39,329 bases of DNA from a virus, in the IMG/VR virus record IMGVR_UViG_3300043409_000417, positions 1 to 39,329 of that record; one strand, 5' to 3'. Numbering within the stretch: position 1 is the stretch's first letter; each line of letters starts with the position of its first letter. Positions 1-39,329 of the stretch are shown in pieces. A program made the position numbers and the translations under genes. Under the pieces are notes generated by a model. That model was not told where the DNA came from. It did no database searches and saw only the letters and a list, made by a program, of their open reading frames with translations.

Positions 1-100
1 AAAAATTATTTTACTTGATACTACACACAATGGTACGCGCGTATTAAAAACCCGCGGGTCGTTGGCCTTGCTGGGTGCGTGTGTGGCCTGATCCCCCCCC
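1..100. repeat. Left copy of terminal direct repeat
   Basis: These 100 bases recur exactly at 39213-39312. Such a terminal overlap shows either a circular assembly or a genome with direct terminal repeats. It ends in a run of eight C. If the ends are joined, the genome unit is about 39,212 bp. Confidence 0.95.
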
Positions 101-300
101 TATGTTGTTGGCCGTGCCCCCCGTGCCAACTTGCAGGCCGTGCCCTGCCTTGTTGTGGCCGTGCCGTGTCCTAGTTGTGGCTAAGTGTGCCCCGTGTGTA
201 TTGCTTGGGGCATTGACACTCCAAGGCGATCAGCTGACGAAATTAACCCGATCAACCCGATCAAGCTGATCTAATTAAATGTGACGCACCTCACAAAAAT
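101..300. other. Non-coding left-end region with short repeats
   Basis: No convincing gene lies in the first 386 bases. The motif GGCCGTGCC occurs three times (110-118, 136-144, 157-165) in a C/G/T-rich stretch. Further right, GATCAGCT at 228-235 and AGCTGATC at 264-271 form a perfect 8-bp inverted repeat that encloses a tandem CCCGATCAA (247-255 and 256-264). These could be operators or part of a packaging or replication site; nothing in the sequence decides between them. Confidence 0.5.
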
Positions 301-315
301 AGTTTTGAAATGTGC

Positions 316-344
316 TTGACAGCTACTATTTAATAACTTATGGT
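316..344 (+). promoter_or_regulatory. Left-arm promoter, sigma-70 type
   Basis: A perfect TTGACA (-35) at 316-321 is followed 17 bases later by TATGGT at 339-344 (-10). The expected start is near 351, about 36 bases before the first small gene at 387. The same architecture recurs at 1945-1973. It should drive the + strand operon of small genes. Confidence 0.7.
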
Positions 345-386
345 CAGATTATGGCAACAATGCCAGCTTATAGATAGGATCATCTA

Positions 387-554
387 GTGAAAATAAACGA
401 AAAAAATGAGCTATGGTACTTTAGTAAATGCCTAAGCTGTAACAGCGTTAATGAGACCTGCTGGGTCTATGACGGTTTTTGGGAAACCTTGTCGCCGTGC
501 CGTTATTGCGGGTTAATCGGACAGCTTGAGCGCGTATGGGTTAAAACAGTATGA
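387..554 (+). CDS. Small zinc-ribbon protein, 55 aa
   Basis: This is the first gene of the left operon. The GTG start follows a GATAGGAT leader of the kind seen before several left-arm genes. Two knuckles, CLSC near residue 15 and CRYC near residue 38, give a four-cysteine zinc-ribbon pattern. The stop overlaps the next ATG by four bases (ATGA), so the two genes are probably translationally coupled. Function unknown; small zinc ribbons in phage early operons often bind nucleic acid or host proteins, which is only inference here. Confidence 0.6.
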   Translation: MKINEKNELWYFSKCLSCNSVNETCWVYDGFWETLSPCRYCGLIGQLERVWVKTV

Positions 555-670
555 GGTCATGGAATTGGACACCCAAGGCCTACCGCTGGCGCGATAACTT
601 AATCGCGGGCGCGTGTCTAATTGGGTGCGCTGGCGTGATCGTGCTAATGTTTTGGCTAGGCACTAACTAA
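551..670 (+). CDS. Single-pass membrane peptide, 39 aa
   Basis: The ATG overlaps the preceding stop by four bases. A basic, Trp-rich N-terminus (residues 1-18) is followed by one hydrophobic segment of about 20 residues that runs nearly to the C-terminus. This predicts an inner-membrane peptide with its N-terminus in the cytoplasm. Its TAA stop (668-670) sits at the 5' edge of the hammerhead ribozyme, so self-cleavage would leave this cistron on the upstream RNA. Function unknown. Confidence 0.55.
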   Translation: MRSWNWTPKAYRWRDNLIAGACLIGCAGVIVLMFWLGTN

Positions 671-671
671 A

Positions 672-721
672 GATCGAAACGGCGCGAGCCGTCACCCCGT
701 AGGGCGGGGTCTGATGAGATC
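672..721 (+). ncRNA. Type II hammerhead ribozyme
   Basis: All parts of a hammerhead core are present in order. GATC (672-675) is one strand of stem II, followed by core GAAA (676-679). Stem III is ACGGC/GCCGT (679-683 with 688-692) with a GCGA loop. The cleavage-site base is C693, preceded by U692. Stem I is ACCCCG/CGGGGT (694-699 with 705-710) with loop TAGGG. Core CTGATGA is 711-717, and GATC (718-721) pairs back to 672-675. TAA 668-670 may extend stem II with TTA 725-727 across an internal loop. The open stem is II, so the topology is type II. Every invariant core base matches; predicted cleavage is after C693. Confidence 0.92.
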
Positions 722-746
722 AGATTATGAAAGATAGGGGCACGAC

Positions 747-1049
747 ATGAACACACTAGAAACACCAAGCGCACGGGATCTATTCGCTAGCGATTACCTA
801 CTAATTGCAGACAATGACGCCACGGCTTACGGCCTACTAAGCAAGTTGGCCCCGCGTGTAGGGGTGGTGGAATTATCTAACACAATGCGCGAGCACTACG
901 AGGAATTATGTGGGCGCGTATTTGATCTAATGGCCGTCAAGGGTGCACCCTTTAGCGAGTTTGACAAGGGTTTAATCATGCAATTGTTAGCGGGTTGGGG
1001 TAGTGATGCGTTCGACACTATCGCCCGCGAGCTAAAGACACGCGACTAG
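747..1049 (+). CDS. Conserved-looking hypothetical protein, 100 aa
   Basis: This is the first gene downstream of the ribozyme. The start is supported by GATAGGGG at 733-740. The product is mildly acidic and looks mostly helical, with no cysteine cluster, signal peptide or membrane segment. I do not recognise the family. If the ribozyme is active, this cistron is translated from an mRNA with a 5'-hydroxyl end about 53 bases upstream of the ATG. Confidence 0.65.
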   Translation: MNTLETPSARDLFASDYLLIADNDATAYGLLSKLAPRVGVVELSNTMREHYEELCGRVFDLMAVKGAPFSEFDKGLIMQLLAGWGSDAFDTIARELKTRD

Positions 1050-1056
1050 CGCGGGT

Positions 1057-1096
1057 TAGTCAGACACGGGACATTATCCCGCCCCGTGTCTGGCTA
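1057..1096 (+). promoter_or_regulatory. Long intergenic RNA hairpin
   Basis: The arms 1057-1070 and 1083-1096 pair over 14 bp (core CAGACACGGG with CCCGTGTCTG, extended by one T-G wobble and TAG/CTA). The loop is 12 bases. No U-run follows, so a simple terminator is unlikely. It sits just after the gene ending at 1049 and before the GATAGGGG leader at 1125. It resembles the hairpins at 2181 and 2490 in position and may stabilise or process the mRNA. Confidence 0.55.
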
Positions 1097-1141
1097 TCTG
1101 GTACTAGGCCAGTAAATAAATAGCGATAGGGGCAATACATT

Positions 1142-1291
1142 ATGGAAATACAAGTTATTGGTGTAGGCTTTAACGATAAGCCGATAGAATTAAAGGCCAC
1201 GTGCGGGCACGTTGATCCGCTTGGCTATTTCGCGGGCACGGTATGCGGTAAGTGTGCTAAAGCTGGTCACGCTAAGGCGGTAGGTAAATGA
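1142..1291 (+). CDS. Small zinc-binding-like protein, 49 aa
   Basis: The start follows GATAGGGG at 1125-1132. Residues include CGH near position 21 and CGKC near position 35, giving a C-H-C-C ligand set suited to one zinc ion. The TGA overlaps the next ATG (ATGA at 1288). Function not recognisable. Confidence 0.6.
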   Translation: MEIQVIGVGFNDKPIELKATCGHVDPLGYFAGTVCGKCAKAGHAKAVGK

Positions 1292-1428
1292 CTATCGAGC
1301 ATAATCACGCTGGCGCGTGGATAATCTCCGACATAATCGCGGGCTACCTTGTAACCCGCACCTATTACGGCTATACCAAGCGCGAGGCCGTGGCCTTATT
1401 CCGTGCTAATGAATACGCGGGAGTGTGA
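1288..1428 (+). CDS. Small hypothetical protein, 46 aa
   Basis: The ATG overlaps the upstream stop by four bases. The product has no cysteines and is rich in aromatic and small residues in the middle (AWIISDIIAGYLV), which could be an amphipathic or membrane-associated helix. I see no known domain. Confidence 0.5.
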   Translation: MTIEHNHAGAWIISDIIAGYLVTRTYYGYTKREAVALFRANEYAGV

Positions 1429-1433
1429 TCCTC

Positions 1434-1586
1434 ATGTATCGGGAGTTATGCGTTAAATGTTGGAACACGTTAACAAGTCATGCCCTGTATGGGTGTTGTG
1501 CCGAGCCTTTAGAGTCGAGCTTATCTTGCGGTAATGCTAACGGCACGCGCAAGTGTAAAGATTGCCAAGATAAGGGGGCTAACTAA
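1434..1586 (+). CDS. Cysteine-rich small protein, 50 aa
   Basis: I chose the ATG at 1434 because GGGAG lies about ten bases upstream; an in-frame GTG at 1425 is the alternative. Cysteines fall in CVKC, CC, a single C and CKDC, enough for one or two zinc sites. The stop TAA overlaps the next ATG (TAATG). Function unknown. Confidence 0.55.
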   Translation: MYRELCVKCWNTLTSHALYGCCAEPLESSLSCGNANGTRKCKDCQDKGAN

Positions 1587-1741
1587 TGGAGTGTATAGAG
1601 TGTGGCACGGATATGCCTAATGTAAATAATAAATTATCTAACTATTGCAGGAATTGCGGCAATAATAATTGGTCACGGATAACGGCAGATCCTAGCGGGA
1701 TTAGTTATTGTAATGAGTGTGATCCTAATGCTACACATTAG
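1586..1741 (+). CDS. Triple-CxxC zinc protein, 51 aa
   Basis: This gene begins inside the preceding stop (TAATG). Three CxxC pairs, CIEC (3-6), CRNC (21-24) and CNEC (42-45), alternate with short polar linkers, typical of compact zinc ribbons. Asn-rich linkers separate them. No family identified. Confidence 0.55.
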   Translation: MECIECGTDMPNVNNKLSNYCRNCGNNNWSRITADPSGISYCNECDPNATH

Positions 1742-1934
1742 ACATGAGATACTAACCTATGAACCTTATCGCATAGTGTGCGATAAGTGTGAATGGGTAT
1801 CGGATAACTACGCCAAGCTATCCCAGGTATCCGTGGCCATGACAGCGCACTTAAAGGCACGGCATACGCCCGATCAGATCCGCAAACCTGCACCTAGCAA
1901 ACCGAGTTTAGTGCTAGTGCGACACGCCGAATAA
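1713..1934 (+). CDS. C2H2-like small protein, up to 73 aa
   Basis: The frame overlaps the end of the upstream gene. The start may be the ATG at 1713 or the one at 1728; neither has a clear ribosome-binding site. The core has CDKC followed about 20 residues later by HLKARH, a C-x2-C...H-x4-H spacing like a zinc finger. The C-terminal tail is Pro/Lys-rich. Function unknown, though nucleic-acid binding is a reasonable guess. Confidence 0.5.
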   Translation: MSVILMLHIRHEILTYEPYRIVCDKCEWVSDNYAKLSQVSVAMTAHLKARHTPDQIRKPAPSKPSLVLVRHAE

Positions 1935-1944
1935 TCAAGGGTAC

Positions 1945-1973
1945 TTGACAAGCATGGTACAATAGATTATGCA
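1945..1973 (+). promoter_or_regulatory. Second left-arm promoter
   Basis: TTGACA (1945-1950), a 17-base spacer and TATGCA (1968-1973) repeat the layout of the promoter at 316. The predicted start falls near 1980, inside an inverted repeat at 1971-1985. It would feed the gene at 2008 and those downstream. Confidence 0.65.
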
Positions 1974-1985
1974 ACAAATTGTTGC
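1971..1985. promoter_or_regulatory. Inverted repeat over transcription start
   Basis: GCAACAA and TTGTTGC are perfect 7-bp arms around a single A. The site overlaps the -10 end and the likely +1 of the promoter at 1945, the classic place for a dimeric repressor operator. No repressor gene for it is evident in the window, so a host regulator may be the ligand. Confidence 0.45.
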
Positions 1986-2007
1986 AAGCTTACGATAGGG
2001 ATAGTAA

Positions 2008-2184
2008 ATGAAATTCAAGATAGGCAAGTGGGGCAAGGGCAATAGTAATTGGATTATCTGCACCGAGTGCGATAAGACCGTTGAGATAGCTAGCGCAAGT
2101 GCTATCGCCCGTGCTACTAACAAGGCGTGTCATTATCTATGTTGCACTACTCATGATCATAAGATAGTTAGCGTTCAGCTCTAG
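2008..2184 (+). CDS. Small zinc-binding protein, 58 aa
   Basis: The start is supported by GATAGGG at 1994-2000. CTEC near residue 19 and a C-terminal cluster CHYLCC followed by H-x-H give six or more potential zinc ligands. The protein is basic at its N-terminus. Its stop codon overlaps the first bases of the structured element at 2181. Function unknown. Confidence 0.6.
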   Translation: MKFKIGKWGKGNSNWIICTECDKTVEIASASAIARATNKACHYLCCTTHDHKIVSVQL

Positions 2185-2238
2185 GTGACTAGCCTGTATC
2201 CCGTGTCACATGGCACGGGGTACGGGCGGGCTACCTAG
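2181..2238 (+). ncRNA. Structured intergenic element, copy 1
   Basis: Outer pairing joins CTAGG (2181-2185) to CCTAG (2234-2238) and TAGCC (2190-2194) to GGCTA (2229-2233), with a TGAC bulge. An inner 10-bp stem pairs 2196-2205 with 2214-2223. A homologous element at 2490 keeps the same fold with compensating changes (T-A replaced by C-G in the inner stem). This supports selection on RNA structure. Role unknown; mRNA processing or stability control is possible. Confidence 0.6.
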
Positions 2239-2290
2239 CCCACGGATTAAGCTGATCCGTAACTAGATAGGGATAGATAGGGGGTGCGAA

Positions 2291-2488
2291 ATGGATACAA
2301 GGAAATTGTACCGTGAACAAGAGTTTACGATCATTGACGAAACACGCGAATGGATAGTGCGCGACTATTACGGTAATGATCTAGACAGCTTGATCAGTGT
2401 ATTCCAGGAATTGAAATACACGGTTGACGAATGGCTAACCCGTGCCAAAGATAATGGCGTGGTAATTCCAAGCCACTGGTCAGAATAG
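2291..2488 (+). CDS. Acidic small protein, 65 aa
   Basis: The start follows GATAGGGGG at 2276-2284. The product is charged, with several Asp/Glu and aromatic residues and no cysteines. It looks alpha/beta and soluble. It is flanked on both sides by copies of the folded element (2181 and 2490), as if the cistron were a separately processed unit. Family not recognised. Confidence 0.6.
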   Translation: MDTRKLYREQEFTIIDETREWIVRDYYGNDLDSLISVFQELKYTVDEWLTRAKDNGVVIPSHWSE

Positions 2489-2489
2489 T

Positions 2490-2547
2490 CTAGGTGACTA
2501 GCCTGCACCCCGTGCCATGTGGTACGGTGTGCGGGTGGGCTAGCTAG
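2490..2547 (+). ncRNA. Structured intergenic element, copy 2
   Basis: This begins one base after the upstream stop. CTAG (2490-2493) pairs with CTAG (2544-2547), TAGCC (2499-2503) with GGCTA (2538-2542), and an inner stem joins 2505-2516 to 2521-2532 with one mismatch and loop ATGT. The first 16 bases are nearly identical to copy 1, while the inner stem has diverged by compensating substitutions. Confidence 0.6.
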
Positions 2548-2575
2548 GCTAGATCCAATACAGATAGGAAACTAA

Positions 2576-2764
2576 ATGAAACTAATCAAGAAACTAATGC
2601 CAAGTGATTATGCTTGGGAATACACCTTATGGTGTCCCAAGCACCCAAGGCATTGGGTTGATGACACGGGTGACTTTGATAACTCGTCAGACTTTTGCGG
2701 TTGCTGTACGGGTGAGTGTGAAGCTTACTTGTGCGGACACCCATTAGGGTACTATGCGGAGTAA
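2576..2764 (+). CDS. Cysteine/histidine-rich protein, 62 aa
   Basis: GATAGGA precedes the ATG by a normal distance. The sequence has CPKHPRH near residue 20, then CGCC, C and CGH towards the end, giving a likely binuclear or treble-clef zinc module. It lies in the operon between folded element copy 2 and the 131-aa gene. No function can be assigned. Confidence 0.6.
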   Translation: MKLIKKLMPSDYAWEYTLWCPKHPRHWVDDTGDFDNSSDFCGCCTGECEAYLCGHPLGYYAE

Positions 2765-2832
2765 GATCCGCTAGACTTTCATTATGTCATAGGGGCATAG
2801 TGAATACACAATGAATGAATGGAGATAAGACA

Positions 2833-3228
2833 ATGCAAGCTATTAAAGATTATCTAGACTCTATCGGTGTAACAGTAAACACCGTTAGCACCGATACCGC
2901 ACCGCCTAAGTGGGCGCAAGGTATGAACGGGTACGAGTGCACACTAATGCGTAACGGTGAGCTAATGTTTACCGTGCCGTACTACCAGGGATCAGCTCAC
3001 AAGTACGCACCATTACGCGAGGACATTATTCACTGCCTACTATCTGACCGTGGGACTATCCAATACTCAAGTAACTTTAGTGAATGGGCTAACGGGCTAG
3101 GTTATAACTCCGACAGCATAAGCGACAAGGAATTATTCGACAAGCTAACCGAGCAGACACGTGCACTAGAGCTACACTTTAGTGACCAGGAACTATCCGT
3201 ACTATCAGCATTGACCGAGGATTACTAA
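2833..3228 (+). CDS. Hypothetical protein, 131 aa
   Basis: I chose the ATG at 2833 because GGAG stands about eight bases upstream; the ORF extends to 2815. The protein looks globular alpha/beta without zinc ligands, signal peptide or membrane segment. The stop TAA overlaps the next ATG (TAATG). It is one of the larger left-arm genes; family not recognised. Confidence 0.65.
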   Translation: MQAIKDYLDSIGVTVNTVSTDTAPPKWAQGMNGYECTLMRNGELMFTVPYYQGSAHKYAPLREDIIHCLLSDRGTIQYSSNFSEWANGLGYNSDSISDKELFDKLTEQTRALELHFSDQELSVLSALTEDY

Positions 3229-3548
3229 TGAAATTATTAAACCGAGCAGTATGCAATAGGTGCTACACACCCGTTGAGTTTATAGATGTATCGCCAGGTT
3301 ACTGGGCGGTATGTCCCGAGCATGACGAGGATCTATACTCTATTGAATGTTGCGTTAGCGTGGTAGAGATTAAGCCATTACATAATGTCCCGCGAGCTGA
3401 GGATAAGGGAATGGGTGACGGGCTACCGTGCCCCGTATGCCTAGACACCATGAGTGACAACATAAGCCAGCTAGTACCCGAGTGGTCTGATGAGTATGGC
3501 GAGATAGTATGCACTACCTGCCAAGAAAAGGTGTTGCCCCGTGCTTAA
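3228..3548 (+). CDS. Double zinc-ribbon protein, 106 aa
   Basis: Translation starts within the preceding stop. Two zinc modules are visible: CNRC with C-PEH and CC in residues 9-43, and CPVC plus CTTC in the C-terminal third. Such paired treble-clef or rubredoxin-like knuckles suggest an adaptor binding nucleic acid or host protein. No catalytic motif is seen. Confidence 0.6.
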   Translation: MKLLNRAVCNRCYTPVEFIDVSPGYWAVCPEHDEDLYSIECCVSVVEIKPLHNVPRAEDKGMGDGLPCPVCLDTMSDNISQLVPEWSDEYGEIVCTTCQEKVLPRA

Positions 3549-3648
3549 TCTATTATCACTTGAGCGTATGACCGAGATAGTAAAGCTATCACTAGAGATT
3601 GAACCGTATTGGGAGGTGGACAATGGTCAGGAAACTAAGACCGCGTGA
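3541..3648 (+). CDS. Possible small protein, 35 aa
   Basis: A GTG at 3541 overlaps the upstream stop and an AAGG lies about ten bases before it. The frame runs 35 codons and overlaps the start of the WhiB gene by 26 bases. The middle is an amphipathic, Leu/Ile-rich helix. This is the continuous-coding solution for the 74 bases between its neighbours, but it could be a chance frame. Confidence 0.4.
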   Translation: MLNLLSLERMTEIVKLSLEIEPYWEVDNGQETKTA

Positions 3649-4036
3649 GCAGCAGACAATAGATGCACAAAAACTATTCAGGCACATGACACTAGACGGA
3701 TCACTATGGGAGGGCGCACTATGCGCCAGCTCGCAATTCCCTGACCGCTGGTATCCCGAGATGCGCGGTAATGCTATCCCTGATGAGGAAATTATAAGTA
3801 TCAGTATGGCGTTACAGATTTGTGATGCCTGCCCGATCCGAGAACAATGCCTAGAGATAGGTATGCAGGAAATAGATGTACGATACGGTATCTGGGGCGG
3901 TATGTTGGCAGGCGAACGCCTGGCACTACGCGCCAAGCTAACAGGTAAGAAGCCTACCTTGGTAGATCAAGAAGCAACAAGCGGTGCGCGTAGAGTACGC
4001 TCACGCATAAGTAAGTTGAATGGAGTTAAGTTATGA
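3623..4036 (+). CDS. whiB: WhiB-family iron-sulfur transcription factor, 137 aa
   Basis: WhiB-like proteins are actinobacterial 4Fe-4S regulators that bind the primary sigma factor and DNA, and phage versions can redirect host transcription. The four cluster cysteines are C34, C67, C70 and C76 (CDACPIREQC), followed by the G[VI]WGG turn GIWGG at 89-93 and a basic tail (110-137) typical of the DNA-binding end. The ATG at 3623 is favoured over the upstream 3599 by GGGAGG seven bases before it. It sits mid-operon, with its stop overlapping the next ATG. The family is nearly restricted to actinobacteria and their phages, so it is the best host indicator in the window. Confidence 0.93.
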   Translation: MVRKLRPREQQTIDAQKLFRHMTLDGSLWEGALCASSQFPDRWYPEMRGNAIPDEEIISISMALQICDACPIREQCLEIGMQEIDVRYGIWGGMLAGERLALRAKLTGKKPTLVDQEATSGARRVRSRISKLNGVKL

Positions 4037-4194
4037 TAAAGCAACTTAAGATGAGGCGCACGATCCGAAAGAATACACAATACTTGGGTAATCTACAGGC
4101 TTTAGCCTTGAGTGATCCTACTCCCGATAGTGATGAGGCCATGATCCGTTACCTATTGGACAGTATCGAATGGTTGGACAGCTTTGATGAGTAA
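4033..4194 (+). CDS. Small hypothetical protein, 53 aa
   Basis: The gene starts by ATGA overlap with the WhiB stop. It has a basic N-terminus and an acidic, helical C-terminus (IEWLDSFDE). No cysteines. It is probably co-translated with WhiB. Function unknown. Confidence 0.55.
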   Translation: MIKQLKMRRTIRKNTQYLGNLQALALSDPTPDSDEAMIRYLLDSIEWLDSFDE

Positions 4195-4327
4195 TTACCA
4201 GCACTTATGGGTAGATACTGATGACGGTTATGACGTATGCAGTATCTGTAATGCCCGTATCTTTCACGGGGTAGCTTATGACCGTGAAGATGACCACGAT
4301 ACCCGTACGATCCGAGATGAGGAATAA
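4187..4327 (+). CDS. Small CxxC protein, 46 aa
   Basis: The start overlaps the upstream gene by eight bases. One CSIC knuckle near residue 18 and a downstream histidine could hold a metal, while the second half is very acidic. The stop TAA carries the next ATG. Function unknown. Confidence 0.5.
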   Translation: MSNYQHLWVDTDDGYDVCSICNARIFHGVAYDREDDHDTRTIRDEE

Positions 4328-4581
4328 TGTTTACATTACATAACCCAATAAAGACCGAGGACTTGGAGTATTACACGGTTACGTCACACCCCTGCCCTAC
4401 CTGTAACACTACCGTATCCATAGAGATAACCCCTGACAAGCTATACGCATACAACCAGGGCGCATACGCGCAAGTAGTATTAAGTGAGTACGATCCTGGC
4501 GTACGTGAACGCTTCATTAGTGGGCACTGCGATCCGTGCTGGAAAGAAATGTTTACAGACGAGTGGGAGGAGGAGGAATGA
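4327..4581 (+). CDS. Zinc-ribbon protein, paralogue of the gene at 10267
   Basis: This 84-residue protein has CPTC near residue 22, the segment GAYAQ, then RERFISG and CDPCW with an acidic tail. The - strand protein at 10267-10479 shows the same ordered landmarks (CPHC, GAYAQ, REQIISG, ECW). The two are therefore paralogues on opposite arms. Four Cys ligands suggest one zinc ion. The family appears common in actinophages, from memory, with unknown function. Confidence 0.7.
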   Translation: MFTLHNPIKTEDLEYYTVTSHPCPTCNTTVSIEITPDKLYAYNQGAYAQVVLSEYDPGVRERFISGHCDPCWKEMFTDEWEEEE

Positions 4582-4724
4582 AACCTATGTTACACCCGAT
4601 AACTATTAAAGATACCGTATTTTATCTAACCTACCGTGAGCTATCCGCGATCTACTCTCAACTACAATGCGCCGTAGAGGAAGCTGACGTGCTTGAGTAT
4701 GTTGCCAGTAAGGAACGTGGCTAA
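4578..4724 (+). CDS. Small hypothetical protein, 48 aa
   Basis: I place the start at 4578, where GGGAGGAGGA directly precedes the ATG and ATGA overlaps the previous stop; the open frame extends further upstream to 4536. The product is a soluble helical protein without recognisable domain. Confidence 0.6.
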   Translation: MKPMLHPITIKDTVFYLTYRELSAIYSQLQCAVEEADVLEYVASKERG

Positions 4725-4792
4725 TGAATACGTTTATTATCTATGCCGTACTATTATTTATTCTATACGTGGTAATAAAGCGTACCGACTAA
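4724..4792 (+). CDS. Membrane micropeptide, 22 aa
   Basis: The ATG overlaps the preceding stop (TAATG) and its own stop overlaps the following ATG in the same way, so it fills exactly the gap between two genes. Residues 4-18 are almost entirely hydrophobic, ending in KRTD, as expected for a one-pass membrane peptide. The perfect spacing argues that it is translated. Role unknown. Confidence 0.5.
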   Translation: MNTFIIYAVLLFILYVVIKRTD

Positions 4793-5091
4793 TGTTACAG
4801 ATCAGACCTACCGAAGTTAAGGCAGTATCCGACCTGCTATCGCAGGAACATGAGAGCGTTGATGACCTGGCAAGATCCGTCATAGAACTTATTGACGGTA
4901 TGCGAGCCAAGCGGGAGACATACGTGCTAGTGCAGATTGAACCCTCACTTAGTGTGGCCAAGGCTATCGGCCCGTATGCCACGTCTAGCCAAGCCATGAA
5001 AGACATACCGATTAAGTTAAGTAGGTATGACGAGCGAAGCCGTGCGTATTTGGCAAAGCTGCACGATCCGTGTATGATAGACATTAGTTAG
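4792..5091 (+). CDS. Hypothetical protein, 99 aa
   Basis: This is the last gene of the left operon. The ATG at 4792 overlaps the micropeptide stop and is preferred to the ORF start at 4693. It appears helical and charged, with one cysteine near the end. The operon terminator follows 25 bases after the stop. I recognise no family. Confidence 0.65.
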   Translation: MLQIRPTEVKAVSDLLSQEHESVDDLARSVIELIDGMRAKRETYVLVQIEPSLSVAKAIGPYATSSQAMKDIPIKLSRYDERSRAYLAKLHDPCMIDIS

Positions 5092-5115
5092 AGTCCCTAT
5101 CCTCTTACTAATTGC

Positions 5116-5149
5116 AACCCCCTGGCGTACTCCTATCCGCTGGGGGGTT
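5116..5149 (+). terminator. Terminator of left-arm operon
   Basis: Arms 5116-5127 and 5138-5149 pair over 12 bp (two G-U wobbles) around a 10-base loop, followed by TCTGCATTT. It immediately follows the last + strand gene. The G/C-rich stem would also stop - strand readthrough. Confidence 0.75.
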
Positions 5150-5199
5150 CTGCATTTCCCACCCCTTTACACAGTCCCGTATGGCTCGTCAAGTTCTGG

Positions 5200-5238
5200 C
5201 AAACAACAAGGCCCCGAATCAATTAAGATCCGAGGCCC
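5200..5238 (-). terminator. Terminator of early - strand operon
   Basis: Read on the - strand, arms 5227-5237 and 5210-5220 pair over 11 bp around a six-base loop and are followed by TTGTTGTTTG. It lies 46 bases past the sigma-like gene and faces the + strand terminator at 5116. Confidence 0.7.
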
Positions 5239-5246
5239 TGTGTAAT

Positions 5247-5275
5247 CCGATAGCCAGCTTCCCCTCTGGTATCGG
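5247..5275. terminator. Second hairpin between convergent operons
   Basis: CCGATA/TATCGG with inner CCAG/CTGG forms a stem around an eight-base loop. On the + strand it is followed by AAATTTATTT, so it may act as a backup terminator; on the - strand it protects the 3' end of the early mRNA. Confidence 0.45.
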
Positions 5276-5283
5276 AAATTTAT

Positions 5284-5961
5284 TTAGTTACTATCAGATA
5301 CTATAGCATTAGCTTGGGAGTTTGACATAACCCGCCGTGCGGTATACGCCCAGGGACTTTCGCCACCCAGTACCTTGACCATACGCTTGAGCGATCCGTT
5401 GATCCGTCTATGTATTGTAGTATCAGACAGGTCAAACACGGTAGCTATCTGAGCTAGTGTTAGGTTCTCCTGGTATCTCATCTCAAGTATAAGCCTATCG
5501 CTAGGATCTAACTTATCCATAGCGGCACGTACATCAATGATAGAGATAAGAAAGTTACCACCAGTAGCAGGGTCACCGCCACCACCAGAGACCCGTAGTT
5601 GCTGGGTTACCTGTTGTTCATTGGCCTCATTCATGTGAGCTATTAGTTCCTCAATGATACCAGTATTGTAGAACGCTTCATCTCTGGTCTCATACCCAAC
5701 GGCCTTGGCCTTACGGCTACGGCAATACTTGTCTGCCTCACGTTGCATGGCCTTAGCGCACTGGCGTATGCCACCCTTGAGGTCTGCTGGTTCTTGTTCA
5801 GGGTTTAACCATTCCTTAATCTTATGGGGTCGCTTGAGTGCCCAGATAATAAGCTCTTGCTTAACATCAGAAACCTCAAAGTATACTGCGTACCTGTTGT
5901 GTATCTGCCTGGCTACTGTTGCCGCTATCTCATCAGCTTCCACTAACCATTGCTCTGTCAC
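5284..5961 (-). CDS. Phage sigma-factor-like protein, 225 aa
   Basis: The last gene of the early operon starts with GTG overlapping the upstream stop (GTGA). Residues 25-45 (VSDVKQELIIWALKR) resemble sigma-70 region 2. Residues about 150-193 carry a region 4 helix-turn-helix: LDPSDRLILEMRYQ, then LTLAQIATVFDLS and a recognition helix at TTIHRRI. Region 3 is missing, as in ECF-type sigmas. It could direct host RNA polymerase to late promoters, since no phage RNA polymerase is encoded and the late leader lacks a good consensus promoter. Function as a true sigma factor is inference. Confidence 0.7.
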   Translation of the reverse strand: MTEQWLVEADEIAATVARQIHNRYAVYFEVSDVKQELIIWALKRPHKIKEWLNPEQEPADLKGGIRQCAKAMQREADKYCRSRKAKAVGYETRDEAFYNTGIIEELIAHMNEANEQQVTQQLRVSGGGGDPATGGNFLISIIDVRAAMDKLDPSDRLILEMRYQENLTLAQIATVFDLSDTTIHRRINGSLKRMVKVLGGESPWAYTARRVMSNSQANAIVSDSN

Positions 5962-6701
5962 TTACCCCATACCTTACCTTCAGCAAAGAATGATCCGTCA
6001 CGTGCGATAGGTATGAGTTGTGGCACTACGGTCTTACCGTCTACCCATAAGATACCAAATCCCTGTTGCCAGTTACTGATGCCAGCCTTTAGATAGCTGG
6101 CTTGCTTAGCATCCATTAGATTACCGACTTCCATACCCCATAGGGTACGGGTAGGCACGCCAGAAAACGATTCAGTATGGTGTACCAGTCCCATTCTATG
6201 TGTATGACCACATACCACGCTCTTACCTGTCTTTTTAGCAAGGTTAAGGGCAGTAGTGCCACCATTTTGAGAGATGTTACCCTCATCACCGTGCATTAGC
6301 AGCCAACCTGGTGCTAATTCGTATGGCTTCTTGTGGTACTTGATACCAAGCTCAGGAAAGTGTAAAAAATTACCAATCTCAAGCTCAGGCAGGGAGATAA
6401 GGCCAGGTGCACGCATCATAACGGTATTAAATAACCGATCAGTGTGATTACTACGTATCACATGGTCTACCTTTAAGGATTCAAGTACATCTACCGTAGT
6501 ATCACGGTCACGGCCTATGGTACGCTCGTATTCTAGCGGTGTACCCTGTGCCCAGCGGCTAATGGTCTGGAAATCCATCTCATCACCAACAGATACCACG
6601 GTATCAGGCTTGAACGCACGGATAAATGTAGCTACGTTAGCAACGGCACGCTTGTCATGGTACGGAACTTGCAAGTCTGAGACACAGACTATTGCTTTCA
6701 T
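5958..6701 (-). CDS. Calcineurin-like metallophosphoesterase, 247 aa
   Basis: The protein has the ordered metal-binding motifs of the superfamily: SDLQVPYHD (residues 8-16), VGDEMDF (38-44), SNHTDR (84-89), MHGD (136-139) and GHTHR (165-169). These bind two metals and hydrolyse phosphoesters. The length is normal for a phage enzyme. The substrate cannot be read from sequence; nucleic acid end-processing or nucleotide hydrolysis is likely. It lies one base from the upstream gene and overlaps the sigma-like gene start. Confidence 0.85.
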   Translation of the reverse strand: MKAIVCVSDLQVPYHDKRAVANVATFIRAFKPDTVVSVGDEMDFQTISRWAQGTPLEYERTIGRDRDTTVDVLESLKVDHVIRSNHTDRLFNTVMMRAPGLISLPELEIGNFLHFPELGIKYHKKPYELAPGWLLMHGDEGNISQNGGTTALNLAKKTGKSVVCGHTHRMGLVHHTESFSGVPTRTLWGMEVGNLMDAKQASYLKAGISNWQQGFGILWVDGKTVVPQLIPIARDGSFFAEGKVWGK

Positions 6702-6702
6702 A

Positions 6703-7116
6703 TTAGTCCTCTAGTTTAGGCCACGTGCCATCAAGCACCATGAGTGCAATGATGCCGTAATTGGCTAGATCAAGGAATGAATCACGAAGTGACTCATGCT
6801 TAGGGTCTTGGTTCTCGTCAATTAAATTGTTAATACGGGCAATCTTGTCATAGATACGTACCCGTAAGCCATTAAGCGGGCCACCTGGTGCACGTGCAAT
6901 GTTAAGTGGGCCGTAGTCCTCTTGCTTTGAGATCAATACGTTACCGCAGCGGTCAATAACATCCCACATTTCGGTTACGAATTGTTGCATACTTAGCTTC
7001 TTATCGAGGGCACTTTGATTAAGATAGTCCCACTCGTCGTATCCACTTGGATAATCTCCAAACCCATCGAGGTAATGCACACGATCAGGTTTTCCCAGTC
7101 TGTCTTTGTCACTCAT
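6703..7116 (-). CDS. DUF1599/Nmad1-type protein, 137 aa
   Basis: The C-terminal two-thirds (about 45-135) matches the DUF1599 pattern, also called nucleotide modification associated domain 1: SKQEDYGPLN, then RVRIYDKIARINNL and SLRDSFLDLANYGIIALM. The family is seen in phages near nucleotide-metabolism genes and resembles MazG-like all-helical pyrophosphatases in pattern. The start overlaps the upstream stop by eight bases. Biochemical activity is not established. Confidence 0.75.
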   Translation of the reverse strand: MSDKDRLGKPDRVHYLDGFGDYPSGYDEWDYLNQSALDKKLSMQQFVTEMWDVIDRCGNVLISKQEDYGPLNIARAPGGPLNGLRVRIYDKIARINNLIDENQDPKHESLRDSFLDLANYGIIALMVLDGTWPKLED

Positions 7117-7294
7117 CTTCTTCCTCTACTTCCCCACGGAACTCAAACCATGGATGATCGTCACACTTCTCATAATAGTACATTACTACCTTATCTTTCG
7201 CAATGGGTCGCTCTATGATTAGGTAGTCTTGCTTAGCTAGAAATTCAGGTATCTCAGCTCCGTCAGCGGGGCCTCCGTAATACTTATAGATCAT
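7109..7294 (-). CDS. Small conserved protein, 61 aa
   Basis: The ATG at 7294 overlaps the upstream stop (ATGA) and is preferred to the ORF start at 7324. The N-terminal YKYYGGPADG segment resembles small phage and actinobacterial proteins of unknown role. The C-terminus is very acidic. No catalytic motif seen. Confidence 0.65.
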   Translation of the reverse strand: MIYKYYGGPADGAEIPEFLAKQDYLIIERPIAKDKVVMYYYEKCDDHPWFEFRGEVEEEDE

Positions 7295-7812
7295 AGAACA
7301 AGAACATCTATTGGCCCCTGGCATGAGGGTGAGTACGTTATGGAGGCTTTCACGGCCTCTCTGACACGGTTACGGGGGCTATCCCAGTCACGGGTACTGA
7401 ATAGGGAACCCATAGCGTAAGAGAACCCTGATCCAGTGGCAATAGCTTCGTACTCAGACACCGACCAATCCACGGTACTGATCTCAAAAAGCCTACCACC
7501 TACACCAACAAGGAAATCAGCACCATTGTCATCAGTGTTAATGTCTATCTTAAATAATTCTGCTGCCTTTTGAATGGCATCACAGAAATCTATGCGTAGC
7601 CATGCCTCCAGGTTCTCATACACTGGCTTGGGATAGGTGACTAAGTGAGCAAGCTGACCTGTACCTTGAGAAGCAGAATGACCCATAAGTATGGGTCCCA
7701 CCCTGTGTATCTTAGGTGTAATCATGCTACCTATAAACTCTTTGTCTGACATACCACGGTCACCAGCCATGTAAACCTTACCACCGTGGGCTATGCCCAC
7801 TATAATCGTCAT
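7291..7812 (-). CDS. Proteasome beta/HslV-like Ntn hydrolase, 173 aa
   Basis: The N-terminus MTIIVG resembles mature HslV/proteasome beta subunits (TTIV). After removal of Met the catalytic residues fall at Thr1, Asp17 (AGDRG) and Lys33 (PKIHRVG), exactly the proteasome numbering. A conserved glycine-serine loop follows at about 126-130 (GSGFSYAMG). Size fits HslV (about 175). No propeptide is needed because Thr follows the initiator Met. It lies between a glycosyltransferase and a small protein gene, overlapping both by four bases. It may be a peptidase for host or phage proteins, or an Ntn amidohydrolase. Confidence 0.8.
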   Translation of the reverse strand: MTIIVGIAHGGKVYMAGDRGMSDKEFIGSMITPKIHRVGPILMGHSASQGTGQLAHLVTYPKPVYENLEAWLRIDFCDAIQKAAELFKIDINTDDNGADFLVGVGGRLFEISTVDWSVSEYEAIATGSGFSYAMGSLFSTRDWDSPRNRVREAVKASITYSPSCQGPIDVLVL

Positions 7813-8360
7813 TGTTTTCTACTTTCGTAGAGAACCCTGTCGGCTTCACCTAGTGCAAGTAGCATTGGGTTATTTGAGGTAAGTTCATTGCCATGTAAGT
7901 GATTGACTTTAACATCAACCACCTTAACACCACCATGTAGAGGTGCCCTATCGTATAGATCATTGTCCCCGTACCACCATTGGTAGGATTCATCAGGGCG
8001 CAAGCCACTTGATACATTAAGCACAAAGCAATAGCCGCAGATGCTACTTGAATTTGGTTGACCAATGGCGGCATCACCCATCTCGGCAACTATCTTATTA
8101 AGTGGATCATCTATTAACTGAACGTCATCATTAAGTACAGCAACGTGGTCAGCTCCATGCTTGGCAGCAAAATCAATACCCATGTTCCACCATTTTTGTA
8201 TGTTAAGTTCGCTAGACCATAGGTTATGCACGTACTTGGTTGGTTCATTGTCAGCCGTGTTTACCAACACAATGTGGCTAAGTGGTACACCGCAGGTGTC
8301 AAAGATCTGCTGCAGGTACTTGCGCCTGGTGCCAGATGGAACGGTTACCCAGAGTGTCAT
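7809..8360 (-). CDS. GT-A fold glycosyltransferase, 183 aa
   Basis: The chosen ATG at 8360 overlaps the methyltransferase stop (ATGA). The protein starts with a strand (TLWVTVPSG), has HVAVLNDDVQL as the DxD-like nucleotide-sugar and metal site, and later GYCFVLN and ESYQWWYGDNDLYDRA, where the ED/ND acceptor region of GT2 enzymes lies. It is short, about the size of a bare catalytic domain. Its acceptor could be DNA, a virion protein or host surface; context does not decide. Confidence 0.72.
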   Translation of the reverse strand: MTLWVTVPSGTRRKYLQQIFDTCGVPLSHIVLVNTADNEPTKYVHNLWSSELNIQKWWNMGIDFAAKHGADHVAVLNDDVQLIDDPLNKIVAEMGDAAIGQPNSSSICGYCFVLNVSSGLRPDESYQWWYGDNDLYDRAPLHGGVKVVDVKVNHLHGNELTSNNPMLLALGEADRVLYESRKQ

Positions 8361-8896
8361 ACTACTGGCTTTCTTTTTATTCCCCAGAAGTACAGGTCGC
8401 ATGTAATTTTATTGGTACTAAAAAAGTATTCAGAAAACATTAGACCCATATCGAACTCAGCGTGAAAATCATCAGCAGTTAAATTGCGGTAGTATTCGTT
8501 TACATAAGCAGTAAATGGTGATGAGTCAGGGTCACAACGCGCAGTGCCGTGCTCTGGCCTACCCTCACTCGCGCAAGTCATAACAACAAGTCCCGATGCC
8601 ATGCGGTGCATGTTTGCAAATGTAGCTACCCACGAAGGGTTATGCTCAAAGCACTCGGCTGAAATGGCCACGTCAAAACTGTCGTCATCAAATGTCAAAT
8701 GCTGTCCCTCGCCAACAACATCAACTCCTGGTCCAGGCGCTAGATCAACACCCGTGTAATCGCAGTCGGTAAAGAAGTCACGCACTGAACCGTTAATGTC
8801 TAGCGAGCCAACCTCTAGAACCACAGTTTTAGTGAAGAAATCAGGCCAGCGTTCGCGTACTGACTCGATAAATACGCGCTGTTCATTATGTGCCAT
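8357..8896 (-). CDS. SAM-dependent methyltransferase, class I, 179 aa
   Basis: Starts at 8896 by TAATG overlap with the Toprim gene. Motif I is VLEVGSLDINGS (26-37), motif II is the acidic GVDLAPGPGVDV (49-60), and a later DVAISAECFEH matches motif IV of methyltransferase_11-type enzymes. No DNA-methylase DPPY/NPPY motif is present, so a sugar, lipid or small-molecule acceptor is more likely than adenine. Its coupling to the adjacent glycosyltransferase suggests a joint glycan or nucleotide modification, as inference. Confidence 0.78.
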   Translation of the reverse strand: MAHNEQRVFIESVRERWPDFFTKTVVLEVGSLDINGSVRDFFTDCDYTGVDLAPGPGVDVVGEGQHLTFDDDSFDVAISAECFEHNPSWVATFANMHRMASGLVVMTCASEGRPEHGTARCDPDSSPFTAYVNEYYRNLTADDFHAEFDMGLMFSEYFFSTNKITCDLYFWGIKRKPVV

Positions 8897-9531
8897 TATG
8901 CTAATGCCCTCTCTCGTAACCATTCCTCGCCACCGTCTATGTATACCTGGTTCACGTCATTGTTCTCAGGTAATGAGATGACTACTGCCTTATCCAAGTC
9001 CTCTTTGATTCGCTTGGCCAACTCCATGCCAGGGTTACGGCCATCCTCTTTAAGATCATTGTCTGCAAAGATAACGATACGATCAAACCCCTCAAACATC
9101 TTAGGAAAATGTGGCTTCCATTGGCTCACGCCAGCAATGCCCACAGCAGGTACACCCACAAGGGCAGACATAACCAAAGTATCCAACTCACCCTCGCAGA
9201 TAGCAATAACATCTGAGCTTTCATGTAGGTCAATGACGTTATACATGCCAACCTTTTGACCAGTCGGCCACAAATATTTAGGAGAGCCTCCGTCAACTTT
9301 ACGAAACTTGATACCAACAATCCCAGTGGGAGTGCGATAAGGGATACTAAGACAGCCAACAGCGTGCTCATGGCCAGGCGCGGGGTCATTTACTGTACCG
9401 AGGAGGAACGTACCTGCGGCTTCCTTTGTTATTCCTCGATTTAGCAGGTAGGAGGCCGTTGCTTGATCCAGTGTTCCTGCGTACTTCTTTGCGGTTTCCG
9501 TTAGTAATAGCTTCTGCTCTTGTGACAGCAT
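8896..9531 (-). CDS. Toprim domain primase subunit, 211 aa
   Basis: The Toprim fold is shown by CEGELD (112-117), carrying the catalytic glutamate, and FADND (155-159), carrying the metal-binding aspartates. The N-terminal part (YLLNRGITKEAAGTFLLG) matches the DnaG/T7 gp4 region just before the catalytic core. It lacks zinc finger and helicase domains, which are encoded by neighbours at 9386 and 10476. The 146-base overlap with the zinc-finger gene suggests the two halves of an ancestral primase were separated into different frames. Confidence 0.85.
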   Translation of the reverse strand: MLSQEQKLLLTETAKKYAGTLDQATASYLLNRGITKEAAGTFLLGTVNDPAPGHEHAVGCLSIPYRTPTGIVGIKFRKVDGGSPKYLWPTGQKVGMYNVIDLHESSDVIAICEGELDTLVMSALVGVPAVGIAGVSQWKPHFPKMFEGFDRIVIFADNDLKEDGRNPGMELAKRIKEDLDKAVVISLPENNDVNQVYIDGGEEWLRERALA

Positions 9532-9748
9532 CCTTAAAACCTATCTCTTCCTTCTTAGATACCACATCATACACATCGCCATCAAACTGGCAAACAAAGC
9601 AATGGTATCGTTGCTTGTCTATGTTCACTGTTGCACTTGAGTGCGTGTCCTCATGCAGTACACACCGCATTGAGATGTAGCCATACTTGTTTGGTACTTG
9701 TGCACCGTAATGCTCTAGCACCGTAGCAAGGTCAGGCTTGTCGGTCAT
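9386..9748 (-). CDS. CHC2-type primase zinc-finger protein, 120 aa
   Basis: Starts at 9748 by ATGA overlap. C29, H32, C50 and C53 form the CHC2 zinc site of DnaG primases (MRCVLHED then YHCFVCQFDGD), which reads the template trinucleotide. GFKDAVTRAEAI (about 60-75) is the usual helix that follows. The C-terminal 40 residues are basic, polar and overlap the Toprim gene in another frame. It presumably acts with the Toprim protein and the helicase. Confidence 0.82.
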   Translation of the reverse strand: MTDKPDLATVLEHYGAQVPNKYGYISMRCVLHEDTHSSATVNIDKQRYHCFVCQFDGDVYDVVSKKEEIGFKDAVTRAEAITNGNRKEVRRNTGSSNGLLPAKSRNNKGSRRYVPPRYSK

Positions 9749-9924
9749 AGTAGCTTGAGCACCAGGTCGCATGGATCCCCACCCTCATCTAGTTGCTCAC
9801 GCTCTTCATCAGATAGGTAATCGTAAGTTCCATCATGGGTGGCACAGATACTATCTGTTACCCATCCCTTTTGGATACCGTACTGTACCCAATCGGCACG
9901 TTCATTCCACTGTTCTGTATTCAC
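9745..9924 (-). CDS. Small conserved CATHDG-motif protein, 59 aa
   Basis: A GTG at 9924 overlapping the upstream stop (GTGA), with AGGA seven bases before, is the likeliest start; ATGs at 9939 and 9963 are alternatives. The pattern W-x-x-x-G-W-V, CATHDG, then EE and GGDPC is familiar from small actinobacterial and actinophage proteins of unknown function. Two Cys and one His may bind metal. Confidence 0.65.
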   Translation of the reverse strand: MNTEQWNERADWVQYGIQKGWVTDSICATHDGTYDYLSDEEREQLDEGGDPCDLVLKLL

Positions 9925-10277
9925 TGTTGTCCTATCCATTGATCTAATGTTTGTACTACCCATGCTTGATCTATGCTGGCGTTGCGCCGTTTAACAATCA
10001 CATACGCTGGTGGTATAGGGGTAATGCCACGTGCTTTAGCATAGTTTTCTGCCTCTACCGTAGCCTCACGCCAGAACCCAGGCAAGTCCAGCTTCGCTGT
10101 TGCCTTGAGTTCCAACACATAAGGTTGACCAGATACAAAACAAACAATGTCACCCTCGTCAGCCTTACCTGCCAGGCGTAACCGTTCAGCAGTGATGCCC
10201 TTACCGCGTAGCCACTTAAGTACACCTGTCTCAAACTGTGAGCCACGTGCCTTAGCTGCTGCTTGCTTACTGGCCAT
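9921..10277 (-). CDS. PD-(D/E)XK Holliday junction resolvase-like nuclease, 118 aa
   Basis: The start is one of three consecutive ATG codons at 10277-10283, just after AAGG. E16 (SQFE), D43 in EGDIV and ExK at 56-58 (LELKAT) form the catalytic set of archaeal Hjc/VRR-type nucleases. The size fits single-domain resolvases. It would cut branched DNA made during replication or before packaging. It lies between replication genes, consistent with that role. Confidence 0.78.
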   Translation of the reverse strand: MASKQAAAKARGSQFETGVLKWLRGKGITAERLRLAGKADEGDIVCFVSGQPYVLELKATAKLDLPGFWREATVEAENYAKARGITPIPPAYVIVKRRNASIDQAWVVQTLDQWIGQQ

Positions 10278-10479
10278 CATCATCCTTAAATATTTCATTC
10301 CAGCACTCGGGATGAGTGCCACTAATTATCTGCTCACGTATTGGTGCAAGTAAATCAGAGAAAGCATCTTGAGCATAAGCACCGCTAAGATACCTAGCCA
10401 TGTCATCTTCCCAGATAGTTAACATGCCACCTTTTTTGCAGTGCGGGCAGTCTTTAGTTACATAGACCTTATAGCTCAC
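10267..10479 (-). CDS. Zinc-ribbon protein, paralogue of the gene at 4327
   Basis: GTG start overlapping the helicase stop. CPHCKKGG near residue 11, GAYAQ, REQIISG and PECW occur in the same order and spacing as in the left-arm protein at 4327-4581. Three or four ligands suggest zinc binding. The 70-residue protein ends with an acidic stretch overlapping the nuclease start. Function unknown. Confidence 0.68.
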   Translation of the reverse strand: MSYKVYVTKDCPHCKKGGMLTIWEDDMARYLSGAYAQDAFSDLLAPIREQIISGTHPECWNEIFKDDDGQ

Positions 10480-11303
10480 GATAATCCTCTCCAGTATTCT
10501 GCGGTAGATCCACCTTGACGATCATTGTATAGCGTCATGCGCGAAGCATCGGCATACAACACCGTAAAGATAGCACCACTTGCTGAGTTCTTAGCAAAGC
10601 GATTCTTTACACACGCTATGCGGTACTCGTTAGTGTCATGGTCCATCGCTACAGTAAGGATCATCTCAGGTAACTGGCTGATCTTACCTTGAATAGACTT
10701 ACGTGACGGAGGTAGTTCTGGTCTACCCTCACCCTCGGATGTATGGTGCAACAAAAATACTGCTGCTTCTGTTTGCCTGGCCACGTGGTGCATAGCCTTG
10801 GCTATGTCACGCATACCAGTCCACTCATTGTCGTGTAGTGCAGCTACGTTCATCAAGTTGTCAATGATAATCAAGTGCGGGTATTCCCCAAACGCTTCAC
10901 CGTATGCCTGGATAGACAAGTCAATGTCATCTAAGGTAGGTGATGGATCAAAGCTGAACTGTAAGTTCTTTAATGTTCCTAATTCGTCTTGGTAAAACTC
11001 ATACCCATTACCACTGTTAAATGATTCTTCAACACTGGATACCTGGTTACCTGTAATAACTGCAGCAGCTCGGATCGCCGTAGTGTAAGCATCTGTATCA
11101 GCACTAACGTATAGTGTTGGCACGTCTGACTTAATCGCATAGAACAAAGCCAGCAATGACTTACCACTATTAGGTTGACCAGCAATCATGGTTACCTGTC
11201 CCCTACGGAACCTGACACCATCATTAGCCAGCGCAGGAAATAGATCAGGAAGTAGTTGAGCTCCACTCTTTTGCTTGTTCGCTGCTTGAGCGAGGGTCAA
11301 CAT
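10476..11303 (-). CDS. DnaB/RecA-like replicative helicase, 275 aa
   Basis: A RecA-fold ATPase: Walker A GQPNSGKS (42-49), Walker B LIIIDN (144-149), and the DnaB/gp4-like motif with VFLLHHTSEGEG (about 180-191). It lacks the N-terminal DnaB domain, so it is close to the T7 gp4 C-terminal half or RepA-type hexameric helicases. It presumably unwinds DNA at the phage fork with the split primase. GAGAGGA precedes the ATG. The first 59 bases overlap the HTH gene. Confidence 0.85.
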   Translation of the reverse strand: MLTLAQAANKQKSGAQLLPDLFPALANDGVRFRRGQVTMIAGQPNSGKSLLALFYAIKSDVPTLYVSADTDAYTTAIRAAAVITGNQVSSVEESFNSGNGYEFYQDELGTLKNLQFSFDPSPTLDDIDLSIQAYGEAFGEYPHLIIIDNLMNVAALHDNEWTGMRDIAKAMHHVARQTEAAVFLLHHTSEGEGRPELPPSRKSIQGKISQLPEMILTVAMDHDTNEYRIACVKNRFAKNSASGAIFTVLYADASRMTLYNDRQGGSTAEYWRGLS

Positions 11304-11469
11304 CGTCTAATCCTCTCTTACGTTGGTGTAATACTATCTGCTGTACCCGTGATGGAGTAACGTCAAGTAGATCACTGAGGTCTTCATAAGTAAAACCCCA
11401 GCGATCTTTCAACTTGAGCACTATTTCAAACGACGCAGGGTGTACCTTAGTTCCCTTGCGTACCGTCAT
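11245..11469 (-). CDS. Helix-turn-helix protein, 74 aa
   Basis: Residues about 25-50 (FTYEDLSDLLDVTPSRVQQIV) form a sigma region 4-like HTH. N-terminus is basic. The frame overlaps the helicase start by 59 bases, and the C-terminal Ser-rich tail lies in that overlap. It could be a transcriptional regulator or a helicase-loading DNA binder; the sequence alone does not tell. Confidence 0.7.
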   Translation of the reverse strand: MTVRKGTKVHPASFEIVLKLKDRWGFTYEDLSDLLDVTPSRVQQIVLHQRKRGLDDVDPRSSSEQAKEWSSTTS

Positions 11470-11472
11470 GGG

Positions 11473-11898
11473 TTATCGGACCCACTGCGGATCACACTTG
11501 TCTGGTGCACCCTTTGGTGCTGAACACATCCAAGCTTTCCAATCCTTGCCATTCTTGCTACCAGTTTTCCATTCCATTGCGCCGTGACGACACATAGGTG
11601 CAGACGGTGCCGCTGATGAAGCATCACTTACTGGTTGCTGTACTGGTGCTGGCTGTTGTACCTGCACTGCTACCTGTTGTGGTGCTACTTGCTGTACCGC
11701 AGGTGCTAATGGAATGTGCTGGGCAATGGTCTGACCTGTGGCCAGGGCCTGCTCAACAGAAATAATTACTGCTACTAAGTCACCCATGTCATTGAGTGCG
11801 CTAATAAACTCTTCGGTACTGCTGGCGTACACGTTGTACAGTGCACCCGATGCTGTCTTGAAGTTGGCTTGGAACTTGGTGCTCTCTGGTGCGCTCAT
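11473..11898 (-). CDS. Protein with C-terminal zinc knuckle, 141 aa
   Basis: Three parts are seen: an N-terminal alpha/beta region (1-50), a Pro/Gln/Val/Ala-rich linker (about 60-100), and a C-terminal CRHG...C...C zinc knuckle ending in CDPQWV. The layout resembles a small nucleic-acid-binding protein with a flexible tether. The start overlaps the upstream stop (TAATG). The place before helicase and nuclease genes suits a replication or recombination accessory, possibly ssDNA binding, but that is inference. Confidence 0.65.
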   Translation of the reverse strand: MSAPESTKFQANFKTASGALYNVYASSTEEFISALNDMGDLVAVIISVEQALATGQTIAQHIPLAPAVQQVAPQQVAVQVQQPAPVQQPVSDASSAAPSAPMCRHGAMEWKTGSKNGKDWKAWMCSAPKGAPDKCDPQWVR

Positions 11899-12044
11899 TA
11901 CTTAGCTACTTTCTTTGTAGTTGTTTTCTTTACTGGTTCTTTCTTAGTTGCCTTTGCAAGGCGTGCGCGAAGCGATACATTCTCCAACTTTGTTATGTAA
12001 AGTTCGTCTTGCAGTATCTGTATTTTCCTTTTACTGTTAAACAT
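11898..12044 (-). CDS. Basic coiled-coil peptide, 48 aa
   Basis: The ATG overlaps the nuclease stop by eight bases and its TAA overlaps the next ATG. The first 33 residues form a short amphipathic coiled coil (QILQDELYITKLENV). The last 17 are nearly all Lys/Thr/Ala, similar to histone-like tails. It fills the only gap between its neighbours, so it is probably real. DNA association is a guess from charge. Confidence 0.6.
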   Translation of the reverse strand: MFNSKRKIQILQDELYITKLENVSLRARLAKATKKEPVKKTTTKKVAK

Positions 12045-12720
12045 TTATTTCCTTTTGTTGTGCTATTAGTGATAGTGGATCTACGGCATCCTTGAAGTCC
12101 CCGCCGTAGGCGTAGCAAAAGTCTTTCACTGAGCAGTAGCTACACATCATACTCAAGTTTGGTAAGAAGATCTGGTTCTGTACTGCAAACTCAAACTGCC
12201 TAAACAATTCAGTAAACAGTGGGTATGTCCAGTTGTTAAAGCCTTCGGCGGGTAACAACATAACATTGCGTGCATCGTAATAGTAACCCTGACTTGGGCG
12301 TATGCCAAACTGCTTCTCAATACTGCAAGCATACAGCGCAAGCTGCATTGCATTGGTTGGCATGTTGGCACCAGTCTTGAAGTCAACCACTACAAGTTCA
12401 CCGTCAGGAGTAACGGCAACCAGGTCAACGAAAGCCTTAATGCGTACATCACCGTAGTCAATGTTTAACTGCAGTTCGATGGCCTTGACTCCCTCTGGAG
12501 TTTCCCAGACCTGCCAACCTGACTGCTCCCAGAACTCGATAAAGTTACTGACCATCTCTGGTCCCTTTTCAGCCCACCAATCACCGTTCTCTTTGTTAGG
12601 CCAAGCCTTACTGGTTCTACCGCCAGCTTTCCAATCAACTGGGTTAGTGCCGTGCTTCTCTTGCTCAGCACCGATGCTTTCATTGAAAGCCTGTTCCCAT
12701 AATAGTTTAATGTTAAGCAT
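12037..12720 (-). CDS. RecB/Cas4-like nuclease, catalytic portion, 227 aa
   Basis: This carries most of a RecB-family PD-(D/E)XK domain: IKAFVDLVAV (D99), VVVDFKTG (D113, K115), and the QxxxY motif NAMQLALY (Q126, Y130). C193, C196 and C202 are three of the four cysteines of the AddB/Cas4 iron-sulfur staple. The first cysteine and motif I histidine are missing here and lie in the overlapping ORF at 12713. AAAGGAG nine bases before the ATG supports internal initiation. It may process DNA ends in recombination. Confidence 0.82.
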   Translation of the reverse strand: MLNIKLLWEQAFNESIGAEQEKHGTNPVDWKAGGRTSKAWPNKENGDWWAEKGPEMVSNFIEFWEQSGWQVWETPEGVKAIELQLNIDYGDVRIKAFVDLVAVTPDGELVVVDFKTGANMPTNAMQLALYACSIEKQFGIRPSQGYYYDARNVMLLPAEGFNNWTYPLFTELFRQFEFAVQNQIFLPNLSMMCSYCSVKDFCYAYGGDFKDAVDPLSLIAQQKEINV

Positions 12721-12907
12721 CAGGTAGTTCTCCTTTAAGGTAGCGTTCTGCCGCTAGGTGGAAGGCTGACCCTCCGACAAAGTACCAAGCTGTTTCAGTA
12801 GGTACTTTCAATTCCCGTTCAAGTTGCCATGACTTACCGCACTTAACCCAGGATATAAATGACGAGAAGGATCTGTGTCCTATCGTTGTTTCTTTTAATA
12901 TTCCCAT
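12713..12907 (-). CDS. RecB/Cas4-like nuclease, N-terminal portion, 64 aa
   Basis: The first early gene. Residues SFSSFISWVKCGKSWQLE contain the usual N-terminal Cys (C23) of an iron-staple nuclease, and GGSAFHLAAERYL contains motif I His (H50). The ORF ends in KGELPDA, where the catalytic portion begins eight bases earlier in the +1 frame. Together they make a 290-residue enzyme of normal length. Either two subunits assemble, a frameshift joins them, or the sequence has an indel. The ATG at 12907 is preferred over GTG 12922 because a -10 box overlaps the latter. Confidence 0.72.
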   Translation of the reverse strand: MGILKETTIGHRSFSSFISWVKCGKSWQLERELKVPTETAWYFVGGSAFHLAAERYLKGELPDA

Positions 12908-12913
12908 ACGCAC

Positions 12914-12943
12914 ACTGTACACACAGCGATTACACTATGTCAA
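12914..12943 (-). promoter_or_regulatory. Early - strand promoter, apparently leaderless
   Basis: Read on the - strand, TTGACA (12938-12943), an 18-base spacer and TACAGT (12914-12919) place +1 about seven bases on, at the A of ATG 12907. No Shine-Dalgarno precedes that ATG. This is the expected promoter of the operon running to 5284. Confidence 0.68.
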
Positions 12944-12964
12944 ACGAGCTGACAACGCCGTGAT

Positions 12965-12995
12965 TTGACAAGTTCCTTGAGGGTGTGAGTATAAT
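12965..12995 (+). promoter_or_regulatory. Divergent + strand promoter
   Basis: A perfect TTGACA (12965-12970) and perfect TATAAT (12990-12995) lie 19 bases apart, with predicted start near 13002. It points away from the early promoter and towards the late operon, but no ORF follows. The two -35 boxes form an inverted TGTCAAA...TTTGACA pair 21 bases apart. Confidence 0.6.
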
Positions 12996-13001
12996 ACGAG
13001 C

Positions 13002-13222
13002 GACAGCGAGTAAACAGGTAGGGCGATTCCATCGCCCAACAGGGCCATGGTTGGTAAACCCCTTATCCCTGTCACTTTACATAAGCTATACTTTATCAAA
13101 TCTATAAGCCCCCAGGAACGACGAAAAAGGGCCACCTGATACCGAAGTACCAAGTGACCCTTAAAGTCGCTTTACGTGGCGCTGTGCGCCAGCAATGGGT
13201 ATTTCACCCTATTGTTTATTAA
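13002..13222 (+). ncRNA. Candidate structured phage sRNA
   Basis: There is no coding frame behind the promoter at 12965. The predicted transcript folds into successive hairpins: GGGCGAT/ATCGCCC (13021-13037), ACAGGG/CCCTGT (13039-13072) with inner GGTT/AACC, a 16-bp stem with a TTCG-complement loop (13127-13162), TGGCGC/GCGCCA (13177-13191), and a final CAAT-GGGT/ACCC-ATTG hairpin before TTTATTAAGTTTT. A promoter, dense pairing and a terminator together suggest a regulatory RNA, perhaps opposing late readthrough. No expression evidence exists here. Confidence 0.5.
13124..13162 (-). terminator. Strong terminator of the late operon
   Basis: On the - strand a 16-bp stem (three G-U pairs) closed by a UUCG tetraloop is followed by CCTTTTT. 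It lies 64 bases past the endolysin stop and separates late from early transcription. Confidence 0.88.
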
Positions 13223-13227
13223 GTTTT
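13193..13227 (+). terminator. Candidate + strand terminator
   Basis: CAATGGGT (13193-13200) pairs with ACCCTATTG (13206-13214, one bulged base) and TTTATTAAGTTTT follows. It would end the candidate sRNA just before the endolysin stop codon on the other strand. Confidence 0.45.
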
Positions 13228-13633
13228 ATTTTGCACTAATTATGGCTGCTGGGTTTAGGCCTCCACCTTTTTTCCAGCCTGGACCCTTTTGTAATTCCAT
13301 ATGAAGATGTGGACCTGTGACATTTCCTTCTGCCCCAACCTTCCCAATTATATCTCCAACTAAAAGAGCCTGGCCAACCTCGACAATATTGGAAGATAGA
13401 TGGGCAAATAAAAGGTGTCCACCTGCAACCTTGACTAGCACGGAGTGCTTGCCAAAGGCAGCACCCCAGCACTGACCAACCTTGACTACCTTGCCAGCTA
13501 CAGGGGCAACAACTACTGCGCCAACTGGTGCAGCATAGTCAACTCCTTCATGGCGACCAGAGGACCAGCGAGTCCCTGCAACTCCAAAGGGTGTTGTAAT
13601 TTTGTACTTTTTATTTTTCATTGGTGAGGCCAT
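13226..13633 (-). CDS. M23 (LytM/lysostaphin-like) endolysin, 135 aa
   Basis: A single M23 metallopeptidase domain fills the protein. Zinc ligands are H28 and D32 (RHEGVD) and H111 of HLH (109-111), with H78 in FAHLS as the catalytic partner. M23 enzymes cleave peptide cross-bridges of peptidoglycan. There is no signal peptide, so release through a holin is expected; membrane-protein genes lie directly upstream. The ATG overlaps the holin stop (TAATG). It is the last late gene before the terminator. Confidence 0.9.
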   Translation of the reverse strand: MASPMKNKKYKITTPFGVAGTRWSSGRHEGVDYAAPVGAVVVAPVAGKVVKVGQCWGAAFGKHSVLVKVAGGHLLFAHLSSNIVEVGQALLVGDIIGKVGAEGNVTGPHLHMELQKGPGWKKGGGLNPAAIISAK

Positions 13634-13848
13634 TATTTAACTTTTCCGTACCGTGCATCCATAGCATTAACATAGTTAATTGCTACTGGAAGTGCAGCAC
13701 CTATAGCAACAATGAGAATTGGGTCTAAATTAAAAGATGTAAGGTTGTCTAATATGTAAACAAGTGAGGCACCTAGTGCTGTCTTAAAGATACCACCAAG
13801 CGGGCTATCAGCTAGCCAGATACCAAGTTTAATCATTATGTCTGACAT
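13633..13848 (-). CDS. Holin-like membrane protein, 71 aa
   Basis: I use the ATG at 13848, 12 bases after GGAG; an upstream in-frame ATG at 13884 has no ribosome-binding site. Two hydrophobic stretches (about residues 18-33 and 43-60) separated by a short polar turn, and a charged C-terminus, fit a class II holin. It overlaps the preceding coiled-coil protein and is followed by the endolysin. Confidence 0.68.
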   Translation of the reverse strand: MSDIMIKLGIWLADSPLGGIFKTALGASLVYILDNLTSFNLDPILIVAIGAALPVAINYVNAMDARYGKVK

Positions 13849-14137
13849 GTTCTTTGAACTCTCCTTTGAGTTGAGATAAATCATTACTTACGTTGTCTAA
13901 TTTTGTGTCTATGTGTTTTAAGTTATTTGAAATGTTGTTGACCGCTTCGCGCAAGCCACCACCATTAGGCCCAAATTGAGATTCAATACGGTCAAGTCTT
14001 ATTTCCAAAATATCTGAGCGAGCTGCGCTGTTAGCTTGGTGTTGATCTATCTTTCGCCAGATCTTCCACAACGCAAACAACATGCCCCCAACGACAGATA
14101 GTATTTGTGCAACACTTGTCCAGTATTCAATGTCCAT
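13829..14137 (-). CDS. Membrane-anchored coiled-coil protein, 102 aa
   Basis: One transmembrane segment near residues 7-25, then a basic junction, then a long coiled coil (about 45-95) with regularly spaced Leu/Ile. This layout is common in phage holin-like or lysis accessory proteins next to endolysins. It starts with TAATG overlap of the nozzle-like gene. It could be an antiholin or spanin-like factor. Confidence 0.62.
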   Translation of the reverse strand: MDIEYWTSVAQILSVVGGMLFALWKIWRKIDQHQANSAARSDILEIRLDRIESQFGPNGGGLREAVNNISNNLKHIDTKLDNVSNDLSQLKGEFKEHVRHND

Positions 14138-16050
14138 TAGGTTGTCCTGATTTGAACGTAAATGATTCCACCAAATCCCTGAAACCTACGGTCAGGTGGA
14201 GACACACGATCAAAGGTAATTTTTTCAATTAGACCTTCGATTTGTTCACCACTTGTAAAGTCTTGAACGATTATGGTGTCACCGTTAGATTCAATGTCCT
14301 CTAGTGCGCTTAATCGCAACCAAGCACGGCCATCCCAACCAACAATAATGTTGTTGCGATCTTGCTCAAAGTCATAACACATCAAGGGTATTGAGATACT
14401 TCGAGTGCGCTTATTAGCGGGTAATGATTTAACTTGATAGCCAACCATGCCTCCACCCAGGGAGGTATCAATAGAGCTTCGGTTCAAGGTAAACCTAAAG
14501 GCTAGCTGCTCTTGCGCTGTAGTGAGGTTAGTTGTAAAGTCTTGATCTGCTGATTCCTCATTAGATACAGTTACAATACTTGTTACGTTTCCATCTTTAG
14601 TGACAGTTGAAATTCCTACTGACCCATAAGACGGAGAAACTATACGTACTTTAATTAACTTAAAGTGCTTTTTCTCCATGGTGTTGTAACGAATTGCGCC
14701 AGTGTCTAGGTATCCAGATGCAACCAACTGTGTTGGGTGCTGAAAGAACAAACCAGCATCTTTAACAATAAAAGCAAGGCGATTGGTTTCACCTATAAAG
14801 GCTATGGTATTACAATTACCAGTTGCTTCTGATGCTAAGTCATTAGCGTATGGATACAACCCATCACTATTGGGTGTGGATAGATCAATACGGATCAATC
14901 CAGATTTACCATCAATGTCTTGAGTTACGGTTGCGTAAGCAAAGCGATCCTGGAAAGCAAAGCCACTAACGTGGGCATTTGAACCCTGATTACTATGTTT
15001 ATAAGTTAAACCGCCGTAAGCTATGTTTCCCGCAGAATCTATTATACCTATACGTACACCCTTATTAGTTCCAATGAGCATGTACTTACCAAGGTAAGTG
15101 CCAAGGCTAGTTACATGTTCTTCATCTGGAAAGTCTGCTGCTGTTACGGCAGAAGTTAATGTGGGTAATGTGCCATCAGTGTTAAGGCTTATCTTGTAGA
15201 TAGCGGAAGACGTACCCGCATAACCCGATGCGTAAATTGCAGTTGGACCCTCAACAATCGAGGTCCATTTCCAGTTTGAGTTCGGGTGTGTGTAAAGGGC
15301 AGTTGGTAATGTTGGCCCGCCAGTTATCAACTGGTATAAAGATACGCCTACGGCAGAAAACAAACGCTGCTTAACCCAGCCCATAGTTACGTTAGCTGTA
15401 CCCGTATCCCAGATTTTAGATCCAGTACCTACGCCAGTTAAAAGTCCCTTGTAAATACCAGTACTATTTGCTGCGTAATAATTTGTGCCATCTTGCGCCA
15501 AGGAAACTATGTTAGAACCAGATCCACCATAAGTTACAGTGGTTACGGTTCCTGTAGAACCTGTAGGAGCAACGCGACTAAGAGTTGAACCATCGGATGC
15601 AAACACACAGGACACATTGTTTCCGTCAATAGCTCCGATAAGTTCATTCCTATCGGTTACTGCAAGAACATTAACTACATCAGAAAGTAAAGTTGCCTCG
15701 CCTGGAGTCCAGACGTTTACACCGTTTGATTTATTAAACCTGTAAATAACATCTTCACCTTGCAATGGTTCAAGGTAGTTAATACCTGCGCCTAAATGCC
15801 AAGAAGACTGGGACCGAAGCCACCAGCCTTCAAAGGTTTGCTCACCTGGTTGTTGGGTGAGATCCAACTGTTGTCGTTTATACGACGCAGTTTCCCTGTG
15901 ATAGGGATACTTGTCAGAAGCACCCAAGAAGAATGGTTCACCGCCAATAGCTATGTCATACACATTATTTTGATTTGTGTAGAGAGTGCTAGTTTGAGGT
16001 GGACGACCTATGGGATTGACTGGATCTTCGGTAATACTGTATTCAGCCAT
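14137..16050 (-). CDS. Tail nozzle/hub-like beta protein, 637 aa
   Basis: A large beta-rich protein without transmembrane segments. The middle (about 100-430) has irregular repeats of the form (V/I)xxL(A/G)xxxxxxY.A, suggestive of a beta-propeller, and the C-terminus ends with FDRVSPPDRRFQGFGG. In short-tailed phages the nozzle (T7 gp12 class) is such a propeller protein of similar size. Position near fibre and lysis genes fits. Assignment is by shape and context only. Confidence 0.5.
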   Translation of the reverse strand: MAEYSITEDPVNPIGRPPQTSTLYTNQNNVYDIAIGGEPFFLGASDKYPYHRETASYKRQQLDLTQQPGEQTFEGWWLRSQSSWHLGAGINYLEPLQGEDVIYRFNKSNGVNVWTPGEATLLSDVVNVLAVTDRNELIGAIDGNNVSCVFASDGSTLSRVAPTGSTGTVTTVTYGGSGSNIVSLAQDGTNYYAANSTGIYKGLLTGVGTGSKIWDTGTANVTMGWVKQRLFSAVGVSLYQLITGGPTLPTALYTHPNSNWKWTSIVEGPTAIYASGYAGTSSAIYKISLNTDGTLPTLTSAVTAADFPDEEHVTSLGTYLGKYMLIGTNKGVRIGIIDSAGNIAYGGLTYKHSNQGSNAHVSGFAFQDRFAYATVTQDIDGKSGLIRIDLSTPNSDGLYPYANDLASEATGNCNTIAFIGETNRLAFIVKDAGLFFQHPTQLVASGYLDTGAIRYNTMEKKHFKLIKVRIVSPSYGSVGISTVTKDGNVTSIVTVSNEESADQDFTTNLTTAQEQLAFRFTLNRSSIDTSLGGGMVGYQVKSLPANKRTRSISIPLMCYDFEQDRNNIIVGWDGRAWLRLSALEDIESNGDTIIVQDFTSGEQIEGLIEKITFDRVSPPDRRFQGFGGIIYVQIRTT

Positions 16051-16081
16051 GTCAGTCCTTAAATAAATTGCGTAATAGTAA

Positions 16082-16375
16082 TTACATCACTGCTAAAATT
16101 GCAGCAGCCTTTGCGCGTTCAACAATTTCGGTTTTAAGCAAGTTTGTTATTTGGTCAAATTGTTGTAGAACAGCAAGACGCTCTAACCTGTCCATTGGGC
16201 ATTGACGGGCTGCTTCTTGTGATTCCACACCTTTTAGATGAACCAAGTCACTATCCCACTCGCCATCAAGTGTTGCTAGTAATGTTTGATAAGTAAGTAC
16301 ATTTGCTGCATAAGATGCAACTTCTAATGCTCTTGCTTCTTTTGGTGTTAACTCTGGTGCTATTATTTCTGTCAT
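16082..16375 (-). CDS. Helical hypothetical protein, 97 aa
   Basis: AAAGGA precedes the ATG. The protein is nearly all helical and Ala/Leu/Glu-rich, with heptad-like spacing (residues 11-35 and 62-95). It may be a chaperone or a trimerising accessory of the tail fibres, judging only from its place between the propeller and nozzle genes. No family recognised. Confidence 0.6.
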   Translation of the reverse strand: MTEIIAPELTPKEARALEVASYAANVLTYQTLLATLDGEWDSDLVHLKGVESQEAARQCPMDRLERLAVLQQFDQITNLLKTEIVERAKAAAILAVM

Positions 16376-16410
16376 TTTTTTCCTTTGTTAGTTGTCGGAT
16401 GAAAGTTCCG

Positions 16411-17439
16411 TTAAGTAAAGTCACCTAAGGTACCGCCCCCACCTGGTACTGAAGCTGGGTCTGCGTATTTTGTACCGAATCCTGCGCTCCATGGATAGAC
16501 CGCAATAAATGGGGACAATGTTGTTGACCAATACATTGCTATATTAGTTCCTGCTCTGTTGAAAGTAACACCACGACAGTTAGAACCAAATAATGTTGCA
16601 GGGTTTGCGTATTTTGTACCGAATCCAGCACTCCATGGGTAGACCGCAATGGCTGGAGAACTACTGTGACCAACCGCTATATCAGTTCCTGCTGGGTTAA
16701 AAGTAACGCATTGCCCAGAACTAACTGGCAATGTTGCAGGGTTTGCATATTTTGTACCAAACCCTGCAGACCAAGGATAAGTAGTTATAAATGGTGTAAT
16801 GGAATGAGCAAACGCTATATCAGTTCCTGCTGGGTTAAATGCAACAGAATTACCCGCACCGCTGCCCCCTGCTGGAAGCGTAGCGGGGTTCGCGTACTTA
16901 GTGCCGAATCCAGAAGACCACGGGTAAGTAGAAATAAATGGTGTGTTTAGATGACCAACTGCTATTGCGGTTCCCGCTGGGTTAAAAGTAACACCAACAG
17001 CATTACCTGCTGGAAGCGTAACGGGATCTGCATACTTAGTACCAAACCCAGAAGACCACGGGTAGACACTTATTAGTGGTGACGTACCGTGAGTAACTGC
17101 AATAGTATCTCCTGCTTCATTAAAAGTAACTATACGCGCATCACCCGCTGGAAGCGTTCCAGGGTTTGCGTACTTAGTTCCAAACCCTGTACTACTCCAC
17201 GGATAAACAGTTATAAATGGTGTAACGGCATGAGCAATCGCTAATGCGGTTAGTGCTGGGTTAAAAGAACCACTACCAGATGACCCGCTACCCGCTGGAA
17301 GCGTTCCAGGGTCTGCATATTTTGTACCGAACCCTCCAACCCAGGGATAGACAGTTACAAATGGCGAAGTGCTATGGGGATATGCAATAAATGTAGCAAG
17401 TGCCCTAAAAGCACTTGCAATAATTCCTAAGATTGGCAT
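16411..17439 (-). CDS. Seven-repeat beta-propeller protein, 342 aa
   Basis: I start at ATG 17439, which overlaps the preceding stop (TAATG); a TTG at 17466 is the alternative. The protein is built from seven units of about 40-47 residues, each with a VTFNPAGT-DIAVGH-like strand pair followed by YPWS-GFGTKY. Seven such WD40-like units predict a closed seven-bladed propeller. The near-identical repeats look recently amplified. Among fibre genes it may be a receptor- or glycan-binding tail-tip protein. Confidence 0.75.
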   Translation of the reverse strand: MPILGIIASAFRALATFIAYPHSTSPFVTVYPWVGGFGTKYADPGTLPAGSGSSGSGSFNPALTALAIAHAVTPFITVYPWSSTGFGTKYANPGTLPAGDARIVTFNEAGDTIAVTHGTSPLISVYPWSSGFGTKYADPVTLPAGNAVGVTFNPAGTAIAVGHLNTPFISTYPWSSGFGTKYANPATLPAGGSGAGNSVAFNPAGTDIAFAHSITPFITTYPWSAGFGTKYANPATLPVSSGQCVTFNPAGTDIAVGHSSSPAIAVYPWSAGFGTKYANPATLFGSNCRGVTFNRAGTNIAMYWSTTLSPFIAVYPWSAGFGTKYADPASVPGGGGTLGDFT

Positions 17440-18482
17440 TAGAGAAGGTCTCCAAATACTATCCAAGAGTCAGCGGCTAACTTTTTACATGTAGCACCAG
17501 AGTTAACTGCACGAAGTTTAGGTGTATTTGACACTATGGCTGTTGAGATAACTGTGGTAGTTCCAGGAGTTACAGCACCAATGGTAGGTTGCCCTGCGCC
17601 AGTAATCCAAAATACGTTTATTTCAGTTCCTACGGCAAAGTTAAATGTTGCATCAGTTGGAATGTTAAACTGTTGAGTTGCCGCATTATTCATTGAGAAT
17701 AACTTACCTTCATCGCCAGATGCAAAAGTATAACTAGCAGTTTTAGCCGTGTACGTAGAAGCTAGTGGTGCCTTGGAATCTAACTGCGTTTGAATGGCAG
17801 ATGTAACACCATCTACGTAACTTATTTCAGTAGAACTAACTGTTGAAGATACTGCTAACTTAGTCCAATCAATAGCGGCACTAGCGTTAATGTCAGCATT
17901 AACAATGGCTCCATCGGCAATCATTACCGAGGTAACCGTACCCGTAGGTAGTATTACGGTTCCAGTAAACGTCGGACTAGCAAGAGGCGCTTTTAAGGCA
18001 AGGTCAGTTGTAAGGTTAGTCACTGCTGATTGAGCAACAGTTAATGTGTTACTTGCGCTGCTTATGGTTTTATTGGTTAGTGTTTGTGTATCTGTTGTGC
18101 CAACAACAGTGCCAGTAAGACCATGAACAGTAGCGGTAGCAGCAATGTGTGCTTGAGCTTCGGTTAGATCACGTGCAGAAATAACATGCTTAACTACTTC
18201 CGCTGCATTGTGAGCCACAGCAGTTGTACCATCTACGCCACGACCAGCAATGTTAGCACCACCAGCAACGGTTGTACCTACGGTAAGGGTTGTGCTGGAT
18301 GCGGCTACAACAGTAACAAGTTCTTCGCTACTTGAGTCAAAACCAATGGCAAGGGTGTATGGGTATGAGGTCGGGAAGCCAGCCGTTGACGCAACAATAA
18401 ACGAGGTAGCTGTATTTGTAATTGAAGAACTTAATGTTGTATCAATAGCAACGGATGAATAGTAACGATTTATTGCTGGCAT
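17439..18482 (-). CDS. Tail fibre protein, 347 aa
   Basis: Thr/Ser/Ala-rich and beta-helical in character, with fibre segments such as [11 protein letters not shown] (165-175) and TQTLTNKTI. The last 100 residues (about 245-347) are homologous to the tip of the collagen-like fibre at 21390: both share [22 protein letters not shown](V/I)GT and AVTPGTTTV. The N-terminal 100 residues differ and probably attach to the tail. ATG start with stop overlap to the propeller gene. Confidence 0.75.
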   Translation of the reverse strand: MPAINRYYSSVAIDTTLSSSITNTATSFIVASTAGFPTSYPYTLAIGFDSSSEELVTVVAASSTTLTVGTTVAGGANIAGRGVDGTTAVAHNAAEVVKHVISARDLTEAQAHIAATATVHGLTGTVVGTTDTQTLTNKTISSASNTLTVAQSAVTNLTTDLALKAPLASPTFTGTVILPTGTVTSVMIADGAIVNADINASAAIDWTKLAVSSTVSSTEISYVDGVTSAIQTQLDSKAPLASTYTAKTASYTFASGDEGKLFSMNNAATQQFNIPTDATFNFAVGTEINVFWITGAGQPTIGAVTPGTTTVISTAIVSNTPKLRAVNSGATCKKLAADSWIVFGDLL

Positions 18483-18489
18483 AGTTTAC

Positions 18490-19377
18490 CTATCTTGTGT
18501 AATGAACGCGGGTTGGGAAATATTCTTGTTGACGACGTACCTCAGAATTTAAGCGATCTTTGTATTGAGCAAAGAGGTAGCGAGAAACTTGTGCGCCAGA
18601 ACCTGATGGGTTTGATTGGTCAAGTGCATCGGCCTCAACGGACATACCCGTAACTCTAGCTGCATCTAAGTATGCGGCTACGCGGTATGAAGCGCCGAGA
18701 AGGATTACTTCCTCCGAGGAAGAAGATAAACCTGAATCAACAAAATCATCTGAATTAAGTACAAGCTGACTTGGTTGCTTAGAGTAAACTACGTTTACTG
18801 TACGGCCAGGAACAATGCCATCGTAGATAGATAGCGATTTACCTGTGTTAAATGTTTGTGGGTTTGCGGTCTTGTCAATGCGCCAACGGCGTATTGGTAA
18901 CCATTCCTTTGTGGGACCTACAGTTTGCCAAGATACGGCAAGCACATCTATTGCATCTGATGGCAACTGGTAGGTAGATCGTGTAGCTACAAATGAGAAC
19001 GTGGTGTAGAACGTACCAAATAGATCTGGGTATACTCCAGAGATAGCGTTGTTAATTGCTTTTTTAATTACTACCCTTGGGTATGATGGGCTAATAACAA
19101 CACGTGCACCAACAGAATGTGGTGCTACTGTTGAGTTACGAAAGCCTCGACCAGATGGCGCAATGTAAGCAATACCAGCAGTGCGGTCAAAGCGATCAAC
19201 CCAAACAAGTTCATCGTCTATTTCTATAAGGCCACGCGATAAAACTGTACCGTCGTTTACTGTAAATTGTAGGTCTGCTTCAACCATGGCAACTGTTAAG
19301 AATGTTGCTTGGTCCTGGCGTTGAGTGTAACCAGCCACGTTAATGAGAACTTCATCAACCATGTCTCCAAAATTCAT
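18490..19377 (-). CDS. Putative head-tail connector/adaptor, 295 aa
   Basis: Alpha/beta protein starting by ATGA overlap. The N-terminal MNFGDMVDEVLINVAGY helix, a beta domain with LIEIDDELVWVDRF, and C-terminal helices (YRVAAYLDAARVTGM, YRLFAQYKDRL-type) resemble podovirus adaptor or gp6-like connector proteins. It sits between capsid-proximal small genes and fibre genes. Identification is tentative. Confidence 0.5.
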   Translation of the reverse strand: MNFGDMVDEVLINVAGYTQRQDQATFLTVAMVEADLQFTVNDGTVLSRGLIEIDDELVWVDRFDRTAGIAYIAPSGRGFRNSTVAPHSVGARVVISPSYPRVVIKKAINNAISGVYPDLFGTFYTTFSFVATRSTYQLPSDAIDVLAVSWQTVGPTKEWLPIRRWRIDKTANPQTFNTGKSLSIYDGIVPGRTVNVVYSKQPSQLVLNSDDFVDSGLSSSSEEVILLGASYRVAAYLDAARVTGMSVEADALDQSNPSGSGAQVSRYLFAQYKDRLNSEVRRQQEYFPTRVHYTR

Positions 19378-19628
19378 GCCGTAATCCTCGCTGCAGCTTC
19401 GTTCTCACCAAGGCCAGAAGTACCAGCCAATTTGTTTAGTGCGCCTTGAACAGCAAGACCAGATGTTCCAGCCTTGCTATTCAAAGCACCTTGAAGAGCC
19501 AGACCGCTAGTGCCAGCCCAAATGTTTGCAGCACCTTGAGAAGCATAACGTGGGACATTACTACTATCTAATGTTCCAGCTAAACGATTAAGGTGGTATT
19601 GCATTGTGCGTCCATCACCAGCAGCCAT
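19374..19628 (-). CDS. Small protein with AGTSGL repeats, 84 aa
   Basis: After an N-terminal segment (1-37), three copies of a 14-16-residue unit follow: AGTSGLALQGALN, AGTSGLAVQGALN, AGTSGLGEN. Similar short (L)QGALNxLAGTxGL units occur in small phage structural proteins, as I recall, without known role. Translationally coupled to the connector-like gene by ATGA. Confidence 0.62.
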   Translation of the reverse strand: MAAGDGRTMQYHLNRLAGTLDSSNVPRYASQGAANIWAGTSGLALQGALNSKAGTSGLAVQGALNKLAGTSGLGENEAAARITA

Positions 19629-19655
19629 AATTACTTACCCTTCTTTTTGAAATTA

Positions 19656-19769
19656 TTATTTAGAACCGCCAACGCCTTCGTAACCGCCACCTGGTTTGTC
19701 AGGCTTGCCAGTTAGCTTGTCGTTGATCTTTCCAATTTGAGTCTTATTGCATCCACATTCAACGCACAT
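19656..19769 (-). CDS. Small CxxCxC protein, 37 aa
   Basis: Starts MCVECGCN with three closely spaced Cys, then a Lys/Gly-rich tail ending GVGGSK. It lies one base after the basic peptide gene. No good Shine-Dalgarno is visible apart from AAGGG about ten bases upstream. It resembles zinc knuckles, but one Cys pair lacks partners in the chain. Confidence 0.5.
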   Translation of the reverse strand: MCVECGCNKTQIGKINDKLTGKPDKPGGGYEGVGGSK

Positions 19770-19770
19770 G

Positions 19771-19881
19771 TTATTTCTTGCCCTTCTTGCCGTATTCCAT
19801 TTTGCTTTCTTTCTTGCCCTCGGTCTTTTCGTGCTTAACCTTGGCTGTCTTTGACTTGTATTTCTCGCCCTTAACTGACAT
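19771..19881 (-). CDS. Lysine-rich peptide, 36 aa
   Basis: More than a third of the residues are Lys and there are no hydrophobic segments. The gene fits exactly between its neighbours. A basic peptide made with late genes may coat or neutralise DNA in the capsid, but this is speculation. Confidence 0.5.
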   Translation of the reverse strand: MSVKGEKYKSKTAKVKHEKTEGKKESKMEYGKKGKK

Positions 19882-19883
19882 GT

Positions 19884-20201
19884 CTATAGTCCAACTTCCT
19901 TCATAGTGCTTGCGGTTGCTTTATCTATTGTCTTTGCCGCTGGCATGGTACCTGCGTCATAGGCCCTGCCTAAAGTTTCACTAGCCTTTTCAGCCTCAAT
20001 GATCTGACCCATACGAGTACCTGCTGGCTGTATGCCCTGTGCCCTGGCATTGGCATAAGCATCAAGCTCGCCATTCCATTTAGCATTAGACATTGCTTTG
20101 CTACTAGCTGCATCTCCAGCGTTCATTTGGATGTTAGATGCACGTAAGCAATCACCCCATGTGGCGTGGTCTTGTGTGCGACAACCTGTTCTACATGCCA
20201 T
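19884..20201 (-). CDS. Protein with MACRTGC N-terminus, 105 aa
   Basis: Residues 1-24 carry MACRTGC, a DHATWGDC segment and a following helix; this module recurs in the 31-aa peptide at 21276. The remainder is helical and Ala-rich. The gene overlaps the glycosyltransferase by 11 bases. The three N-terminal Cys and His may hold a metal. Function unknown. Confidence 0.62.
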   Translation of the reverse strand: MACRTGCRTQDHATWGDCLRASNIQMNAGDAASSKAMSNAKWNGELDAYANARAQGIQPAGTRMGQIIEAEKASETLGRAYDAGTMPAAKTIDKATASTMKEVGL

Positions 20202-21258
20202 TAGTTTTTCCCTTCAGCATGAATTGGTAATTATCAATAAGGCGCTGGTCTGTAGGGTTTCCCTCTACTGCCAATCGTGCCCATTTTTTAGCTGAACCCT
20301 TTTTATTTAAGTTCCAGGAAGCAATGGCTAAAAGATCATACGCTCGCCACTTATAGATTGAACTATCAATCAAGTAATGAGTATCCATTTTAAGTTTGTT
20401 TATCTTATTAACCGCATCAAAACATTCTTGCCAGCGTTGCTGTGTGTACATAAAATAGGCTAAAGAAAACCAAGCTTCCATTTGATCTGGTGCTAGTTCA
20501 GTTCCCTTGAGGAACCAACCTACTGCCCGTTCTGGTTTGCCTAGTTCGACCAGACTATCGCCAGCACCGCGACAAGCGGCAGCAAGCTCAACAGGCCAGC
20601 CATCTTCCACTCGACTGTCAGAGAAGAGTAGTTCTGTTTCACGAACTGCGTCCTCCCATTGTCTATGAAAGTAATACTCTCGAATTAAATAAAATCTAAT
20701 GCGGGAATCCCTTGGATCCTCAGCGGCGCCCATTTGCAATAACTCCAAGTATTGTGACCTTGGCTTACTATCATCTGGTTTGTGGTAAACGATTGTTTCC
20801 ACAACCACATCTTGTTCTTTGCGTGGTGGGTAAGCCATTGTTACTTCATGGCAAGGTTTAACCCAACGGTAGCCATGCCTTGCATGGATACGGTTGTTGT
20901 TCATCCATTGCTGGCCAGTGTCCCACATAACCCATGCACGTTCCGTGCCTGGAACCCAAGCATCCCTGATCTTGTCAAAGAAATCTGGGTCTGGAACTTC
21001 GTCCATGTCCAAGGAAACACACACGTCCACGTCAGCAGGCACAAGGGCTAATGCTGCGTTACGGGCATCATCAAAGCGAAAAGGGCTTACGTTGATCTCA
21101 TAGGTCTCTACGAGGTATTGGTTGAGCAGTTGTACTGTGTTGTCTGTTGAACCAGTATCTGCTACAATTCTTACATCGGCACCCGCTGTGGCCTTAACCC
21201 AGCGAGCTACGTGCTTTGCCTCGTTAAGGGCAATGGCGTACACTGCTATCTTTACCAT
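20191..21258 (-). CDS. GT2 glycosyltransferase with TPR-like tail, 355 aa
   Basis: The GT-A domain occupies about residues 1-170: YAIALNEAKHV at the nucleotide-binding start, ADTGSTDNTV, then VSLDMDEVPD carrying the DxD metal site. Residues about 190-350 form helical hairpins resembling tetratricopeptide repeats (WFLKGTELAPDQMEAWFSLA). GT2-TPR proteins glycosylate proteins or surface glycans. It lies directly after a Thr-rich collagen-like fibre, which might be its acceptor, by inference. Confidence 0.82.
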   Translation of the reverse strand: MVKIAVYAIALNEAKHVARWVKATAGADVRIVADTGSTDNTVQLLNQYLVETYEINVSPFRFDDARNAALALVPADVDVCVSLDMDEVPDPDFFDKIRDAWVPGTERAWVMWDTGQQWMNNNRIHARHGYRWVKPCHEVTMAYPPRKEQDVVVETIVYHKPDDSKPRSQYLELLQMGAAEDPRDSRIRFYLIREYYFHRQWEDAVRETELLFSDSRVEDGWPVELAAACRGAGDSLVELGKPERAVGWFLKGTELAPDQMEAWFSLAYFMYTQQRWQECFDAVNKINKLKMDTHYLIDSSIYKWRAYDLLAIASWNLNKKGSAKKWARLAVEGNPTDQRLIDNYQFMLKGKTNGM

Positions 21259-21275
21259 GTCCAGATTGTATCATA

Positions 21276-21371
21276 CTATGGGCGTAAAGACGATTTGTTT
21301 ATAGCTACACTTTTACAGCAGTCTGCATAACTAGCACAGTCCTGGTCAGGGCAACCTGTTCTACAAGCCAT
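21276..21371 (-). CDS. MACRTGC cysteine micropeptide, 31 aa
   Basis: The first 24 residues align with the start of the 105-aa protein at 19884 (MACRTGC, then DC and C at matching places). It has six Cys in 20 residues. The gene fills the space between fibre and glycosyltransferase. It is either a small metal-binding protein or a remnant of a duplicated gene. Confidence 0.55.
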   Translation of the reverse strand: MACRTGCPDQDCASYADCCKSVAINKSSLRP

Positions 21372-21389
21372 TGGTTTATTTCCTTACCA

Positions 21390-23053
<1,664 letters not shown>

Positions 23054-23054
<1 letters not shown>

Positions 23055-23401
23055 TACTGAGTTACCTCAGCAATTACGGCAAAACCACCAGTTAAAATTT
23101 TAGTTACAGTTCCGCCAGGGGCAGTTACTTCAAGGTCATAAACGTAGTTGCCTGGTGGTAAAGCTGCGGTTTGAACAGCAGTAAGAGTAAGGGTAAATGT
23201 TCCGTCAGTAGTGCCAGTAACAATACGACCATTTGCTGTGGAAAGCTGCACAATAATAGAGGTAGAATTAACATCTTGGCGAACCTGCATGTCTGCGGTA
23301 TAGCCAGTTACGTTTACGTAAGAGTTGTTAATTTTCCAAGCAGGAGCAGTGCTAAAAGTGTCGCCCTGATAAATGCGAAAGTTAAAACGCCCAGGTTGCA
23401 C
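23054..23401 (-). CDS. Ig-like beta-domain phage protein, 115 aa
   Basis: Starts with GTG overlapping the previous stop (TAGTG) and ends overlapping the fibre ATG. The pattern [42 protein letters not shown] matches the small Ig-like domain found in many phage baseplate or fibre-anchor proteins. It probably links the collagen-like fibre to the virion. Confidence 0.7.
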
Positions 23402-23661
23402 TATGCCTCCGTAATGTAAGGACCGTAGCCACCTGCAATTAGGCTGGTACGTTCTGCTTCTGTAAGTGGATATATGTGTCCACCTTGGTAGAACCGAACT
23501 GCGGCTTCAAGTTCCTCGATACCAGGTGAACGATACTGTGAGTATGATCCGTCACTGTTAAGTAAAACGGTATCTGCTCGGTTTAAGCGGTAGCGATAGA
23601 ATAACGCTCCACCGCCTGCAGGACCTTCTTCAACGGTGGGTGGTGTGAAGTAATAAGTCAC
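23401..23661 (-). CDS. Small virion-associated protein candidate, 86 aa
   Basis: GTG start. The sequence has a Tyr-rich beta region (YFTPPTVEEGP, FYRYRLNRADTVL) and a helix with RFYQGGHIYPLTEAE. It is transcribed just after the capsid gene and before the fibre-anchor gene. A structural or connector role is likely from place only. Confidence 0.6.
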   Translation of the reverse strand: MTYYFTPPTVEEGPAGGGALFYRYRLNRADTVLLNSDGSYSQYRSPGIEELEAAVRFYQGGHIYPLTEAERTSLIAGGYGPYITEA

Positions 23662-23689
23662 TGCTGTCCTTTCAAAAGTTATGGGGGTA

Positions 23690-23725
23690 GTGTAGTCCCC
23701 GCCCGTTATATGACGGGGACCACAC
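23690..23725 (-). terminator. Hairpin downstream of capsid gene
   Basis: GTCCCCG/CGGGGAC (7 bp) extended by GTGT/ACAC past one mismatch, loop 12 bases. It lies between capsid and the next gene and lacks a clear U-run, so partial termination or mRNA protection is likelier than full stop. Such an element would raise capsid over fibre expression. Confidence 0.5.
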
Positions 23726-23742
23726 CGAATTACCTAGGGATA

Positions 23743-24702
23743 CTAGGTAAGGTTGATGCTTGAAGTAGATTCGATACGGTAAAGCGCAGCTTCACGGTAA
23801 CGCTTCCATCCAAGTACGCCATACCATCCGATTGGACGGAAGCGCATCAATTTGTCAACAACTGGGCCAATGATTACATGTGGCTCTTCAGCAATGGCTT
23901 CTGCAAGCGCTTGCTGACCTGCAACGATAGTGCGGAACACGCGAGTGCTCGAAGCGCCATCAGTTGCGTTGTATAGACGAGGGGACTCAACGAACATTGC
24001 ACCTTCGTAAGTACCAATGCTTCCTGGCCACAAGTTTCCTGCGCCAGAATCGTTGTATGTGTGAGCCTCGCGCCATCCACCTGCACCAGTCTCAGCACGA
24101 AGATCGTGTGAAACTTCAGGGTGGATACCACACCAGTATAGTTCGCCCTGACGTGGGACAGCCTTGCCAGCACGAAGCTTGGCTACTGCCTTACGAACAT
24201 CAGCGGACTTAAGGGTGTTTGTGGCACCAATGTAGACAGTGCCAGTTGCAGCAGTGCCTGTTGAGTTGGCTGAATAGATTACGTTAGTTCCACCGCGTAG
24301 TTCGGTCTGAGCTAGTTCATCTAGTGAGTCAGCCATGTTGAAAGCGATGATGTTTGCAATAGCTGGATCAACGTCAGAAAGCGAGAATAATTCAAGCTTA
24401 CGAGTTGCCAGTGCAGCATTACCGTATTCGTTTAGGGTTACTGATACAGATGTGGTGTTGCCAAGAGCAACTGCATCTGGATCTGTGGTTTCAGTCAATG
24501 CTGAGGTAACCTTAGACATGTCGCTGTAAAGCTGAAACACGACTGAGGAACCTGGCATTGCCTGTTGCGCTGGGCGCTTGTCTGCTACGTCGCGGATCAG
24601 TGGGATCGCACGAAGCGCAAACTCTACATAACGGTCATAGGCCGCTTGTACCAAACTGGTACCGAGCGAACTGCCGCCTGTATCTGTATATGCGTTAGCC
24701 AT
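23743..24702 (-). CDS. Major capsid protein, N4-gp56 family, 319 aa
   Basis: The whole length fits the N4-gp56 HK97-fold capsid family: PGSSVVFQLYSDMS, then TSVSVTLNEYGNAALATRKLELFS, and DSLDELAQTELRGGTNVIY, ending with IGWYGVLGWKRYREAALYRIE. No cleaved delta domain is apparent. A strong AAGGAGG lies before the ATG, as expected for the most abundant protein. The scaffold gene precedes it. Confidence 0.9.
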   Translation of the reverse strand: MANAYTDTGGSSLGTSLVQAAYDRYVEFALRAIPLIRDVADKRPAQQAMPGSSVVFQLYSDMSKVTSALTETTDPDAVALGNTTSVSVTLNEYGNAALATRKLELFSLSDVDPAIANIIAFNMADSLDELAQTELRGGTNVIYSANSTGTAATGTVYIGATNTLKSADVRKAVAKLRAGKAVPRQGELYWCGIHPEVSHDLRAETGAGGWREAHTYNDSGAGNLWPGSIGTYEGAMFVESPRLYNATDGASSTRVFRTIVAGQQALAEAIAEEPHVIIGPVVDKLMRFRPIGWYGVLGWKRYREAALYRIESTSSINLT

Positions 24703-24746
24703 TTAGATACCCCCTCCTTGGGGGTTAGGGTTTGTTGTAGTTGCTG

Positions 24747-25208
24747 TTAACGACCTGTGGACATACCAAAGATCAGTTGATCCAGCTCTTCCTTGCTATT
24801 AGTTGCGGCTAGACGAGAACTTAAGTCCTCATCACGACCTGCACTTGTAGCAGTGGAAGTGGAATCCTGAATACGGCGAGCCGATTCGGGAGCCACAATG
24901 TCGTCTGATTGTCCACTGGATTGATACCCAAATACATCTGAGTATTCGTCAAGCCATAGGGCAACCTTTTCGGGTGTATCCGCATCTGCTGGAATGAACG
25001 CAGCAATTTTTGGATTAACGCCCTTGGTTTCCAGGACGTCCTTTACGGTTCTTGTACGGGACTCTGAACGCAATGAAGTAAGTTCATCTCGGAGTTGCTT
25101 TGACTCACGTTCGGCTTTTTTCAAAGCTTTACGAAGGTTTGCAGGACCGCTTTCTTCTTCACTATCGAAGTCTTCGTCTTCGTCGTAATCGTTGTACTGG
25201 TTGGCCAT
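24747..25208 (-). CDS. Capsid scaffolding protein, 153 aa
   Basis: ATG at 25208 is chosen because GGGAG lies eight bases upstream; a GTG at 25217 is too close to it. The N-terminus is very acidic (about 1-22), followed by a charged coiled coil (25-52) and a disordered Ser/Asp-rich tail ending in a helix. This composition and position directly before the capsid gene are typical of scaffolds, which occupy the prohead and leave before packaging. Confidence 0.82.
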   Translation of the reverse strand: MANQYNDYDEDEDFDSEEESGPANLRKALKKAERESKQLRDELTSLRSESRTRTVKDVLETKGVNPKIAAFIPADADTPEKVALWLDEYSDVFGYQSSGQSDDIVAPESARRIQDSTSTATSAGRDEDLSSRLAATNSKEELDQLIFGMSTGR

Positions 25209-25299
25209 AGCAGCCACTCCCTTTCATTGTTAGGTTTAGCGCGAACCACAACACAAGCAGGGGAACCTGTATTGGCTTTCACTGTCGGACTTATTTACG

Positions 25300-25325
25300 C
25301 TCACACGGGCCGATAGATCTGTGAG
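25300..25325 (-). other. Hairpin next to tRNA-like element
   Basis: CTCACA (25300-25305 on the + strand) pairs with TGTGAG (25320-25325). It lies three bases from the tRNA-like fold and within the 203-base gap between the ejection-protein genes and the scaffold gene. Confidence 0.4.
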
Positions 25326-25328
25326 GAG

Positions 25329-25405
25329 TGGATGTGTGCGGAATCGAACCGCGTCCCGTATCTGTCCGTCATGCGGATTTAGATTCGGTCTAACCTGTCA
25401 CACCC
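25329..25405 (-). ncRNA. tRNA-like structure without normal anticodon
   Basis: Read on the - strand, the ends form a 7-bp acceptor stem (GGGTGTG/CACATCC, one G-U) with an unpaired A after it. The T arm is GCGG/CCGC around a TTCGATT loop, canonical for tRNA. Between them lie TTAGA/TCTAA with a five-base loop and TCCG/CGGA with a CATGA loop. The loop is too short for an anticodon and there is no U33. So this is a tRNA mimic or degenerate tRNA, not a clean decoding tRNA. An alternative is a diverged tRNA with unusual arms. Confidence 0.6.
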
Positions 25406-25411
25406 TTGGGA

Positions 25412-26260
25412 CTAGAACTGTCCCGACGTACCTGTCTTTAATGAACCAGAGGATAATCCAGACTGTCCACTAAAAGTTGATGTTTCCATTTCGCCAAGCT
25501 TTTGACGCTTGCGCCTTGCAGACTCAAGGCCACCAAAAACTTCTTGTTCTGCCGTTGCCTGGTCATAAGTCTGACCATAAATCTGGCCAAGGTTTTGAGC
25601 CGTTGGAAGTATTCCTGCAATAGCGGAGAATCCTTGGTCTGCACTGTATCCAGTGGTAGGGCCACGTTGTGCAAATTGCTCACCCATAGTTGTGGCCTGT
25701 AATCCCTGCCTAACAGCAGCAGTTCCATACTCAACAGCCTTGGCTTGTCTTTCGACAAGGGGTAGCGCACGCTCTGGGTCTAACATAAACGCGGTCATCA
25801 TGCCTTCGTCTATGCCGTAGATATCCCGTAATGCCCTTGTGTACGCTGGATCTGTATTGTTTACAGCGCGAGCTGCCGCATCTGCACGCAGTTTAATTTC
25901 GTAAGCAGAAACATCTTGACCAATAAATCCAGCAAAATCATCAGGGCTATCATAGAATCCAGATGGAAGTCCAGCATCTATAAGAGTTGATCGGTAGGCT
26001 TTTTCTGTTGCCAGGTACTGAGATGGACTTAAGGGAGCCAATCCATTTCTGATACGAGTTTCATTAGCGGCAAATCTTTGTTTGTATACGGTGGTATTTG
26101 GGAGCAAATCTTCAACGATTTGTGATGGCGTATAGATTGCTTGCCAACCAGTAATTTGTGGAAGTAACTCACTAATCTGAGAATCGGTAAACCCAAGGTC
26201 CCTAAGAGTTTTAGAAAAGATCTCACGGGCATCCATTGGTGGTGCTACTGGTTCAGCCAT
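25412..26260 (-). CDS. Putative internal virion protein, 282 aa
   Basis: The N-terminal part is helical and Asp/Glu-rich (APPMDAREIFSKTL); the middle has many short amphipathic helices. The C-terminal third is Gly/Ser/Gln-rich (STFSGQSGLSSG). Overlap TAATG with the previous gene shows coupling. A hairpin overlaps the stop. Such helical proteins beside portal genes in short-tailed phages are usually ejected with the DNA; that is inference. Confidence 0.55.
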   Translation of the reverse strand: MAEPVAPPMDAREIFSKTLRDLGFTDSQISELLPQITGWQAIYTPSQIVEDLLPNTTVYKQRFAANETRIRNGLAPLSPSQYLATEKAYRSTLIDAGLPSGFYDSPDDFAGFIGQDVSAYEIKLRADAAARAVNNTDPAYTRALRDIYGIDEGMMTAFMLDPERALPLVERQAKAVEYGTAAVRQGLQATTMGEQFAQRGPTTGYSADQGFSAIAGILPTAQNLGQIYGQTYDQATAEQEVFGGLESARRKRQKLGEMETSTFSGQSGLSSGSLKTGTSGQF

Positions 26261-27399
26261 TACATCTTTCCAAACTGTCGGGCAATTTCAGAAGCCAATC
26301 CAGTCATATCTTGAACTGCAGTATTGGTTTTGAAATAGCGATCATCTTGTTTTAACTCACGCTCAAATGCCCACACTGGTTTAGCAACTGGCTTGTTCTG
26401 TGCGTCAAAGCCCATTAAAGCTTGTGCGATTGTTGGATCAGTTAAGTCAATATCGGTAGGTGATAATTGTAAGATTCTTGCCATACTTTGTACATAAGGT
26501 GAAGCAATGGAGGACATAGTTTGACCAGCATCAATTTGATCGGCAAAGGCTCCATACTTGCTTTTAGCGTCATTGATAATCTGTTGGTCATAGTAAGCCA
26601 TGTTAGATTGACCAGACAATGCACCCTTGGCTGCGTTCATGTACCATTCATCGCCGTATTGCAAACCCATATTGCTGGCTTGTTCTTTAAGTTTTTGCAT
26701 GGTTGTAGCGGCTTCGCCGCCCGTTCCAGTTATACGACCAGTAGCAGCAACGTGTTGCCTTAGCAGGGATTCATCAATTCCCTGACCCCATGAAAGGTAC
26801 AGTGTATCTTTGGCAAGTTTATCAATGTCAGCAGGATTTAATTCAAATCCCATGTCTCTTGCTGTTTGAGAAATTTGAGCTGTTAACTTAGTTAAAGCAG
26901 CAGCCCATGAACCAGGGTCGGAAAGACGAGCAGTTTCCGCTAAACGCCAAGTTGATCCGTTAGTCTTAAACCAACTTGTACTTTCAAAGGCAGCTTGAAA
27001 TTTAGCCCCTGTCCACTTTTCAGCAACGGCTTGATTAAATAAAGCTTTAAGTTCTGGGTTGCTATCTACCAAGGCAGCCTTGGATGAATATATGCTAAGC
27101 CAGTCTTCATTAGTTAAAGCAACAGTAGTAACCGTAGGTGTAGGGGTAGGTGTAGGGGTGTATCCAGGAACGCTAGCACCACTGGTGTTAGCGGTAATTC
27201 TTTGAGCTGCTGTTCCCAAAAAGTTATTTGGATCAGTAGTAGATGAAATAGAATTTAAGTTATTTGTAATGTAAGTTATTTCATTTGCACTTACACCAGT
27301 ACCAGTGGTAGCTGCTCGGTCATAAACCGCCTGGGCTGCTGATCTTTGCGGTTCTGGAAGTGCGTTAATACTGGCTTGAAGTTGTGCTCTTGTTGCCAT
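26260..27399 (-). CDS. Putative internal virion protein, 379 aa
   Basis: Long, helical protein with Pro/Thr linker (about residues 80-95, repeating PTPTPT). The N-terminal 60 residues have a heptad-like pattern. The sequence around WTGAKFQAAFESTSWFKT repeats a short W-x-x-A pattern seen in other internal proteins. Coupled by TAATG at both ends. No known domain. Confidence 0.55.
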   Translation of the reverse strand: MATRAQLQASINALPEPQRSAAQAVYDRAATTGTGVSANEITYITNNLNSISSTTDPNNFLGTAAQRITANTSGASVPGYTPTPTPTPTVTTVALTNEDWLSIYSSKAALVDSNPELKALFNQAVAEKWTGAKFQAAFESTSWFKTNGSTWRLAETARLSDPGSWAAALTKLTAQISQTARDMGFELNPADIDKLAKDTLYLSWGQGIDESLLRQHVAATGRITGTGGEAATTMQKLKEQASNMGLQYGDEWYMNAAKGALSGQSNMAYYDQQIINDAKSKYGAFADQIDAGQTMSSIASPYVQSMARILQLSPTDIDLTDPTIAQALMGFDAQNKPVAKPVWAFERELKQDDRYFKTNTAVQDMTGLASEIARQFGKM

Positions 27400-28445
27400 T
27401 AAATGCCACCTCCAACTGAGCCTTGTAGTGTATTTAACATTGCATCAAAATAAGTAGTTGCTTTTTGGTAATTAGCAAACTCTGGATTAGCTTCCGCTTG
27501 CTGTCTTATAAATCCACTTTCATCCACACCACCAGTAGTTACGGTGTTTCCTGTAGCAGATGTTTTAGTTACTGTAGGCGTAGCCTTAAGGGTATTGTTT
27601 AACGATTGGTATAACATGCGAAGTTCATCATCATTAAGTGCGCGACCAATAGAGTTCTGGTAAATACCATCAGCAGCAGAACGAACCTGCTGCATAGTGT
27701 ATTGAGTGGTTTGCTTACGAGTAGAGGCCATACTTACACTGCCAGCAACCGAATCGTTAACACCAGTGTCAGGCAACATTGTTGTAGCATCAGCAACTGA
27801 TAATTGTATTCCTGCTTTAGCAGCAGCATCAATAATTCTTTGAATATTTGGATCTAAACTTTGAGCAATTATTTTAGGTGCTGCGTTAAGGTTAGATCCA
27901 CGTTTATCTTCAATGCTTTGCGTTGAACCAGAAGTAGGTTTTGCTGTTTGGCGTTGCTGTCCTTCAGTACGAACGGTAGGCTTTGAAAGATTTGATGCTG
28001 GTTTGTATCCTGGAGGCTCGGTACCAAATAACTTTATATACTCAGCAACAATAGGCTCAAGCGCAGCTTGTGCACTAAGTGCCGCTTGCTTATCTTTAGG
28101 GTCTCCAGTTTTAGCGTATCTTTCAATAAGGTCTTCACGCTTGCGGTAAGCTTGACCATACTTGTTTGAAAGATTTGTTTTGTTTTCTCTTTCAATGCGC
28201 TGATCTGTCTTAGCGTTTTTGCCAGCTTCTGTCTGAGGATTAAGGCGCTTCTCCGTGACGGGTACGCCACGTCGCTGTGAGTTTTCTTCTGCAACTTTGG
28301 CACGTTCTTGTTCACGTTTTTTGCGGTCAGCATCTGCCTTAGCTTGTGCTGCTTTTAATTTGGCAGCACGTTCTTTGGCAATTCTTTGCTTTTCTTTATT
28401 CTTAGCCTCAATTTCGGCTAACCGCTTGTCTACATCATCAGCCAT
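27399..28445 (-). CDS. Lys/Arg-rich coiled-coil virion protein, 348 aa
   Basis: Residues 5-75 are a continuous, very highly charged helix (KxxAEERAK-type heptads). Then a basic disordered part, and a C-terminal helical domain with LGRALNDDEL-like segments. It may bind DNA inside the head or bridge the polyvalent protein. It is coupled to the giant gene by TAATG. Confidence 0.55.
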   Translation of the reverse strand: MADDVDKRLAEIEAKNKEKQRIAKERAAKLKAAQAKADADRKKREQERAKVAEENSQRRGVPVTEKRLNPQTEAGKNAKTDQRIERENKTNLSNKYGQAYRKREDLIERYAKTGDPKDKQAALSAQAALEPIVAEYIKLFGTEPPGYKPASNLSKPTVRTEGQQRQTAKPTSGSTQSIEDKRGSNLNAAPKIIAQSLDPNIQRIIDAAAKAGIQLSVADATTMLPDTGVNDSVAGSVSMASTRKQTTQYTMQQVRSAADGIYQNSIGRALNDDELRMLYQSLNNTLKATPTVTKTSATGNTVTTGGVDESGFIRQQAEANPEFANYQKATTYFDAMLNTLQGSVGGGI

Positions 28446-31400
28446 TATTGAGCAACTCCTTGTGAATAAACGGCATCATAAACCGAATCGTAAGATAACC
28501 AGCGGTCATACAAATCTCCAAAGCCAATGTCTTCCTGTTTTAGTTTGTTGGCAACCGACTCAAATGCAAACTTAATGTCAGCATTTGTTTTAGCGTTAAT
28601 GTTTTTAGACTCGCGTGACGCAAGTGCAGCCTCTGTTGCTGTTCTAATTTCTAGGTACACTGCAATAGACTTAAATGTAGGATTGTCACCGTATTGGCTC
28701 ATAAACTTTTCATTGTTTACAATAGTCTCAAGACCACGAATAATTTTATTAGTTTTTGATCCATCGGTATCTAAGTAATCGTCATACCAAGCTGCATTTT
28801 CTGCACCAAGTTGAGCAACCAGTTGTTTTTTTAATGATGCTAGATCTGCGCCAGCCTTGGATTGAAGGTTGGTTAGCCCACGACGCTGCATCTCTGAATC
28901 AATGTTAGCCATAACATCTCGGTATTTAATCCAACCAAGTGAACGCTCGCTGTCTAGGGCAGCTTCTGCTGGATCCTTACGTGTGCGGTATAGCTCGCTT
29001 GAACTTGGAGAAATAGTATTTGCCTGTTGCCACATGTAAGCAGCTTGAGAGAAATCGTAAGCCTGGCCAGCATTGGTTACAATACCAATAAGTTTAGGAT
29101 CAATCACTGACAATTCTGTAATTAAATCAGCGTGTGTTTTGGCGTTACCTACAGATCCAACGGATGCAAATGATCCAGTAGTATTCTTTGATAACGATTG
29201 AGTAAACTCAAAGAAGTCATCACCGTAATCTTGCCAGAATTTAGTCTGTGCTTCCATGCCAAACTGTTCTTGATACTGTCTCCACTGGTCAATGTAGAAC
29301 TTGTATGGTGTTTGGAATTGTGGAGCAAACGGCAAGATTAAGTTAGCAACGGTACGCATGTTGTAATACGCATCAGTCATCTTTTCAACTTCAGCAGCAG
29401 TGATAGAAGGTTGGCCCATCTCACGACGCTTATGCTGTTCAGTGGTCCAGATTAAAGCGTAGGTATTTGCATACTGCTGGTTACTTTGGCCATCCTCTTT
29501 TGTAAGCTGACGCTTAACCCAAGTAGGTAAGAACGCACGAACTGCACTGCGCTCTGGTCCGTAAGGAATAGCCCAAGATAAAGTTTTTTCAAGTTCAGGT
29601 TTTCTTTTAACCATTTCCGAAACAGGAATTGCAACGTATGGTCCTACAGGAATGTGCATTGCTTCACCCTGAAAAATAACATCTAATGACTTTTTCTGAA
29701 TACCCATTTGAGTTAAAGAAGTAAGGCCCTTGCCAATAAAGGGAGCTTTCTGTAATGACTCAGGTACTTCAAGCCAGATGTAGTCATCCATACTTGCTTC
29801 TTCTGGCGGTACTGGGTTACCGTTTTCGTCACTTGCAATACCCGCACGGTTAGGTGAAGTAAAAATTAAATTAGCGCGGTTAATTGTTTGTGGCTTTTCG
29901 TAAGCAATTCTTGCCCAAGTTTTTCCAGTGTTTTCAAACGCCGAGAAGAACGGGGAAATTAAACGCATGTAGTGTGACAAGTTTGATTTGCGGTCAATGG
30001 TAAACAGTGTGTTTTTTAATTGACGCAATGCAACCTTGTGAGTTACTGACATAAGATCTGCTTGTTCCTGAGTAGTTAAACGCCGTGCGTTTAGACCCTC
30101 AAACATTTCAACGCGACGCTTTAACTCAGTTCTATACATAGAAATATATAAAGGGTGGCGTGCTAACAAATCTTCTGGCATAGATCCGATTAACTTAAAG
30201 ATACCGTTAACTATGTTTTTTGCGTTTCTAACAGATCCAAGGGTTAAGTTTTCCTCAAGGATATGTCCATGAACTGTAGGTAATCCATCAGTACCAGCGT
30301 AGGTACCACGTAACATGTCTGGTGTAATAGGTGCGTTATCGGTTGATTCAACCAGTGTCTTACGCAAGCTAGCGCTTGGAATGTAGCTGTCAACAAATCC
30401 TTTAACGGAAGCGACGTGCTCGTTAATTTCCCAGGAATCTAAACCAAGGCGCTTTGCAACAATGCGACCTTCAGGATCTGACCTAAGCCACTTGGCTACA
30501 TCGGCAGGATCCATATTGTCCATTAACTTCATGGCTACGCCAGAGTTACGGAATTGGTAATTAAGTGCATGTGCCCAAGCCTGGTAGTAATTTGGAGCAT
30601 CGGGCTTAACTTCACCATAGCCAGTTTTAGTAAGACTTTTGGAAACTAATCCAGCGTTGTCATCAACTAAAGTATTGAATGAGTTTTCTGCGCTGGAATT
30701 AGACCTATGAATGTCCGCAAATTGTCCACCTAAAGCATCATCAAAGTCATCGTAGTTGTCACCAAATGAGGATTTTACTTTCCATTTACCCTTACCAACT
30801 TTGCGCTTTTCTCCACGTTTTGCTGCTTCACTTAGTTCTTTAAGTTGCTTTACATAGTCTTCACGAATAGCTTTTTTATCATCAATGGATTTTTGAATAA
30901 CACGCATGTCAGATTCTAGTTGAACATTTGGTGTTGTTGGAGAATAAACGGGTGTTGCATTTTCTCCATACCAAGCATTAGCTTCATCTGTGTATTCAGC
31001 AAGTGAGCGTTCTAATGCTGACATTTCATAAAATGAATCAAATTGAGCAATGCCATCGTTTACATACTCGTCAAGTGTTTGCCTACGCCATGGCACTTCA
31101 ATAAATTTTTGACGAGATTTACCGTTTTGAACAGCCATATATTTTAAGTCGCCCGCAGGATAGTAAACATAATCTTGATACAACGGTCCATCAAGACTTA
31201 CGGATTCTATTTTTCCAGTTGAAATAATAGCAGATAATTCGTCTGATCCAAGATTACCATTTTCATAAGCATCTAAAATTTTATTTAATGGAATTAAACC
31301 TTTGGTTTCAAGTAATTTAATATCACGTTTATCTAACCCAAAGGCGCCAGAAGCTTCTTCTACTTTTGCTTTTATGTCTTCATCAACAATAACACGATGC

Positions 31401-34330
31401 TCGTCGGCTAGCCGCTTGGCCTCAGCTTTAGAAGCCTTTAGGTATTCATCACTCTTAAACCCAAGGCGATCTGGAAGTATACCCTGATCTAGTAACTCAA
31501 TTTCTTCATCGGTAAATTTTTTGCTGACAAATTGGTTTGGATCTTTGCGCTCTGCTTTAACAAGTTTTAATTTAGTGGTATCAAAAAATACTTTTACACC
31601 ATGTAAAGTTTTTTGATTTGTTGCTAGTCCACCAATATGTTCGATGCCATCGTAACCAAATCTAGTGCTTAGTGCATCATTTATTTCATAAAGTATTTCT
31701 GATATTAAAGAAGCAATTTCTGAATCTGGTAGATCTCCCGACGATCCTTTTATAGTATCTTTTTTTATGGTTGAAACAATTTGACCATAACTAACATTTG
31801 GATCATTTAATAATTCTAAAATATTACCAGATGTTCCAGCAAAATAATCTTTAAGGTACTCAGAAATATCTTGAGGTATTGCTTTATCACCGTCAAGTAA
31901 AATTGGATTAGATTCACCAATCCATTTAACAGAATAAATAGTTGGATCGTTGCCAACAGTTTCTTGAAGCATTGCTTTTTTTGTAACTGGATCTACGTCG
32001 TATGGTAAATCACCTGCAGAATACTTAAATTTTCCTGCACCTTTTTTTGTGTAAGATTTAGCTATATTTGCATCGTCAGTAGAATAAAAACCTGGACCAT
32101 AAAGAAGCTTGTACTCTTCACCGTTAAGTTCAATTTTTGTTAATGAATCATCAGTAATAGGGTCAGGGGTGCCATGAAATAGTGTTGGTCCACCAGACCA
32201 TGACGGAGATCCAAGTACAGTTTCTTCTGGCTTAAACTTTGCATCAAGTTCGTCACGTTCTTTATTAAATTGCTCAGCAGTTTGTGCGTACCTTGCTTGC
32301 AGTTCACTAAGTTCAGAGTCAACCTTAGTTAAAGAACGAACGGTTGATTGTACTGTGGCAGGGCCAGATGAAAGCGATAGGCGATCTACCGTGCGGGCAG
32401 ACAAACTGTCTGTAGCGTTGAAGGCCATGTTGCGTAGGCCAGGGCCAAGATGACGCATAGATGCCATAGAGCCAACAGATGCTGCAATACGAAGCTGTGC
32501 TTCAGTGCCGTTACGGATTGTGTAACCAAGGCGCATAAGAACACCAGCCTTGAACATGGCTTGAAGTATGTCCATAGCGCCAGTAAGTTCATTACCTACT
32601 CCATAAAGTACAGACAATGGCTTGTTTTTTGTAGCAAGCCTATGACGCTTTAATAGTGAATCAAGTAAATCAAGATCCATCATTGGAAGGTAGTTTGCTG
32701 TTTGAGATTCAAACACTGGTGCACTAATTACACTACCATCTTCGTCAATCATAAATCCGTTTTTGCGAAGTGACTCTTGAGCACCTAAACGTGATCGGTA
32801 ATATGCTTGATAAATTTTACCTGCGGTAACGCGATCAATGCCATGCTTTCCAGCAATGGCTGAAAAACCAGCATTTTCAATAATTGAAATAGAACGTGCA
32901 CGATCTTCTGGAGTTGAGGCTCGGTAGTAATTAGCCATCATACCAGCAGCACGTTCGTCAGTTACACCCTTAAACTCTTTAGGTATGTCGGCACCTTCAG
33001 GGAAGAAGCTGTAAATATCATCGCCAGCAATACGATGAGCACGATTAACAAACGCCATAACTTCGGCGCTTGATTCGGCTTCGTTGAGGTTAACAATTCC
33101 AGATGGACGTTCGTTACCTACCCAGGATACAACTTGGTACATGCGGTGGAATGGAGTTGGTTGCCATGCTTCAGCACGGGTTCCACCTGCAACAAACTTA
33201 GCGGAACGACCTTTAGCAAGGAAGTCATCTACTGCCTGCATTGGACGCGCACCTACGGTGCGGTCAATTACACCACCAGGTGTCTTAGCCATTAGTTCCC
33301 AAGAAGCAAACATAGCGTCATTGTTACGCAAGTCTTCTAACTCATTCTTAGCATTTTGTACTATAAGTTGATCTTCGTGTGGAAGTTTAGCTACACCTTC
33401 TGGATCGTCAGCCTTTTTAATTAGGAACTCTTGGTAATCATCAAGTACACCCATTTGGCGTTCCATTGAATTACCAATGCTAGCGCGAACGGTCTTTAAT
33501 TCTTCAAGTGCACGTTGATCTCCAAGACCTGCACGAAGCACAAGGGCTGTATCGTATTCGCTAGTTGACTGGCCAAGGCCGTAGGCAATAGTGTCGCGCA
33601 TTGGTGACTTACGAATCATTGGATGATTGTAAGCGTACTCAGCGCCGTTAGCAGTAAAATCTTGGATTGGCTTAGTATATTTGTTTGCAACACCAGTGAC
33701 AGGATCAACAGCATCAACAATGTCGTTGATCGCTTTAGCTGCTTTTTTAGCATTAGTAATCTTGTTAGTTACTAGAGAAGATCCACGTGCAAGTTTGGCA
33801 GCTTTACCACCAGCAATAGCCACATCACCAAATATTTGAATACTGGTATCTCCAACACCAGACCAAAAACGTGGTGCACCAGTAGCAAAAAACTTATCTA
33901 CTTCAGCTTCATCTTCAAAGTTAATTCTATCTACAGCTTGACGACCTGGCAGAACAGCGCCAATTCCACCAACAAGGGCCTGACCAAAGGAAGTATCTTG
34001 TGCCATGTCATAGGCTTCGCCTATGTCACCACCAGTTTGACTAGCAGCAAGTATGCCTGTAGTTAATGGTTCACGTATGTACTCACGGTTAAAAGCATCC
34101 CACTTTTGAAGTGTTTGTTTAATACCTGGAGTTTCAGCAATGTCAGTTACTGGCTTAAGCATGGCTTGTGCCCAGTTTGTTCCAGCACTCTTAAAGGTGT
34201 TGGCAAAGCCATTAAAATCATCATCATCATTCCACGGAGCAGAAGCTATATCCCAAAGAAACTTTGGTTGTGCTACTACTGCTCCAGCGGTATCTTGGGC
34301 TAATGTGCCCAGACGATCCCAGAAACTCAA
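28445..34330 (-). CDS. Giant polyvalent internal protein with ART-like domain, 1961 aa
   Basis: This 5.9-kb gene starts with TTG at 34330, with GGGAGA six bases upstream and a stop overlap. N-terminal 700 residues and the C-terminal 700 (including RLISPFFSAFENTGKTW near 1456-1472) are long helical regions as in ejected polyvalent proteins. Residues about 716-930 match the ADP-ribosyltransferase fold of polyvalent proteins: FHGTP (718-722), GPGFYSTDD (745-753) with AKSYT, and a C-terminal YDGIEH / VKVFFDTTKLK. The region encoding about residues 690-1185 (30780-32260) is much more AT-rich than its surroundings, consistent with insertion. Probably delivered to the host at infection. Confidence 0.75.
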   Translation of the reverse strand: MSFWDRLGTLAQDTAGAVVAQPKFLWDIASAPWNDDDDFNGFANTFKSAGTNWAQAMLKPVTDIAETPGIKQTLQKWDAFNREYIREPLTTGILAASQTGGDIGEAYDMAQDTSFGQALVGGIGAVLPGRQAVDRINFEDEAEVDKFFATGAPRFWSGVGDTSIQIFGDVAIAGGKAAKLARGSSLVTNKITNAKKAAKAINDIVDAVDPVTGVANKYTKPIQDFTANGAEYAYNHPMIRKSPMRDTIAYGLGQSTSEYDTALVLRAGLGDQRALEELKTVRASIGNSMERQMGVLDDYQEFLIKKADDPEGVAKLPHEDQLIVQNAKNELEDLRNNDAMFASWELMAKTPGGVIDRTVGARPMQAVDDFLAKGRSAKFVAGGTRAEAWQPTPFHRMYQVVSWVGNERPSGIVNLNEAESSAEVMAFVNRAHRIAGDDIYSFFPEGADIPKEFKGVTDERAAGMMANYYRASTPEDRARSISIIENAGFSAIAGKHGIDRVTAGKIYQAYYRSRLGAQESLRKNGFMIDEDGSVISAPVFESQTANYLPMMDLDLLDSLLKRHRLATKNKPLSVLYGVGNELTGAMDILQAMFKAGVLMRLGYTIRNGTEAQLRIAASVGSMASMRHLGPGLRNMAFNATDSLSARTVDRLSLSSGPATVQSTVRSLTKVDSELSELQARYAQTAEQFNKERDELDAKFKPEETVLGSPSWSGGPTLFHGTPDPITDDSLTKIELNGEEYKLLYGPGFYSTDDANIAKSYTKKGAGKFKYSAGDLPYDVDPVTKKAMLQETVGNDPTIYSVKWIGESNPILLDGDKAIPQDISEYLKDYFAGTSGNILELLNDPNVSYGQIVSTIKKDTIKGSSGDLPDSEIASLISEILYEINDALSTRFGYDGIEHIGGLATNQKTLHGVKVFFDTTKLKLVKAERKDPNQFVSKKFTDEEIELLDQGILPDRLGFKSDEYLKASKAEAKRLADEHRVIVDEDIKAKVEEASGAFGLDKRDIKLLETKGLIPLNKILDAYENGNLGSDELSAIISTGKIESVSLDGPLYQDYVYYPAGDLKYMAVQNGKSRQKFIEVPWRRQTLDEYVNDGIAQFDSFYEMSALERSLAEYTDEANAWYGENATPVYSPTTPNVQLESDMRVIQKSIDDKKAIREDYVKQLKELSEAAKRGEKRKVGKGKWKVKSSFGDNYDDFDDALGGQFADIHRSNSSAENSFNTLVDDNAGLVSKSLTKTGYGEVKPDAPNYYQAWAHALNYQFRNSGVAMKLMDNMDPADVAKWLRSDPEGRIVAKRLGLDSWEINEHVASVKGFVDSYIPSASLRKTLVESTDNAPITPDMLRGTYAGTDGLPTVHGHILEENLTLGSVRNAKNIVNGIFKLIGSMPEDLLARHPLYISMYRTELKRRVEMFEGLNARRLTTQEQADLMSVTHKVALRQLKNTLFTIDRKSNLSHYMRLISPFFSAFENTGKTWARIAYEKPQTINRANLIFTSPNRAGIASDENGNPVPPEEASMDDYIWLEVPESLQKAPFIGKGLTSLTQMGIQKKSLDVIFQGEAMHIPVGPYVAIPVSEMVKRKPELEKTLSWAIPYGPERSAVRAFLPTWVKRQLTKEDGQSNQQYANTYALIWTTEQHKRREMGQPSITAAEVEKMTDAYYNMRTVANLILPFAPQFQTPYKFYIDQWRQYQEQFGMEAQTKFWQDYGDDFFEFTQSLSKNTTGSFASVGSVGNAKTHADLITELSVIDPKLIGIVTNAGQAYDFSQAAYMWQQANTISPSSSELYRTRKDPAEAALDSERSLGWIKYRDVMANIDSEMQRRGLTNLQSKAGADLASLKKQLVAQLGAENAAWYDDYLDTDGSKTNKIIRGLETIVNNEKFMSQYGDNPTFKSIAVYLEIRTATEAALASRESKNINAKTNADIKFAFESVANKLKQEDIGFGDLYDRWLSYDSVYDAVYSQGVAQ

Positions 34331-34773
34331 ATCATCTCCCGCAACTGTCGGATGATGTTGCGTGTCTCTGGTGATGTACTGGAACGGGAAGCAACGTGCA
34401 TAAGAACTGGCATGTATGAAGCAATGGTTGCCTTAAACTCTTTATCTGCCGCTACGTCTTTTGCACCTAAACCTAGAGAACTCATGCCTGGCCCTGGGCC
34501 AGCATCTGCACCAGCGGTTACAGGCTCGTTAGGGCGCTGTGATGGTGCGTTAAGTGGTATGACGGGGGCAGGCTCAGGCATCATGCCAGAAGCCGCCAAA
34601 GGCGCTGCTTGCTGTTGTGCCATGAAAGCCTGCCCCTCGCCATACGGAAGACCAGATACGTACTGTGCTGCTTGTGAGTCTGCTGGTCCACCATCGGTAC
34701 GCTGCGACAATGCGCCTGGGCCTGAAGCTGGCGCGGGGTTTGCTGGGGCTTGATACCCACCTTTTCCTGCCAT
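34327..34773 (-). CDS. Pro/Gly/Ala-rich structural protein, 148 aa
   Basis: The first 100 residues are low-complexity and disordered, rich in Pro, Gly, Ala and Gln. The last 45 form a helical segment (ADKEFKATIASYMPVLMHVA). It lies between the portal-side small genes and the giant gene, so a virion role is likely. Overlap with the next start is four bases. Confidence 0.55.
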   Translation of the reverse strand: MAGKGGYQAPANPAPASGPGALSQRTDGGPADSQAAQYVSGLPYGEGQAFMAQQQAAPLAASGMMPEPAPVIPLNAPSQRPNEPVTAGADAGPGPGMSSLGLGAKDVAADKEFKATIASYMPVLMHVASRSSTSPETRNIIRQLREMI

Positions 34774-34843
34774 GATTCTACCGCCTTTTTAATTAAACCG
34801 AATGATTTTACTTGCAGACCAGAACACAGTTCTGGACGTTTAT

Positions 34844-35008
34844 TTATTTTTTGTTGGCTAATGCTGATACGGCTTTGCCGCCAGCGCCACTTCGAGCAAG
34901 TGCAGATACTGCTTTACCTTTTGAGTTTGCAGATTCTGCAATTTTGCCAAAATCTTTGTTGTTAACAAAGCGGTTATCGCCTGCTTTTGTAGTTGGTACT
35001 TTATTCAT
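34844..35008 (-). CDS. Small basic protein, 54 aa
   Basis: ATG overlaps the upstream stop (TAATG). Lys-rich, with a twice-repeated KAVSALA segment (residues about 31-38 and 45-52). Exactly as long as the preceding gene product. No hydrophobic segment. Unknown function, probably structural or DNA-associated. Confidence 0.6.
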   Translation of the reverse strand: MNKVPTTKAGDNRFVNNKDFGKIAESANSKGKAVSALARSGAGGKAVSALANKK

Positions 35009-35172
35009 TATTTTGTACCTGAACCTTTGGTTCCACCTGGCTGTACGCTAAACATAATTTTGCTTGCAGCAGGCTTTGCTGGGCTTGGGGTTTTACTTAC
35101 GTGAGGTGCATCGTAGTACACTTTACCTGCTGAACCTTGGTTCGCTGGTTTCTTTCCTGATCCGAACGCCAT
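35008..35172 (-). CDS. Small Lys/Gly-rich protein, 54 aa
   Basis: Preceded by AGGAGAAA. N-terminus MAFGSGKKPA and C-terminus GGTKGSGTK are flexible, with one short beta-like stretch (KVYYDAPHV). It lies 14 bases after the portal. Possibly a decoration or head-completion factor; not recognised. Confidence 0.6.
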   Translation of the reverse strand: MAFGSGKKPANQGSAGKVYYDAPHVSKTPSPAKPAASKIMFSVQPGGTKGSGTK

Positions 35173-35186
35173 AATATTTTCTCCTG

Positions 35187-37007
35187 TTATCCTGCTGGCA
35201 TCATTCTTGTGACACTAGAAGCTAGTGTCGGTTTACCCCTACTGGTTAGACCAGCGAGGAGATATTGAATTGGAGGCTTGCCGCCTACCCCTACCTGACC
35301 AGGGGCAACCCCTGTAGGTGAACCTGTCAGTGGATTAAGTCCAGAAACACCACCGCCCGCAGCAGCGGCCGCTTCTTCTGGAGAGCCAGGGACTGTAGGC
35401 TGCGATCCAGGTGCGGACGGTGGTGGCTCTGGGGCGAATACTTGAGCAACAATAGTTTCAATAGAGTCACCTTTAAGGCGACCATCTATGATTGCTGCTA
35501 GTTTTCCAATAAACTGTGAAGGATCTTGACCGCTTTGTACCAGTGCTGGTAGCGATTGGGCTAAACCAGAAACTGCAGCGAGTAGCGAATCACGCATTTT
35601 CTCGACTTCAATTTTCTGTTCTTCCATGCTTACATTGATTTCCCATGGCATTTGACGACGCAAGAAGTCGCGTGAGATCAGTTGATCTCCACGTGCCTGC
35701 AAACCAAAGACTAAAGCTTGGTTAGGGTTAAGGCCAGCCATTAAACCGTAAGTAACATCTACTACGTATTCGCCTGCAATGTCCTTGGATGGGGTGTATT
35801 CCACCTGGAAAGGTGCACCTGCATCCATACCCTGTACGGTTTTACGTACATTCTTAAAGATCTTTTCGTCAACCTTAAAGCAAAGCGATAGAACCTGGGT
35901 TAATGCTTCAGCAAATACCGTCTGTGCGGTCTTAACTTGAGTATCAAATCCACCCATAAGGGCTTCAACACCACGGCCTGTAACAATAGAACCAGACATG
36001 TTGCCAAGGCGACCCTCTGGGTAACGCCCACCAACACGTAGTTCTTGGTCTAATGCTGCTGATTCCTGGAATAAACCAGGGGGAACATTAAGATCTACAC
36101 GACGAATCTTCTCTGGGGAAGCCGAACGGATAGTGGCATCAGGGCCAATCTCCATTACGTTAACATCTGCTGGTAATGCGTATGGTGCTTGCACGGACTT
36201 CTGTGCGGCTTCCAGGCTTAGGGTAGCGAAGCGCGAACGCGCCACTTGGACCCACAGGATATCATCGAACTGGCCACGGAACTCTGTATCTGAGTCAATG
36301 CCTGGGCGCACGGCCATAACAGCCATGATCTCACCAATAGGATTAGGGGTCTGAGCTAGAACGAAGTTGTTACGCTCGGATAAGAACAAGATAGTTGCTT
36401 CTTTATCGTGGTAACGGTACATGTCCAAGCGAGTTTCGTCATTTGTAGTACCCATACGCCCGCGAATAACAGACTCATGTTCTGGAAAGTCACGAACTAA
36501 ATCAGCTACGGTCTTGGTGTAACGCTTTGTGTAGGAGATTAAGCGACCAAAGCGGTCAAAGTCTGGGTATGATCCCATAGGATCATCAATGTTAATAACA
36601 GGGGTCTTACGTTCGTAGTCAATCTCCACCAGAATTGGCATTAAGCCAAAAGTTACATAACGATCTGCACCTGTAAACATTTGAGTCTGTAGGCGTGATT
36701 GGTCACGGTAACCTGCAGCGATCATAGTGCGCTTGTCAGCTTTCTGACGGGCACGATCTGATACTGAGTTAGTTGCTGAGCAGTTAAACGCTGGAAGCGG
36801 GGCTATAACTTCAGATACGTCGCGTGCTGCAATGTCAATAAAGTTTGCAACCATAGGTTTTGGGTAGTCATCTGGAAATAGGCCAGGAAATACTTTATTG
36901 ATGTTTCCTTTGCGTACCTCAAGTACGTCAGCCCAACGAGAGTCCCGTTCCCGCGCCTTATCGCGCAGTTGCTTGACACGCGCAGCGATTTGCTGAATGT
37001 CAGCCAT
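35187..37007 (-). CDS. Portal protein, 606 aa
   Basis: It begins at 37007, immediately after the terminase stop. Portal features: an N-terminal helical segment (MADIQQIAARVKQLRDKARER), a stem region with FIDIAARDVSEVIAPLP, a beta core with VEIDYERKTPVINIDDPMGSYPDFDRFGRL, and the C-terminal Pro/Ala/Gly-rich tail. The length fits podovirus portals. It forms the dodecameric DNA channel and docks terminase. Confidence 0.85.
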   Translation of the reverse strand: MADIQQIAARVKQLRDKARERDSRWADVLEVRKGNINKVFPGLFPDDYPKPMVANFIDIAARDVSEVIAPLPAFNCSATNSVSDRARQKADKRTMIAAGYRDQSRLQTQMFTGADRYVTFGLMPILVEIDYERKTPVINIDDPMGSYPDFDRFGRLISYTKRYTKTVADLVRDFPEHESVIRGRMGTTNDETRLDMYRYHDKEATILFLSERNNFVLAQTPNPIGEIMAVMAVRPGIDSDTEFRGQFDDILWVQVARSRFATLSLEAAQKSVQAPYALPADVNVMEIGPDATIRSASPEKIRRVDLNVPPGLFQESAALDQELRVGGRYPEGRLGNMSGSIVTGRGVEALMGGFDTQVKTAQTVFAEALTQVLSLCFKVDEKIFKNVRKTVQGMDAGAPFQVEYTPSKDIAGEYVVDVTYGLMAGLNPNQALVFGLQARGDQLISRDFLRRQMPWEINVSMEEQKIEVEKMRDSLLAAVSGLAQSLPALVQSGQDPSQFIGKLAAIIDGRLKGDSIETIVAQVFAPEPPPSAPGSQPTVPGSPEEAAAAAGGGVSGLNPLTGSPTGVAPGQVGVGGKPPIQYLLAGLTSRGKPTLASSVTRMMPAG

Positions 37008-38903
37008 TTAGTAACCTCCCGCAGCTAGTTGCTGCTGTAATCTTGAATACTCTTCTAGGTCTACTGTCATGCGCTTTGCTAGATCTCTAGGAGTAGCAAA
37101 CGGATTACGAACCCAAGTATTACCATGTGACCCCATCTGGTTCACATAATCACGCAACTGGGTTTCTACGAACCACAGTGCCATAGGGCCGTCCTGTTTG
37201 TTCTTAGTTCCAGGTGCCCATGTAATTAGTTGCTCAATGAGCGCTTTAACGCCCTCGTTATCTGTACGAGGTAATTCAATAAGGCTGGATCCCTTAATGT
37301 ACTTTCCTGCCTGGTCCAACTGACCAAACAAGGGTCCAAGGGAAGCAACGCCATACTCCAAATCCATTTTATTAGCACCCGTGTAGTGGCTAATAAGTCT
37401 AATACCGCGAGAAGCTAAGAACGCATTGATCTGTTCGTCCTGGGTTAAGAACAACTGAAAGGCGTTCTTCTCAATAACCCATGCTTGTGGGCTATACTTC
37501 TCAGTCCACGTCATAATAAGTTCACGAATACGTTGCGGTGTGGGTGCGGGCATACGCGACGCATCTAGTAAATACCGTTTTTTTGTCGTTCTATCAGCCG
37601 ACACCACCACACCGAACGTGTCACCCGACATGGCGGGATCTAAGCCGCACACTGTATAGAAACCATTGGTTTCTTTAGGGTGACCTGCAGCACCAGCAAT
37701 TAGCGGTCCGCAAGCTCTCATACCATTAACAGATCCACGTACCGATTCGGGAGAAAACACCGATTCAGCTTGCACGTCTTGCTGTTGGTAAACCATTGCC
37801 CAAGTTTTAGGGTCTAAAAGTCCTCGTCGTTGTCGGAGTCTAGTTCCATCCCATCGAGGAAAGAAGCCATCTTGGTCAGGATCAACGGGATCATTAGCCC
37901 AAGGGCGGTCTGAACGCGGCCAAAGAGTGACCCATTTACTTGGATCATCGTTAAACTCCAAAACGGCTGGCATTGCAAGGTAGGTCCATGGGGATGAACC
38001 GTCAGGGTAGCGATCTTCGTTACGAATTTCGCGGTATAAATCTATTGGGTCTACACGGGTACCCACTACAAGGATTTTACCTGTAGGTCCTACACGTGTT
38101 AGAACTTCTTGTTGGATCCAACGGATCTGCTTTTCGTACTCTCCAGCATTTGCCAGAGTAACTGTGTCATCGAGGATGATGAGATCTGCACGGGCGCCGT
38201 AGATCTGCCCGCCAATACCCAAAGCTTGAAGTGTCGGATCCTTTTCACCTGAATCTCGCTCAAGATAAATTGCATCCGCAGTCCACTTATCTGACGTTGC
38301 TTTGAAACCGTCAGCAGGAGCGTAACGTCTTTGTAGTTCCGCGTAGGAAGGGGAGGTAAGGCGCTGTTTAACAGCATACAAAAACTCCTTGGCCATTTCC
38401 CTAGTCTTGGAAACTACCTTAATACGGATGTTGGGATCTGTACAAATACGGTAGGTAATGTAGTCAATCGAGACCGTCATAGACTTGGCGTGCTCAGGTG
38501 GCATGTTGACTAATACGTACTGCGGCAATCCTGCCTCGTACGTCATTGATTCATGTACCCAGCGGGGAGGCCGATTCTCGATCAGGTCTATCACATTTAA
38601 CTGGTGATTAAAGGTCACCGAGTTCAAATACTTGGTTCTAAATTCCTCAAAGGTAATACCCTTGTCTTCATCAGAGATATGTCCCTTACGCTGCTGTACG
38701 GCTCGCATGAGCTTAACGGCGCGATTAAATTCTGGGTCGGACTGGATGTAATAGTAATAGGTCTTTTCAGACTTGTTAACTCCAGCGCAAGCATCCGCGA
38801 CAGAGAAGCCATCCTGGAGCAAAGAAAGTAATCTTTCCTTGGCTTGGTCAGCAGTTAGAGTACCTACGGTACGATGCTGCGAATTTCTCTTAGGGCTAGA
38901 CAT
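37008..38903 (-). CDS. terL: Terminase large subunit with N-terminal HTH, 631 aa
   Basis: ATPase: Walker A variant MPPEHAKSMT (134-143) and Walker B LIILDD (241-246). RNase H-like nuclease: GLDPAMSGD with D422, VIEKN with E478, and D571 in KQDGPMAL. Residues about 18-60 form a small-terminase-type HTH (FSVADACAGVNKSEKTYYYY), and no separate small terminase gene is seen. So DNA recognition may be fused to the motor. GGAGG precedes the ATG. First gene of the late operon. Confidence 0.9.
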   Translation of the reverse strand: MSSPKRNSQHRTVGTLTADQAKERLLSLLQDGFSVADACAGVNKSEKTYYYYIQSDPEFNRAVKLMRAVQQRKGHISDEDKGITFEEFRTKYLNSVTFNHQLNVIDLIENRPPRWVHESMTYEAGLPQYVLVNMPPEHAKSMTVSIDYITYRICTDPNIRIKVVSKTREMAKEFLYAVKQRLTSPSYAELQRRYAPADGFKATSDKWTADAIYLERDSGEKDPTLQALGIGGQIYGARADLIILDDTVTLANAGEYEKQIRWIQQEVLTRVGPTGKILVVGTRVDPIDLYREIRNEDRYPDGSSPWTYLAMPAVLEFNDDPSKWVTLWPRSDRPWANDPVDPDQDGFFPRWDGTRLRQRRGLLDPKTWAMVYQQQDVQAESVFSPESVRGSVNGMRACGPLIAGAAGHPKETNGFYTVCGLDPAMSGDTFGVVVSADRTTKKRYLLDASRMPAPTPQRIRELIMTWTEKYSPQAWVIEKNAFQLFLTQDEQINAFLASRGIRLISHYTGANKMDLEYGVASLGPLFGQLDQAGKYIKGSSLIELPRTDNEGVKALIEQLITWAPGTKNKQDGPMALWFVETQLRDYVNQMGSHGNTWVRNPFATPRDLAKRMTVDLEEYSRLQQQLAAGGY

Positions 38904-39212
38904 TGTACCTCCATAGCTTTTACTCCCAAGGAGAAGCCTGGTTAGTAGTAGTCCTAGAATAAAACCTTGGTAGTAAAAAACCCACTTTTATACGGTGAGC
39001 AAGCAAAGCTTGCGAACCGTTACGGTCCGTTCCACTGCGTTACACGAACCGTAATGCCAATGGAGGTTCGGGGCTTCAAGGCGTAAAAGCCCCTCACTAA
39101 TACTAAGGGGGGGAATCGTATGCTTTACCACGCTATTTCGGAAAAAAGTTTTATAACATTTTGGTAACATACTAAAAACCCTTTAATCACAACGATTATG
39201 TAGCTACTTTAG
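38904..39212. promoter_or_regulatory. Late leader and probable packaging-end region
   Basis: No gene is seen. Small inverted repeats lie here: GCAAGC/GCTTGC (38999-39013), ACCGT/ACGGT (39016-39026), and a hairpin GGGGCTT/AAGCCCC (39070-39093). A GAACCGT motif occurs twice (39014, 39046). TATAAAA on the - strand near 38989 and 39149 could be -10 boxes, but no good -35 is present. It is the natural place for the late promoter and the terminase recognition site. Confidence 0.4.
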
Positions 39213-39329
39213 AAAAATTATTTTACTTGATACTACACACAATGGTACGCGCGTATTAAAAACCCGCGGGTCGTTGGCCTTGCTGGGTGCGTGTGTGGCC
39301 TGATCCCCCCCCGGGGTTGGGGGGCGTGG
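39213..39329. repeat. Right copy of terminal repeat plus G-corrupted tail
   Basis: 39213-39312 equals 1-100. The last 17 bases align with 101-117, and all seven mismatches are G here. This suggests the true overlap is 117 bp and the tail was miscalled. Confidence 0.85.

Follow-up and report, generated by a model that had tools for sequence, protein, structure and literature searches.

A predicted type II hammerhead ribozyme between early genes of an uncultured phage, and its relatives in environmental viruses

Judged by its sequence, the element at positions 672–721 (+ strand) of the window, the 39,329-base IMG/VR virus record analyzed here as a whole, is a genuine type II hammerhead ribozyme lying between two early genes. 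Related ribozymes are found between genes in several hundred environmental virus contigs, and the group is large and poorly catalogued. It is probable that the ribozyme acts in cis to cut the polycistronic early mRNA, with insulation and processing of the cistrons as its most likely function. The window probably derives from an uncultured phage with an actinobacterial host, because its terminase is 44–45% identical to those of Streptomyces phages and a WhiB-like transcription factor gene (3599–4036) is present in the same rightward operon.

Anatomy of the ribozyme and its place in the early operon

The ribozyme, its component parts, and the flanking features are as follows.

316–344, + strand: sigma-70-like promoter (TTGACA-17-TATGGT) heading the rightward early operon; consensus scan, 10 of 12 matches
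551–670, + strand: upstream gene, a 39-aa peptide beginning MRSWNWTPKAYR with one hydrophobic segment; stop codon TAA at 668–670, one base (A671) before the ribozyme
672–721, + strand: type II hammerhead ribozyme, from sequence reading, Rfam, our own covariance model, and alignments
672–675, + strand: 5' strand of stem II, GATC, flanked by A671; partner of 718–721, with 4 bp in every aligned homologue
676–679, + strand: core G12 A13 A14 A15.1 (GAAA), invariant in alignments A1 and A2 but included in the search motif
679–692, + strand: stem III, ACGGC (679–683) with GCCGT (688–692), 5 bp including the A15.1-U16.1 pair, loop GCGA (684–687); compensatory changes
693–694, + strand: predicted cleavage site between C693 (position 17) and A694 (position 1.1), by the UH rule; C at position 17 in 395 of the 401 homologues listed
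694–710, + strand: stem-loop I, 17 nt, ACCCCG (694–699) with CGGGGT (705–710), 6 bp, loop TAGGG
711–717, + strand: core C3 U4 G5 A6 U7 G8 A9 (CTGATGA), from sequence reading
718–721, + strand: 3' strand of stem II, GATC, followed by A722; sequence reading and alignment
711–723, + strand: alternative hairpin CUGAU-GAG-AUCAG, which excludes the hammerhead fold and hides the core; minimum free energy (MFE) structure and covariation of the RUCAG tail
736–740, + strand: probable Shine-Dalgarno sequence AGGGG of the downstream gene, 7–11 nt 5' of its ATG, from sequence reading
747–1049, + strand: downstream gene, 100 aa, ATG at 747; relatives are 32–94% identical

The two halves of the hammerhead core, CUGANGA (711–717) and GAAA (676–679), occur in the correct order, and U692 followed by C693 provides a UH cleavage site. 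Loops close stems I and III and stem II is open, the type II topology, in both the sequence and the cmscan alignment. The original prediction, made from the letters of this DNA, had described the core, the stems, the GCGA loop, U692/C693, the 6-bp stem I, and the GATC/GATC stem II, and direct reading bears out every base that it assigned. Its statement that all invariant core bases are present, in order, on the transcribed strand agrees with the sequence, the covariation, and the homologues, and the positions it proposed for mutational controls, G716 and A678, are correctly chosen as G8 and A14. It had also placed the element 3' of the membrane-peptide gene and 5' of the gene at 747, an arrangement that hundreds of homologues share. 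U700 and G704 could add a wobble pair to stem I; both sit at nearly invariant loop positions of the group. Shuffles contain sigma-70-like sites at least as often as the promoter region does, and the promoter at 316–344 is to be read as a consensus match only. No Pfam or PHROGs match was found for the 100-aa downstream protein.

Covariation and the wider group in environmental viruses

An Rfam type II check had been proposed with the original prediction. RF02276 (Hammerhead_II) was the best family in a 301-base stretch searched with an E-value threshold (28.8 bits, E 4.7e-4), but this is below the curated 37 bits, and at the gathering cut-off nothing is reported in the window. The 37-bit value is a curator's choice and corresponds to no structural feature; the element scores below it because the Rfam model expects a different stem II and a pseudoknot. 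Our own covariance model, built from 35 homologues, gave 65.4 bits (E 2e-18) on the window, whose sequence is a member of the training set, and found no second copy there.

A chance resemblance to a hammerhead would be favored by the bare CTGANGA...GAAA pattern, which is about as frequent in the window as chance predicts; the case therefore depends on the whole architecture. Stems I and III form in 97 of 99 distinct matches to a loose pattern, which fixes only stem II GATCGAAAC (with GAAAC), GTC, and the core CTGATGAGATC, compared with 16 of 19,800 shuffles. In two alignments, of 31 and 35 distinct sequences, the 15 pairs of stems I–III have 100% paired cells, with 108 and 153 double-change cells (34 and 41 in shuffles) and both-side changes at 10 and 12 of the 15 pairs, which amounts to covariation over the three stems. 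The aligned sequences had been preselected for some pairing, but the loose-pattern matches that pair almost without exception were not. The full architecture with its covariation, the stem pairing relative to shuffles, and the homologues in several hundred contigs rule out a chance motif, to which we give practically no weight.

IMG/VR was scanned with three motif patterns that differ in stem II (at least about 120 stretches each), and at least 401 distinct ribozymes were recovered from the fetched loci. Several of their traits were independent of the search pattern. Stem-loop I is exactly 17 nt in 312 of the 401 members listed, and within this class loop position 7 is T in 310 and position 11 is G or T in 288. 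Among the listed members, A precedes stem II in 310 and follows it in 267. A contact between the loop I U and a flanking A may be inferred. A 4-bp pseudoknot between loop I and the tail is not enriched in the 17-nt class (17.9% compared with 17.8% in shuffles), and the window tail after stem II holds no complement to the loop TAGGG.

The group shares the open-stem-II permutation, the core, and the UH site with the type II hammerheads of RF02276 (Perreault et al., 2011, PMC3088659), as well as their intergenic location among phage and prophage genes and their clusters flanking individual genes. In the published type II consensus, however, a pseudoknot between loop I and the 3' tail is a majority (not universal) feature, whereas the present group, with no such enrichment, usually has a 17-nt stem-loop I with an invariant U and a 4-bp stem II, usually with A on both sides. 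The Rfam cut-off misses nearly all of the members tested, catching 2 of at least 60 distinct ones in 20 loci. Haloviruses HF1 and HF2 carry another lytic-virus hammerhead, 13 nt 5' of a start codon (HHphage; PMC3088659), but theirs is an archaeal-virus element with a variant core, whereas the core here is canonical.

Stop and start codons are placed with great regularity around these ribozymes. In 294 of 394 listed cases (75%), the stop of an upstream ORF (30 codons or more) falls between −2 and +3 nt relative to stem II, compared with 2.6% at random positions and 13% at the antisense edge, and a TAG stop is often completed by the motif's own AG. The next start codon follows stem II at a median of 24 nt, with a Shine-Dalgarno-like motif of at least 3 nt before it in 357 of 385 cases. 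The proteins encoded downstream are varied and mostly unknown small ones; the few that could be named include ArdC-like antirestriction proteins, DNA methyltransferases, and an AAA ATPase. Two loci carry long arrays on one strand, with one type II hammerhead before most genes: eight at L071:3035–6289, most of which precede a similar GGAGAACCAC-ATG leader, and eleven at L333:2224–7239. Clusters in prophages were seen in 2011 and those tested were active (PMC3088659), so the arrangement is known in kind, and what is new here is its scale and regularity.

BLAST searches with four ribozyme-bearing loci returned no named phages, and no hammerhead was found in a distant named relative (L145). Xanthomonas phage Xp15 (L320) has a GGAC-class motif match in its first 2.9 kb. 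Among 84,980 species genomes, scanned with a strict pattern (somewhat stricter than those for IMG/VR), the motif occurred on one contig, from a Pyrinomonadaceae metagenome-assembled genome (MAG). This contig, JALHNX010000012.1 (52,642 bases; L126, L127), has four strong ribozyme copies distributed over both strands and is probably a phage or prophage contig within the bin. The occurrence of the motif on one contig only among the species genomes suggests that its distribution is mainly viral.

Close relatives and the likely function of the ribozyme

Relatives of the same phage group were found via the downstream protein and via DNA (blastn). The original prediction had named absence of the core from close relatives as evidence against it; the core is missing from one relative, L004, but is kept in the nearer L002, L003, L027, and L037. 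L002 has CCCC/GGGG for CGGC/GCCG in stem III and ACACCG/CGGTGT for ACCCCG/CGGGGT in stem I with pairing intact, and stem I of L003 (TACCCG/CGGGTA) still pairs. L027 matches at 87% identity over 53 nt. In L037 all 54 nt of 671–724 are unchanged, while most of its nearby early region gives no blastn alignment. Homologous WNW(T/M)P(K/R)A membrane peptides stop just 5' of the ribozyme in all four relatives, whereas in L004 the peptide ends before a different hairpin. L027 and L037 have another downstream gene, related between the two and unrelated to that of the window. The peptide gene is thus constant and the next gene variable, so the ribozyme goes with the 3' end of the peptide gene and not with the gene that follows.

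L004 has the peptide gene as well as the downstream gene (70%), and the place of the ribozyme between them is taken by a nested stem-loop, CTTGTC...GACAAG (L004:2909–2970), which has no Rfam match up to E 5 and reads as a natural replacement of the ribozyme. L128, with a downstream protein at 69%, has a plain GC hairpin and no hammerhead. The absence of the ribozyme from these two, at about 70% in the downstream protein, indicates that it is dispensable. More distant relatives of the downstream gene carry a three-way-junction RNA in the same leader (GCCCCCG, a hairpin, a GGTTCRMGACC hairpin, CGGGGGC, then RCGA), at these positions:

L130:2799–2843; L131:1002–1049; L139:2887–2937; L142:2895–2947; L006:524–572: three-way-junction RNA, one copy each
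L143:2449–2496 and 2681–2724: three-way-junction RNA, two copies preceding two genes

This RNA shows covariation, with 12 double-change cells compared with 3.1 in shuffles, and in the three loci scanned it has no Rfam match up to E 5.

During transcription of the operon, stems III and I of the ribozyme would fold first and stem II would then close (672–675 with 718–721), allowing the RNA to cut itself between C693 and A694. The upstream mRNA, with a small ORF and the 39-aa membrane peptide, would end just past the stop codon in stem-loop III with a 2',3'-cyclic phosphate, and the downstream mRNA would begin with a 5'-OH and stem-loop I. Since stems I and III are both closed in the type II arrangement, each product would keep a hairpin at its new end. 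After the cut, the hairpin at 711–723 would be free to form about 12 nt 5' of the Shine-Dalgarno sequence. The element may therefore be a natural insulator and processor that gives each cistron its own structured ends and frees the start region of the next gene from upstream sequence. Pairing of CCCC (695–698) with GGGG at the Shine-Dalgarno sequence in the predicted downstream product was considered and dropped, as it is absent from L002 and L003.

The original prediction had the mRNA split with a 5'-OH on the downstream part, which is expected from hammerhead chemistry and from the activity of published prophage arrays: these cleave in vitro, and those of A. tumefaciens also in E. coli (PMC3088659). 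Alongside the sequence, covariation, placement, and scale observed here, cleavage and its chemistry are taken from the family, and an effect on mRNA stability or translation is presumed. The same 2011 survey included some hammerhead-like RNAs that were inactive (PMC3088659), and several features count against cutting and insulation in the window: a score under the Rfam cut-off, a stem II of just 4 bp, an MFE fold other than the hammerhead, the absence of the ribozyme from L004 and L128, and a promoter that is a consensus match only.

An engineered parallel is RiboJ, which raises transcript and protein levels (PMC6206723). RiboJ and synthetic ribozyme insulators (PMC6206723, PMC7536230) share with the present group a hammerhead 5' of the ribosome binding site and a product with a 5' hairpin; RiboJ frees a gene from upstream RNA, a function that the arrangement here would fit, and the predicted hairpin-ended products match the feature credited with the higher expression seen with RiboJ. 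RiboJ is, however, the type III sTRSV ribozyme, extended by a 23-nt hairpin and positioned behind a promoter, whereas the present ribozymes are natural, type II, and located between cistrons. Viroid and satellite hammerheads differ further, in that they cut multimeric replication intermediates of circular RNAs and not the mRNA of a DNA phage.

Two alternatives bear on whether cutting matters to the phage. The hairpins could serve mRNA stability or spacing as an uncut intercistronic stem-loop, with catalysis weak or irrelevant; the unrelated stem-loops of L004 and L128 at the same place and the three-way junction of the distant relatives would agree with this. We regard it as improbable, given that the non-pairing core bases are fixed in five close relatives though the stems change, and that the search imposed neither the fixed 17-nt length of stem-loop I nor its U and G/T loop positions. 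Alternatively, the ribozyme might be a mobile cassette copied between intergenic sites to no benefit of the phage, as near-identical copies inside one phage (L040, L013) and the same ribozyme beside unrelated downstream genes in L027 and L037 could indicate. Such a cassette appears very improbable: no associated mobility gene was seen, the stems drift by paired changes, and the stop-to-start placement is very regular. A tie to one gene function is ruled out by the variety of downstream proteins and by the other gene that follows the same ribozyme in L027 and L037. The same observations, with L004 having both flanking genes and no ribozyme, reduce the earlier idea of separate control of early cistrons to a guess, and the data are better matched by generic processing or insulation than by control of any one gene.

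The core-hiding tail and a possible off state

Core position 7 of hammerheads is free to vary, and in viroid and satellite hammerheads alternative pairing of the core can give an inactive structure. In the window, the MFE fold pairs CUGAU (711–715) with AUCAG (719–723) at −22.7 kcal/mol, compared with −21.6 kcal/mol for the hammerhead. The palindrome of the GATC class itself partly creates this core/tail pairing, for which reason the GTCC and GGTC classes were also retrieved. An exact complement of the core (CUGAN) follows stem II in 22% of the GTCC class (0.5% with shuffled tails) and 27% of the GGTC class (2%). Where the RUCAG tail lies outside stem II, its first base covaries with core position 7 (T-A 46, C-G 7, T-G 2, C-A 1; Fisher p 1.2e-6, kinship ignored). 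Covariation at a position otherwise free to vary argues for a real pairing that excludes catalysis. This covariation is new here and suggests a conserved inactive fold. Once the RNA is cut, the hairpin could release the upstream strand and render cleavage one-way; formed earlier, it could be an off state.

A tentative extension of the insulator view, and not a result, is that the group has a built-in off state in the RUCAG tail, with timed one-way cleavage set by ribosomes at the stop and start codons; we regard this as possible but doubtful. In its gated form, competition between the hammerhead and the CUGAU/AUCAG hairpin would combine with ribosomes to make cleavage report translation of the neighboring genes: a ribosome terminating at a stop codon that touches stem II would cover GATCGAAA, and the tail could be masked by a 30S subunit on the following start codon. 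The tail covariation, the excess of core complements over shuffled tails, the near-equal energies of the two folds in the window, and the stop codon adjoining stem II in three quarters of cases are all consistent with gating. We nevertheless think it rather unlikely, because, depending on class, between about half and four fifths of homologues lack the tail, the tail counts ignore relatedness, the stop-ribozyme spacing may reflect genome compactness alone, and the hairpin may come into play only once the RNA has been cut, as a trap against religation.

What hammerheads do in prokaryotes has been described as an open question (PMC6155905). The present group offers handles on this role in its strict order of stop codon, ribozyme, and ribosome binding site, its arrays, its relatives with and without a ribozyme between the same genes, and its covarying tail. 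Rfam-based annotation misses the group, which may be a natural source of compact 50-nt insulators. If the off state is real, these ribozymes would be a natural regulated system, common in environmental phages and overlooked by Rfam cut-offs.
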